Source: a virus. From it: a stretch of 45,886 nt of DNA. The notes below the pieces were generated by a model that ran no database searches, was not told where the DNA came from, and was given only the letters and a program-made list of their open reading frames with translations. The stretch lies in the IMG/VR virus record IMGVR_UViG_3300031565_000078, positions 1 through 45,886 of that record, one strand, 5' to 3'. The position numbers and the translations under genes were made by a program. This document shows, piece by piece, positions 1 to 45,886 of the stretch (position 1 is its first letter; the number at the start of each line of letters is the position of its first letter).

Positions 1-2
1 TG

Positions 3-434
3 TTGGCCATGCGCGACGAGATCGCAGCGCTTGACGCCCGCCTGAGCGAACTGCTGGAGCGTGTGGATAGCGGCGAAAGCGGGCTGTTATGGATAGCTCT
101 GCGAGATGCTTGGACAGAGCTACAGGAGGCACGCCGGGCTGGGGACAACTTGAAGCTGGCCGCGGCCCTAACCATGGTTGGGGATCTCATCGAGCAGGGC
201 TTTGACGACCGCGCAGCATGGGCGGACGTGCTGGCCCTATTTCAGGATCGCCGGCGGCTGGTGGAATCCGAGCGTCGGCGACTGGTGGATCTGCAGCAGA
301 TGATCACAGCCGAGCAGGCCATGACCTTCCTGGCGGCCATCACCGATGCGGTGAAGAAGCATGTCGATGATCGAGACACTCTGGCGGCCATCAGCGCCGA
401 CCTTATTCGACTCACTGTTGCGCCAAGCCGCTAA
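3..434 (+). CDS. Candidate terminase small subunit, possibly 5'-truncated
   Basis: The reading frame is open from the window edge; the first start is TTG at 3, with ATG at 9 as an alternative, so the true start may lie upstream. The protein is highly charged and almost entirely helical in appearance, without a recognisable motif. I call it a small terminase only from its position directly before the large terminase, which it overlaps by about 74 nt. Small terminases normally carry an N-terminal HTH, and none is clear here. It could instead be another packaging accessory or an unrelated small protein. Confidence 0.45.
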   Translation: MAMRDEIAALDARLSELLERVDSGESGLLWIALRDAWTELQEARRAGDNLKLAAALTMVGDLIEQGFDDRAAWADVLALFQDRRRLVESERRRLVDLQQMITAEQAMTFLAAITDAVKKHVDDRDTLAAISADLIRLTVAPSR

Positions 435-1929
435 CGGTCTTCTCGGTAACGGACATTTCAGCCAGACCTACCGCGACGATCCCGTGGCATGGGTCCGCGA
501 CTGCATCGACTGGAAGCAAGGCGAGGGGCCGGCCGCCTACCAGAACGAGATATTGGCCGCTCTACAGGAACACAAGCGCGTCGCCGTGCGGGCTCCTCAC
601 GGCAGTGGGAAAACCGCGATCGCCTCCTGGGCGCTCCTGTGGCTGGCCACTACCAGAGATGGCGACGACTGGAAGGTGCTAACAACGGCCTCCGCTTGGC
701 GGCAGCTTGTCTACTTCCTCTGGCCGGAAGTACACAAGTGGATACGGCAACTGCGCTGGGACAAGCTGGGCCGGGCGCCCTTCCGAGAGGGGCACGAACT
801 TCTCGGATCGGCACTACGTCTCAGCACTGGCGAGGCGTTCGCCGTAGCAAGCGACAAGAGCGAGAACATCGAGGGCGCCCACGCGACGCACCTGGCCTAT
901 ATCTACGATGAGGCCAAGGCCATCCCCGACGCGATATGGGACGGCACCGAGGGCGCGTTCAGCAGTGCCAGCAAGGGCGGAGACGCCGAGGCCCTGGCGC
1001 TGGCCATCAGCACGCCGGCCGGCAAGCGGGGCCGATTCTACCAGATATGCTCGCACCAACCAGGTTACGAGGATTGGTGGACGCGGCACATCACCGTCGA
1101 GGAGACGATCTCCGCTGGCCGCGTGAGCGCCGAATGGGTGGAGCAGCGCAAGCTTCAGTGGGGAGCCGATAGCGGCGTCTACCGCAACCGCGTTCTGGCC
1201 GAGTTCGCCGAAGAGGGCAACGTCGGCGTCATCCCAATGGAATGGCTGGAGGCGGCGAACGCGCGCTGGCAAGAGTGGCGCGAGGCGGGTTTCCCCGGTA
1301 CGCTGACCGCTCTGGGCGCGGACTTTGGCGAGTATGCCGTTGGTGGGGATGCCACAACCATCGCCTTGTGCTACAATCACATCAAGATCAAAGAGGTGCT
1401 GGTGCTGAGCGAGGCGCCGTCTAACGCGGTGCTGGCTCAGGCGGTGGAGGTCCTCACGCGGCTGTTGCAGGATCATCCTAGCGCGGTGGCTCTACCGGAT
1501 ACCATCGGCCTGGGGGCTGGCGTGCATCAGATGCTCGTGGCGAGGCGATTGCGCAGCAGGCCGTTCGTGGCCTCACGAGGGGTTGACTTGCTGGACGAAG
1601 CGGGGCTCTATGGGTTCGCCAACGCCCGCAGCGCGGCTTGGTGGACGGTGCGCGAGATGCTGGACCCGAAGAACGGGCTGGACGTCTGCATCCCGGACGA
1701 CGACCGGCTGACGGGCGAGTTGCTGGCACCTGGATACAGCGTGACCGGGCGGGCGGTCTACCAGGTGGAGCCGAAGTTGAGCATCCGGCGCAGGCTCGGG
1801 CGCTCGACGGACTTGGCGGACTCGGTGGTGCAGGCGCTGGCGGGGCCGGCGATCTGCGATCACCTGGACTCGCTGGACTCTGGCGAGGGGATGCTGATGC
1901 GAGCGCCGGACTACTGGGCGCGGTACTGA
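361..1929 (+). CDS. terL: Terminase large subunit (ATPase-nuclease)
   Basis: DNA-packaging motor that pumps the genome into the prohead through the portal and cuts concatemers. The 522-residue length is normal. Visible motifs: Walker A APHGSGKT (78-85), Walker B LAYIYDE ending D183-E184, the ATPase coupling stretch AISTPAGK (215-222), and an RNase H-like nuclease domain with acidic residues D321 (GADFG), D380 and D484/D487 (STDLADS). The ATG at 361 gives a long overlap with the upstream gene and has only a weak ribosome site, so translational coupling or a slightly later start is possible. The last 29 nt of the gene recur about 330 nt downstream (see repeats). Confidence 0.95.
   Translation: MSMIETLWRPSAPTLFDSLLRQAANGLLGNGHFSQTYRDDPVAWVRDCIDWKQGEGPAAYQNEILAALQEHKRVAVRAPHGSGKTAIASWALLWLATTRDGDDWKVLTTASAWRQLVYFLWPEVHKWIRQLRWDKLGRAPFREGHELLGSALRLSTGEAFAVASDKSENIEGAHATHLAYIYDEAKAIPDAIWDGTEGAFSSASKGGDAEALALAISTPAGKRGRFYQICSHQPGYEDWWTRHITVEETISAGRVSAEWVEQRKLQWGADSGVYRNRVLAEFAEEGNVGVIPMEWLEAANARWQEWREAGFPGTLTALGADFGEYAVGGDATTIALCYNHIKIKEVLVLSEAPSNAVLAQAVEVLTRLLQDHPSAVALPDTIGLGAGVHQMLVARRLRSRPFVASRGVDLLDEAGLYGFANARSAAWWTVREMLDPKNGLDVCIPDDDRLTGELLAPGYSVTGRAVYQVEPKLSIRRRLGRSTDLADSVVQALAGPAICDHLDSLDSGEGMLMRAPDYWARY
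1901..1929 (+). repeat. Direct repeat, copy 1 (3' end of terL)
   Basis: The final 29 nt of terL, including its stop codon, match 2232-2260 at 27 of 29 positions. The following 14-15 nt, leading to TATAATG here and TATGATG there, are also similar. The two copies flank the gene at 1942-2214. Confidence 0.75.
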
Positions 1930-1941
1930 GGAGATAGTATA

Positions 1942-2214
1942 ATGACAACCGAGGTTGGATACTTGGCACTATCAGAGGATCGGTTGCTCAGAAGGCTTGA
2001 TGATGCTGGTGGCCGGCCAAAGTGGAAGATTATCCGCCGGCCAGACGAGTTGACTGACGAGGAGGCTGCCGGGTTCCGGGGGAAAGCCATCCTCGCCTAC
2101 TTTTATAAGCAGGGCTATATTGATGGCAAAGAGCGTTCACAAGCAATCGGCATTGGGTTGGCCTGTGCAGGTCTGCTTCCCGCATTGATAGCCCTCACTA
2201 TGATCCTATTATAA
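1942..2214 (+). CDS. Small protein with C-terminal membrane segment
   Basis: 90-residue protein of unknown function. The N-terminal 65 residues are soluble and charged (KWKIIRRPDELTDEEA). Residues about 68-90 form one hydrophobic helix (LACAGLLPALIALTMILL) that runs to the C-terminus, so it is probably tail-anchored in the cytoplasmic membrane. The start has a GAGGAGA ribosome site. It is bracketed by a direct repeat of the terL 3' end, which suggests a late insertion between packaging genes. Confidence 0.6.
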   Translation: MTTEVGYLALSEDRLLRRLDDAGGRPKWKIIRRPDELTDEEAAGFRGKAILAYFYKQGYIDGKERSQAIGIGLACAGLLPALIALTMILL

Positions 2215-2231
2215 TGGCGTGACTCAGGATT

Positions 2232-2260
2232 GAGCACCGGACTACTGGGCGCGATACTGA
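2232..2260 (+). repeat. Direct repeat, copy 2 (non-coding copy of the terL 3' end)
   Basis: 27 of 29 nt match 1901-1929; the two differences are G/A changes. Here the sequence is intergenic, so this looks like a duplicated target or the scar of an insertion of the gene at 1942-2214. Confidence 0.75.
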
Positions 2261-2265
2261 GAATG

Positions 2266-2274
2266 TGGTATGAT
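2266..2274 (+). promoter_or_regulatory. Possible extended -10 promoter
   Basis: TG, one base, then TATGAT, with no good -35 element. It would start transcription about 20 nt before the ATG at 2300. Weak evidence. Confidence 0.25.
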
Positions 2275-2299
2275 GTGGACATAAGCAGGGAGGGACAGA

Positions 2300-2530
2300 A
2301 TGAGCAATGAGAACGCGAGCGTAGGGGATGGCCTGAGTGAGCCTGAGAAAGTGAGCATGGCCGTGGCTTTGCCAATCTTTTGGAGGCGAGCGGAGCGTAC
2401 TGTAGTGCAGGCAACAGAAGGAATGTACAAACTGGGACATGCCTATGAGGTCGCGTCGGCTGCCGTATTGGTGGCGTTCGGCGAGATGGCGGAGCAAGCA
2501 CGTCGGGAACATGCTCAGTTTGATGGGTAG
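2300..2530 (+). CDS. Small hypothetical protein
   Basis: 76 residues, ATG after a GGGAGGGA ribosome site. Charged N-terminus, then alanine-rich helices (VASAAVLVAFGEMAEQARREH). No motif recognised. It sits between terL and portal, where phages often keep small accessory genes. Confidence 0.55.
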   Translation: MSNENASVGDGLSEPEKVSMAVALPIFWRRAERTVVQATEGMYKLGHAYEVASAAVLVAFGEMAEQARREHAQFDG

Positions 2531-2663
2531 GTAGGCCAATGTAGATAGGGGCCTGCCGCACCGAAGTCGGTGGTTATGCCGCCGATACTGGTTACAGGTG
2601 TGCGCATCTGTACCCGTAGGTGCGGTGGGCCAGCGCGACGCCGTAAGATACCTGGTGACCCTA

Positions 2664-2680
2664 GTCCCGGTGACCGGGAC
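2664..2680 (+). other. Intergenic hairpin
   Basis: Perfect 7-bp stem GTCCCGG / CCGGGAC with a 3-nt loop and no T-run. It lies in the stretch from 2531 to 2761, in which I see no convincing gene. The loop-proximal GGTGACC also occurs 15 nt upstream (2654-2660). Confidence 0.5.
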
Positions 2681-2761
2681 CCAGCCGTCGCTGCAATGCG
2701 AGAGCGAGACAGAGTGAAATCGGGGCCCAGGTTGGCGTGCGTTGGTAAGTAGGAGGACGGC

Positions 2762-2914
2762 GTGCACGGGAGAGCCTACCGGCGGCACACCGAGCGCGTA
2801 GTCAAGGCGAGAGCGTGCCGCCTATGTCGCACACATCAAGAAGGGAGTAAACGCCGATGGGCTTGTTTGGTCAATGGCGCGTCCGGGAGTTGGAATATCG
2901 GGTGGCTTGTCTGA
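2762..2914 (+). CDS. Possible small basic Cys/His protein
   Basis: 50 codons from a GTG placed 5 nt after a perfect AGGAGG (2751-2756). The N-terminal half is basic with one CxxC pair (RACRLCRTH) and could bind zinc or nucleic acid. The last 58 nt overlap the next gene in another frame, where its composition turns less convincing. The ribosome site is the main support. Confidence 0.4.
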   Translation: MHGRAYRRHTERVVKARACRLCRTHQEGSKRRWACLVNGASGSWNIGWLV

Positions 2915-3039
2915 AGTACGACCTAGAGGAGCTAAGGAAGCAGCTGGAGACGAAGGGGCTGTTGGTACCCGAAAGGAAGCCGCCGGAGATCAGGCCCAAT
3001 CCGCATCTCATGGGACCAGATCACTATCGTGGGCGCTGA
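2857..3039 (+). CDS. Small coiled-coil protein
   Basis: 60 residues; ATG after AAGGGAG. Residues about 10-35 form a heptad-like helix (ELEYRVACLKYDLEELRKQL), followed by a proline-rich tail. Probably a small oligomer. Function unknown. Confidence 0.6.
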   Translation: MGLFGQWRVRELEYRVACLKYDLEELRKQLETKGLLVPERKPPEIRPNPHLMGPDHYRGR

Positions 3040-3088
3040 CAGGTCCGTGATCACCAGCACGCCCGGCCCTGTGCATTGGGTCGGGGGG

Positions 3089-3110
3089 CCTCCGCAGCTG
3101 TTGCCGGAGG
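3089..3110 (+). promoter_or_regulatory. Hairpin burying the ribosome site of the HigA-like gene
   Basis: CCTCCG (3089-3094) pairs with CGGAGG (3105-3110) across a 10-nt loop. The right arm is the Shine-Dalgarno sequence for the ATG at 3119, so folding should hinder translation of that gene. Inference from complementarity only. Confidence 0.5.
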
Positions 3111-3118
3111 TCATATAC

Positions 3119-3457
3119 ATGCCGTCAAGGTATCTGCCCGCTTGCCTCATCCCGCCAGGACGAACCATCGCCAACGAACTGGAGGCCCGCGGCTGGAGCC
3201 AGTGTCACCTCGCCGAGGCCATGGGCTGCGCGGAGGAGACCGTGAGCGGGATCGTTGACAGGCAGGAGGCGATCACCCCCGAGACGGCGGGGCAGCTGGC
3301 CAGCGCCTTCGGTACCTCGGCGGAGTTCTGGACCAACCTGGAGGCCAACTACCGCCGGGGTCTAGGTTGGCGTGCGCTGGTAGGCGTGACTGGCAATGCG
3401 CATGAAGGGCGCCAGGTGCACGAGCAAAAGGAAAAAAGCATTAGTAGTATCTACTAA
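3119..3457 (+). CDS. HigA-like HTH antitoxin/regulator without a toxin partner
   Basis: 112 residues. The start is the ATG at 3119, 8 nt after CGGAGG; a GTG at 3029 in the same frame has no ribosome site. An XRE-type HTH follows the family pattern (ELEARGWSQCHLAEAMG, then AITPETAGQLASAFGTSAEF and WTNLEANY). HigA proteins bind DNA through this domain and neutralise HigB RNases. No HigB/RelE-like gene is adjacent, so it may be a stand-alone regulator, or an antitoxin-like decoy against host HigB. The C-terminal end runs into an AT-rich palindrome that also supplies the stop codon. Confidence 0.8.
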   Translation: MPSRYLPACLIPPGRTIANELEARGWSQCHLAEAMGCAEETVSGIVDRQEAITPETAGQLASAFGTSAEFWTNLEANYRRGLGWRALVGVTGNAHEGRQVHEQKEKSISSIY

Positions 3458-3476
3458 TGTAATTTTCCTTTTGCTC
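3422..3476 (+). repeat. Large AT-rich inverted repeat (hairpin/bidirectional terminator?)
   Basis: 25-nt arms: 14 perfect outer pairs (GAGCAAAAGGAAAA / TTTTCCTTTTGCTC), a 3-nt symmetric internal loop, 8 inner pairs (CATTAGTA / TACTAATG) and a 5-nt loop. Strikingly AT-rich against its surroundings. As RNA it could terminate transcription; as DNA it resembles the end of a small mobile element. It contains the stop codon of the HigA-like gene. From here to 3627 I see no gene, only a possible extended -10 (TGG then TATACT, at 3545-3550). Confidence 0.8.
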
Positions 3477-3639
3477 ATCAGTAGGGGCCTTACTGGCAGA
3501 AGTTTCGGCACTGATTGGCTACCGGCGGGGTCTCTCGGGGCTGGTATACTGATCTATGGAGAATGGCTCTTGTTCTATAACTTTGGGCGCCGATGTGAAA
3601 AGATTGTGAACTCACAAACCGGGGGGCTTGGAGGCAGGT

Positions 3640-6312
3640 ATGGCGAGCATCGTCGAGCGGCTGGAGGGAGGCCTTTCGCGCGCAGCGGGCAGGCTGCTCC
3701 CCAGCGTGCGAGCGCAGGCCGCAGAGGCTCAGGCGTTCAGGGTGGCCTTCCGCGACAAACCGTGGGAGTTTGACGCCTACAACGGCCTCCTGAGCGAACT
3801 GGATGCCGAGACTCTGGCCTTCCTAGTGGACCAGCTCCAGTACGAGGAGGTTCTGCACCTAGGAGGCGCTGGCAAGCCGTCGTCAGAGTCCGACCGGATG
3901 CGCCAGGTGGAGCGTTCCCGCTGGCAATATCGGTGGGACCCGCTCACGCGCTGGGTGGTACGACTCTGGACGTATTTTGGCTACGGGCTGAACGTGGACA
4001 TCGTGCCAGACGACGAAGCGGCGGTGCCGGTCTGGGAGGAATACTGGACGGCCAAACGAAACCGGCCAGTGTTCGGGCAGCGGCGGTTGCGTTACAACTC
4101 GGACGTCCTGCTGAGGGACGGCGAGTTGTTTTTCGTGAACTTTGTGTCCGAGGTAACCGGAGAGGTGACGACGCGGCGGTTGCTCACGGACGAGGTGACC
4201 GAGATCGTGCGGCACCCGGACGACCGGGACACGGTGCTATTCTACAAGCGGGCGATCACCAATGGGCCCATGGCGGGCCAGGCGCTCTACTATCCCGACT
4301 GGACGGCTGAGCCTGACGAGCTGGACGCTTGGTGGGAGAAGGCTATCGGCACCGCGACCGGCGCTATTCGGATGGACGTCGCCATGCCGGAGACGGGCAG
4401 AGCCTACACGACCTGTAACGTGGTGGCCGTGCAGATCAACCTTGGCACCGAGGGGCGCGGCTGGCCGCAGATGACCAGCGGCCTGACATGGAGCAGCGCC
4501 TACGGGAAGATCCTCCAGGACCGAGCGGCGGTGGTGCGCAAGCGCGCCATGTACGATAGTAAGGTGAAGGTGAAGGGGGGCCAGCGAGCCTTGGCCTACG
4601 TACAGGGGCGCGTGCAGTCGAGCAACGTCACCCAGGGCGGCATGGAGCGCAACCCACCAGCGTCCGCCGGTTCCGACTGGCTAGAGAACGAGGCGGTGGA
4701 TAGGTCGCCGATCAACATGGGGAACTCTGGCGCGCAGGAGGCCGAGCTGGACAGCACGGCCATCTTCGGCATGGCCACACTGGCCGGCGGCCTGTTCCCT
4801 CACTACGCCGGCAAGGGCGAGGCGTTCCGGCTGGCAACTGCGTGCTACAGTGATGATACTGAGGTCCTGACCGAGAACGGATGGAAGCGCTATGAGGACT
4901 ATCGGCCTGGAGAGCGGATAGCAGCTTATGACCATGAACATCGCCGTATCGTGTACACGGTTCCACGGGCCATGCACCTGTACGAGTACGAGGGACCGAT
5001 GGTGCACCTACGAGGACGCACCGTGGATGCGCTGGTGACTCCCAATCACCGGATGCTTGTGCTGAACGAGAATAACGAGCCCCGCTGGGAAATCGTGGAG
5101 GCGGGCCAGTTGCCCAGCCGGTTTGCCTTGCCAAGCAAGGCTCTACTGGGCAATGCGGATGGGGTCTCGCATTTTCTGTTGCCTGCTGCGGGTTATAAGC
5201 CGGCACGATTCCTGCCAATGAATCGGTGGCTCCAGTTCCTTGGATGGTGGATTGCTGAGGGCTCAGCCTATGAGAGCAAGACGGGCATAGTGCAGACATC
5301 TCTCGTGCAGATGGCGAGCAATGTGGATGAATGTCAGGAGATAGAGCGTGTTCTGGCCGACTTGCCATTTAACTTTTGCTGCGATGTGAATGCCCATGGT
5401 ATGAAGCGTTGGCGCACCTCAGAGCGAGCACTCTTTGACTGGCTGGTACAATATTGCGGGCGACTCCAACCAGAACGCAGGATACCCGAGTTCGTGTTTG
5501 GCATGGATACTTGCCAGAGCAAACTATTGGTGGACGCTCTTTGGCAAGGAGACGGCTTCAGTGATGATCGGGAGCACTATCGGGGAGCACTGACCTCCAC
5601 AAGCCTGGGGTTGCTAGATGATGTGCAGCGGCTTTTGATCCTATATGGTGAATGGGGGCAGATCACCGTACAGCGAGAGGCGGGAACCCATCCCCAATGT
5701 CCGAACAGTCTTGCTTGTTATTATCTCTATCGAGCAGACAGAGATAAACTCTCTCTAGCACGCACGAAGAATGTGACGGAGGAGCAGTATAGCGGAATGG
5801 TCTGGTGCTTCGATGCCTCACCATACGGCATGTTCATAACGAGGCGAAATGGCTATCCACTTATCGCAGGCAACAGCGCAATGGAAACGCCGATTCGGCG
5901 TGGCTTCTCCGACTACCAGTTGACGTGGGCTGACGTGTTCCGGGATGTCTGCCAGATCGTGCTAGAGGCGGCGCAGAAGTACGGCGGGGCGTCCTTTGAG
6001 ACCATTGCTTGCGACGTGAACCAGGATGCTCTCGTGAACATGGACCCGCTGGCGGTGCAGCAGGCGGCCACGGCCATCGCGGCGATTGCGACGACCGGGG
6101 CCGTGCCGATGGACGAAGTGGAGCGGGCCGGGAATCGCGTGCTGGTGCTGGCCTTGCAGAGCCTTGGCGTGGGGGACGCGGACGATGTGGTGAACCCGCC
6201 TGAGGAAGAGGGCGAGGGGCTGCCGCCGGTGGTTGAGCGGAACCTGATTGGCGAGGCGGCGGACCGGATCATCGCTGGTTTGGAGTTGGAGGGCAACCAT
6301 GCGGAAGCGTGA
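3640..6312 (+). CDS. Portal protein interrupted by an intein
   Basis: Dodecameric head vertex through which DNA enters and leaves. The start is the ATG at 3640, 5 nt after GGAGG; an upstream in-frame TTG at 3628 is less likely. The precursor is 890 residues. Residues 402-745 are an intein, and the spliced portal would be 546 residues, a normal size. The exteins join as FRLATA | SAMETPIRRGF. This recreates the conserved LATA-(S/T)-(A/S)ME-P signature of a large portal family and confirms both the assignment and the splice sites. The C-terminus is acidic and overlaps the next gene by 14 nt. Confidence 0.92.
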   Translation: MASIVERLEGGLSRAAGRLLPSVRAQAAEAQAFRVAFRDKPWEFDAYNGLLSELDAETLAFLVDQLQYEEVLHLGGAGKPSSESDRMRQVERSRWQYRWDPLTRWVVRLWTYFGYGLNVDIVPDDEAAVPVWEEYWTAKRNRPVFGQRRLRYNSDVLLRDGELFFVNFVSEVTGEVTTRRLLTDEVTEIVRHPDDRDTVLFYKRAITNGPMAGQALYYPDWTAEPDELDAWWEKAIGTATGAIRMDVAMPETGRAYTTCNVVAVQINLGTEGRGWPQMTSGLTWSSAYGKILQDRAAVVRKRAMYDSKVKVKGGQRALAYVQGRVQSSNVTQGGMERNPPASAGSDWLENEAVDRSPINMGNSGAQEAELDSTAIFGMATLAGGLFPHYAGKGEAFRLATACYSDDTEVLTENGWKRYEDYRPGERIAAYDHEHRRIVYTVPRAMHLYEYEGPMVHLRGRTVDALVTPNHRMLVLNENNEPRWEIVEAGQLPSRFALPSKALLGNADGVSHFLLPAAGYKPARFLPMNRWLQFLGWWIAEGSAYESKTGIVQTSLVQMASNVDECQEIERVLADLPFNFCCDVNAHGMKRWRTSERALFDWLVQYCGRLQPERRIPEFVFGMDTCQSKLLVDALWQGDGFSDDREHYRGALTSTSLGLLDDVQRLLILYGEWGQITVQREAGTHPQCPNSLACYYLYRADRDKLSLARTKNVTEEQYSGMVWCFDASPYGMFITRRNGYPLIAGNSAMETPIRRGFSDYQLTWADVFRDVCQIVLEAAQKYGGASFETIACDVNQDALVNMDPLAVQQAATAIAAIATTGAVPMDEVERAGNRVLVLALQSLGVGDADDVVNPPEEEGEGLPPVVERNLIGEAADRIIAGLELEGNHAEA
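4843..5874 (+). mobile_element. Intein with LAGLIDADG-type homing endonuclease (in portal gene)
   Basis: 344-residue protein intron. Block A begins at Cys1 (CYSDDTEVLTENGWK), block B is ALVTPNHRM with the Thr and His of the family, and blocks F/G are VWCFDASPYGMFITRRNG through AGN, followed by Ser+1. Between them lie two LAGLIDADG-like helices, LQFLGWWIAEGS and LLVDALWQGDGFSDD, each with the expected acidic residue near its end, so the endonuclease may still be active. The penultimate residue is Gly, not His, a known variation among phage inteins. Codon use is more AT-rich than in the exteins, consistent with lateral arrival. Confidence 0.92.
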
Positions 6313-6577
6313 TATGATGGCGCGCATCGAGGCACTTGAGCGCCGAGTGGCACAGTTAGAGGCGCAGATAGAGGCACAGCGGACAGGGCCCTATGTGGAG
6401 CCGTGGCCAGTGATTCCGACAACTGCACCAGATTATCCGCCGCCACAGACCACACGGTTCACGTGTTCTACAGTGAATACGGGCTACGATCCGCTAACTA
6501 CCACTGTTGCGCCGTATGATAAAGACTACACGTATGAGGGTATGTTCTTGGAGGATCGGGATGCCTACGCGGGCTGA
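6299..6577 (+). CDS. Small coiled-coil protein after portal
   Basis: 92 residues; ATG at 6299 with TTGGAGGG upstream, overlapping the portal stop by 14 nt. Residues 7-30 form a short coiled coil (ARIEALERRVAQLEAQIEAQ). The rest is proline-, threonine- and tyrosine-rich and probably extended. Function unknown; likely co-translated with portal. Confidence 0.65.
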   Translation: MRKRDMMARIEALERRVAQLEAQIEAQRTGPYVEPWPVIPTTAPDYPPPQTTRFTCSTVNTGYDPLTTTVAPYDKDYTYEGMFLEDRDAYAG

Positions 6578-6589
6578 GGAGGGGGGCAC

Positions 6590-6829
6590 ATGGCAAGGCT
6601 AAAGACGCTAATGGTAAGCCAGTGGTTGTGGGAGCGGCTTAACACAGAGGGCTCCGAGATTCACGTGCGCTGTGTCAAAGGGCTGCCAGCAAGGGCCGAG
6701 ATGGTGAACAGTTTCTATGATGGGGATCGTGGTTGCGTATGCTTTACGTACCGGCACGAGAGCTGGCCCGACTTACAGGAAGCTGAGATAATCCAGCGCT
6801 TCACACCCGAGTTCGAGGAAGCCAAGTGA
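6590..6829 (+). CDS. Hypothetical protein, 79 aa
   Basis: ATG after GAGGAGGGGGG. A compact alpha/beta-looking protein with a hydrophobic core pattern (EIHVRCVKG, GCVCFTYRHE). No motif recognised. It lies in the portal-MuF operon. Confidence 0.6.
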   Translation: MARLKTLMVSQWLWERLNTEGSEIHVRCVKGLPARAEMVNSFYDGDRGCVCFTYRHESWPDLQEAEIIQRFTPEFEEAK

Positions 6830-6842
6830 CAGGAGGCTGAGC

Positions 6843-7115
6843 ATGCCCGTCTCCCGTAAGGAGATCGAGGCTCAGATAGCGGCGCTGATCGACCTTGGCG
6901 ATTCGCCCGCCGACGCGGAGGCGGCCGTGCGAGACGCCTTGACTGGTACTGGCGAGCTGACCGGTGAGGTGGACTCCAACCTACTAGAGGCGCTGAGCGA
7001 GATCATGCCGGACGATATCGCCGAGGCGCGGTTGGACTGGTACGCCAACCCGGACGTGGGGGCCGAGTTCAAGCGCCTGCTGGACGCGGCAGAGGAGTCT
7101 CGTGGCAAAGCGTAA
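6843..7115 (+). CDS. Hypothetical acidic protein, 90 aa
   Basis: ATG after AGGAGG. Acidic and helical (ALIDLGDSPADAEAAVRDAL). It ends 14 nt inside the MuF-like gene, so the two are translationally coupled. Position between portal and MuF suggests a head-assembly accessory; function unknown. Confidence 0.6.
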   Translation: MPVSRKEIEAQIAALIDLGDSPADAEAAVRDALTGTGELTGEVDSNLLEALSEIMPDDIAEARLDWYANPDVGAEFKRLLDAAEESRGKA

Positions 7116-8739
7116 GACGAGCATCTTGCGCGGCTACGTCTGGGCTCCCGATAGCCAGCGCTACCGGGATAGCGCCGGGCGCTACGTGGCCCGCACCCGG
7201 ATCACGGCCCTCCTGGAGCGTTCGATCAACGGGCGAGAGCGACGCATCCTCGACGGCGCGCAGGCGCTCTACGATGGCAAGATCACGCCCAAAGTTTACG
7301 CAGCGCGAACGGCTGAGTTGGTAAAGCGCCAGCACCTCCAGAACAGCGCGCTGGCTGCCGGCGGTTGGGACAGACTCACGCCAGCGGACTATGGGCGTAT
7401 CGGCGGCAACCTGCGGTCCGAGTACAAGCACTTGGCCAACCTGGCGAACGGCATTGCCGATGGCACGGTGTCCACAGCACAGGCACAGAATCGGCTGCAC
7501 ATGTACATGGGGAACGCGCGCAAGGAGTTTTACCAGGTCGAGCGGGCGCACTTGCCTAAACCGAAGGCGGGCATGTCGCGGCTGGAGCGAAGGCAGCTCA
7601 ATCCGGCGGACTCCTGTGACGACTGCATCGGCTATGCCGCGCAAGGATGGCAGGCTGAGGGTGTATTGCCTGTGCCGGGAGAGGGGAGCCAGTGTTTCCC
7701 TGGAAGTTTATTGGTCATGGCCGAAGGCATTGTCAAAGGCTTTAAACGAGAATATATTGGTGATCTAGTCGAGATCACCACATCCAGTGGCCACAAGCTG
7801 TCCGCTACCCCGAATCACCCGATAGCGACCCCGTCTGGTTGGGTTGCTATCAGTGCTCTGCATGAAGGCAACCAAATCATCTGTGACTTGCGAGCAAAAT
7901 TGGTGACTGGGACTTATCCAAATATAGTAAACATCCCAACCCCAATTAGTGAGGTCTTTGATGCGCTTGCGTTCGCGGGCCATGTGCAAAGGATTCCCTC
8001 TTCGCCTGTGGACTTCCACGGCGATGGTCGGCATCAAGAGATCCACGTTGTATGGGCCGATGACTGCTTGCCGAACAGGATGAAGGCTCTTTGCTATGAG
8101 AGCCTCCCGGACTTGCGCTTCCCCCATGCCTATAACGGCGAAATGTGCACCACGTGTCTGATGTCCTCTGGCGATTTCAGTGTGCATATGGGCATCCAAA
8201 AGCTCGCGGGGGCGGCGGGGGGCAAACCCTTCTTTCTCAAGGATTCTCTTGACTGTATGAGGGGAAGTGCCGTATCTCCGGCATACGCCACGCAGGGATT
8301 GCCCGGAAGCATAGGCGTTGGCGATCTCGGCACAGGGAAGCATGGCGATTCTGGCTTTAGAACGGGCTTTGTTGATCAGAACATTTTGTCCGAACCCACG
8401 GACACGGATCCCTGCATTGAGCAATCGCCTACGGATAGTGACTCGGCAGACGCCATACCTTTTGGAGAGAGAAAGCTCGGACTCGCCATCGATATACCGC
8501 TTGACGATCTCATCAATTGGCAGAGCGATCCTGACTTTGGCGTTACTTCGATAGTCAGCGCTCACAGAATTCCTTTCGCGGGATGTGTCTACAATTTGAC
8601 CACGGAACGCCACTATTATACAACGGCTGGTATCATTGTCAAAAATTGCAATGGAAATTGTCGCTGCGCTCTTGACCGAAAGGAAACGCCGATAGCGGAC
8701 GCGGGCAACATGATCGGCACGGGAGGGGCGACGGCGTGA
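7102..8739 (+). CDS. MuF-like minor head protein interrupted by an intein
   Basis: Minor head/ejection protein found next to portal in many siphoviruses. GTG start at 7102 overlapping the previous gene, with GAGGAG upstream. The 545-residue precursor contains an intein at 198-515; the spliced protein is 227 residues, short for the family. The exteins join as PGEGSQ | CNGNCRCALD, rebuilding the Cys cluster typical of MuF proteins together with CDDCIGY at about residue 172. The splice therefore falls inside the conserved metal/Cys motif. It ends with a GTGA overlap to the next gene. Confidence 0.88.
   Translation: MAKRKTSILRGYVWAPDSQRYRDSAGRYVARTRITALLERSINGRERRILDGAQALYDGKITPKVYAARTAELVKRQHLQNSALAAGGWDRLTPADYGRIGGNLRSEYKHLANLANGIADGTVSTAQAQNRLHMYMGNARKEFYQVERAHLPKPKAGMSRLERRQLNPADSCDDCIGYAAQGWQAEGVLPVPGEGSQCFPGSLLVMAEGIVKGFKREYIGDLVEITTSSGHKLSATPNHPIATPSGWVAISALHEGNQIICDLRAKLVTGTYPNIVNIPTPISEVFDALAFAGHVQRIPSSPVDFHGDGRHQEIHVVWADDCLPNRMKALCYESLPDLRFPHAYNGEMCTTCLMSSGDFSVHMGIQKLAGAAGGKPFFLKDSLDCMRGSAVSPAYATQGLPGSIGVGDLGTGKHGDSGFRTGFVDQNILSEPTDTDPCIEQSPTDSDSADAIPFGERKLGLAIDIPLDDLINWQSDPDFGVTSIVSAHRIPFAGCVYNLTTERHYYTTAGIIVKNCNGNCRCALDRKETPIADAGNMIGTGGATA
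7693..8646 (+). mobile_element. Intein in the MuF-like gene, hosting an antisense endonuclease gene
   Basis: 318 residues. Cys1 starts block A (CFPGSLLVMAEG), block B is LSATPNHPIATPSGW, and the end is GCVYNLTTERHYYTTAG then IIVKN, followed by Cys+1. The penultimate residue is Lys in place of His. The middle (about 7890-8540) has no LAGLIDADG or HNH signature in this frame. The opposite strand of that middle part encodes a Vsr-like endonuclease (7765-8565). The sense frame must stay open there for splicing and does. Confidence 0.88.
7765..8565 (-). CDS. Vsr-like (EDxHD-type) homing endonuclease encoded antisense within the intein
   Basis: 266 residues on the minus strand, the only convincing minus-strand gene here. 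GTG start at 8565 with AAAGGA 5 nt upstream; the frame also extends to a GTG at 8613 without a ribosome site. Two HTH units come first: about 15-56 (ELSLSKRYGVCRVTIRRRLL) and 80-114 (SLRGVCRRYGTSPHTVKRIL). A Vsr-like nuclease domain follows at about 147-222: E149, the stretch RQAVIGPYNVDLL with D175, IAVEVH with E184 and H186, then RKRIKDLTNWGWDVYYIW. This is the layout of the homing endonucleases related to I-Bth0305I and to those found between split-intein halves. Codons lie exactly opposite the intein's codons. Cleavage of intein-less MuF genes would drive intein spread. Confidence 0.85.
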   Translation of the reverse strand: MSADYRSNAKVRIALPIDEIVKRYIDGESELSLSKRYGVCRVTIRRRLLNAGIRVRGFGQNVLINKARSKARIAMLPCAEIANAYASGQSLRGVCRRYGTSPHTVKRILEKEGFAPRRPRELLDAHMHTEIARGHQTRGAHFAVIGMGEAQVREALIAKSLHPVRQAVIGPYNVDLLMPTIAVEVHRRRGNPLHMARERKRIKDLTNWGWDVYYIWISPSHQFCSQVTDDLVAFMQSTDSNPTRRGRYRVIRGSGQLVATGCGDLD

Positions 8740-8960
8740 GCGATAGCGTCCAGCAGTGGGACAACCTCCTGGCCCGCCTGCGCAGCGTGGCCGGCTGTCG
8801 GAACGACGGCCATATCGTCGTGCAGATCACCGTGGCATTCTGTGGCGGCGTGCCGCGTATCTGGACCGAGCCCCGCGTGGTGCGCTTGGAGCCGCGCAGC
8901 ATGGGTAGCACCGTCGATCTGCTGGAGGCACTTGCCGGGAATGGACGGCTGGATAGTTGA
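8736..8960 (+). CDS. Hypothetical protein, 74 aa
   Basis: GTG start overlapping the MuF stop (GTGA). Mixed alpha/beta appearance (IVVQITVAFCGGVPRIW). No motif recognised. Its final codons contain the -35 element of the downstream promoter. Confidence 0.6.
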   Translation: MSDSVQQWDNLLARLRSVAGCRNDGHIVVQITVAFCGGVPRIWTEPRVVRLEPRSMGSTVDLLEALAGNGRLDS

Positions 8961-8985
8961 CAATTTGTGACATATATCGTATGAT
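8957..8985 (+). promoter_or_regulatory. Consensus sigma70 promoter
   Basis: TTGACA (8957-8962), 17-nt spacer, TATGAT (8980-8985). It lies between the packaging/portal genes and the protease-capsid genes, so it could boost capsid expression. However, a strong terminator lies 25 nt beyond the -10. Confidence 0.8.
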
Positions 8986-8991
8986 GCTCTT

Positions 8992-9055
8992 GTAACCTAG
9001 CGCCACCATAACGGGGCGCGGCCTGCACACCAGCGGGCCGTGGCCCCGTTTTTTT
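8992..9055 (+). ncRNA. Predicted short RNA or attenuator leader (about 60 nt)
   Basis: Transcripts from the promoter at 8957-8985 should start near 8992 and meet the terminator ending at 9055. The product is a short structured RNA with no reading frame, or a leader whose terminator is bypassed under phage control (antitermination). Inference from promoter and terminator spacing. Confidence 0.45.
9011..9055 (+). terminator. Rho-independent terminator
   Basis: ACGGGGC (9011-9017) pairs with GCCCCGT (9043-9049), with an inner CGGCC/GGCCG stem, followed by seven T residues. It would end read-through from the portal-MuF operon as well as the short transcript from the promoter just upstream. Confidence 0.88.
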
Positions 9056-9072
9056 GTGCCTGAGAGGTGATT

Positions 9073-9564
9073 ATGTCTATCGGATATGGGCCGAGCGCAT
9101 ACGGTGAGCCGACGATTGTGGCGCGTGTGCTGGCGATCCTTCCGGCGGCGGGGGCTTGGGATGCTAACCCTGTAGAGTTCAGCGTGGCCGGTTACGACGC
9201 CATGATGCTCTATTTGACCTATGAGCCCGCGGCGGACGGCGGGGCGGTAGACTGGCAGGTGCAGTACAGCCCATATTCAGCAGATGTGGTTGGTGTACTC
9301 AGCTGGTTTGAGGAAACGGCGGAGACGGTCGCGGCGGTTGTAGCTGGGACTACTACGCTTGCGACCGTGCAGGGTGCATATTCGAGTTATGCGGAGGAAG
9401 CGGTTGCGGTTGCGGGCATCACTTATGGGCCGATCCTCCTGCACAAGCTCGGCGCGGAGCGGGTGCGTATCCGGGCACGCGAGAGCGGACTGGATGACCC
9501 AGGCGAAGGGGACGATCCGGGCGAGTGCGGTATCCTGGTCAAGCTGAGCCAGGGGGAATACTAG
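9073..9564 (+). CDS. Hypothetical virion-region protein, 163 aa
   Basis: ATG at 9073 after GAGAGG; the GTG at 9067 is less well placed. Beta-rich sequence (AVDWQVQYSPYSADVVGVL, GAERVRIRARESG) without a recognised motif. First gene after the terminator, ahead of the protease and capsid genes, so probably a structural or assembly protein. Confidence 0.6.
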   Translation: MSIGYGPSAYGEPTIVARVLAILPAAGAWDANPVEFSVAGYDAMMLYLTYEPAADGGAVDWQVQYSPYSADVVGVLSWFEETAETVAAVVAGTTTLATVQGAYSSYAEEAVAVAGITYGPILLHKLGAERVRIRARESGLDDPGEGDDPGECGILVKLSQGEY

Positions 9565-9565
9565 A

Positions 9566-9721
9566 ATGAGGCAGGGTGCGGCGACGCGTGGCGCGACGCA
9601 CTTTATATCCTCTGTGCGGAACGGGCGGCAAGTCGGCATTGCGACGCGGGAGACAACGTATCCCACAAGACATGATAACCAGCGTGGGCCGACGCGCATG
9701 AGCCCGCCGATGCCAACGTAG
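9566..9721 (+). CDS. Short basic hypothetical protein, 51 aa
   Basis: A 51-codon frame from ATG at 9566, one base after the previous stop, with AGGGGGA upstream. It ends 12 nt before the protease start, thus filling the gap exactly. Arg/Thr-rich with little predicted structure. Position and spacing are the support. Confidence 0.45.
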   Translation: MRQGAATRGATHFISSVRNGRQVGIATRETTYPTRHDNQRGPTRMSPPMPT

Positions 9722-9733
9722 AGGGAGGCGGCT

Positions 9734-11266
9734 ATGCCTTGGACGGCTAAAGATGTCGAGCGACATAAGAAGGGTCTGAGCGATAAGGACAAGGCACAGT
9801 GGGTCGCCACTGCGAACAGCGTCCTCAAGACTTGTCTGGCCGATGGTGGCGAGCTGGACGAATGTGATGGGCGAGCTATCCGCATCGCCAACGCGGCGGT
9901 AGCCGAGGCCGACAAGCCGACGGCGGAGAACGTGGCTGAGGACGATATGGAGCGACCCGAGGTGCTTCCCGAGTGGGTGCCCTATGGCATATACACGTTC
10001 GTGGACCTGCACGCGCGCCGCGAGGTGGAGGCTAAGGCCCAGAACGTGCGTACCGTCACCGAGCAATTCAAGCAGATGGTAGGCAACATTCTCGATAATT
10101 ATTCGTTTGAGCCCGAGGGGATGAAAGCGGCCACCCCTCAGGAGCGCATCGCCAAGATCCGCGCCCTTCTCTCCGAGATGGAAGCCGAGCTGAACGTGGC
10201 CTTCGAGGAGCCGACCACAGAGGCCGAGCCGATTGGCGAACCGGAGGTCCTGGCCGAGGCCACGGTTGGGCGAGTGATCCGCCTGGCCGAGGGGGACAAC
10301 CGGCAAGGACCCCTGACGCTCATCGCCGAGCTTATCCGTCCTGGTTGGGGCAACACGAAGGACGGCCACTACTATCCGGACGAAACCCTGCGCGGGGACT
10401 CCATTCGCATCTGGGAAGGTACCAAGATGCACGAAGTCGACCACCGCGAGGACCAGCGCTCGAACGAGAACTGGGTGAGCACGGTGGGGCCGCATGTGGG
10501 CTACAGCGATAGCGGCGGAGCTATATTCGAGGTTGCCGTCCACGATCCGGCGTTCGCCGAGAGGGCGCGCAATCTGAAAGAGCTGGGCCTGCTGGACAAG
10601 CTCGAATGCAGCATCCTCGGTGACGGACTGGTGCGCAAGGGCTTCGAGAAAGATGGGCGCAAGGGGAAACTGGTAGAGCGATTTACCATCGCCCGAAATG
10701 TAGACTGGGTGAGTCATGCCGGGGCCGGCGGCAGAGCCGTGGGCCTGGCGGAGAGCGGTACGCCGGATGCCCGGCAGGAGGTGAACATTGTGAAGGTGGA
10801 TAGGGCGAAACTGTTGGAGGCACTGTCCAAGGCGCTGTTAGAGGCGAAGGACGCGCAACTGGACGAGCTGGTGCAGGAGGCCATCGCCGAGGCGGAGGTC
10901 CCCGAGACGGTTGAGTCCGTCGTGACCGAGCCGGTCGTCACGGAGCCGGTTGTCGAGCCAACCGTTGAGGCGGAGCCAGTGATCGTCACCGTGAGCGCGG
11001 AGCGGGTGCGGGAACTCTGCGCGGTGGCCAAGCTGCCCGAGGCGCTGACCGGCCTCCTGGCCGAGATCGCGTTTCCCGACGAGACGGCCGTCATCGCGCG
11101 GATCGCCGAGCAGAAGACGTGGCTCCAACAGGCTACGCGCGCGGGGAGGCCCTGGGCACTATCGGAGGGCGATCAGCCCGTGGGACCTCAAGGTCCTCTG
11201 ACCAGCGAGGAGTTCGCGGAGCGTTCCAAGGCGGTTATCACCAAGTACACGGGTCGGCAGGTATAA
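9734..11266 (+). CDS. Head maturation protease with fused scaffold-like domain
   Basis: 510 residues. Residues 1-60 match the ChaB-like N-terminus common on phage head proteases (MPWTAKDVERHKKG, DGRAIRIANAAV). The middle (about 175-345) has the features of a prohead serine protease: a His in KMHEVDH (H233 or H237) and a Ser in LECSILGDG (S293). From about 360 the chain is acidic and repetitive (VVTEPVVTEPVVEPTVEAEP) and helical, as in scaffold regions that guide capsid assembly and are then digested. ATG after GAGGGAGG. It lies upstream of the capsid genes as usual. The exact catalytic triad is inferred, not aligned. Confidence 0.8.
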   Translation: MPWTAKDVERHKKGLSDKDKAQWVATANSVLKTCLADGGELDECDGRAIRIANAAVAEADKPTAENVAEDDMERPEVLPEWVPYGIYTFVDLHARREVEAKAQNVRTVTEQFKQMVGNILDNYSFEPEGMKAATPQERIAKIRALLSEMEAELNVAFEEPTTEAEPIGEPEVLAEATVGRVIRLAEGDNRQGPLTLIAELIRPGWGNTKDGHYYPDETLRGDSIRIWEGTKMHEVDHREDQRSNENWVSTVGPHVGYSDSGGAIFEVAVHDPAFAERARNLKELGLLDKLECSILGDGLVRKGFEKDGRKGKLVERFTIARNVDWVSHAGAGGRAVGLAESGTPDARQEVNIVKVDRAKLLEALSKALLEAKDAQLDELVQEAIAEAEVPETVESVVTEPVVTEPVVEPTVEAEPVIVTVSAERVRELCAVAKLPEALTGLLAEIAFPDETAVIARIAEQKTWLQQATRAGRPWALSEGDQPVGPQGPLTSEEFAERSKAVITKYTGRQV

Positions 11267-11297
11267 ACACCGCTAGATAGCGGGTAGGAGGTTCTCG

Positions 11298-11858
11298 ATG
11301 GACGAATTTGTGCATGGGCCTGATTGGCAGGGTTCAAGCGGGCCGTATGTGAATCGGATGCTGTCTACGGCGGACATCTGGCCCGAGGGGCTGGCGTCTG
11401 AAGTGGGCGGTGGCAACAAGGACATCCTGGCTGGCGGCCTGCATCCGATCGTGGCCATCGGTGGGCAAACAGCGGCGGACGGTCGCCAGGTTGGCCAGTT
11501 GTGCGGGGTCGTGGTGAGTTTCGAGAACGCCAACCTCGTGCAGGTCAACATCGCCAAGGGAATGGTGGTCAAGGCCAAGGTAGCCAATATCTTGACGCAT
11601 CCGGATACCTACGAGGCGGCTCCGGTGATCGGGCAACCGGTCTACGTGGATGATAGCGCGGCCTTGAGTGCCGGCGTGACGCTGAGCCTTGCTGCGGCAA
11701 ACAGTGCGGCACTCGTAAATCCGCTGGCCGGCTGGCTCTGGTACGATCAAGACGAGTATCTGGACAGTGGTGTCGGCGGGGCGAACGCGGCGGCTCTATG
11801 GCCAAAGGCATGGTCGGTGGCGTTCGCCGAGTACGACGTCTATGTGCTGATGAAGTAG
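11298..11858 (+). CDS. Small virion protein, paralogue 1 (capsid decoration/stabilising candidate)
   Basis: 186 residues, ATG after GGAGG. Closely related to the next gene along its whole length: shared start (DWxxSSGPY), central GGQTAADGRQVGQL and GQPVYVDDS, and end NPLAGWLWYDQDEYLD. Beta-rich with many Gly/Ala/Val. Position between protease and major capsid fits a decoration or head-stabilising protein, perhaps of the DUF2190 type. The function is inferred. Confidence 0.7.
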   Translation: MDEFVHGPDWQGSSGPYVNRMLSTADIWPEGLASEVGGGNKDILAGGLHPIVAIGGQTAADGRQVGQLCGVVVSFENANLVQVNIAKGMVVKAKVANILTHPDTYEAAPVIGQPVYVDDSAALSAGVTLSLAAANSAALVNPLAGWLWYDQDEYLDSGVGGANAAALWPKAWSVAFAEYDVYVLMK

Positions 11859-11870
11859 GGGAGGAATACC

Positions 11871-12449
11871 ATGCCCGATGATTTCCTGAGCGGAACGGAC
11901 TGGGAAAGCTCAAGTGGCCCCTACATCGAGAGGCAAGTCGCGCTGGCCGATCTCTGGCCGGAGGGGCTGAATAGCGAGTCGGACGGTGCCGGCGACAAGG
12001 ATATCCTGGCCGATGGGCTGCATCCTGTGTTGGCGATTGGCGGGCAGACCGCCGCGGACGGGCGGCAGGTGGGCCAACTGACCGGCGTGGTGGTGCACTA
12101 TCGGACTACTGGCCTGGTGCAGATGAATATCGCGCGCGGGATGATCGTCAAAGCCTACGTGGCAAACGTATTGACCTACGACCAGAGGGCAGCGGCCACG
12201 TTCGAGATTGCGCCGATCATCGGTCAGCCGGTGTACGTGGATGACAGCGACCCACTGGCTTCTGGCGTGACGTTGAGCCTGAGTGCGCTCAACAACGATG
12301 GTCTCGTAAACCCGTTGGCGGGCTGGCTCTGGTACGATCAGGACGAGTATCTGGACGCGGGTGTTGGTGGGCCGAATGTGGCGGCCATCTGGCCACTGAC
12401 TTGGGCGAACGAGTTGGTCGAAGCTGAAGTGTGCGTTTTGCTGAAATAG
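11871..12449 (+). CDS. Small virion protein, paralogue 2
   Basis: 192 residues, ATG after GGGGAGGA. A tandem duplicate of the preceding gene with a conserved core and a diverged N-terminal third. Two copies could form a hetero-oligomeric decoration layer or serve different symmetry positions on the head. Role inferred from position. Confidence 0.7.
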   Translation: MPDDFLSGTDWESSSGPYIERQVALADLWPEGLNSESDGAGDKDILADGLHPVLAIGGQTAADGRQVGQLTGVVVHYRTTGLVQMNIARGMIVKAYVANVLTYDQRAAATFEIAPIIGQPVYVDDSDPLASGVTLSLSALNNDGLVNPLAGWLWYDQDEYLDAGVGGPNVAAIWPLTWANELVEAEVCVLLK

Positions 12450-12488
12450 GTCGCGCGGCGGGCGCGGCCAGGCAGAGGAGGACAAACA

Positions 12489-13628
12489 ATGCGACGAATC
12501 GTTGGGATGCTGAGCGAGCTGCGCGCACTCCAGCTGCAGAGGCAGGGGCTGGAGAGCCGGATCGCTGAGTCAAGGGAAATGTTCACGTACCTGGATCGTG
12601 GGTTGAACGGACTCGACCCGCAGATCATGCCCGAGCGACTGGGCGAGGTCATGGTCTCGGCGGACTTTACCTACGCCATCCAGGAGTTCGTCCAGCGCGA
12701 GATGTGGGGTCCGTACAACGCCAAGCGGTTCGCGTTCGAACCGCTGGTGAAGCCCGACACTCTGCCCAACTTCATGCAGGTCACGCGCTACCAGCAGCGA
12801 GGTAGCCTGGATGATCTGGAGTACGTGGGCGAGAAGGGGGAGGCGCGAGCGGGTTCCGTGGATGATGTTGTGAAACGTCAGTACAGGGTCTACAAGTGGG
12901 AGAAGCAGTTCGAGTTCGCGATGGAGACCCTGGTCAATGATGATATCGGTCTCTTGACCGATCAGGCGCGCAACATGGGCCAGGCGGCGCGGCGGACACT
13001 TGAGAAGTATGTGAGCCGGATGTATACCAACGCGACGACCATCGCCAGGTTGGTGCTGCTCGGGGCGCTGTACTCGACCACTGGGCGACTGACCTCCGCG
13101 CGCATTTCGACGGCGCGGATGGCCTTCAACCAGCGGGTCGATGCTGACGGAGAACCGATCTCGGCCACCATGACCTACCTGGTGTACCATCCGGGGCTGG
13201 TCGATCAGGTGCGCACGATCCGGCAGTCTCAGTTGGTGCCCGAGCTGGCGACCAACGCGGTCAACGTCGTGGCGGGCGATTTCACCCCCATCGAGGACCC
13301 GTACATCGCTGGCGCGGCTCCGAACTTGCCATGGTACGCGTTCACCGACTGGCAGACTAGCGGGATCGTCCCGTTCGTGCTGGCCAGGCGGCAGGGCGTG
13401 CCCGCTCCCATGATCCTTCGCAAGAAGAGCGACATGGAGAGCGTGGCGACCATGCTGGGTGCAGGCGCGGACGTGGCCCCGATCATGGGCGACTTTGCCA
13501 CCGGCAACGTCGTGATCAAAGTCCACGACGAGTGGGGCACGTACATCGACACGACCGTGGGCGTCACGAACGAGGGCAACATGTTTGACGCGAACGGATG
13601 CTTCTACTCCAGCGGCACGGCGCCGTAA
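12489..13628 (+). CDS. Major capsid protein
   Basis: 379 residues, ATG after AGAGGAGG. The sequence resembles the Mu gpT-like branch of the HK97 fold: helical N-terminus, an extended loop (QVTRYQQRGSLDDLEYVGEK), a central helix with NDDIGLLTDQARNMG, and a C-terminal beta region. A perfect 12-bp hairpin follows the gene, as often after highly expressed capsid genes. It builds the icosahedral shell after cleavage by the upstream protease. Confidence 0.85.
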   Translation: MRRIVGMLSELRALQLQRQGLESRIAESREMFTYLDRGLNGLDPQIMPERLGEVMVSADFTYAIQEFVQREMWGPYNAKRFAFEPLVKPDTLPNFMQVTRYQQRGSLDDLEYVGEKGEARAGSVDDVVKRQYRVYKWEKQFEFAMETLVNDDIGLLTDQARNMGQAARRTLEKYVSRMYTNATTIARLVLLGALYSTTGRLTSARISTARMAFNQRVDADGEPISATMTYLVYHPGLVDQVRTIRQSQLVPELATNAVNVVAGDFTPIEDPYIAGAAPNLPWYAFTDWQTSGIVPFVLARRQGVPAPMILRKKSDMESVATMLGAGADVAPIMGDFATGNVVIKVHDEWGTYIDTTVGVTNEGNMFDANGCFYSSGTAP

Positions 13629-13658
13629 CGTGAGAAAGCCGGACATGGCCGGATGACC

Positions 13659-13685
13659 TGGGCTCCTGCAATGTGCAGGAGCCCA
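13659..13685 (+). other. Strong hairpin after the capsid gene
   Basis: Perfect 12-bp stem TGGGCTCCTGCA / TGCAGGAGCCCA with a 3-nt loop and no T-run. More likely an RNA-stability or processing element that protects capsid mRNA than a terminator. Confidence 0.75.
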
Positions 13686-13716
13686 GCGGGGGACACAAGA
13701 AACGAGGGAGCGAGAG

Positions 13717-13983
13717 ATGGCAAGAGAAAAGAAGCCGCCGTACCGAATCATCGAGCACGGTGGTCCGGAGCACGCTGCCCTGCTGGGGCTGGTGGCGGTT
13801 GGGGACAGTTACGAACTGGCCGATCCCACGCCGTACATTCAGACGGACCCGACTGGGCGGCTGGAGTCGATCGTCACCAGGCAGCGGGTGGCGGAGTTGC
13901 AGGGCGGGTTCCCGAAGCTGCAGAGTACGGACCCGCTGAAGCCGAACTACGCGCCGCCGATCTGGCGACCCACGGACGAATAG
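13717..13983 (+). CDS. Hypothetical protein, 88 aa
   Basis: ATG after GAGGGAG. Lys/Pro-rich, with several YxxADPTPYI-like beta segments. It lies between capsid and the beta-helix proteins. No motif recognised. Confidence 0.6.
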   Translation: MAREKKPPYRIIEHGGPEHAALLGLVAVGDSYELADPTPYIQTDPTGRLESIVTRQRVAELQGGFPKLQSTDPLKPNYAPPIWRPTDE

Positions 13984-14029
13984 GCGGTATGATCAAAGAC
14001 GGCGTGTGTGAACGCGCTGGGAGGGGACA

Positions 14030-15013
14030 ATGTACGGAATCGGACTTCCGCTCTTGAGGGCGGCGCCCTGGTTTCCTGGACAGATGGGCGTGCCCGGCTC
14101 GGACGTGCCGCGCGGTCTGCGCACGGCCCCCACGGGCATCGTGCTATACGTGGACGATGAGCACCCGAACGCCACGGCAACGGCAGACGGCACGGACCCC
14201 GAGAACCCACTGAGCACGATAGCGGCCGCGGTGGCCAGCCCGTTTCTGACCGAGGGCAGCGTGATCGTGGTGGCTAATCAGGCGACGATCGCCGAGAGCG
14301 TGCTGGTGCCTATCACCGCTCCGGCGCACGTAGCCATTGTGGGCGCTGGGGATACGCGGCATCAGCCGACCTGGACGAGCGCGCTGGCGACGACCCCGTG
14401 CTTGACTATCCGACAGATCGGCTGGACGGTGAGCGGATTTACGTTCACCGTGCCGGCGAGTTCTGCGGCAATCCTTCTGCAGGACACCGTACTGGGCGGC
14501 CTGGCCTACAAGAACGTGATCGAGGACTGCATCTTCGACGGGTTCTGGTCTGGTAAATACGGTATCGAGTTGCAGGGGGCGCCGCATCGCTTGACGGTCC
14601 GGAACTGCCAGTTCCTTGAGCTGCATCAGGCCGGGAACGATGCTTTCGCCATTATCGTGACGAGTACGCCGAACGCCAGCCCGTACGAGTGTGAGATCCT
14701 GAACAACCTGTTCTGGGAGAACGACAATCACATCGGCGGCCTAGGCGCGGTGCGCGGGTTCAATGTGAGCGTGTTCGCTGGGAATGTTTTCGCCGTCGCG
14801 GGGCTGATTGCGGCGGCGCTCAAGTTGGACTTGCGTGGCGGCACCCTCGGGCGCAATATCGTCTACGGGAACGTGTTCCCTGGCGACTACTCCAATATCG
14901 GTGGGTACTGGGACGGGGCAGCCGGGGCTGGCACGTGGATCGGCAACTTGGCTGAGGACACCGCCGAAGCGGAAGTTGGCGATAACGGGTTCACCATTCT
15001 GCCACCGGCATAG
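14030..15013 (+). CDS. Right-handed beta-helix virion protein, copy 1
   Basis: 327 residues, ATG after GAGGGGAC. The N-terminal signature GIGLPLLRAAPWFPGQMG and LYVDDEHPNAT is shared with the next gene. The body shows the NxIEDCIFDG / VRNCQFLEL / ILNNLFWEND rungs of pectate-lyase-like parallel beta-helices. Such folds in phage proteins usually bind or cut surface polysaccharides, or form long fibres. Its place between capsid and connector genes is unusual for a tailspike, so a capsid-surface fibre is possible. Confidence 0.7.
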   Translation: MYGIGLPLLRAAPWFPGQMGVPGSDVPRGLRTAPTGIVLYVDDEHPNATATADGTDPENPLSTIAAAVASPFLTEGSVIVVANQATIAESVLVPITAPAHVAIVGAGDTRHQPTWTSALATTPCLTIRQIGWTVSGFTFTVPASSAAILLQDTVLGGLAYKNVIEDCIFDGFWSGKYGIELQGAPHRLTVRNCQFLELHQAGNDAFAIIVTSTPNASPYECEILNNLFWENDNHIGGLGAVRGFNVSVFAGNVFAVAGLIAAALKLDLRGGTLGRNIVYGNVFPGDYSNIGGYWDGAAGAGTWIGNLAEDTAEAEVGDNGFTILPPA

Positions 15014-15025
15014 AGGAGGTGATCT

Positions 15026-16006
15026 GTGAACATAGGATTGCCTCTTACGAGGGCAAAGCCCTGGTACCCCGGACAGATGGGGGTGCCAGGGACCGATACC
15101 GAACGTGGGCTCCGCACGCATACTACGGGAACCGTGTTCTATGTGGACCCCAACTATCCTGGTGTTAGCGACTTGCGGGATGGTACCGATCCGGAGGATC
15201 CGCTGACGACGGTGGCGGCGGCGCTGACCAAGTGCCAGGCATACCGGGGTGACGTGATCCTGGTGATGGCTAACGGAAGTTGGCAGTATGCTGGCCCGAA
15301 TGATTACGCTACGGTGATCGCCGAGAGCGTGATCGTGACGGTGCCCGGCGTGAGCATCATCGGCGTGTGCCCCTCCAGTCCGGTGGGCGTCTTGTGGACG
15401 CCGGCTGCGGACTTGGGTTGGTGCATCGAAATCCGGGCTTGCGACGTGACGGTGGATGGGTTCGCGTTCGTTGGCGAGCCACAGGACACTGGCGCGAATG
15501 GCATTTTGGCGGAGTATAGCGCAGGACGGTATGGCGATAATGCTGTGATCCGCAACTGTTACTTTGACAGTGCCATAGTGACCGGCGTGCAGCTGGAGTT
15601 CAGTTGGCAGACCATAATCGAGGGCTGCAAGTTCGATGGTTGCGGCTATGGGGTGTACGTGGACCCCGAGGGTCTAGGGGCGGCCTACTGCGACATCTAC
15701 AACAACGAGTTTCGCAATTGTACGGTAGGGGCCATCTACGCGGCTGGAATCGATGATAGTCGAATCCATCATAACAGCGTGTACAACTCTGCTGCACAGG
15801 CTGGGGCAGCGGCTACCGACGAGGGGATCATCACGACTGACGGCGTGGAGCCAGACGGTGTACGGAATATCGTCTACGAGAACTGGCTCAGTTGCGCCCT
15901 GCCCGTCGGAGTCGGGGACTATAACGATCTCTGCTCTGGTAGCCCGACGGACGCTTGGGTACAGAACTTTTGTATGAATGGCCCAACGACCACTAACCCG
16001 ACCTAG
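15026..16006 (+). CDS. Right-handed beta-helix virion protein, copy 2
   Basis: 326 residues, GTG start at 15026 after GAGGAGGTGA. Tandem paralogue of the preceding gene: the first 40 residues are close (GLPLTRAKPWYPGQMGVPG), and the helix body has diverged but keeps rungs such as VIRNCYFDSAI, IIEGCKFDGCG and IYNNEFRNCTVG. Conserved N-terminus plus variable body fits a common virion anchor with different binding surfaces. Confidence 0.7.
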   Translation: MNIGLPLTRAKPWYPGQMGVPGTDTERGLRTHTTGTVFYVDPNYPGVSDLRDGTDPEDPLTTVAAALTKCQAYRGDVILVMANGSWQYAGPNDYATVIAESVIVTVPGVSIIGVCPSSPVGVLWTPAADLGWCIEIRACDVTVDGFAFVGEPQDTGANGILAEYSAGRYGDNAVIRNCYFDSAIVTGVQLEFSWQTIIEGCKFDGCGYGVYVDPEGLGAAYCDIYNNEFRNCTVGAIYAAGIDDSRIHHNSVYNSAAQAGAAATDEGIITTDGVEPDGVRNIVYENWLSCALPVGVGDYNDLCSGSPTDAWVQNFCMNGPTTTNPT

Positions 16007-16015
16007 GAGGACTAG

Positions 16016-16210
16016 ATGCGTGATAGACTGACAGATCGATTCGTCGCGATGCTGGCGAACAAGTTGAGCTTGGCCGAGCCGCAGGCGCAGGCGTTGTATG
16101 AGGCCGGCTACGCGGATCCTCGTGACGTGCGGGCGCTCAAGGACGCCGAGTTGCTGGCGATACCGGGCATTGGGCAGGCGTCTGTGAACAAGATCCGGCG
16201 GAAGGCGTAA
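16016..16210 (+). CDS. Small helix-hairpin-helix protein
   Basis: 64 residues, ATG after TAGGAGGAC. The C-terminal half is an HhH motif (ELLAIPGIGQASVNKIRRKA), a sequence-independent DNA-binding fold. It lies among head-completion genes, so it may contact the packaged DNA end or be a virion-associated DNA-binding protein. Confidence 0.7.
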   Translation: MRDRLTDRFVAMLANKLSLAEPQAQALYEAGYADPRDVRALKDAELLAIPGIGQASVNKIRRKA

Positions 16211-16212
16211 CG

Positions 16213-16869
16213 ATGGGTTTGAGCCAACTCGACGCGATCAGCCCCTTCGACTTTGTGGTCTACTGGGGCATCGACATGATCATCGCCGGCATCGACGATA
16301 GCGGCGGCGGTCCCAGTGTGTTCGTGACCGACGCGGATGGGTTGTTCGTGGAGCGGAACATTCTTCCCGGGGCGATAATCCGCAACCTGACCACGGGCGT
16401 CGAAGGGCGCGTGACGACGGTCACCAGCCAGTCGGTCTTGCAGACTAGCACGGCCACCTGGACCACCGGCGACGAGTACAACCTTGCGCCGATGGATTGG
16501 GCCGAGTATCGGGTAGTCGAGCTGAGCCTGAAGAAAGCCATCGGCACGGTGGCCATGGCCTTGACCGCGGCAGGGGCAGGCAGTGAGACATACAGTTCCT
16601 ACGGCTTGGACTACCTGAAGAACCTGGTGATGCTGATCGCGGTTGTGGTCCATAACGCGCCCTGCAAGGGCGCCCGATTGGACCCGGCGCAGCGCGAGAG
16701 CTACATGCAGTGGATTCAGACGGAGTTGAGCAACCTGCGGAGCGGCAAGACAGAAGTGGTGTCGGGATACACCGGGGCAGAGTTCCCGGCGATTGGATGG
16801 GCGGAGCAAGCGGTGACAGAGTGGGGCGCGGCGCAGATCGCCTTCAACCGGATTCGGAGGACACCCTAG
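16213..16869 (+). CDS. Hypothetical head-tail connector region protein, 218 aa
   Basis: ATG 3 nt after the previous stop. Beta-rich N-terminal half (VFVTDADGLFVERNIL, GVEGRVTTVTSQSVL) and helical C-terminal half. Its position after the capsid module and before the gp10-like gene suggests head-tail joining. No family recognised with confidence. Confidence 0.55.
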   Translation: MGLSQLDAISPFDFVVYWGIDMIIAGIDDSGGGPSVFVTDADGLFVERNILPGAIIRNLTTGVEGRVTTVTSQSVLQTSTATWTTGDEYNLAPMDWAEYRVVELSLKKAIGTVAMALTAAGAGSETYSSYGLDYLKNLVMLIAVVVHNAPCKGARLDPAQRESYMQWIQTELSNLRSGKTEVVSGYTGAEFPAIGWAEQAVTEWGAAQIAFNRIRRTP

Positions 16870-16889
16870 ATGGCTTGAGGCTGCTGGGT

Positions 16890-16907
16890 GCGGCGCGGGC
16901 GCGCCGC
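16890..16907 (+). other. GC hairpin before the next gene
   Basis: Perfect 8-bp stem GCGGCGCG / CGCGCCGC with a 2-nt loop just upstream of the AGGAGG at 16910. It may tune access to that ribosome site or mark an mRNA end. Confidence 0.6.
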
Positions 16908-16920
16908 TCAGGAGGCTCCG

Positions 16921-17106
16921 GTGATTCGGTTGGGCGAAAAGGGCCTAGTCCTGCTCGAGTACGTGGGCGGCCTACGGAGCATCCGAGTGAGAGGGCCGGC
17001 GACCTGCCAACGGTATCTGTTTGGGGATGCGCGTCGGGTAGGGTACGTGGATGCGCGAGACGCGGGGCCGATAGTGCTGGGCGGTTACTTTCGAAAGGCC
17101 GGGTAG
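16921..17106 (+). CDS. Hypothetical protein, 61 aa
   Basis: GTG start at 16921, chosen because AGGAGG lies 5 nt upstream; an earlier in-frame GTG at 16888 falls inside the hairpin region. Beta-rich small protein (LVLLEYVGGLRSIRVRG). Probably a connector accessory; no motif recognised. Confidence 0.55.
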   Translation: MIRLGEKGLVLLEYVGGLRSIRVRGPATCQRYLFGDARRVGYVDARDAGPIVLGGYFRKAG

Positions 17107-17107
17107 C

Positions 17108-17635
17108 ATGGCGATCCTGTTCAAGGTCATCAAACCTAAGAGGCTGGACGACGCGGCCATGCGGAAGCAACTGCGCAACGGCCTGGAGCGCATGGGGCCG
17201 CGCCTCCTGAGAGACTTCCAGGCGACTACGGCGACGTGGGAGCACAAAGTAGTATTCGAGCGGCATACGCGGGTGCGGATGCGCGAGGACGCCGTATGGC
17301 TGGAGGTGACGACTCACGATCCTATCTACGGGTACGTGGACAGGGGCACCAAGCCGCACCTGATCTTCGCGGGCATCTATACCGGCAAGAGCAACAAGAG
17401 GGCGCTGGCATTCCATCCTGGTTCCAGTCCGAAGACGACGCCGAACGTCCTGAGCAGCGGGCCGGGGAGCGTGGGTGGGCCACTGATTATGCGGCCTTAC
17501 GTCCACCATCCGGGCACTAAGCCGCGCAATTTTACCAAGATGATCGAGACCAAGTGGCGGCCAAAGTTTTTGGCAGAGATGCACAAGAGCATGAAGGCGG
17601 CGGCCAAGGCCAGCGGGCATGGAGTAAGCCGATGA
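17108..17635 (+). CDS. HK97 gp10-like tail completion protein
   Basis: 175 residues. Family features: DPIYGYVDRGTKPHLI, a basic middle, then YVHHPGTKPRNF and a helical C-terminus with WRPKFLAEM. These proteins sit at the head-tail interface or tail terminus and let pre-made tails join heads. ATGA overlap with the next gene. Confidence 0.85.
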   Translation: MAILFKVIKPKRLDDAAMRKQLRNGLERMGPRLLRDFQATTATWEHKVVFERHTRVRMREDAVWLEVTTHDPIYGYVDRGTKPHLIFAGIYTGKSNKRALAFHPGSSPKTTPNVLSSGPGSVGGPLIMRPYVHHPGTKPRNFTKMIETKWRPKFLAEMHKSMKAAAKASGHGVSR

Positions 17636-17967
17636 GGGTGACGATATTGGAGGACAGGGGCCCATCGCTCCTGGTGGAGTGGACGCAGGATGAGCGGATT
17701 CACCGGGCGATCCTGCCCAAGGACGTCGTCCAGGACGGCGAGATCGACGACGAAGAGGCCGCGAAGGGGATCGCCTACGGCCTGGACTATGAGCGGCTGA
17801 TCGCCATCACGGTGACGCCCGAGCAGATAGCGGCGGCATTGAGGGCACGAGGATACTGGACGGTAGAGGACTTGGAGCGGAACTGGGCGAAGGTGCAGAG
17901 GGTATTCGCACTGGCGGTATATCAGGACGCGGCGGCTATGCTGAGCGCGGCTAGGAGGTCTAGATGA
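17632..17967 (+). CDS. Hypothetical tail-completion region protein, 111 aa
   Basis: ATG overlapping the previous stop (ATGA) and ending 4 nt inside the next gene, so translationally coupled on both sides. N-terminal beta segment (VTILEDRGPSLLVEW) and helical C-terminal half. Its position between the gp10-like and tail tube genes is where tail terminator genes occur, but no motif supports that. Confidence 0.55.
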   Translation: MRVTILEDRGPSLLVEWTQDERIHRAILPKDVVQDGEIDDEEAAKGIAYGLDYERLIAITVTPEQIAAALRARGYWTVEDLERNWAKVQRVFALAVYQDAAAMLSAARRSR

Positions 17968-19499
17968 CTAGTCAAGGTGATGTGTTGGGCGGACTGAAGG
18001 GACTGGTTTGGGTGCAGCCGGGCGGGCCGAATACCGAGATGTACCCGCTGGCGTGTCACGAAATGGGCGACGTGACCCAGCCCCACGAGACGGTGACACA
18101 GCGGTACTGCCCGGACCCGCGGCGGCCAGGCAAGTACCGGCCGGTTTACAAGGCGGCGGAAGCGCCAGGCCGTGCGGGCGGCAGCCTGACGACCTACCTG
18201 GAGCGGACGGCCGACTGGCTGGAAAAGATCGCGGATGTCGGTTGCGAGACGCCGATCTACCTGAACCTGTGGGTGGACGGGCGTGGCACCGCGTTCTCGA
18301 CCTACACGCGCGGCGAGTTGTCGCTGGCCAGGATCGGGCAGGAGTCCCGGACCGGCATGATGACCAGGGAGAGCGACCCGGCAGCGGAGCAGACGTTCAC
18401 CTACACGGCGGACGAGATCTGGAAATACTTCAAGCTCATTCGCAGCGAGCAACTTCTGGCGCTTGTGGCTCCTGAGCCCGGAGATGCGCTGGACATCGCC
18501 TTCGTGAACCGGCAGTCATGCCGGGCCGCTGGCGGTATTCAGGCGGAGGAATGCACCGAGGGGATTATCGGTTGTGAGGTCGAGGCGGCGGCGGATGCCG
18601 GTGTCTACTACACCCTGGACGGCGGGGCGACTTGGACCTTGTGCGCGGCGGTGCCCTTTGCCAACCCGTCCAACTCTGGAGCGGTGGCTGGGTTCCCGAT
18701 CGATACTGGGGTGAACCGTTACCTGGTTGGGCGTACGAGCACGGTGGCCGCTACTTTGCCACAGATCGCCTACTCGGACGATCACGGTGCCAACTGGACC
18801 GTAGTGGACCTGCCGGGAACGGTGATAGAGTATTTGCAGGGTGGCGCGGCGCTTTGGGCGCTGGACAGCACGCACATCTGGTGCGTGACCGATGGCGGCG
18901 ATATCTTCTTCTCCGATGATGGCGGTGAGAGCTACACGCAGCAGGCGAGCGCGAACGTCGCGGCGCTCTGGTGCATTCACTTCCGGGACGAGCGATATGG
19001 CCTGCTGGGTGGCGCGACCAATGTGATGTATTCCTCGGTAGACGGTGGGGAACACTGGTCGGCCGTTACGGGCCCTGCCGCTCAGGCTGCCGTAACGATC
19101 CTGTCCTGTTGCGTCATTGACGATATGGACTGGTGGATCGGCTATGCGGACGGTACGCTCTGGTTCACCCAGGACGGCGGCGCGACCTGGACTCAGCGAG
19201 TCTTTACCGTGCCGGGCGCGGCCAGTGTCAACGTCGTGAACGACATCCAGTTTGAGAATGCCTACTTTGGCGCGGTTGCGGTGAACTGGACGGACGGAAG
19301 CGGTGACGAGTGGGGCGCGATCCTACGAACGGTGAACGGTGGGCGCAACTGGGAGGTCTACCTGCCCAATGCCTCGTTCGATGAGGCGGCGGCGCCTGGC
19401 TACAACGCCCTCTGGCTCTGCGACCGGAACAAGGTCTACGCGGTTGGTGACATTATCGATGCGGTGGCGAGTGTCCACGTGTTCAGCGGAAACTTCTAG
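17964..19499 (+). CDS. Probable major tail protein fused to an Asp-box beta-propeller
   Basis: 511 residues. Residues 1-190 occupy the locus of the major tail tube protein, directly before the tail chaperones, and contain a TYTADEIWKYFK segment. Residues about 200-510 contain six Asp-box (BNR) motifs of the S-x-D-x-G-x-x-W type: YTLDGGATWT, SDDHGANWT, SDDGGESYT, SVDGGEHWS, TQDGGATWT and TVNGGRNWE. That is a sialidase/YCF48-like propeller. Tail tube proteins often carry surface add-on domains, usually Ig-like; a whole propeller is uncommon. It could decorate the tail and bind host or mucus glycans. No sialidase catalytic Arg set was identified. Confidence 0.7.
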   Translation: MTSQGDVLGGLKGLVWVQPGGPNTEMYPLACHEMGDVTQPHETVTQRYCPDPRRPGKYRPVYKAAEAPGRAGGSLTTYLERTADWLEKIADVGCETPIYLNLWVDGRGTAFSTYTRGELSLARIGQESRTGMMTRESDPAAEQTFTYTADEIWKYFKLIRSEQLLALVAPEPGDALDIAFVNRQSCRAAGGIQAEECTEGIIGCEVEAAADAGVYYTLDGGATWTLCAAVPFANPSNSGAVAGFPIDTGVNRYLVGRTSTVAATLPQIAYSDDHGANWTVVDLPGTVIEYLQGGAALWALDSTHIWCVTDGGDIFFSDDGGESYTQQASANVAALWCIHFRDERYGLLGGATNVMYSSVDGGEHWSAVTGPAAQAAVTILSCCVIDDMDWWIGYADGTLWFTQDGGATWTQRVFTVPGAASVNVVNDIQFENAYFGAVAVNWTDGSGDEWGAILRTVNGGRNWEVYLPNASFDEAAAPGYNALWLCDRNKVYAVGDIIDAVASVHVFSGNF

Positions 19500-19540
19500 G
19501 CGGCGGATTGATAGCAGCGGGGGCAATTAACTTTGGGCGT

Positions 19541-19588
19541 AGGGCCAGTTGTGGCGTGTGGGTGCCCCCCGGCGCTATGACTGGCCTT
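19541..19588 (+). other. Long hairpin between tail tube and chaperone genes
   Basis: 9-bp outer stem (19541-19549 with 19580-19588, one G-U) and a second 5-bp stem inside (19552-19556 with 19573-19577). No T-run. It lies in the 115-nt gap and could separate expression of the very abundant tube protein from the chaperones. Confidence 0.6.
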
Positions 19589-19614
19589 ATGCTAAATACA
19601 GGGGGGCTAGAGCA

Positions 19615-20259
19615 ATGAAGACCGGGACGTTTACGACCAAGAATGGAACGGAAATCGCCATTCAGGGCGTGAGCCCGCTGGTGATGCGCGAGGTCACCGT
19701 ACAGGTAGAAGAGCGCCTGCGCATGGAAGGCCTGCCCATTGACCCGCCGCGGTATAGTGTGGAGGCCATTGGTGGGGACATCATCTGGCACGAGCACAAT
19801 CCGACCACGCTGGTTGTGGAGGACAACCCCCAGGAGACGGCGGAGAACCGCCGCCTTTGGCGCGAGCATGAGGCGGCGCTGCGACGGCTAGAGCATGAGA
19901 ATGCGAATGCTCTAGCGGCGGCCATGCTCATCGGCGGACTCGTGGATTTTCCCACCATGCCCAAGGGGGAAGACTATTGGCGGCGGCGCACTATGATGGG
20001 CATAGAGGATCCCAAGACACCGGCGGGACGCTATCAGGCATGGATCATGGCTGAGTACATGCCGGATGCAGAGGATTTCGAGGCGCTCTTAATGGCGATC
20101 CGGGGACTCAGTTTCGAGGGCGTCGATTGGGCACGGGTGGCCACGGTGAGGTCCTTGTTTCCGGGTACGGTACAAGGGGAAGCCCCTGGACCAGGTGTCG
20201 ATAGCGAGCGGGTCGTGGACGACGGACAGGTGGATCCTGGAGGTGCAAGCAGCGCGTAG
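19615..20259 (+). CDS. Tail assembly chaperone-like protein (gpG position)
   Basis: 214 residues from ATG 19615, preceded by GGGGGG. Helical, with an acidic C-terminal tail. It sits between tube and tape measure, the standard place for the gpG/gpGT pair that holds the tape measure during tail assembly. A second frame (open from 20150) overlaps its end, as in frameshifted gpGT systems. Confidence 0.65.
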   Translation: MKTGTFTTKNGTEIAIQGVSPLVMREVTVQVEERLRMEGLPIDPPRYSVEAIGGDIIWHEHNPTTLVVEDNPQETAENRRLWREHEAALRRLEHENANALAAAMLIGGLVDFPTMPKGEDYWRRRTMMGIEDPKTPAGRYQAWIMAEYMPDAEDFEALLMAIRGLSFEGVDWARVATVRSLFPGTVQGEAPGPGVDSERVVDDGQVDPGGASSA

Positions 20260-20275
20260 TTGGGGTCTGCACTCG

Positions 20276-20422
20276 ATGAGTGAGTTTTGGGCGCTCGACG
20301 CGGAGGATAAGGCCATCATCGTCGCACTGCACGAGACCGAGATGATGATGCAGGCGATAGAGATACAGGCGCAGAACAAGGCCAAGAAGGCTGACGTGAA
20401 CTTTGGCCAAGTGGAGGGCTGA
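20276..20422 (+). CDS. Second tail-chaperone reading frame (gpT-like)
   Basis: 48 residues if started at the ATG 20276. The frame is open from 20150 and has a GTG at 20195, so it could also be reached from the upstream gene by a +1 or -2 ribosomal frameshift between 20150 and 20259; a GGGG run at 20176-20179 is one candidate site. Helical and Met-rich (HETEMMMQAIEIQAQNKAKK). It ends 1 nt into the tape-measure start. Confidence 0.55.
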   Translation: MSEFWALDAEDKAIIVALHETEMMMQAIEIQAQNKAKKADVNFGQVEG

Positions 20423-23403
20423 TGGATAGGCCAACTGGCGGGGTAGAGCGGATTGGGATGGAGGCCTATCTCGGGCTGGCCGACTTCAACAAGAACCTCT
20501 CATCCTACAATAAGAGCATTGAGGCGGCTGTATCCAAAACCGAGAAGGCGGCGCAGGCGAGCGGAAAGGCCAGCGCCGCTATAACAGGTAGGGGGGGGCT
20601 CGGCGGTGCGCTGGGCTCCCTCATTCCTGTGCTCGGCGGCGTCGGCGCTTCGCTGATATCGATAGCGGGTCCGCTACTGGCCGCCGGTACCGGGCTCTTC
20701 GCGCTGGGCAAAACCGTCGTCGAAGTGAAGGAGATGATCGCCGAGGCGCTGCCGATGGAGGGTGTGCAGAAGGCATTTTACGCTATGGCGGCGTCGGCTG
20801 GCAGCAGTGGCCAAGAGATGCTGGCGGCGTTCCGAGTGGCCAGTGGCGGCATGATTGATGAACTGGCCCTGATGCAGCGATTCAATAAGGCGGCGCAGCT
20901 GGTAAGCCTTGACTTTGCCGTGAACCTGCCAGAAGCGATCGGGTATCTAGGGAAAGTGAGCGCGGCGACCGGCGAGAGCATGGACTATCTCTACAACTCT
21001 CTGATCACCGGCGTGGGCAGGCTGAGCAAGCCGATTCTCGACAACCTCATGGTGATGGTCGACTTGGAACTTGCGTACCAGGATTGGGCCGCCGCCAACG
21101 GGAAGGTCGCGGACAGCCTGACTCAGACCGAGAAGCAGGCGGCGGTCATGGCCCAGGTGATGGCCCAGCTGCGGGTAAACACGGCGGCCTTGGCCAGCCC
21201 GACCGAACTGGCCTCCGGCGCGGTGGCCGCGCTGGGCGCCGAATTCGCCAACTTGCGGCGGGACATCGGCTCCGTATTCCTGCCGGCGGTGCAGGCGGGG
21301 GCCACGGCGCTTCGGCAGATAGTCCTGCGAATCCGCGAGGCCATCGACGTTGGCGGCGAGTGGCGCGCGGGACTCGTGGAGCTGGGTGCCTGGCTCAAGG
21401 CCATTGTGGTAACAATCGGAAACTTTGGTATCAGCGTGACGGAGGGCCTTATCGGGCCACTCGGCAAGGGCTTCTCTGGGCTCATGGTTTTTCTGGGCAA
21501 GGTGGCCATGGCGGCGGCGCAGTGGGGCGCGAATATCGTTTCCGCCCTGGCGATGGGCATGGTCTCCGCCATGCGCATCGTCCTCGTTCCGGTGTTTACC
21601 TCGCTTGCCAAGCTAATGGCCTACTGGCTGGCCCCCGGTTCACCTCCGCGATTTGCCCCCGATATCTACGACTGGGGCACGGCGGCGATGGGCGAGTTCA
21701 TCCGCGGCATGACCGACGCGGACTTTGGCGCGCTGAATAAGATTCAGAAGCCTCTCCAAGAAGTGCTCGACCTGTTCGCCGCTCAGGGCAGGATGGAGAA
21801 GGGCGAGGTCGGCCCGACCTACGTGTCTATCAGTAAGCGGATCATCGCCGATCTGCAGGGGACCGGCAAGGTCACTGAGGAGACGCTGGCGGCGCTTCGA
21901 GAGACGACCGGTGAATATGCGGAGGATGTGGTAGCGCTGGTGCGGGCCGAGCTGGAGTTGGCGCAAGCGACCGAGGCGGTTGAGCGCGCCGAGAAGGCTT
22001 TGGACGACGCGCGCAAGCGGCGGACGCAGACTCAGGAAGAGTTGGGCGATGCGGTCCGCGAGTACAACCGGTTACTGAGGATGGGGGCCCCAACCGAGAA
22101 GTTGGCCGGTCAACTGGCGGCGATACGGGCGGCCGAGAAGCAGGTGACGCTCGCCAAGCAGCAGGAAGCGGTTGCCGAGGCGAACGTCGAGACGGAGAGG
22201 GATGGACTGGACGCGCTAGAGGAGAGCGTGCAGGTGCGGCGCGCGGCCCTGGACGAGATGCTGGAAATGGCGCGGGCGCTCATTCCGCCCATCGAAAGCG
22301 TGGCTAAGATATTAAAGGAGGCTGCGGAAGCCAAGATAGAGATACCTGAACCCGTGTTGCCGAAGGTGGACTTTGGCGTCATGTTCGCGGGACTTAGCGG
22401 CGAAATCAATGAGCGCTCCCGCACTATCGAGTTTGAGCTGTGGAAGACCGTTCAGCGGATCACCGGATTCGGCGGGCCGCTCGATCATCTCAAGGCGCAG
22501 ATAGAACTCATGCGCCTGACCTGGCAATACCAGATGATGAAGGCAGGCGCCAGCACGGACGCCTTGGGCAAAAAGCTCGATGACTTGCGAGAGAAGTGGG
22601 ATACCCTAGCCAAGGCGCTTACACTTGGGGTGCTCCCAAATCTGGCCGATGTTGGGAAGGTGATCGCGTTCCTCGCGGATATCCAGATCGAGCAGTTGAA
22701 CAAGAAGCTGATTGCAGCGGCTCAGATGGCCGATGTCGCGCGGTGGGCCTACGACCGACTGGCAGCCGCGTTTAATGCGGAAAAGGGGCCGATTAAGATG
22801 GTAGAGGCCCTGATCGGCAGGGTGGACGGCCTGAAGGCATCGCTGGAGGGGATTGTCAGTCCCGCGTTCCGGGAAGTCGTGCGGCGCGGTATCGAGATGC
22901 TGTTCGATCCCTTGGGCGCCATAATGACCTGGGCAAGCGACCTGATTGGGATGTTGTTGAAGGTGCTTGAAGTATACAACGAGTTCACCGGCCTGAATAT
23001 CCAAGTGCCCGCACTGGAGGGCTTGAGGGAGTGGTTGGGTAGGACAAAAAAGCCTCCCGTGTCCGAAGAGGAGAAGGAAGAAACGGCTCCTCGCACTGGC
23101 GGGAGTCGCATTGCGACAGGCACGAAAGACTTTATTGGCGGCCTAGCTCTCGTGGGCGAGCGCGGGCCGGAGCTGGTAGTATTGCCCAAGGGGAGTACCG
23201 TGTTCACCGCCTCGGAGACGGCGCGGATGCTGCGCCAGGACTATGCGCATCCGGACCGCTCATTGGCAGACTACGCCAGTATGCAGGCCCAGCCAAGCAA
23301 AATGGTAAACCTGACCTTCGGGGACGTGCGGATAGCGAACGACATGGACTGGATCACGTTCAAGGCCGGCGTGCATAAGGCCGTCCTGGAGGGCATAGCA
23401 TGA
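20422..23403 (+). CDS. Tape measure protein
   Basis: 993 residues. Long helical protein that sets tail length and is ejected ahead of DNA; at the usual 0.15 nm per residue it predicts a tail of about 150 nm. Hydrophobic glycine-rich segments lie near residues 60-105 (ITGRGGLGGALGSLIPVLGG) and 335-400. Coiled-coil regions lie at about 500-620 (ATEAVERAEKALDDARKRR). The C-terminus has the common GGLALVGERGPELVVLPKGS motif seen at tape-measure ends. ATG overlaps the previous stop. Confidence 0.92.
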   Translation: MDRPTGGVERIGMEAYLGLADFNKNLSSYNKSIEAAVSKTEKAAQASGKASAAITGRGGLGGALGSLIPVLGGVGASLISIAGPLLAAGTGLFALGKTVVEVKEMIAEALPMEGVQKAFYAMAASAGSSGQEMLAAFRVASGGMIDELALMQRFNKAAQLVSLDFAVNLPEAIGYLGKVSAATGESMDYLYNSLITGVGRLSKPILDNLMVMVDLELAYQDWAAANGKVADSLTQTEKQAAVMAQVMAQLRVNTAALASPTELASGAVAALGAEFANLRRDIGSVFLPAVQAGATALRQIVLRIREAIDVGGEWRAGLVELGAWLKAIVVTIGNFGISVTEGLIGPLGKGFSGLMVFLGKVAMAAAQWGANIVSALAMGMVSAMRIVLVPVFTSLAKLMAYWLAPGSPPRFAPDIYDWGTAAMGEFIRGMTDADFGALNKIQKPLQEVLDLFAAQGRMEKGEVGPTYVSISKRIIADLQGTGKVTEETLAALRETTGEYAEDVVALVRAELELAQATEAVERAEKALDDARKRRTQTQEELGDAVREYNRLLRMGAPTEKLAGQLAAIRAAEKQVTLAKQQEAVAEANVETERDGLDALEESVQVRRAALDEMLEMARALIPPIESVAKILKEAAEAKIEIPEPVLPKVDFGVMFAGLSGEINERSRTIEFELWKTVQRITGFGGPLDHLKAQIELMRLTWQYQMMKAGASTDALGKKLDDLREKWDTLAKALTLGVLPNLADVGKVIAFLADIQIEQLNKKLIAAAQMADVARWAYDRLAAAFNAEKGPIKMVEALIGRVDGLKASLEGIVSPAFREVVRRGIEMLFDPLGAIMTWASDLIGMLLKVLEVYNEFTGLNIQVPALEGLREWLGRTKKPPVSEEEKEETAPRTGGSRIATGTKDFIGGLALVGERGPELVVLPKGSTVFTASETARMLRQDYAHPDRSLADYASMQAQPSKMVNLTFGDVRIANDMDWITFKAGVHKAVLEGIA

Positions 23404-25460
23404 GCCGAGCCATCCTGAGAATCACAGACGGCACGAACAGCGTCGATCTGCTGAGCGGCGAGGTCGGTTTCGTCGTCTCGCGCTGGCGACCGGTACAGGC
23501 CGCGTTCAAGGGCGATGGCGTGTGGAAAGACAACCCCATGGCGGACGGTCGCCGGCTGGCCATGGTGCGGCACGACAACATCATTGACACCTGGGACGTG
23601 CACCTTACCGACCGGAACATGGATGGCGTGATCGAGCAGGCGCAGAACCTCGACCGCCTGCTGATGCGCGCGGTAGCCTACTGGACAACCGCCTGGCAGC
23701 CGTTGCCGGTCTACATCGTGGCGCGCGGGGCGGAGGAGACCAACACCAGGTACGCGCTCATTCACTCGTACCGGTGGACGGAGCTGGGGGACCCGACCAA
23801 TCAGCCGTTCGCCACGGCGTTCGGGATGCGGGCGATGAGCGACCTGACCATCGCCGTGGAGCACGGGCCGTGGCTGGAGAGCGCGCCTGGCACCGGCGTG
23901 GCCGTGGAGGTGGGGAACGAGTACGAGATAGGGGCGCAGGCGTATCAGCGGGCGCCGACTACGGCGGACGAGGTGTACGTCGCCAATTTCAACGCTATTG
24001 ATAACCTGACGCATATCTGGGTCTACGATGCCCTGGACGGCACCTACACGAACCAGCTGGGTGTCGCGCCGCCATACAACCTGCTGCCGGATCCCGCCGA
24101 GGATGGGGACATGCTCTACTTGGGTATTGCTGGTGCAACCAGCAATCCCTTTTGCAGTGTGATCTTTGACCTGAGCCAAGAGTGGGCCATGACTGGCACC
24201 ACGAGCGCTCAGTGGCAATACTATGACAATGCGGCGGCGGCATGGGTCGCTTTCGACGCGGCTAACCGATTGGACCACAAGGACCACACGGTCACACTCA
24301 CGGAGTTGGGCGTGAACGGCGTGCATTGGGAGGCGAACATCGTTCTCGCCTACATGCAGGAAGTCGCGGTAAATCTGGTGACTGGCTTCTGGATCCGGTT
24401 GGTGGTCACGACAGACGAACCACAGGTGCAAGTGCCTTATCAGCAGCATAGGGACGTGTATTCTGCGCGCAAGGCCTACGTGGAGATCACGGACGACCAG
24501 GCTACTGGTGACATGGCGGCGCTCGCCCAGGTATACGCGCGTGAGTTGGTATATGAGACGGCTGGGGCGATCACCGGGACGTATGTGAACCGTATGCTCA
24601 TCGGATTGCGGAGCACGATTCGCGGCGAGGACTTTAGCGCGTATCTGAATTGCGCGCAGACCAATAACCCGACCGGTTGCACGGTAGGGGCTGAGGACGA
24701 TAGCGCCTTCGTTGCAATGCTGGACAGCCCGGTGCATGAGGCGGTGCGTTGGCAGGGTGCTATCGACCTGGACTATGAGACGCGGGTATCGTTCGCGCTC
24801 GATGCGGCTTTGGCCGCGCAGTACCTTGGCGTGTTCCGTGCGTTCGTTCGCATCATTCCGCTCAATGCCGCCGGAGTGAGTTTCCGATTGCTGGTGCAGT
24901 CTGGCTCTGGCGCGGTAACGAGCACGATAGGGGTTTATGGTGCCTCCTATGCCGGGGCGAATTGGGGCGTGATCGACTTCGGCAAGGTCAAGATCCCGAC
25001 GACGGACGTGCTTGGTGGCACGGCCGGGTTGGACGCCCTGACCATCTCTATCCAAACGTATGAGGTCGCGGGCGCGGCGGATATCTATTTCTACGACTTG
25101 ATCTTGTTGCCGTCTGACGAGTGGGCGGGCGACTTTTCCAACCAAAGTCCTCCGGCTGGCGTGAACACCGGCACGCTGAAGGACAATATGTGGCTGTTGA
25201 CGGATAGCGTTGGGAGTCCGCGCAACGATCTACGGGCGCTGCTGCTGAATACTGTGGACTCCAGCGTGCGGGGCGTGTGGCAGAACGTGTCGCCCAGCCC
25301 GTGCGTGCTGGAGGTTGGATTGGACCAACGGCTATGGTTCTTCAGTATGCAGGTCAGCGTGGCGAACGGCGCGGTGGTCGATCTAGGTCGTTGGGAAATC
25401 CCGTTGCGGGTGCAGGTGCGGCGGCAGGCGCGGTATATGGGCATGAGAGGTGGTAGGTAG
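23400..25460 (+). CDS. Large distal tail protein
   Basis: 686 residues, ATGA overlap with the tape measure. The position right after the tape measure is that of the distal tail (Dit) gene; the N-terminal 200 residues (ILRITDGTNSVDLLSGE) fit a Dit-like collar. The long C-terminal part is beta-rich, with jelly-roll-like segments that look like carbohydrate-binding domains. No enzyme motif seen. Confidence 0.65.
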   Translation: MSRAILRITDGTNSVDLLSGEVGFVVSRWRPVQAAFKGDGVWKDNPMADGRRLAMVRHDNIIDTWDVHLTDRNMDGVIEQAQNLDRLLMRAVAYWTTAWQPLPVYIVARGAEETNTRYALIHSYRWTELGDPTNQPFATAFGMRAMSDLTIAVEHGPWLESAPGTGVAVEVGNEYEIGAQAYQRAPTTADEVYVANFNAIDNLTHIWVYDALDGTYTNQLGVAPPYNLLPDPAEDGDMLYLGIAGATSNPFCSVIFDLSQEWAMTGTTSAQWQYYDNAAAAWVAFDAANRLDHKDHTVTLTELGVNGVHWEANIVLAYMQEVAVNLVTGFWIRLVVTTDEPQVQVPYQQHRDVYSARKAYVEITDDQATGDMAALAQVYARELVYETAGAITGTYVNRMLIGLRSTIRGEDFSAYLNCAQTNNPTGCTVGAEDDSAFVAMLDSPVHEAVRWQGAIDLDYETRVSFALDAALAAQYLGVFRAFVRIIPLNAAGVSFRLLVQSGSGAVTSTIGVYGASYAGANWGVIDFGKVKIPTTDVLGGTAGLDALTISIQTYEVAGAADIYFYDLILLPSDEWAGDFSNQSPPAGVNTGTLKDNMWLLTDSVGSPRNDLRALLLNTVDSSVRGVWQNVSPSPCVLEVGLDQRLWFFSMQVSVANGAVVDLGRWEIPLRVQVRRQARYMGMRGGR

Positions 25461-25461
25461 G

Positions 25462-26667
25462 ATGGCCTGGCCACTGCGAACATGGGCGGCGACAACGGCA
25501 TTGGGCGTGTACTACACAATGGACTCGCTCGACCCTGCGGCGGCGCAACCGACCTGGGTGGCGGTGAATGATGGTCTGAGCAATACGGACATCCGTTCTT
25601 TTTGCCTGGACCGGCATGAGACCGTGCCCGATAGCCGCATGTTCTGCATTGACAACACGACGAAGACGGTCTGGCGACGGACTGGCGGGAACTGGTCTAG
25701 CGTGTTGACGAGTGCCGACGCGAGGGCCATTGCCGGATTCACTCACGGCGAAACGCTGACTTCGGTGATCGTTGATGACGTGACCGGTTACGTGTACGCC
25801 CTGCTCAATAATGCTGCCGCGAGCGGTTCTGCGGACAAGGGGGTTATGCGGTCGGTCGATAACGGGACTACCTGGACGGCGGTAACACAGGGCGCTTACG
25901 AGAACTCCTACTACTACAGCAACATCGATGCCTACAACGGTTTGGTGGTCTACTCGAAGCAATATGGCGCTGTTTCTGCGCGCGAATGGTACTCCACAGA
26001 TCATGGGGCGACGTGGAGCGTTGTCAACATGCTCGGCATGACGAGCGCTCCAAAGTGCACTCGGATTCACCATGCGGCCGGGGATACCTGGTACGGATCG
26101 TGGTTCGCCGTTGGCGCGGCATACGATCTGTTGCGCGGAAACACGGGCGGCGTGATTTCTCAAATGATGGCCACACAGGTGAACGGTCCTCAGGTTACTG
26201 CGGGAGGCATATGGCCTGACCCGGTTGACGCCAATCACCTATTGATAGCAGCGCGTCAAATCACCGTACACATTATCGAGTCCGTGGACGCCGGTGTTTC
26301 CGCCAGTAGCGATACAATCGTATCTGTCCAGTACATGTACGAAATCGCGGACGGCTGCGAGTACGACTACTGGGTACAAGGATGCGTCAGCCCTTATGCG
26401 ATCGGGGCTCGGGCGATAGTATACGCGTCTCCAGATGCCGTAACTCTAACGAACAAGTCCGGCTCGAACTGGAATACGCCGCCCTATACCGATGCGATTC
26501 CGGTAACGTGCGGCGGGGTTACGCAGCGCGGGCTCTGGGTGGTGCCAGAGGGTCCGCCCGTGCCTCCTGTTCCTACGGTACCGCCCGTTCCGCCTTTCCG
26601 CCCGCACTCGGGCCAGCACGGCATCAGTATGAGCGTCTTCAAGCCGCGGATCACCATAGCGCCATGA
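25462..26667 (+). CDS. Asp-box repeat tail protein
   Basis: 401 residues from ATG 25462; a GTG at 25450 in frame overlaps the upstream gene. At least two Asp boxes (SVDNGTTWT, STDHGATWS) and repeated aromatic beta strands indicate a propeller like that on the tail tube protein. The C-terminus is a proline-rich linker (PPVPPVPTVPPVPPF) before a short tail. Probably a baseplate or receptor-binding accessory. Confidence 0.65.
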   Translation: MAWPLRTWAATTALGVYYTMDSLDPAAAQPTWVAVNDGLSNTDIRSFCLDRHETVPDSRMFCIDNTTKTVWRRTGGNWSSVLTSADARAIAGFTHGETLTSVIVDDVTGYVYALLNNAAASGSADKGVMRSVDNGTTWTAVTQGAYENSYYYSNIDAYNGLVVYSKQYGAVSAREWYSTDHGATWSVVNMLGMTSAPKCTRIHHAAGDTWYGSWFAVGAAYDLLRGNTGGVISQMMATQVNGPQVTAGGIWPDPVDANHLLIAARQITVHIIESVDAGVSASSDTIVSVQYMYEIADGCEYDYWVQGCVSPYAIGARAIVYASPDAVTLTNKSGSNWNTPPYTDAIPVTCGGVTQRGLWVVPEGPPVPPVPTVPPVPPFRPHSGQHGISMSVFKPRITIAP

Positions 26668-26676
26668 GGATATAGT

Positions 26677-27828
26677 ATGGCAGTGATATGGGATCCGCGC
26701 GGAACGATGCTCGGCAGTCTCACGGCGGAGATCACCTCGTGTACGTTCTCTACGCGGGCCATCGGCGGATATTGGGAGGCGACGCTCACATTGGACCTGG
26801 GCCGGGAAGGTTTCGAGGAGTGGATTGCCGACGGTTTGGGCAGGCATATCGAAATCTACGGCGACGCGATGCAGAAGGTGTGGGAGGGCTGGGTCAACCG
26901 CATTGACGGCAGCGCTGGGGCGCTCAGCGTGACGCGCGGTCCCCTCCTGGACGTGGCCAATCGGGTGGCCGTCGTCTATCGCGCCAAGGATACGAGTACC
27001 ACGCCGCCGACATTGGGTGGCCAAGAGATCACGACGATTGTAGAGAATGCCGCCAGCCAACTGGCTTTCGGGATTTTCGAGCAGATCATCTCGGGCGGTG
27101 AACTGGATAATACCGCGCCAGCACCATTGGAGGCCGATCAGGTGCGGGATACCTACCTGGCCGAGAACGCCTGGCCGCGGACTGGTAAGGCGTGGAATGC
27201 TGGCAACCTTGGCGGGGGCGGGCCAAGCGTAACGCTCTATTGCCTCGGCTACGTGCACCTCCTGGCCGCCTACACCTACGAGGACGTGGCTGGTAGCGGC
27301 ACTGTGGCAACGGAGACGAAGTTGGCCAGCGTGTTGGATGCGGACCCGAACGGCCTCTTTGCCAGCACGAACGCGGACTTGGACGCCTGTGGTGTTCCCA
27401 TCGCTGAATACGAAGGCGAGGGACGCACCGGCTGGGATGTGCTGCAGGATATCATTGAGATGGGCGGGCCGACAAACGGGCGCTGGCTGCTGATGGTCGG
27501 CAACGACCGGCGGGTAACGTATGAGGCAGCTCCAGAGACTGTAGAGTACCTACAATCTGTGTACGATGCAGATATGCAGGTCACGACGGTAACGGGCGAC
27601 GTGGTGGAGCCGTGGGACGTGAAGCCAGGAAAATGGCTGCTTTTCAGCGATTTTCTGACCGGCCTACCGCCGCCCGACTATGCCAGCCTGGAGCAGGACA
27701 TGCGCACGATGTTCATAGAAGAGATAGTCTACAACATGCCGCGCAGTGTGAGCCTTCGGGGCAACCCGTACGATACGGTGAAGGCGCGGCTGGCACAGTT
27801 GACGATGACGGGAAGGATCGCTCCCTGA
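26677..27828 (+). CDS. Tail hub/baseplate protein (Tal-like position)
   Basis: 383 residues, ATG after GAGGATA. Domains resemble tail-hub proteins: an N-terminal beta region with TLDLGREGFEEWIADGLG and HIEIYG, and a central RTGWDVLQDIIEMGG segment. It follows the distal tail genes and precedes the fibre, which supports a hub or tail-tip role. It ends with a TGATG overlap. Confidence 0.65.
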   Translation: MAVIWDPRGTMLGSLTAEITSCTFSTRAIGGYWEATLTLDLGREGFEEWIADGLGRHIEIYGDAMQKVWEGWVNRIDGSAGALSVTRGPLLDVANRVAVVYRAKDTSTTPPTLGGQEITTIVENAASQLAFGIFEQIISGGELDNTAPAPLEADQVRDTYLAENAWPRTGKAWNAGNLGGGGPSVTLYCLGYVHLLAAYTYEDVAGSGTVATETKLASVLDADPNGLFASTNADLDACGVPIAEYEGEGRTGWDVLQDIIEMGGPTNGRWLLMVGNDRRVTYEAAPETVEYLQSVYDADMQVTTVTGDVVEPWDVKPGKWLLFSDFLTGLPPPDYASLEQDMRTMFIEEIVYNMPRSVSLRGNPYDTVKARLAQLTMTGRIAP

Positions 27829-29156
27829 TGCCGATAAACAAGCAAGTCTACGACCTGGTGGGACTCCTGTCGCCGTACTTTGCGCGCACTGGCGGGGCGG
27901 GTACGGGCGGAGGGGCGGGCCTGGACTGGGCTCCCGCGACGACAACGGCTGGCGTGGACAAGGACGGCGCGGAGGACAACGGCGGCGCCGGTTGGACGCG
28001 CATGGCGGGGCACACCTATCTCTGGGCGCCGCTCAAGATCACCGAGATACTCTGGGATATTTCCGTGGCTGGCACCTATGCGATGTACATCTCTTCCGGG
28101 CCGAGCGCCGTGGTACAGAGGACCGTGGTGGCGGCTCAGGTCGTGGCGGCGCCGGGCACGGAAGTGAGCTTCGTGCCGGATGCCGGGGTCCTCTGCCTGG
28201 ACGCCGGGGAGTACTGGCTAACGGTAGAGATAAGTGCAGGGACCTGCGCCTGGGACGTGTTCCACGGCGATGCTGAGAATGTGCTCTACTATGCCTTTGA
28301 CAGCTACATGGATGCCGTGGTCAAGCCTGACTGGGTGGCCCCGTTCAAGATGGTGGCACATATCGGGACCTGGCTTGGGACCGTGGCTCCGGGGACTACG
28401 CTGGCGCACGGCGATCTGACAGGGGTGCTGCCGGATCAGCATCATGCGAGAGGGCATACGCTAGATTCCGAGACGGATCATACGGACGTCGAGAACGCAG
28501 CCAAGGCCGATGGGCGGCTACTTGTCTGGCGAGATATTCCTGCAAAGCACGGGTACGAGGACTTGATTCCAGGGCCACAGGGCGACCAGGGGGATCCCGG
28601 TCCGCAAGGGGATCAAGGCGCTGTCGGGGCGCAAGGTGATCAGGGCGATCAGGGAGCGGCTGGAGCCCAAGGCAACCAAGGCAACCAGGGCGATCAAGGA
28701 GATCAGGGCGACCAAGGCGGAACCGGAGGATATACTGAGGGCGCGCGAGTCTATAACAATGCAGACATCAGCATTGCCAAAGACACAGAGACAAAACTAA
28801 CTTTCAACTCCGAGAACTATGACACTGATACGATACACGACACTGGCGCAAATACTAGCCGCCTAACGTGTAAAACCGCGGGCAAGTACCTAATTACCGC
28901 ATACGTAGAATATGCGGCCAGCAGTACCGGGGTACGCTACATGTGGCTACTGCTAGACAACACAACGATTATTGCCTTTGACCGCGAGCCTCAGCCCTTT
29001 ACTTATTATTATGCGGGACTCCGCATAACGACTATTTACGACCTAGCGGTAAATCAGTACGTAGAGCTCGGTACCTATCAGAACAGTGGTGGTGCCCTGG
29101 CAGTCAAGTACGCCAGCGCCTTCACCCCATGGTTTATGATGCAGCGTATCGGGTAG
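27828..29156 (+). CDS. Tail fibre with collagen-like stalk and C1q-like tip
   Basis: 442 residues. The start is the ATG at 27828, overlapping the previous stop. N-terminal beta domain (1-245, virion attachment). Then an unbroken Gly-X-Y run of about 17 triplets (249-299; GPQ, GDQ, GAQ, GNQ), a trimeric collagen-like stalk. Then a C-terminal globular domain of about 135 residues with the look of a C1q/TNF-type trimer head (YNNADISIAKDTETKLTFNS, GKYLITAYVEY). The tip is more AT-rich than the stalk, suggesting exchange of the receptor-binding end. Confidence 0.8.
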   Translation: MPINKQVYDLVGLLSPYFARTGGAGTGGGAGLDWAPATTTAGVDKDGAEDNGGAGWTRMAGHTYLWAPLKITEILWDISVAGTYAMYISSGPSAVVQRTVVAAQVVAAPGTEVSFVPDAGVLCLDAGEYWLTVEISAGTCAWDVFHGDAENVLYYAFDSYMDAVVKPDWVAPFKMVAHIGTWLGTVAPGTTLAHGDLTGVLPDQHHARGHTLDSETDHTDVENAAKADGRLLVWRDIPAKHGYEDLIPGPQGDQGDPGPQGDQGAVGAQGDQGDQGAAGAQGNQGNQGDQGDQGDQGGTGGYTEGARVYNNADISIAKDTETKLTFNSENYDTDTIHDTGANTSRLTCKTAGKYLITAYVEYAASSTGVRYMWLLLDNTTIIAFDREPQPFTYYYAGLRITTIYDLAVNQYVELGTYQNSGGALAVKYASAFTPWFMMQRIG

Positions 29157-29167
29157 GAGGAATTGCG

Positions 29168-29581
29168 GTGCAACTGACCTACGCAGGCACGTACAAACTG
29201 GGCTTGCTAATGGACGAACTTCTTGCCGCCTATCCCGAGTGGCTGGTCGGGGATGCACCAACGCGCCATTGCCTATTGCGCCTAGAGGGCAACGAGCTCG
29301 GTGTCCGACTCTCCGTCCCAGACGATAGTGACGCCGGCGCGATTGCGGCGGTTGTGGCAGCACACGACCCGACTGTACTCACTGCTGGCGAGGTGCTTGA
29401 CGCCGAGTCGGCCGACGCCAAGGCGCGCATCCTTGGAGCCATCGACGCGGCACTGACCGACTATGCGGCGGCACTGGAGCGATGGGATGTGCTCACGGCG
29501 GTGCAGCAGAAGGCGGTACTGAGGCGGCTGGTAGAGACGCAGGCGCAACTCCTGCGCTATCACCGAAGGGAGTGGCTGTGA
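29168..29581 (+). CDS. Small protein after the fibre, 137 aa
   Basis: GTG at 29168 after AGGAGG (29156-29161). Helical (ILGAIDAALTDYAAALERWD, LVETQAQLLRYHRREW). It overlaps the next gene by GTGA. Could be a fibre chaperone or tip cap; no motif proves it. Confidence 0.6.
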   Translation: MQLTYAGTYKLGLLMDELLAAYPEWLVGDAPTRHCLLRLEGNELGVRLSVPDDSDAGAIAAVVAAHDPTVLTAGEVLDAESADAKARILGAIDAALTDYAAALERWDVLTAVQQKAVLRRLVETQAQLLRYHRREWL

Positions 29582-30849
29582 CCGTTTCCGTTATCACGCC
29601 GACTCACAGGGGCATGCCCATCTTGCAGGATGCCTACGATAGTCTGCTGGCACAGACCTACGGCGAGTGGGAGTGGGTGCTGGCTCCCAACAATGGGGCG
29701 CAGATATCCGAGATGATCGCCAACGATCCTCGCGTGCGTCTCTACCCATACGAGAACCCGGCGGGCGAGTCGTTTTCGATTGGGGCGCTGAAGCACTTCT
29801 GCTGCGATCACGCGACTGGCGATGTCTACCTGGAGCTGGACGACGACGACGTTCTGGGTCCCGACTGTTTGCAAGAAGTGGCAGATGCGTTCGCCGACCC
29901 CATGGTGCAGATGGCCTACGGCAACTGCTGCGAGTACAAGTGGCCGAGTCTAGAGCCGATTGTCTTTAGCCCGTACTGGGGCTGGCACCATCGGGACTGC
30001 GTTTTTATGGGCCAGCCGATGAAAGAAGCACGGGCCTGGCCACCGGGGCCGTGGGGTCTGCGCCAGATCTGGTGGAGCCCAAATCATCCTCGCGCCTGGC
30101 GGGCCACAGCCTACCATGCGATTGGTGGGCACGACAGGGTGCTGGCGCTGGTGGACGATCACGACCTGAACATCCGCATGTACCTGGCCTACGGGCAGCA
30201 GGGGATGCGGCACATGGACAAGCCGATCTACGGCTATCGCGTGCTGGCGGACTCTACCTGCAAGGAGTACAGCAAGCAGATTCAGGCGTCCAACCGCGAG
30301 TGCTATCACAAGTACGTGGAAAAGCTGTTCATGCGCTGGGCGCGGGATAATGGACTGCGGATGCTGAATCTCGGTGGGGCGCTTGGGCCGCGGAACGGGT
30401 ACGAGACGGTGGACATCCGACCAGGCGCGAACGTCGTCTGCAACCTGGAACAGGACTGGCCGTTTGCGGACTCTTCCGTCGGCGTCGTCTACGCCTCACA
30501 CGTGTTCGAGCACCTGCGCGATTCGATTCACACGATGAACGAGTTATTCCGCGTGCTGGCACCTGGAGGCATGGCGTTCATCGACGTGCCGAGTACCGAC
30601 GGGCGAGGGGCCTTCCAGGACCCGACGCACGTGTCCTGGTGGAACCAGAATTCCTTCCTATACTACACGAGGACGGCCCAGGCGCGCTACATTCAGCCGC
30701 AGTTTCGAGGGCGCTTCCAGCAATCATACCTGCACACAGGCTTCCCCAACGAATGGCTCCGCACCAACGATATCCCTGTGGTGAACGCGCATCTTATCGC
30801 GCTCAAGCCGGGTTACGAGGAATGGCGGGCCGGCGAGGCGTTGATCTAG
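29578..30849 (+). CDS. Glycosyltransferase family 2 fused to a methyltransferase
   Basis: 423 residues, GTG overlapping the previous stop. Residues 1-230: GT-A fold with VITPTHRGMPILQDAYDSLL and a metal-binding ELDDDDVLGPD. Residues about 265-400: class I SAM methyltransferase of the type-11 kind (VCNLEQDWPFADSSVG, VVYASHVFEHLRD, RVLAPGGMAFIDV). The fusion would transfer a sugar and methylate it, or act on the same glycan. In a tail operon the likely target is a virion protein such as the fibre, or host surface glycan. The substrate is not visible. Confidence 0.85.
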   Translation: MTVSVITPTHRGMPILQDAYDSLLAQTYGEWEWVLAPNNGAQISEMIANDPRVRLYPYENPAGESFSIGALKHFCCDHATGDVYLELDDDDVLGPDCLQEVADAFADPMVQMAYGNCCEYKWPSLEPIVFSPYWGWHHRDCVFMGQPMKEARAWPPGPWGLRQIWWSPNHPRAWRATAYHAIGGHDRVLALVDDHDLNIRMYLAYGQQGMRHMDKPIYGYRVLADSTCKEYSKQIQASNRECYHKYVEKLFMRWARDNGLRMLNLGGALGPRNGYETVDIRPGANVVCNLEQDWPFADSSVGVVYASHVFEHLRDSIHTMNELFRVLAPGGMAFIDVPSTDGRGAFQDPTHVSWWNQNSFLYYTRTAQARYIQPQFRGRFQQSYLHTGFPNEWLRTNDIPVVNAHLIALKPGYEEWRAGEALI

Positions 30850-30857
30850 GAGGGTAG

Positions 30858-31283
30858 ATGCTACAGCATCCGTGTCCAGGGGCGAGGCGCACCAACCCGT
30901 TCGGCTCGCGGACGGTGGACTATAGCGCGTTCGGGTTGACCGCTCACAATGGCGAAGATTTTGCTGGCTGCGATGCTGCGCGCGCCATGGCCACTGGCGT
31001 CGTCGAGCGCGTTGGCAACGATCCGGCCGGCTACGGGATATACGTCACTCTGCGCCACGATTGGCAGGGCGGACAGCACTACCGCACGCGCTACGCGCAC
31101 CTGGCGCGGGCTTACGTGCGCGAGGGCGATATCCTGCAACAGGGCGACGCGCTCGGACAGGTGGGGGCCACTGGCAACACGACAGGTCCGCACCTGCACG
31201 CCGAGTTCGAGCCGGGGTTGGTGACTGCGGACGGGTTGAAGGGACGGCGGGCGTTCTGGCACATGCTGGAGGGGGGCGCATGA
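30858..31283 (+). CDS. M23-family peptidase (endolysin or tail lysin)
   Basis: 141 residues, ATG after GGAGGG. LytM/M23 zinc endopeptidase signature: H30-x3-D34 (HNGED), YAHL, and PHLHAEF with H112-x-H114. It cuts peptide cross-bridges in peptidoglycan. No signal peptide or wall-binding domain is seen, so it needs the holin or acts in the virion. Its 3' end overlaps the HNH gene by 4 nt. Confidence 0.88.
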   Translation: MLQHPCPGARRTNPFGSRTVDYSAFGLTAHNGEDFAGCDAARAMATGVVERVGNDPAGYGIYVTLRHDWQGGQHYRTRYAHLARAYVREGDILQQGDALGQVGATGNTTGPHLHAEFEPGLVTADGLKGRRAFWHMLEGGA

Positions 31284-31765
31284 AGAAAATACTCCTTACA
31301 CAGGGGAAAGTGAGCCTAGTCGATGATGATGACTATGAGCGCCTCGCCCGATACCCATGGTGTTATAAGGGCTCTGGCTATGCCGTGCGCCGAGGGCCGG
31401 TCACAGATGGGAAACAGAGCCTTCTGTACATGCACAAGGAGATTCTGAACATTGGCCCCGAGAAAGAGGTAGACCATATCAATCACGATCGTCTGGACAA
31501 CCGCAGGGCTAATCTACGAGTCTGTGACCACAAACAGAACGCGCGAAACATGAAGCGGCGCGAGAGAAAGACTTCGCAATTCATTGGCGTGTATTGGGAG
31601 CGCGCCAGACGCAAGTGGCATGCCCAGGTCAAGTTGAATTATCGGGCACGGTTCATTGGGCGGTTCGACTCTGAGGAAGAGGCGGCAAGGGCATACGACC
31701 AAGCAGCGGTCATGCTACATGGTGAGTTCGCCTCCACGAACGAAAGAGAGGGCCTCTATGGGTAA
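31280..31765 (+). CDS. HNH-AP2 homing endonuclease (free-standing)
   Basis: 161 residues from ATG 31280 after GGAGGGG. Residues 50-88: HNH nuclease (LLYMHKEIL, EVDHINHDRLDNRRANLRV). Residues about 100-155: AP2 DNA-binding domain (FIGVYWERARRKWHAQVKL, FDSEEEAARAYDQAAVM). Free-standing homing endonuclease lodged between two lysis genes, with overlaps of 4 and 8 nt on its two sides. No intron is evident. Codon use is somewhat more AT-rich than its neighbours. Confidence 0.92.
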   Translation: MKKILLTQGKVSLVDDDDYERLARYPWCYKGSGYAVRRGPVTDGKQSLLYMHKEILNIGPEKEVDHINHDRLDNRRANLRVCDHKQNARNMKRRERKTSQFIGVYWERARRKWHAQVKLNYRARFIGRFDSEEEAARAYDQAAVMLHGEFASTNEREGLYG

Positions 31766-32996
31766 CATGTTGGGATACCACATCGGAAACGAGGGGCCTA
31801 TCACGGATATCGACTGGCAGATCATGGAGGCGGTTAAGCCCGGTTACGTGACGTTGTTGCCCAACTATGGGATGCATGGGCAGCCGATAGGCCGGAGGGA
31901 TATCAACTGTATCCTGACTATCAATCCAGGCTGCCATTTTGTGCTGCGGCCTTACCTGCCCGGTACTGCCGTGAGCACGAGCGTTGCCGAGTTTGGCAAT
32001 GCGATTGATCGCCTGCTGGACGAATGGAGCGATTGGGTGCCGGCCGGGCAGAAGCACTTGCAGCTGTTCAACGAGCCCAACATGCCGATCAGCGCGGAAC
32101 AGTGGGAGGGCTTTGGCGACCAGCTGGCGGACATGATGCGCTACAACGAGGTCTGGCTAGGCTTGGTGCGGCGACTGCGGGCGAACCACCCCGACTGGCT
32201 CTACGGCTGGGGGCCGCTCACAATCGGGAACCGGGACGTCTGGTTCCCGGGCGACGCGGTGGGGCATTATTATCTGCACGGGCCGGCTGGGTGTCAGGCG
32301 AGCCTCACGGCGGCGCAGCTTGGCGAGGCGATGCGGACCGGACCCTGCTACGCCAGTCTGATGGAGGCGGACGAATTCTACGCGCACGTGTACATCCATC
32401 GGATACCGGAGAACACGCACGATGGGCGCGTGAACTTTGGGGACGCGGCGATCGGGTTGAGGCACGAGCGGATGCAGTTGTTCCTCCCGAGGCCGATGCC
32501 GACGGTGATCACCGAGGCGGGCTATCCGAACACGGGGAACTGGCCGACGTGGGCAGGACCTGCGCTCCTGGATTGGCTGGACATTCTGCACACGCGAAAC
32601 AACGTGGCGGGGGTATGCCTATGGATACTGGGTGAGCATTGGGGAGGCATGTGGTACTCGGGGGGAGCGCCACGTGCTGAGGTCGGACAGTTGGCTCAGT
32701 GGCAGTGCGCGCATTCGGGGGTGCCCATGACAGACGCGGAACTCGAGCGGATACTGGGTGACGAGTTGCAGTTGTATATCGTTCCGCTGAACCCGGATGC
32801 GGCGTTGGAAAAGGCGGCGGCTCGCCGGGGGCTGCTGCCAGCGAGTGACGAAAAGCGGAAGGCCGTAGGAGGTACGGTGTGGGTGGCACAGGCGTTCCGC
32901 AAAGCGGCGGATGCCAAGACGACCCAGCACCTAGTCCGCACACGAGAAGGGGAGTGGGCTGAGGGGGATATGCGATGGTGGATACGGGAGAACTAG
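31758..32996 (+). CDS. Clan GH-A glycoside hydrolase (lysis or virion enzyme)
   Basis: 412 residues from ATG 31758, after GAGGGCC inside the HNH gene end. TIM-barrel features: acid/base Glu in QLFNEPN (E106) and nucleophile Glu in VITEAGYP (E253), plus WGPLTIGNRD. That pairing is typical of GH-A enzymes such as the GH39-like group. The C-terminal 100 residues are a separate helical part with WVAQAFRKAADAKTTQHL. Next to an M23 peptidase and holins, it may cut a wall or capsule glycan. Confidence 0.75.
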   Translation: MGNMLGYHIGNEGPITDIDWQIMEAVKPGYVTLLPNYGMHGQPIGRRDINCILTINPGCHFVLRPYLPGTAVSTSVAEFGNAIDRLLDEWSDWVPAGQKHLQLFNEPNMPISAEQWEGFGDQLADMMRYNEVWLGLVRRLRANHPDWLYGWGPLTIGNRDVWFPGDAVGHYYLHGPAGCQASLTAAQLGEAMRTGPCYASLMEADEFYAHVYIHRIPENTHDGRVNFGDAAIGLRHERMQLFLPRPMPTVITEAGYPNTGNWPTWAGPALLDWLDILHTRNNVAGVCLWILGEHWGGMWYSGGAPRAEVGQLAQWQCAHSGVPMTDAELERILGDELQLYIVPLNPDAALEKAAARRGLLPASDEKRKAVGGTVWVAQAFRKAADAKTTQHLVRTREGEWAEGDMRWWIREN

Positions 32997-33373
32997 CGGG
33001 GGGAGAAAAAGGCGTTGAGATGCCAGTCGAAATGGAAGACGTGGAGCGGCTGTTAGAGGATACCAGGCGCCAGTTCACTAGGGTGGAGAGGGGGCTGGAT
33101 CGGCAGGACGCCCAGCAGCGCGCCATGGACGTTGCGGTCGCCAAGCTCCAGCAGATCATGGCGGATCGGGGTGCCTCGTGTCCATGGCGCGTGGACATTG
33201 CGGACGTGGCCAAGTCGGCGAAGGTCCACGCTAGTGAGATACGGCAGTTGACTGGGGCGGTGAGCGACCTGAAAGTCAAGGTCGCGACGATCGCTGCCGG
33301 GGGCGGGGTGGCCGGTGGGCTAGTGGCCGTGGTAGTGCGGCTGGTTGTGGATGCGATCGGTCGAGGAGGGTAG
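32975..33373 (+). CDS. XhlA/holin-like protein with coiled coil and one membrane helix
   Basis: 132 residues, ATG after GAGGGGGA, overlapping the hydrolase gene by 22 nt. A charged helical N-terminus (residues about 18-60) is followed by a C-terminal hydrophobic helix (VATIAAGGGVAGGLVAVVV). That is the architecture of XhlA-type lysis accessory proteins that work with a holin. Role inferred from architecture and place. Confidence 0.65.
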   Translation: MVDTGELAGGEKGVEMPVEMEDVERLLEDTRRQFTRVERGLDRQDAQQRAMDVAVAKLQQIMADRGASCPWRVDIADVAKSAKVHASEIRQLTGAVSDLKVKVATIAAGGGVAGGLVAVVVRLVVDAIGRGG

Positions 33374-33374
33374 A

Positions 33375-33710
33375 ATGACGCTCCGAGAAGGGCTGCTATG
33401 GCTTATGGGGATTGGGGCTGGGGTTCTGGCGTTCTACGCTATCGATAGGCTGGAGAATCAGAATCGGTGGCCGATCATCGCCGCTTGGCTGGCGATGCTG
33501 CGCCCTGACGATAAGCGGGCGCTAGCGTTTGCGGTGACGGCCGGGGTTGCTGTTATCGCGTATCTGGGCACGCTCCTGATGCTGTACGAGATCACGCCTA
33601 CCAGTTGGCGGATGTGGGTTGAGGAGCTGTTCAAGGTTTGCGCGGCGGCCATCGTGGCTGGCCAGGTCGCACATGGGCGGGTGGTGCTTCGACGCCGAGT
33701 GCCCGATTGA
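33375..33710 (+). CDS. Holin-like membrane protein
   Basis: 111 residues, ATG after GAGGAGGG. Three hydrophobic segments (about 7-22 GLLWLMGIGAGVLAFYAI, 49-70 ALAFAVTAGVAVIAYLGTLL, 86-100 LFKVCAAAIVAG) and a basic C-terminus (RVVLRRRVPD). Last gene of the lysis cluster before a terminator, so a holin is the best guess. Confidence 0.65.
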   Translation: MTLREGLLWLMGIGAGVLAFYAIDRLENQNRWPIIAAWLAMLRPDDKRALAFAVTAGVAVIAYLGTLLMLYEITPTSWRMWVEELFKVCAAAIVAGQVAHGRVVLRRRVPD

Positions 33711-33728
33711 TTGGTGATCTCGTAAAAT

Positions 33729-33758
33729 GGGCGCGCTCGTAGGGGTGCGCCTTTTTTT
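33729..33758 (+). terminator. Rho-independent terminator ending the late operon
   Basis: GGCGC/GCGCC stem (33730-33734 with 33747-33751) with an extra G-U pair, then seven T residues. It closes the structural/lysis transcription unit. The whole 33711-34129 stretch has no convincing gene: it holds this terminator, an AT-rich repeat, a consensus promoter, a leader and the first ribozyme. Confidence 0.85.
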
Positions 33759-33792
33759 GTGTCCTGGGAACCGGCCATGCGTAGAAACAATT

Positions 33793-33811
33793 ATTAACCT
33801 AATATTAACCT
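33793..33811 (+). promoter_or_regulatory. AT-rich direct repeats upstream of the early promoter
   Basis: ATTAACCT occurs at 33793-33800 and 33804-33811, 11 nt apart, about one helical turn, ending 18 nt before the -35. It could be an UP element or a paired operator for a regulator. Seen in sequence; role inferred. Confidence 0.5.
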
Positions 33812-33829
33812 TATGACATTGGAAAGCCC

Positions 33830-33858
33830 TTGACAACCTGATTTACTTGTGCTATAAT
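33830..33858 (+). promoter_or_regulatory. Perfect consensus sigma70 promoter (early operon)
   Basis: TTGACA (33830-33835), 17 nt, TATAAT (33853-33858). It drives the ribozyme-punctuated small-gene operon. Its spacer and flanks closely match the promoter at 36599-36627. Confidence 0.93.
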
Positions 33859-33865
33859 GATTGCA

Positions 33866-34042
33866 GGATAAGGAAACGGAACCTTAACAAACGAGCGCCG
33901 AGCGAGAGCGGGAGCCCAAAGGGCCGCCACACTAGACTCCGGGGCCGAGAGGCACCACCTCCAAAGTCACTACAGGGACCAGGGGGGCGGGAGAAAGGGC
34001 CGAATAGCCCAGAGGGGCCGCGAACGCAAGGCAATCCAAAGA
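33866..34042 (+). other. Long untranslated leader of the early operon
   Basis: About 180 nt between the expected transcription start and ribozyme 1. Purine- and GC-rich, with several AGGGCC and GGGGCCG repeats. An 82-codon frame crosses it but starts inside the -10 element and runs through the ribozyme, so I do not call it. Cleavage by ribozyme 1 would release this leader as a separate RNA of about 210 nt. Confidence 0.5.
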
Positions 34043-34108
34043 GCCGAAACCCCAGGCGGGAAGCCGGTTGGGGTCTGGCTAGGACGGCAACCTAGCTACT
34101 GATGAGGC
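34043..34108 (+). ncRNA. Type II hammerhead ribozyme, copy 1 (canonical core)
   Basis: All core elements are in type II order. Stem II is open: GCC (34043-34045) pairs with GGC (34106-34108). GAAA follows (34046-34049). Stem III is CCCC with GGGG (34050-34053 / 34070-34073), closed by A34049-U34074. The cleavage triplet is GUC, cut predicted after C34075. Stem I is 8 bp (34076-34083 / 34091-34098, one G-U) with loop ACGGCAA. The core CUGAUGA is at 34099-34105. Loop GGC (34086-34088) can pair with GCC at 34111-34113 as a pseudoknot. It sits in the operon leader, 22 nt before the first start codon. Confidence 0.88.
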
Positions 34109-34129
34109 AAGCCAAGAGGGAGAGACGAA

Positions 34130-34423
34130 GTGGGCGCCAAGAAGCAGATCAGCGAGGCTGTTCGTGCCATTCGTGGTTTGGCACGGAAGTACGGCATGGC
34201 TGCCTTGAACGAGGCCACGATTTACAGACTGTGGGAAGAGCTTGCGGGATATCAGCCCGAGTCGGAGTTCGCACGGTTCTACTTCCAATGTACTGGCCGA
34301 GAGTCTAGGCAAGTGGCCCGCGAGGTTATGTGCACCTATCGGCGCGATGATTGGACCGTTACTGTTACGGCGCGGCTCATGGATGGTTCCGAGTATTGCT
34401 TCAAGGCCAATGAGAACGCATAG
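34130..34423 (+). CDS. Small early protein, 97 aa
   Basis: GTG at 34130 after AGAGGGAGAG. Helical N-terminus (ISEAVRAIRGLARKYGM) and a beta-rich C-terminus (WTVTVTARLMDGSEYCF). No family recognised. Its stop codon shares its last base with the first base of ribozyme 2. Confidence 0.65.
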   Translation: MGAKKQISEAVRAIRGLARKYGMAALNEATIYRLWEELAGYQPESEFARFYFQCTGRESRQVAREVMCTYRRDDWTVTVTARLMDGSEYCFKANENA

Positions 34424-34486
34424 CCGAATCCCCGGAAGCCCTTTTCCGGGGACTGGCTAGGACGGCAACCTAGCCACTGACGAGGC
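34423..34486 (+). ncRNA. Type II hammerhead ribozyme, copy 2 (U-A variant)
   Basis: GCC (34423-34425)/GGC (34484-34486) stem II. GAA (34426-34428). Stem III CCCCGG/CCGGGG (34430-34435 / 34446-34451), closed by U34429-A34452 in place of the usual A-U. Cleavage position C34453 in the triplet GAC. Stem I is 8 perfect pairs (34454-34461 / 34469-34476) with loop ACGGCAA, and the core is CUGACGA (34477-34483). Compared with copy 1 the stem I G-U pair is now G-C, a compensating change. The A15.1-U16.1 swap may slow cleavage (NHH-type site). Confidence 0.8.
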
Positions 34487-34506
34487 AAGCCAAGAGGGAG
34501 GCAGCA

Positions 34507-34812
34507 ATGAAGGCACCGAGGATCGACGAGACGAAGCTCCGGTACGCGCACCAGGAAGTGCGCGAGATGGCGGAGAGCCTCTACGGGAGCAGTCGCAATT
34601 GGAAGCGGGCCCTGACCACAGCGGAGCGAATCATCTGCGAGCCTGGCCATGTCTACGTCGGCACGGGGGAGCAGCTGGAGCGCATAGATGGAATGATCGC
34701 CACCTACATCGCCGAAGGCGATCAGTGGAACCTTCTGGACCCAATGATTGCCTACGGCTACAGCGCCGTCAGCAAGCGCGGATGGGAAGCCTGGGGCATC
34801 GCGCAGGGATAA
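34507..34812 (+). CDS. Small early protein, 101 aa
   Basis: ATG after AGAGGGAGG. Helical (LRYAHQEVREMAESLYG, TTAERIICEPG) with a C-terminal SKRGWEAWGIA. No family recognised. Flanked by ribozymes 2 and 3. Confidence 0.65.
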   Translation: MKAPRIDETKLRYAHQEVREMAESLYGSSRNWKRALTTAERIICEPGHVYVGTGEQLERIDGMIATYIAEGDQWNLLDPMIAYGYSAVSKRGWEAWGIAQG

Positions 34813-34814
34813 GA

Positions 34815-34878
34815 GCCGAATCCCCGGAGAGAAACCTCCGGGGACCGAGCGGGGTTGACCACCCGCCGCTGATGAGGC
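34815..34878 (+). ncRNA. Type II hammerhead ribozyme, copy 3 (U-A variant, second stem I type)
   Basis: GCC (34815-34817)/GGC (34876-34878). GAA. Stem III 8 bp CCCCGGAG/CTCCGGGG (34822-34829 / 34836-34843), closed by U34821-A34844. Cleavage position C34845. Stem I 7 bp with a bulged A34848 (34846-34853 / 34862-34868), loop 34854-34861. The core CUGAUGA is complete (34869-34875). Loop UGACC (34856-34860) can pair with GGUUA (34880-34884) as a pseudoknot. It starts 2 nt after the upstream stop codon. Confidence 0.8.
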
Positions 34879-34900
34879 AGGTTACGAAAAGGAGAATCCA

Positions 34901-35137
34901 ATGAGTCATAATCACCTCCCTGAGATCAAGTTCGATACTAGCCTCTACACTAACCGATATGGCAAGCGGCCGCACGGTTACGGCCTCTGGGCATTCTCCT
35001 GGAAGAACACCAGTGGCGGCTATAATGTCACCGAGTGGACTGGTTGGTATTCTGACGCGAAGGCCAAGGCCCGCGAGGTCGCTCGCATGAGCAAGCAGGC
35101 CTTCCCCTGGATTCGCACAGTCAACGTTCTGCCCTAG
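34901..35137 (+). CDS. Small early protein, 78 aa
   Basis: ATG after AAAGGAGA. Aromatic-rich (GYGLWAFSWKNTSGGYNVTE, WTGWYSD), basic C-terminal helix. No family recognised. The 45-nt gap that follows has no ribozyme. Confidence 0.65.
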   Translation: MSHNHLPEIKFDTSLYTNRYGKRPHGYGLWAFSWKNTSGGYNVTEWTGWYSDAKAKAREVARMSKQAFPWIRTVNVLP

Positions 35138-35182
35138 AGATCACGCCCAGCCAGTCGGGCAATAGACCGGCAGGAGGCTACG

Positions 35183-35473
35183 ATGGCTACATACACGATC
35201 ACGACAAGATACACTGTCACGGCGAGCAGAGCGTATAACCTAAACCCGCATTTGCGAGATGCCCTTGCCGCGATTGCCAACAATCGCATAAGTATGACTT
35301 TCTCTCGTGAGGGGCAGGGGCGAGGCCGTGAGCTTCTCTGGGAAGTCCAGAATGTCCGATATGAGGATACGGCGCTGGTTGAGGCGCGGGTGCCAACTCT
35401 CACGGCACTGGAGGCCGGGTTTCTGGCCGGGTTTTTCGAGGCCCGCGGGGTTCCAGTAAGGATCACGAAATGA
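35183..35473 (+). CDS. Small early protein, 96 aa
   Basis: ATG after CAGGAGGC. Beta-alpha appearance (YTITTRYTVTASRAYNLN, LTALEAGFLAGFFEARGVPV). No family recognised. Ribozyme copy 4 starts at the base after its stop codon. Confidence 0.65.
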   Translation: MATYTITTRYTVTASRAYNLNPHLRDALAAIANNRISMTFSREGQGRGRELLWEVQNVRYEDTALVEARVPTLTALEAGFLAGFFEARGVPVRITK

Positions 35474-35534
35474 GCCGAAACCGCCAGGGAACTGGCGGTC
35501 CGAGCGGGGTTGACTACCCGCCGCCGAATGAGGC
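35474..35534 (+). ncRNA. Hammerhead ribozyme, copy 4 (degenerate core)
   Basis: GCC (35474-35476)/GGC (35532-35534). GAAA (35477-35480). Stem III CCGCCAG/CTGGCGG (35481-35487 / 35492-35498), closed by A35480-U35499, GUC cleavage triplet ending C35500. Stem I like copy 3 with bulged A35503 (35501-35508 / 35517-35523). The CUGAUGA core reads CCGAAUGA (35524-35531): U4 is C and one base is inserted. All stems are kept but catalysis is doubtful. Loop GACU (35512-35515) can pair with GGUC (35536-35539). Confidence 0.65.
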
Positions 35535-35585
35535 AGGTCGAATACGCAAATGCGGGCAGAGTCGAGACACAGACGGAGGATCACA

Positions 35586-36056
35586 ATGGACACCAATGAG
35601 CGACCAGTTGCCGACCCCGAATACGCCGGGTACTGGCTCGGAGCCGGATACCGGTGGGATACCGAGGAGCGCGCGGCAATCGCTATTCGAGACGTATACG
35701 CTGTTGACGTTGCAATGGCGCCGGTCCGGGCGCTCCCTGAGACATTGAGCCGCGATGAGTACGAGACTGCGGCAACAGAACTGGGAATCGCCCAGCTGGC
35801 CGACACGGAGATCGTTCTGAGCCGACACAGTGTCCGCAACTGCCCCCGGCCCCCCGAGTCCCGACTGACCCGTTTTGTCCAAATGGCACTCGCGGAGCGC
35901 CGCCTCGACGGGATTGAGGCCGAGCGCGCTGCACAGCCGAAGCGGACAATCCACTACATCCACTGCGACTGCGGCCACGACGTCCCCGAGGGAGAGCGGA
36001 TGAGCGCCTCACTCGGGAGCTCCTGTTTCGACTGCTACGACCGAATGAGCAACTAG
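35586..36056 (+). CDS. Early protein with C-terminal Cys/His cluster, 156 aa
   Basis: ATG at 35586 after GGAGGA; an in-frame start at 35550 has no ribosome site. Two parts: an N-terminal 100 residues without motif and a C-terminal likely zinc site (HYIHCDCGHDVPEG, SCFDCYDRM). Function unknown. Confidence 0.65.
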   Translation: MDTNERPVADPEYAGYWLGAGYRWDTEERAAIAIRDVYAVDVAMAPVRALPETLSRDEYETAATELGIAQLADTEIVLSRHSVRNCPRPPESRLTRFVQMALAERRLDGIEAERAAQPKRTIHYIHCDCGHDVPEGERMSASLGSSCFDCYDRMSN

Positions 36057-36068
36057 CCCTCCGAGTCT

Positions 36069-36096
36069 CAGGAGCCGAGCGCCAGTTCGGCTCCTG
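36069..36096 (+). other. Intergenic hairpin
   Basis: 10-bp stem CAGGAGCCGA / TCGGCTCCTG with an 8-nt loop, no T-run. Its left part resembles the 5' end of the hammerhead copies (GAGCCGA) and it sits in the same stop-to-ribosome-site position, but no catalytic core follows. Confidence 0.6.
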
Positions 36097-36131
36097 GCCT
36101 GGGCGGACTAGAAGAATCAAGGAGGAAGATC

Positions 36132-36542
36132 ATGGGCACCTATCGTTTCGATCTGCAGCACACTGGCCGGCCGTTCGGTCCGTGCGAGGTCATCCCGGAT
36201 TGGGCCTGGAAGGGGCTCTCACGGTACACGACCCTGAGTGCCGCGAGAAAGGCAGAGGATCGTGTACGGGGAGACATGCACGAGGCAGCCGGACCGGCCG
36301 CCTGGACCGACCACTTCCGAGTCATTCCGCTGCGGGATACTAGGTTGACCCAGACATACGTGTGTCTGGGAACGATTCGGCATGATCCGTCGCCAGACTG
36401 CGCGGTATCCATTGATGTGACGATAACCTGGCCTGCTGGGAAATCGGAGCCCTTTCCAGCGACGCCTGGCGGCTGGGCCAGTCCCTACCAGTGCGCGGCG
36501 TGTGCGGCGATAGACGAGGTGGCGCGACACGAGATGGCCTAG
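36132..36542 (+). CDS. Early hypothetical protein, 136 aa
   Basis: ATG after AAGGAGGA. Contains a CxxC-type pair near the C-terminus (YQCAACAAIDEVA). Mixed alpha/beta. Last gene of this promoter unit, followed by a hairpin and a new promoter. Confidence 0.65.
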   Translation: MGTYRFDLQHTGRPFGPCEVIPDWAWKGLSRYTTLSAARKAEDRVRGDMHEAAGPAAWTDHFRVIPLRDTRLTQTYVCLGTIRHDPSPDCAVSIDVTITWPAGKSEPFPATPGGWASPYQCAACAAIDEVARHEMA

Positions 36543-36554
36543 TCCCCTCACCAC

Positions 36555-36580
36555 AGGCCGCCGAGACGGCTCGGCGGCCT
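36555..36580 (+). terminator. Probable terminator-like hairpin
   Basis: Perfect 11-bp stem AGGCCGCCGAG / CTCGGCGGCCT with a 4-nt loop. No clean T-run follows, so termination may be partial or the hairpin may act in RNA stability. It separates two promoter units. Confidence 0.55.
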
Positions 36581-36598
36581 CCATGAGCGGATTGTCTA

Positions 36599-36627
36599 TT
36601 GACAACATGATACCTTTGCGCTATAAT
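36599..36627 (+). promoter_or_regulatory. Perfect consensus sigma70 promoter (second early unit)
   Basis: TTGACA (36599-36604), 17 nt, TATAAT (36622-36627). The spacer and downstream bases match the 33830 promoter beyond the consensus hexamers (both have TTGACAAC, GCTATAATGA and a GGAT shortly after). Confidence 0.93.
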
Positions 36628-36659
36628 GACTGTGGGATTGGGAGATACAGGAGGCCACA

Positions 36660-36860
36660 ATGAGCGCTTACGCCAAGGTCGAGACTCGCAAGGATACGTT
36701 GGAGCGGACCGAGATGACTATCCGCACCCGCCATGGGGTGACCGACAGCCAGCTCACGCGCTGGCTGGTGAATGAGGGGATGCGGCGCTACGAGGCCGAG
36801 GACATCGTGGCCGAGGCCAGGGGAAACCTGGTCGGATGGCATGCGGGGAGGGCCCGATGA
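36660..36860 (+). CDS. Small early protein, 66 aa
   Basis: ATG after CAGGAGG. Charged and helical (GVTDSQLTRWLVNEGM, RRYEAEDIVAEARG). Overlaps the next gene by ATGA. No family recognised. Confidence 0.65.
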   Translation: MSAYAKVETRKDTLERTEMTIRTRHGVTDSQLTRWLVNEGMRRYEAEDIVAEARGNLVGWHAGRAR

Positions 36861-37015
36861 TAGCCTGCCGCTGCACGCGCTGTCAGGACACGGGCTACGT
36901 GTTGAGCGGGTCGGGCGAGGGCGACGACCCGTGCGAGGAGGTTGCCTGCCCGGTGTGCGGCCCGAAAGCCACCGAGGAACCCGAGTGGAGGGAGGATGAC
37001 GATGGATGCTGCTGA
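36857..37015 (+). CDS. Small zinc-ribbon protein, 52 aa
   Basis: ATG overlapping the previous stop (ATGA). CRCTRCQDTGYV and CPVCGPKA give a C-x2-C...C-x2-C site like a rubredoxin/DnaJ-type zinc ribbon. Probably a small DNA- or protein-binding factor. Overlaps the next gene by 14 nt. Confidence 0.65.
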   Translation: MIACRCTRCQDTGYVLSGSGEGDDPCEEVACPVCGPKATEEPEWREDDDGCC

Positions 37016-37286
37016 GATGCGTGCTCGATCCCTCGACCTGGAGACCGAGCGCCTCGCGCGGATCTCGCGGGCGATGAATAGGATGTGCTGCTACCAATGT
37101 GGCAGCATGGACGGGATGCAGGGTTACGACGAGGCCGCCACGCGCACGATGCCGGCGGAGCAGCAAACGGGGTACTACCGGCACATCGGCGAGAGCGTGC
37201 CGGGGACGATCTACCGGCCGTGCACCGTGTGCCGGCGGACGGACGAGATCGGGATAAGCACCAGATACGAGGAGTGGACGCCATGA
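37002..37286 (+). CDS. Early protein with paired CxxC motifs, 94 aa
   Basis: ATG at 37002 preferred over ATG 36996 because GGAGGGAGG ends at 36995. N-terminal helix, then MCCYQCGSMDG and PCTVCRRTDE, a likely zinc site. ATGA overlap with the next gene. Function unknown. Confidence 0.65.
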   Translation: MDAAEMRARSLDLETERLARISRAMNRMCCYQCGSMDGMQGYDEAATRTMPAEQQTGYYRHIGESVPGTIYRPCTVCRRTDEIGISTRYEEWTP

Positions 37287-37531
37287 CACCGGATCTGGGC
37301 GGGGGATGGTCTGCCGAAGAGATACGCCGATTGCAGATAGAGAATAAGCGACTGCGCGCGGTGATCGAAACGGCGAACGCGAACTACGCGCGGCTCCAGG
37401 TGATTCGTGACAATCAGCACGCTCTTATTATATGCACCTCACGACTCCTAGCATTGGGTGATCTGGACGTCGCTGAGTTGGCAGGGATCAAAAGGGCGCT
37501 TGACAACGCATACAGGGGAGGGGAACAGTGA
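37283..37531 (+). CDS. Small coiled-coil early protein, 82 aa
   Basis: ATG overlapping the previous stop. Helical (EEIRRLQIENKRLRAVIETA). GTGA overlap to the ligase-like stub. No family recognised. Confidence 0.6.
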   Translation: MTPDLGGGWSAEEIRRLQIENKRLRAVIETANANYARLQVIRDNQHALIICTSRLLALGDLDVAELAGIKRALDNAYRGGEQ

Positions 37532-37704
37532 TCGCATCATACCCGAAGGTACTCACCGTCGGCACGCGAGGGACCGAGTGCCTGCTGGAGGGCGAGGTCC
37601 TGGTCCAGGAGAAGATCGACGGCTCTATGTTCCGGTGGGCCGTGGCCGCCGTCGAGGCGACCATGTGCGCGGCGTGCGCGCGCCGGATGATCGGCGTGCG
37701 TTAG
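37528..37704 (+). pseudogene. RNA-ligase-like N-terminal fragment
   Basis: 58 codons from a GTG overlapping the previous stop. YPKVLTVGTRGTECLLEG then VLVQEKIDGSMFRW matches the N-terminus of phage RNA ligases through the nucleotidyltransferase motif I (K-x-D-G, with the adenylated Lys). After about residue 40 the similarity stops and a Cys-bearing tail (MCAACARRMIGVR) ends the frame. The other nucleotidyltransferase motifs are absent here and in the other frames nearby. Likely a decayed ligase gene, or a short protein reusing its start. Confidence 0.6.
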
Positions 37705-37781
37705 GATGTACCGCTGCCCTGGCATGTGACGTGCCGAAGAACCAGTATGACTCCGAGGCTTGACGGCAGGGCGGCGGTAAT

Positions 37782-37894
37782 GCGGGCCACCGGCAGACGT
37801 AGGTGGCGTGGAGGAGCGCGTCTCCCAAAACAACGCGTGCGGGCTACCGGCGTACATAGGTAGCGGGTGGGGCGCGACACGCCAAAACAACGCG
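37782..37894 (+). repeat. Tandem 57-nt repeat with compensatory changes (candidate structured RNA)
   Basis: Unit A 37782-37837, unit B 37839-37894. Each begins GCGGGC and ends CCAAAACAACGCG. The first hairpin is CCACC/GGTGG in A (37787-37791 / 37802-37806) and CTACC/GGTAG in B (37844-37848 / 37859-37863), a compensating base-pair change. A CGCG in the middle of each unit can pair with the terminal CGCG. It sits just upstream of the gene at 37931. Not matched to any riboswitch or ribozyme class I know. Confidence 0.7.
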
Positions 37895-37930
37895 CAAAAT
37901 ACTGTCTATCAAAGAGAAAAGGAGATGGAA

Positions 37931-38215
37931 GTGAGGGCCCCAAAGGATCTGTTAGAAGCAGTCGCCCGCCGCAAGTTTTTCGAGAGCACTACCATCTGTG
38001 GGGCGTACACGGTGGTCACTCTGATCCAGGGGGAGATCGTTGGCGTTGGATTTTCCAGGTGCTCTCCCAAGGATAAGTGGGACATCGCCTTGGGACATCG
38101 GATCGCCCGAGGCAGAGCGCTTTTGGACTTCGCCCAGAAGGTCCATGCGCGACGCCAGAAGTCCATTGGTTCGGCGGCGGAAGTGAGGGACGGATCACAG
38201 GAGAAGGAGATCTAG
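37931..38215 (+). CDS. Hypothetical protein, 94 aa, behind the tandem RNA repeat
   Basis: GTG at 37931 chosen because AAGGAG lies 6 nt upstream; an ATG at 37925 directly abuts that site. Alpha/beta appearance (FESTTICGAYTVVTLIQGEI, WDIALGHRIARGRALLDF), basic C-terminus. No family recognised. Confidence 0.6.
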   Translation: MRAPKDLLEAVARRKFFESTTICGAYTVVTLIQGEIVGVGFSRCSPKDKWDIALGHRIARGRALLDFAQKVHARRQKSIGSAAEVRDGSQEKEI

Positions 38216-38482
38216 ATGGCTGATCAGACTGTCTTTTCCAGGCTAACGTCCGTGTTGCGTGGCAGGTTTCTGGACCAGATGCCTCCGCTGCCTCGCGGGG
38301 AGCGATTGAGCGGTTGGCGCCATATCAGGACCACCGCCAGGGGCTCTGGCAGGCGCTGGCGCAGTGGTGAGAGGCATTACGGTCTAAACGGACCGCAGGC
38401 CGTGGCCCGCCGGCGCCGACAGATCGCCAAAGGGATGATTATCAAAGGGAGTAAACATGTTCGTAAATCTGACACCACATGA
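38216..38482 (+). CDS. Basic hypothetical protein, 88 aa
   Basis: ATG 1 nt after the previous stop, with AGAAGGAGA upstream. Arg-rich (GSGRRWRSGERHYG, VARRRRQIAKG), so probably binds nucleic acid. Overlaps the next gene by 26 nt. Confidence 0.6.
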   Translation: MADQTVFSRLTSVLRGRFLDQMPPLPRGERLSGWRHIRTTARGSGRRWRSGERHYGLNGPQAVARRRRQIAKGMIIKGSKHVRKSDTT

Positions 38483-38780
38483 GATTCACCTGCCGATTGG
38501 CATTGTATCGCCGTCGGGCGTCGTAGCACGATGTGATGAGGTAAGTGAGCAGTGTGGTGAGGTCGAGGGGGTGCCGATCATCTCCCGTCGTTATGGGGAG
38601 GTTCGCGGTTTGCCGTCGAATAAAATGGGCGTCTGGCTGATTGTGAGCCATATGTGCCGCGTAGCCTGTCCAGAGCGGCGGGACCTGCTGAGCCCTGGCG
38701 ATCTGACGCGGGATGAGAAGGGCCAGATCACTGGATGTACAAACCTAGTGGTCAACATGGACCGTGAGCGGATGAGATAG
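38457..38780 (+). CDS. Conserved small phage/bacterial protein, 107 aa
   Basis: ATG after AAGGGAG. The pattern VNLTPHEIHLP ... EVEGVPIISRRYGEVRGLP ... LSPGDLTRDEKGQITGC matches a small family I have met in actinobacterial and phage genomes, without known function. Compact alpha/beta. Confidence 0.7.
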   Translation: MFVNLTPHEIHLPIGIVSPSGVVARCDEVSEQCGEVEGVPIISRRYGEVRGLPSNKMGVWLIVSHMCRVACPERRDLLSPGDLTRDEKGQITGCTNLVVNMDRERMR

Positions 38781-38918
38781 GATCTCGCTGTCCTGCGGCG
38801 GTTGGGATTATGGCGGTGCCGCGCGGTGGGAACGCGCACACGAGCAGGTGTGGCCTGCCAGCCAGGGGAGATAAACCATTACCGTGCAAATCGGGAACGG
38901 CTGACCAAACAAAACGCA

Positions 38919-38943
38919 CCGGGTCCGAATCCCGGCCCGCCAA
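38919..38943 (+). other. tRNA T-arm/acceptor-like sequence
   Basis: CCGGG, TCCGAAT loop, CCCGG, then CCCGCCA: a good T-arm followed by what looks like a 3' acceptor strand. No D-arm or matching 5' acceptor is found at normal distance. It may be a tRNA 3' fragment such as an attachment-site core, or a tRNA relic. The rest of 38781-38978 holds no gene. Confidence 0.4.
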
Positions 38944-38978
38944 CTGGTCGAGATTGGCAGAGTATGGGAGGGATTGAC

Positions 38979-39320
38979 GTGATCACGAAAGAGCAACTGG
39001 TGACAATGCTGGAGAGCCATGAGGAGGAGCTCAAGGCGAGCGTCCTCAAGGAGATTGAGCACAGCATCCTGCGGGACATTGAGTTGACGTTGCGACAGGA
39101 GATCGGAGCGGTCGTGAAGAAGTTCATGACCGAAGAGATCGCTGGTGAGGTCCGTGCCGTTCTGGTCGAGAACAAGCCAGTGCTCCTCGCCGCCGTAGTC
39201 GAGGCGGCCAACGCGATCGGCGAGCTCACGTCCCAGGCCCTTGTGGAGCAGGTCAAAGAGAGCCTGAAGTCAGGCTCGTACCATCGGCAGGGCATCCTCA
39301 AGGCACTCCTCGGCTTGTGA
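38979..39320 (+). CDS. Helical early protein, 113 aa
   Basis: GTG at 38979, 6 nt after GGGAGGG. Almost wholly helical and charged, with heptad-like stretches (ASVLKEIEHSILRDIELTL). Probably an oligomeric coiled coil. Function unknown. Confidence 0.6.
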   Translation: MITKEQLVTMLESHEEELKASVLKEIEHSILRDIELTLRQEIGAVVKKFMTEEIAGEVRAVLVENKPVLLAAVVEAANAIGELTSQALVEQVKESLKSGSYHRQGILKALLGL

Positions 39321-39451
39321 TAGTTTGGCGGCGCGGAGGACGACCAGGTGCTCGCCGCACCCGCCGCCACTGGCCTGAAGCGAATACTGCTGTGGAAAGT
39401 AATTGGTGGCGTCCTGACGAACGGCGCCACAGCACAGGCCACACCCAAAGC

Positions 39452-39505
39452 GCACCCGAAGGGGTGCAACCGGGCCGGGACTAGTGACGCTGGCGCCCGG
39501 CCCGG
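39452..39505 (+). repeat. GC-rich leader module, copy a
   Basis: Hairpin GCACCC-GAAG-GGGTGC (39452-39467), then a perfect 10-bp stem CCGGGCCGGG / CCCGGCCCGG (39470-39479 / 39496-39505). The 3' part GCTGGCGCCCGGCCCGG recurs at 40116-40132 and 40449-40465. It lies in the 205-nt gap before the gene at 39526. Confidence 0.65.
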
Positions 39506-39525
39506 AGAGAACAGGGAGGGTAAAC

Positions 39526-39723
39526 GTGTTGCACAAGATCACGAGCGAGTACGACGCGAACGAATCCTGGCTACATAACGCGATAGCGCGGGAAGGTCTG
39601 CGCTGGTTTCGGGCCGGCACGAAGTCGCCGCCGGCCCGCTTTGAGATGGGGCGAGCACAGGCCGCGCTGTGGCGTGCATGTAGCGACCTGGACGCTTTTC
39701 TCAGAAAGGAGGAGGGACGATGA
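39526..39723 (+). CDS. Small early protein, 65 aa
   Basis: GTG at 39526 after GGGAGGG. Helical (WLHNAIAREGLRWFRAGT, MGRAQAALWRACSDLDAFLR). Overlaps the next gene by 4 nt. No family recognised. Confidence 0.6.
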   Translation: MLHKITSEYDANESWLHNAIAREGLRWFRAGTKSPPARFEMGRAQAALWRACSDLDAFLRKEEGR

Positions 39724-39989
39724 ATGCTCCGTGGCTAATGGCTGTCGAGGAAGACTCGTACCGAGAGAGCGTGCGGCTACGGGAGGAGGTGGAGCGACTG
39801 GGAGTACGGGTGCGGCAGTTAGAGCACGCTCTGCGCGAGGCTGCGCGCAACGATGTTGTTTGGCGGGTTGGTGGGCCACCAAACATCGCTGGCACCTACT
39901 ATTGCCGGCGGTGTCTTGTTCCTGCCGGAAACCTGCACCGTTCGGGGTGTCTGTACGAGGTTTTGGGGGAGGAGGTTGGCGATGGCTGA
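39720..39989 (+). CDS. Coiled-coil plus zinc-finger-like protein, 89 aa
   Basis: ATG after AGGAGGAGGG. Coiled coil at residues about 15-45 (RLREEVERLGVRVRQLEHAL), then YYCRRCLVPAGNLHRSGC, a C-x2-C...H-x3-C metal site. Overlaps the next gene by 8 nt. Confidence 0.65.
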   Translation: MNAPWLMAVEEDSYRESVRLREEVERLGVRVRQLEHALREAARNDVVWRVGGPPNIAGTYYCRRCLVPAGNLHRSGCLYEVLGEEVGDG

Positions 39990-40419
39990 CGAGTATCGAT
40001 GCGAGACCTGCGCGCATTGGCGGGCACCGGTTAGGGGCAGCCGGCGCATGTGCCGCGTATATTGTCGTATGACCAGCTCCGTCCCCGAGTGTGAACACTA
40101 CACCCCTGCGGGTGCGCTGGCGCCCGGCCCGGATAGCAGGAGGAGGTTGACGATGAACAAGGGTGGCATCTATGTCCGGCGGTATATGCGAGAGGTTATC
40201 GAGGACCATCGTGACCCCCTCACTGGCGAGGTGAGCCTAAGCACTCTGGCCGAGGACGCCTGCCAACACGTTGACGGCTACGAGAATGACGACATCCCCG
40301 AGCGGTACTTTGAGTTGGCATTCGAGGTTGACGAGAGTGATCGTCGCCAGCGAAGCGGACAGATTGGCTCGGCGCTCGGGCATCTGATGCTGGGCCCGGA
40401 TGATTGCCTAAGAGGCTAG
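39982..40419 (+). CDS. CETC-type zinc protein read through into a second protein
   Basis: 145 codons without a stop. Residues 1-40 are a CETC module (YRCETCAHWRAPV ... CRVYC ... CEHY) shared with the genes at 42249 and 42568. Residues 41-57 are the translated GC-rich leader module. From ATG 40153, with AGGAGG 6 nt upstream, a second independent-looking protein of 88 residues begins (MNKGGIYVRRYMREVIEDH). Both a fusion and a separate internal product are possible; the internal ribosome site argues for the latter being made as well. Confidence 0.65.
   Translation: MADEYRCETCAHWRAPVRGSRRMCRVYCRMTSSVPECEHYTPAGALAPGPDSRRRLTMNKGGIYVRRYMREVIEDHRDPLTGEVSLSTLAEDACQHVDGYENDDIPERYFELAFEVDESDRRQRSGQIGSALGHLMLGPDDCLRG
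40101..40146 (+). repeat. GC-rich leader module, copy b (in frame)
   Basis: CACCC-CTGC-GGGTG hairpin (40101-40114) followed by GCTGGCGCCCGGCCCGG, ATAGCAGG and AGGAGG. Nearly identical to copy c in its 3' half, but here it lies inside an open frame and joins two proteins. Confidence 0.65.
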
Positions 40420-40422
40420 TGA

Positions 40423-40478
40423 CACCCCTTCGGGTGCACCATGGGTGCGCTGGCGCCCGGCCCGGATAGCAGGAGGAG
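40423..40478 (+). repeat. GC-rich leader module, copy c
   Basis: CACCC-CTTC-GGGTG hairpin (40423-40436), CACC-ATG-GGTG hairpin (40437-40447), then GCTGGCGCCCGGCCCGG, ATAGCAGG and the ribosome site. Intergenic; supplies the translation start region of the next gene. Confidence 0.65.
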
Positions 40479-40483
40479 GGAGA

Positions 40484-40666
40484 ATGAGTACACGGAATGT
40501 CTGGGCGGTGGTGTATGGTAACTACGGTCCTCCAGAAGTACATAGTTTGTGGGAAACTGAGGAACTAGCGCAGAAACGAGCTGACATGTTGGGCAGTCCG
40601 TGGCGGCCAGAGCAGTGGGTCGTGGGGGGAGAGGATGAGGGGAAGCATGGACGCGAAAACTGTTGA
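40484..40666 (+). CDS. Small early protein, 60 aa
   Basis: ATG after AGGAGGAGGG. VWAVVYGNYGPPEVHSLW then WETEELAQKRADMLG: a small alpha/beta protein. No family recognised. Overlaps the next gene by 20 nt. Confidence 0.6.
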   Translation: MSTRNVWAVVYGNYGPPEVHSLWETEELAQKRADMLGSPWRPEQWVVGGEDEGKHGRENC

Positions 40667-40883
40667 GGCACCGACGGTCAAGGAAATCGTGGCCGAGTAC
40701 CTGAAGGCGCACGGCTACGACGGCTTGTATGCCGATGACTGCGGCTGTCTATTGGAGGATGACCTCATGCCCTGTGGCCTGGAGCGGATAGACGGTTGCC
40801 GGCCCGGCTATAAGCGGCCGTGTACCTGCGGCGCGGGGTGCGACTGGCGCGTTGGCCCGGAGAAGCAGGAGGAGGAAACGTGA
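40647..40883 (+). CDS. Conserved Cys-rich phage protein, 78 aa
   Basis: ATG at 40647 after GAGGGG. VKEIVAEYLKAHGYDGLY then DCGCLLEDDLMPCG, CRPGYKRPCTCGAGCDW. This helix plus Cys-rich C-terminus is a common small phage protein of unknown function; several Cys could bind zinc. GTG of the next gene overlaps the stop by 4 nt. Confidence 0.7.
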   Translation: MDAKTVEAPTVKEIVAEYLKAHGYDGLYADDCGCLLEDDLMPCGLERIDGCRPGYKRPCTCGAGCDWRVGPEKQEEET

Positions 40884-41239
40884 GCGTTGAAGAGCAGATG
40901 ACTCGGCGAATAAAGTTAGAGGCAATTCAGGAGCACGCAGCCGAAGTCGCTGAGCGCTGGCCGTTCTGTTGCGTCCTGACATTGACGGTAGTCAACTACT
41001 ACCATGAAGACGTTCCCTGGCTGCTTGGGGAGGTGGAGCGGCTGACGGCGGAGTGCGTGACCGCTCGCACGGTCTACGTGGTCCTGGACCGTGATTGGGG
41101 CGAGACCCCTGCCATGATTTCGATCCATACTACCCTGGCAGGCGGCGTGGCGGCGGCAGCCAAGTACAACCGAAAGACGGGCGACCACTTCGACATCGAA
41201 GAGCGCACAGTCGACGGCGAGGAGGCCGGCGATGAGTGA
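40880..41239 (+). CDS. Early protein, 119 aa, paralogue of 41732 gene
   Basis: GTG at 40880 after AGGAGGAGG. Its first 60 residues match the N-terminus of the 41732 gene (AEVAERWPFCC ... YYHEDVPWLLGEVERL). The C-terminal half differs. The end sequence GAGGCCGGCGATGAGTGA, which carries the start of the next gene, also recurs after the 41732 gene. Function unknown. Confidence 0.65.
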   Translation: MSVEEQMTRRIKLEAIQEHAAEVAERWPFCCVLTLTVVNYYHEDVPWLLGEVERLTAECVTARTVYVVLDRDWGETPAMISIHTTLAGGVAAAAKYNRKTGDHFDIEERTVDGEEAGDE

Positions 41240-41735
41240 CTATCCCATCGACTTTTCTGGTCCGATGGTGCGGGCCATCCTCGCCGGCACCAAGACACAG
41301 ACGCGGCGGGTGGTAAAGCCACAGCCACGCCAGATCAACGATGATTTTGACGGCACGTGGGAATGGAAGCTACCAGGAAGATACCACGATGATCTGGTCA
41401 TGGGAACGATTCTGCGCGACGCCTGCCCCTACGGCCAGCCTGGCGACAAGTTGTTGGTCAGACAGGCACCGGGGGCCAGCCGCCTGACGCTGGGGGTCAC
41501 TGGCCTCTGCGTAGAGCGCGTGCAGGAGATCACCCCCGAGGACGCCAAGGCGGAGGGCGTAGTGCCGATGCGCCTCTACAGCGACGTGATGCGTGCCGGT
41601 CACCAGTTCGACGAGCACTTGTGCGCATTCCACGACCTGTGGGACCGGCTCTACGCCAAGAAGGGCTGCGGCTGGTATGAGAACCCATTTGTCTGGGCCA
41701 TCACGTTTCGAGTGGTAAAGGGGGAGGGGAGATGA
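41232..41735 (+). CDS. ASCH-domain-like phage protein
   Basis: 167 residues. IDFSGPMVRAILAGTKTQTR RVVKPQP at the start, GDKLLVRQA, a core with CVERVQEITPEDAKAEGV, and FHDLWDRLYAKKGCGWYENP at the end. This is the widespread phage ASCH/PUA-like family, thought to bind RNA. Overlaps both neighbours by 4-8 nt. Confidence 0.82.
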   Translation: MSDYPIDFSGPMVRAILAGTKTQTRRVVKPQPRQINDDFDGTWEWKLPGRYHDDLVMGTILRDACPYGQPGDKLLVRQAPGASRLTLGVTGLCVERVQEITPEDAKAEGVVPMRLYSDVMRAGHQFDEHLCAFHDLWDRLYAKKGCGWYENPFVWAITFRVVKGEGR

Positions 41736-42256
41736 CTGACAGAGATAGGTTGGCTGAGGTTACAGCGCACAGCTCTGAGGTCGAGAGGCAATGGCCCTTC
41801 AGCCGCTTCTCGCCCACGGAGATAGCTGGCTACTACCATACTGACGTGCCATGGCTGCTCGTCAAAGTATGGTGCTTACGGGTCGAAGTAGACCGGCTGA
41901 CTGGGCTGCTAGAGGGCCTGACGCCAGGTGGCAGCGAGTTTCACGACAATGCGAGCCGGTGCGCGGAGTTCGCCAGGGACATGATGAATGGCGCCGCCAA
42001 GCAGGTATTGCTTCGCAAGGCGGCGGAGGCCGAGGTCGTGCGACTGACGGCAGCGTTGCCCGACGAGAAGGCGCGCCTCGAAGTCGCCGTGGTAGAAGCG
42101 GCATTGGCAGAGCGTGAGGCGAACCTTAGGCGGCACCCAGGCAGCGACGACGTGGCCCACTATGCCGCTAACGCGGTATGGTATAAGGCGAGCGATGCCT
42201 TTCACGACGCCGTGGCAGCACTGGTTGCATCCCGCGAGGAGGCCAGCGATGAGTGA
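41732..42256 (+). CDS. Early protein, 174 aa, with shared N-terminal module
   Basis: ATG after GGGGAGGGGAG. N-terminal 60 residues paralogous to the 40880 gene (RQWPFSRFSP, YYHTDVPWLL). The rest is a long helical region (AEAEVVRLTAALPDEKARLE). Overlaps the next gene by 8 nt. Confidence 0.65.
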   Translation: MTDRDRLAEVTAHSSEVERQWPFSRFSPTEIAGYYHTDVPWLLVKVWCLRVEVDRLTGLLEGLTPGGSEFHDNASRCAEFARDMMNGAAKQVLLRKAAEAEVVRLTAALPDEKARLEVAVVEAALAEREANLRRHPGSDDVAHYAANAVWYKASDAFHDAVAALVASREEASDE

Positions 42257-42575
42257 CGAGCATCGGTGCGAGACGTGTGCGGGGTGGCAGCCGCCGGTTA
42301 GGCACTGGGGGCGTTGGTGTGTCGTCTTGCGTCACCACACCGGACCGATCGACACGTGTGACCACTACGAGGAGGCGGACGTACAGTTCACCTGCGAGAC
42401 GTGCGCACATTGGGGTACGACGTTAGGTCTAACGCCGAGGCGTGTGTGTGACCTACCGATACCCTCGCCTGCGCCTGACGATACGTGTGAGTTCTACAGG
42501 GAGGCCGTCCCGTTCACCGCCAACGCGGTGGGCAGCGACGCGGAGCTGGCCGCAAAGGGGGCCAACGATGGATGA
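42249..42575 (+). CDS. Double CETC zinc protein, 108 aa
   Basis: ATG at 42249, overlapping the upstream stop. Two tandem CETC units: HRCETCAGWQPPV ... CVV ... CDHYEE and FTCETCAHWGTT ... CDL ... CEFYRE. Each unit has four Cys suited to one zinc. Related to 39982 and 42568. Role unknown; likely protein or nucleic-acid contacts. Confidence 0.7.
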   Translation: MSDEHRCETCAGWQPPVRHWGRWCVVLRHHTGPIDTCDHYEEADVQFTCETCAHWGTTLGLTPRRVCDLPIPSPAPDDTCEFYREAVPFTANAVGSDAELAAKGANDG

Positions 42576-42792
42576 GTGTCGGTGCGAGACATGCGAGCAC
42601 TGGACGTTTGAGTCCACGCACGTTATCCATGCTAGTCGAGAGATAGTGATCCGCATTGGGCATTGCCATAGACACACTGATCGGTATGGCGATCATATCA
42701 CACGGTCAGACTCGACATGTAGAGTCTGGGTTGAAAGACTAGCGGCTACTGACGCTGTGCACACTTGTCAACGTGACCGCTCCGTGTTATAA
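42568..42792 (+). CDS. CETC zinc protein, 74 aa
   Basis: ATG at 42568, overlapping the upstream stop by 8 nt. CRCETCEHWTF, then GHCHRH and STCRVW form one Cys/His site. Its 3' end contains the next promoter. Confidence 0.65.
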   Translation: MDECRCETCEHWTFESTHVIHASREIVIRIGHCHRHTDRYGDHITRSDSTCRVWVERLAATDAVHTCQRDRSVL

Positions 42793-42793
42793 T
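42765..42793 (+). promoter_or_regulatory. Near-consensus sigma70 promoter
   Basis: TTGTCA (42765-42770), 17 nt, TATAAT (42788-42793), inside the end of the preceding gene and 19 nt before the HTH gene's ATG. That gene has its own ribosome site (GGTGGAGGTGA). Confidence 0.85.
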
Positions 42794-42811
42794 ATCAGGT
42801 GGAGGTGAGAT

Positions 42812-43222
42812 ATGATTCTGATAGACGGGGAGGAACACTACACGCGGCCAGAAGCCGCATGCTACTTGGGCGCGCCTCTCGGGACGTTCGTGAAGTTCGC
42901 CTACACTCACGCACATCTGTTCGGGGACGCGCGCATCGGCAGCGCGCACCTGTACGGGCGCTCCGCGCTGGACCGTGTGCGCGGGCGGTTCGGGCAATTC
43001 AATGCCCGCCGCTACGTGATCGGAGGGCGTCGCATGTTGACTGGTGCCCAGGCCGCGCGAATGCTGGGCATCAGTCGGCAAGCGTTCAGCCTGCACGTCA
43101 AGGCCGAGAAGATTGTCGGCTCTGGCTATCGTTACTCACGAGCTGGGCGCCCACTGTACGACGCCGAGGCGGTGCGGGATCTCGGCGTCAGACTGGGGAG
43201 GATCGGCAAGGAAAGCGACTAG
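42812..43222 (+). CDS. DNA-binding protein with two HTH units
   Basis: 136 residues, first gene of its own promoter. Two MerR/excisionase-like winged-helix units: YTRPEAACYLGAPLGTFVKF and LTGAQAARMLGISRQAFSLH, the second followed by GYRYSRAGRPLYDAEAVRDL. A regulator of the early or replication genes is likely; direction of control is not visible. Confidence 0.75.
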   Translation: MILIDGEEHYTRPEAACYLGAPLGTFVKFAYTHAHLFGDARIGSAHLYGRSALDRVRGRFGQFNARRYVIGGRRMLTGAQAARMLGISRQAFSLHVKAEKIVGSGYRYSRAGRPLYDAEAVRDLGVRLGRIGKESD

Positions 43223-43242
43223 ACAGACGGAGGGGGAATAAC

Positions 43243-43533
43243 ATGCAAGGTGATTCTGATTTTGCCACGATATGTCTGCGTGCTAATGCAGAGGAGGCAG
43301 AAAGCCTGCTACTATTGCATGCCCTTTTGACCCGCTTCTCTAGTGACTTAAGTTCTCTGGCAACATTCAAAGATCTTTTTGGTTTCCTAACGCACTGGTG
43401 TGAGATGACAGAGGGCGCGCTGCAATTTCAAGATTATGGCATTCCTGAGACTGCCCACACGGAATTGCGAGCAGCTATTAACCATCTGCAGCAGGCAGCG
43501 GAATACAGTAAGAAGGTGATGAATGCGCGCTGA
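43243..43533 (+). CDS. Helical hypothetical protein, 96 aa
   Basis: ATG after AGGGGG. Helical (EEAESLLLLHALLTRFSSDL, TELRAAINHLQQAAEYSKK). More AT-rich than its neighbours, suggesting recent arrival. Overlaps the next gene by 11 nt. Confidence 0.6.
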   Translation: MQGDSDFATICLRANAEEAESLLLLHALLTRFSSDLSSLATFKDLFGFLTHWCEMTEGALQFQDYGIPETAHTELRAAINHLQQAAEYSKKVMNAR

Positions 43534-43915
43534 AAGGCGATGTTCATGGTGTGAGAAAGAGGGCGGACGCTCGTTCATGGGATGGACCGACACGACGGAC
43601 GGTGCTTCATCCCATGGGATTTGTAAATACCACAAACTTGTCTTCGAGCGAGAGATGGGTGATGCTCCGCCTCCGCCCTTTGTCGAGGGGCTTGAGGCTG
43701 TGGTATGGGAGAAGATGGAGCGGGGGTATCATGTACCTCTTTGGACGAGTTTCATGCTGAATCTGTCACCCAAAGACCGCCCATCCTATCTGCGCTGGCT
43801 GGTGCTGACGTGGCAATGGGACATAGACGGCGAGGCCGTGAACTGGGAAGCCCTTGCCAGCACTCTCTGTATCGGGTATACTGTAGGCGGACCCAGGGTG
43901 GCGGCTGGGGCGTAG
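43523..43915 (+). CDS. Zinc-binding domain protein, 130 aa
   Basis: ATG at 43523. N-terminal CSWCEKEGG and SHGICKYHK, the small C-x2-C...HG-x-C domain found in phage and environmental proteins. The C-terminal part is helical and Trp-rich (YLRWLVLTWQWDID). Function unknown. Confidence 0.65.
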   Translation: MRAERRCSWCEKEGGRSFMGWTDTTDGASSHGICKYHKLVFEREMGDAPPPPFVEGLEAVVWEKMERGYHVPLWTSFMLNLSPKDRPSYLRWLVLTWQWDIDGEAVNWEALASTLCIGYTVGGPRVAAGA

Positions 43916-43929
43916 ACAGCAGGTGAGTT

Positions 43930-44034
43930 ACACCGCTTCTGGTGTACCATGGGTAGGGCCCCTGTCCAGGGGGCTGGGGATGGTGGTCGTCGTCCTCGCC
44001 AGACGGCACCACCTGCGCCATCATCCTCAGCCCC
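43930..44034 (+). promoter_or_regulatory. Highly structured leader of the helicase gene
   Basis: Module d: ACACC-GCTTCT-GGTGT (43930-43945) and TACC-ATG-GGTA (43945-43955), related to module c with compensating changes. Then a 17-bp stem, 43970-43986 with 44018-44034, perfect if two G-U pairs are allowed, with an alternative inner stem GGTGGT/ACCACC. No gene fits in 43916-44089. It suggests RNA-level control of helicase expression. Confidence 0.65.
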
Positions 44035-44089
44035 GTGAGCAGGGGTCACGTCGTCTCTCGCAGCCGTCACTACAGGAGTCCTTCCGCCA

Positions 44090-45886
44090 ATGGTGGACTC
44101 GTCCTCGGACGCACTATCGCGTTTTCTTGCCGACCTCGACGCCGAGCGCGCTCAGGCCGCATCACAGCCTGCGCGCGATGAACCCGAGTGGCTGCGCGGT
44201 ATTGAGCGGCACTTGCAAGTTGTGGCGCCTCCACTGGCCCGTGAGATGGAGCGGCTGACGGTCCAGCAGGCGCGGGCTCGTATTCGCTCTGGCATACGGG
44301 ACTACCTGGCCGAGGAGAATGCGGGCGAGATGCTGCTCGTGCAGGCGGTGGCCGGGGTTGGCAAAACGACGATAGCCGTCCAAACGTGCGAAGAGATGGT
44401 CGAGAAAAGTCGTGCCAGGGTGCTGTACGCGGGCCCTCGGCACGACTTTTTCGTGGACCTGATGGCCATCGCTCGCCATCCCGACTGGTGGTACGAATGG
44501 CTTCCGCGTCGGGATGAGACGGATGACCATCCGGCGAACTGCCAGCACTTTGCGGCCATGAACACCTGGCTGGCCAAGGGCTACAGGGCGATGGACTTTT
44601 GCCAGCGCGTGTGCGGCTGGGACTATGTGGGGCGGTACTGCGGGTATCACGCCCAGCGCAAGCGGGCGGAACCGATCATCTACGGGATGCACGAGCACGT
44701 CGTACTTGGCCATCCGTTCGCGTTCGGCGTGGTGGTGGGCGATGAATCGCCGATCACGAAAGTTTGCCAGGAGTGGAACATCCCGGCCGCCAACGTCATG
44801 ATCCCGGGGCTCGATCCTGATGATCGATTGACGCACATCCTCCACGAGCTGCACGCTTTGGCCAGTCAGGGGACCACGGTGCGGACGGATGCCTTGATCA
44901 CGCTGCTGGGCGGGGCCGAGGCGGTGGCGAGCGCGTGCGAGGAGACGGCGATTCCACTGGATCCTCAGTTCGTGATCCCGGACATCCATGTTGCGGCGGA
45001 CGTGGAGCGGGTGCCCTACCTGCATCTATTTCCGCTGGTGACTTTGCTCAAGCGAGCGGCTGGCGTGCTCGTGCGCGGTGGCCAGCCGGCGGACAGGTTG
45101 CGGCTGGTGGGGGGTTCGCTACAGATGCTGCTCCGGCGGCGGTTGAACGAGCGCCTGCCAACGCGGATGGTGTGGCTGGATGCCACGGCGAACGCGCGAC
45201 TATACAGCGCGGCGTTCCAGCGAAAGGTGCGCGTGCTGGACGCGCAAGTGCGGCTGCGCGGACAGGTGATCCAGGTATACGATCGGGCCAATGGGAAAGC
45301 CTCGTTGCTCGAAAAGGACGGCACACAGACGCACCAGGTAGGGCAGGCGGGCGTCCTGATAGGCGAGATCGTGAAACGGCAGGGCTATACCAGGCCGGCG
45401 GTGATTACGTTCCTCGGCTGTCAGGACGCGATGGGAATCGAGGAGGTAGGGCACTTTTACGCGGCGCGCGGCACGAACCAGTACGAGGGGTGCGACGCGC
45501 TGTTCGTGGTGGGGACGCCAATGCCGCCACCTGGCAAATTGTTGGACCAAGCGCGGATGGTGTTCTGGGAGCGGGACTTGGAGTTTGTTGCGCCATGGAT
45601 CACGCAACTCAAGCAGTACCGGTACGTTGATCCGGACGATGGGCAGGGGCGGGCCTATCCCGTGGCGGGGTACTGGGACGATCCTGACCTGAGCGCGATA
45701 TTGTGGAGCATGAGAGAGGCGGAGATCATTCAGACGGCACATCGGGTGAGGCCCATCAACGTGGCGTGCGATGTGTGGTTACTGACGAACATCCCGCTGG
45801 ACGAGTTGCCGCCGGATCAGCTAGTGAGCATGCGCGACTGCATGGGGGCGCCGCTGGGCGTCAACATATTTCTCTGGCAGCGATTC
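44090..45886 (+). CDS. Superfamily 2 helicase with possible Fe-S cluster (3' end outside window)
   Basis: 599 codons to the window edge, no stop; ATG 44090 with CAGGAG 11 nt upstream. Walker A AVAGVGKTT (86-94), Walker B VVVGDESP (D218-E219), motif III-like WLDATAN (D364), and motif VI-like QTAHRVRP from Q548. Between motifs I and II are four Cys, C151, C171, C175 and C184, spaced as in the Fe-S domains of XPD/DinG helicases. A replication or recombination helicase starting the DNA-metabolism module is likely. The family assignment is by motif only. Confidence 0.8.
   Translation, partial: MVDSSSDALSRFLADLDAERAQAASQPARDEPEWLRGIERHLQVVAPPLAREMERLTVQQARARIRSGIRDYLAEENAGEMLLVQAVAGVGKTTIAVQTCEEMVEKSRARVLYAGPRHDFFVDLMAIARHPDWWYEWLPRRDETDDHPANCQHFAAMNTWLAKGYRAMDFCQRVCGWDYVGRYCGYHAQRKRAEPIIYGMHEHVVLGHPFAFGVVVGDESPITKVCQEWNIPAANVMIPGLDPDDRLTHILHELHALASQGTTVRTDALITLLGGAEAVASACEETAIPLDPQFVIPDIHVAADVERVPYLHLFPLVTLLKRAAGVLVRGGQPADRLRLVGGSLQMLLRRRLNERLPTRMVWLDATANARLYSAAFQRKVRVLDAQVRLRGQVIQVYDRANGKASLLEKDGTQTHQVGQAGVLIGEIVKRQGYTRPAVITFLGCQDAMGIEEVGHFYAARGTNQYEGCDALFVVGTPMPPPGKLLDQARMVFWERDLEFVAPWITQLKQYRYVDPDDGQGRAYPVAGYWDDPDLSAILWSMREAEIIQTAHRVRPINVACDVWLLTNIPLDELPPDQLVSMRDCMGAPLGVNIFLWQRF

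Follow-up and report, generated by a model that had tools for sequence, protein, structure and literature searches.

Does a phage operon carry a row of self-cleaving RNAs that separates its genes at the level of the transcript, and are all members of such a row equally able to cut? The question is raised by the 45,886-nt virus record analyzed here over its whole length (hereafter the window), in which four type II hammerhead units lie on the plus strand within about 1.5 kb (34043-35534). All four units of the original prediction were found, and the four cleavage sites that it named agree with our assignment of H17. The units follow the order GCC (stem II), GAA, stem III, the cleavage base C, stem I, a CUGANGA core and GGC (stem II), the CUGANGA core being altered in copy 4. 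The region comprises the following features, with no match to Pfam or PHROGs (E 0.01) for any of the six ORFs at 34130-36542:

33729-33752: terminator-like hairpin.
33830-33858, plus strand: P1, promoter-like site with 12 of 12 sigma-70 consensus bases (TTGACA-17-TATAAT, TG before the second hexamer).
34043-34108, plus strand: copy 1, canonical type II hammerhead in the leader, A15.1-U16.1, predicted cleavage after C34075.
34130-34423, plus strand: ORF g1, 97 aa, GTG start, no family match.
34423-34486, plus strand: copy 2, type II hammerhead, U15.1-A16.1, predicted cleavage after C34453.
34507-34812, plus strand: ORF g2, 101 aa, no family match.
34815-34878, plus strand: copy 3, type II hammerhead, U15.1-A16.1, predicted cleavage after C34845.
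34901-35137, plus strand: ORF g3, 78 aa, no family match.
35183-35473, plus strand: ORF g4, 96 aa, no family match.
35474-35534, plus strand: copy 4, hammerhead-like, core CCGAAUGA, predicted site C35500.
35586-36056, plus strand: ORF g5, 156 aa, no family match, start picked from its ribosome site (35550 in the ORF list).
36132-36542, plus strand: ORF g6, 136 aa, no family match.
36599-36627, plus strand: P2, promoter-like site with 12 of 12 sigma-70 consensus bases, ahead of the next ORFs.

The pattern GCCGAA-N20-50-CTGANGAGGC occurs three times in the window, against 0.01 times in dinucleotide shuffles. The same three places were returned, with scores of 18-20, by a structure grammar requiring GAA, a paired stem II, a stem III of at least 4 unbroken pairs, H17, a stem I of at least 5 pairs and CTGANGA; on 300 shuffles of the window this grammar gave a mean of 0.02 matches, none scoring 18 or more. 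A chance origin is thus excluded. A scan for further copies with one core edit allowed (stems II, III and I of at least 3, 5 and 6 pairs) found none in the window; the core of copy 4 had entered its list of one-edit cores only after this copy was seen. The covariance model RF02276, proposed as a check, gave a divided answer: it matched copy 1 (34042-34117, 33.4 bits, E 1e-6 for the window record) and copy 3 (34814-34886, 31.4 bits, E 3.6e-6), both under its gathering score of 37 bits, and missed copies 2 and 4, and a hammerhead search of the window at the Rfam gathering threshold returned nothing. The score alone does not exclude membership, since 16 of the 43 matches obtained outside a twin contig of the window (see below) are also under the cut-off.

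With RNA families searched at an E-value of up to 0.1, the window held only these two hammerhead matches and a DUF3800-III candidate structured RNA (RF02962; 2632-2743, plus strand, 64 bits, above its gathering score) located downstream of the terminase gene. Matches to mir-760 and Vax2os1_2 were taken as chance. Elsewhere in the window, a stretch of the portal ORF (3628-6312, plus strand) matches Hint_2 and LAGLIDADG_3, in both cases with a score under the Pfam cut-off, as well as a PHROG labelled thymidylate synthase, and this ORF carries a probable intein with a homing domain.

The single fold expected of all four copies was recovered in copies 1-3, in which the core is complete (GAA and CUGANGA) and all three stems are present. 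Within this fold, the core reads CUGAUGA in copies 1 and 3 and CUGACGA, an allowed change at N7, in copy 2, and the 15.1-16.1 pair of copies 2 and 3 is U-A in place of the A-U that copies 1 and 4 have. In copy 4, CUGAUGA is replaced by CCGAAUGA (U4C and an A inserted after A6), and because the conserved GAA/CUGANGA core is not intact we call this copy hammerhead-like only. RNA folding gave the three-way junction as the minimum-energy structure of copies 1, 2 and 3 (z -2.8, -4.3 and -3.2), with stems I and III closed and stem II open; in copy 4 the junction is not the minimum-energy fold, and stems III and I appear only in the centroid. Loop I could pair with the 3' tail over 3, 3 and 5 pairs in copies 1, 2 and 3 respectively, and by eye the loop UUGACU of copy 4 can pair with its tail AGGUCGA if G-U is allowed. 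Pseudoknot runs of at least 5 pairs were found in 36 of 83 units against about 23 with shuffled tails, only mildly above expectation in a naive test.

The copies thus cannot be taken as equally good, with U-A in copies 2 and 3 and two core changes in copy 4. A natural U-A variant at 15.1-16.1 self-cleaves less efficiently, an insertion after A6 leaves low activity, and U4C lowers activity in vitro, yet leaves enough in vivo for viroid infection (PMC3088659). On the basis of these activities we expect fast, slow, slow and little cleavage for copies 1 to 4, the published values being for single changes and copy 4 being a double change. Its activity is probably weak, from its two core changes; given the in vivo sufficiency of U4C alone, it may be less dead than assumed.

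The serial array had been put forward as a new arrangement for mRNA processing, a claim anticipated by Perreault et al. (2011; PMC3088659), who describe serial hammerheads flanking single genes in prophages, propose that single-gene mRNAs result, and report three serial arrays that cleave in vitro, one of them also in E. coli. We therefore rejected the serial arrangement as a novelty. The four units of the window form a clustered array in the same sense, since a phage here carries several units, all on the same strand, next to single genes or short blocks of genes. They share with RF02276 type II hammerheads (PMC3088659) the permuted order, an open stem II of 3 pairs and a possible pseudoknot between loop I and the 3' tail, and differ in their sub-threshold scores, in U15.1-A16.1 of copies 2 and 3, and in U4C and the insertion after A6 of copy 4. 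Serial hammerheads around genes are likewise found in the clusters of Agrobacterium tumefaciens (flanking ardA), Azorhizobium caulinodans and Clostridium scindens (PMC3088659); those clusters have been shown to cleave, whereas cleavage in the window is predicted from sequence and its genes belong to no known family.

A pattern scan of viral contigs yielded at least 120 loci. Among the matches listed, 37 loci (42 in all, minus the window and four loci from the U-A scan described below) have at least one unit passing the grammar, and 13 of the 37 have two or more, two of these 13 (L033 and L099) being 98% identical over 5.8 kb. We then ran RF02276 at an E-value of up to 0.01 on 14 records picked for multiple units or kinship, and 27 of the 45 resulting matches passed the cut-off (11 matches in G007; 7 each in G008 and G011; 4 each in G009, G010, G012 and G014; 2 each in G013 and the twin G001; none in G002-G006). 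The 11 matches of G007 (L059), a 67.6-kb contig, make up the largest hammerhead array seen here. At 10788-13090 of L203, five serial pattern matches have by eye an interrupted stem III, possibly a type II subclass, and the grammar, demanding four unbroken stem III pairs, misses at least this contig. Of 74 proteins whose genes follow ribozymes in other arrays, we scanned 20 against Pfam and 10 against PHROGs; most of these 30 had no match or fell in families of unknown function, the other families being ArdC, HNH endonuclease-like, ParB_N and a weak match to DNA_pol3_beta.

One of these arrays, L173 (IMGVR_UViG_3300032278_000343), resembles the window in having serial type II U15.1-A16.1 units between small genes. 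It differs in that all seven of the units found are U-A, against mixed types in the window, and in having an ArdC-like anti-restriction gene (2725-3630, minus strand), located directly behind a U15.1-A16.1 unit, which recalls ardA of the Agrobacterium array. No relative of g1 or g2 of the window was found in L173.

As predicted, the window's array follows a consensus promoter (P1), and its units are placed so that cleavage would separate cistrons, in the leader and at the g1/g2, g2/g3 and g4/g5 borders. Promoter-like sites in the region number 5 against 1.6 in shuffles, and terminator-like sites 5 against 2.9. Because the g3/g4 and g5/g6 borders have no unit, the claimed gene-by-gene order does not strictly hold. 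Between g5 and g6 there is a plain GC-rich hairpin (36057-36131, plus strand), by eye not a hammerhead and covered by the mir-760 match. The placement of the units at upstream stop codons was borne out, copies 2, 3 and 4 starting at -1, +2 and 0 nt from the stop (the first base of copy 2 doubles as the last base of the g1 stop codon) and copy 1 lying in the leader.

This placement is common among phage units. We assembled 85 distinct type II units, including three from the window. Loci that repeat the window (L001, L002, L123, L161) and units identical to others were left out, as were two units (L004, L088) that have neither an A-U nor a U-A pair. Counting as qualifying stops the ends of ORFs of at least 45 codons, 61 of the 85 start -4 to +10 nt from a stop codon, against 96 of 1,700 random places in the same loci; of the others, 6 have no qualifying upstream stop, 7 lie at 11-40 nt, 7 at more than 40 nt, and 4 start more than 4 nt ahead of the stop codon's end. 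A second set, obtained with another pattern from new loci that may include close relatives of the first set and anchored on the third base before GAA, gave 89 of 110 units flush with a stop codon against 114 of 2,200 random places (4 without a stop, 8 at 11-40 nt, 9 at more than 40 nt), after dropping 5 of 115 units with less than 300 nt upstream. In 86 units of this set a recognisable site lies no more than 60 nt away, and for these the median distance from the unit to the downstream start codon is 30 nt. With a flush stop on one side and a near start codon on the other, a unit tends to fill the intergenic gap, and genome compaction alone, with no function of the stop codon, could explain the flush placement. 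The words "stop codon" are absent from the main text of PMC3088659, and among the papers listed by a literature search none was, by title, on phage hammerheads; earlier publication is possible.

When viral sequences were scanned completely for U15.1-A16.1 with C15.2-G16.2, 55 stretches matched, 5 of which hold structured U-A units (the twin, L173, L146, L132 and L154), against at least 120 viral rows for the matched A-U pattern. Outside the window 10 U-A units were found, seven in L173 and one each in L132, L146 and L154; none occurs among the matches listed in the scan of at least 120 loci, and none of 16 rows returned by a tight pattern in cellular genomes passes the grammar. The U-A form is uncommon but recurrent. 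In an alignment of the L173 and L146 units (9 units, 8 distinct), 97.7% of cells are paired, and both partners change in 3 of the 22 pairs. These units are close to one another in sequence; shuffles reached the covariation score in 0 of 500 cases and the count of both-side-changing pairs in 4 of 500, and further pair types were no more numerous than in shuffles (261/500). Two of the three covarying pairs, one of them 15.1-16.1, vary solely in the A-U unit of L146. The related contig L210 has four A-U units, which, set against the U-A units of L173, means that the swap spread over an array. One could go further and see in U15.1-A16.1 an evolved slow class giving partial, graded cleavage across phage arrays, possibly ribosome-timed at the stop codon, with its own degree of separation for each gene of an operon, a tentative idea that we hold to be rather doubtful. 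The core of copy 4 was rejected as a natural class: of 7 pattern stretches, one is the twin, and in the remaining six the best pairing found for stem III has no more than 2 unbroken pairs. In L294, a "TAA" unit looks like a mis-assigned pairing.

We consider it likely that the window contains a phage operon in which type II hammerheads in series, graded in speed from copy to copy, cut a long transcript that starts at P1. This reading is based on sequence, predicted fold, placement and recurrence, from which we infer transcription, cleavage, relative rates, end protection and benefit. Copy 1 would quickly remove a leader of about 210 nt, copies 2 and 3 would cut slowly, so that g1, g2 and g3-g4 would be only partly separated, and copy 4 would cut little or not at all. 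Cutting would be co-transcriptional, and each piece would gain an end hairpin because each intergenic unit begins at a stop codon: the upstream mRNA would end in a compact 3' hairpin (stem III) with a 2',3'-cyclic phosphate, and the downstream mRNA would start with a 5'-OH, its 5' end forming a hairpin (stem I) ahead of the ribosome site. The likely benefit would be protected mRNA ends and independent decay, and small accessory genes could then be gained, lost or expressed in different amounts.

A 53-nt segment that starts just 5' of the cleavage site and extends into the downstream leader is 94% identical between copies 1 and 2; in the same part, 42 nt are 90% identical between copies 3 and 4; and copies 2 and 3 have 15 nt in common from stem II into stem III. 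These traces of duplication, together with the U-A swap in copies 2 and 3 and the two core changes in copy 4, would fit a decaying array in which only copy 1 is functional and copies 2-4 are failing remnants. We regard such decay as possible, if somewhat improbable, since copies 2 and 3 keep a long, unbroken stem III (10 and 9 pairs) and a paired 15.1-16.1, the U-A form recurs with its structure in four other contigs, and three pairs vary on both sides in the L173/L146 family. A second assembly, L123, carries the same four units and is 99.994% identical over 16,550 nt; we took it as the same phage (the twin above), so it offers no test of conservation. It is 99.99% identical to the window up to 40679 and then diverges, with only short or 92% similar pieces beyond. 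More distant relatives of the array were not found through g1 (the twin and one 29-residue match) or g2 (the twin only), and neither a search of phages with g5 nor a blastn of 33820-36600 in phages gave a match. The records of L125-L128, related through a gene at 41232-41735, and of L124 have no RF02276 match.

Since the shared parts differ across the cleavage site, the parts on its two sides have been mixed among copies, which would also be expected if the units were short homology boundaries for the exchange of single-gene cassettes, with cleavage secondary. In the related contigs L210 and L173, two adjacent array genes seem to stand in opposite order, judging from one protein at 76% identity and a second, weak match (39%); that second match depends on an overlong L173 ORF running across a ribozyme, and L173 has no ribozyme between the two genes concerned. 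For such exchange any repeated spacer would suffice and the exact ribozyme core would not be kept, and we find this account quite unlikely. That the units are mainly stable hairpins shielding mRNA 3' ends or spacing genes, with cleavage not the selected function, would accord with a stem III that is long, GC-rich and directly adjoins the stop codon, with stems III and I retained in copy 4 despite its damaged core, and with the plain hairpin seen by eye at the g5/g6 border, but is very unlikely given a catalytic core that is whole in copies 1-3 and needless for a plain hairpin.

On the preferred reading of a transcript cut by copies of graded speed, the possible additions to the 2011 work are one more array, the graded quality of its copies, the stop-codon placement and an array composed entirely of U-A units. 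A 2017 review (PMC6155905) still described what prokaryotic hammerheads do as an open question. The window brings a canonical unit, two of the slow type and a damaged one together in a single operon with a consensus promoter ahead of it, and so offers a compact test case. That position and speed matter is hinted at, in a testable way, by the stop-codon placement and by L173, whose array is all U-A.
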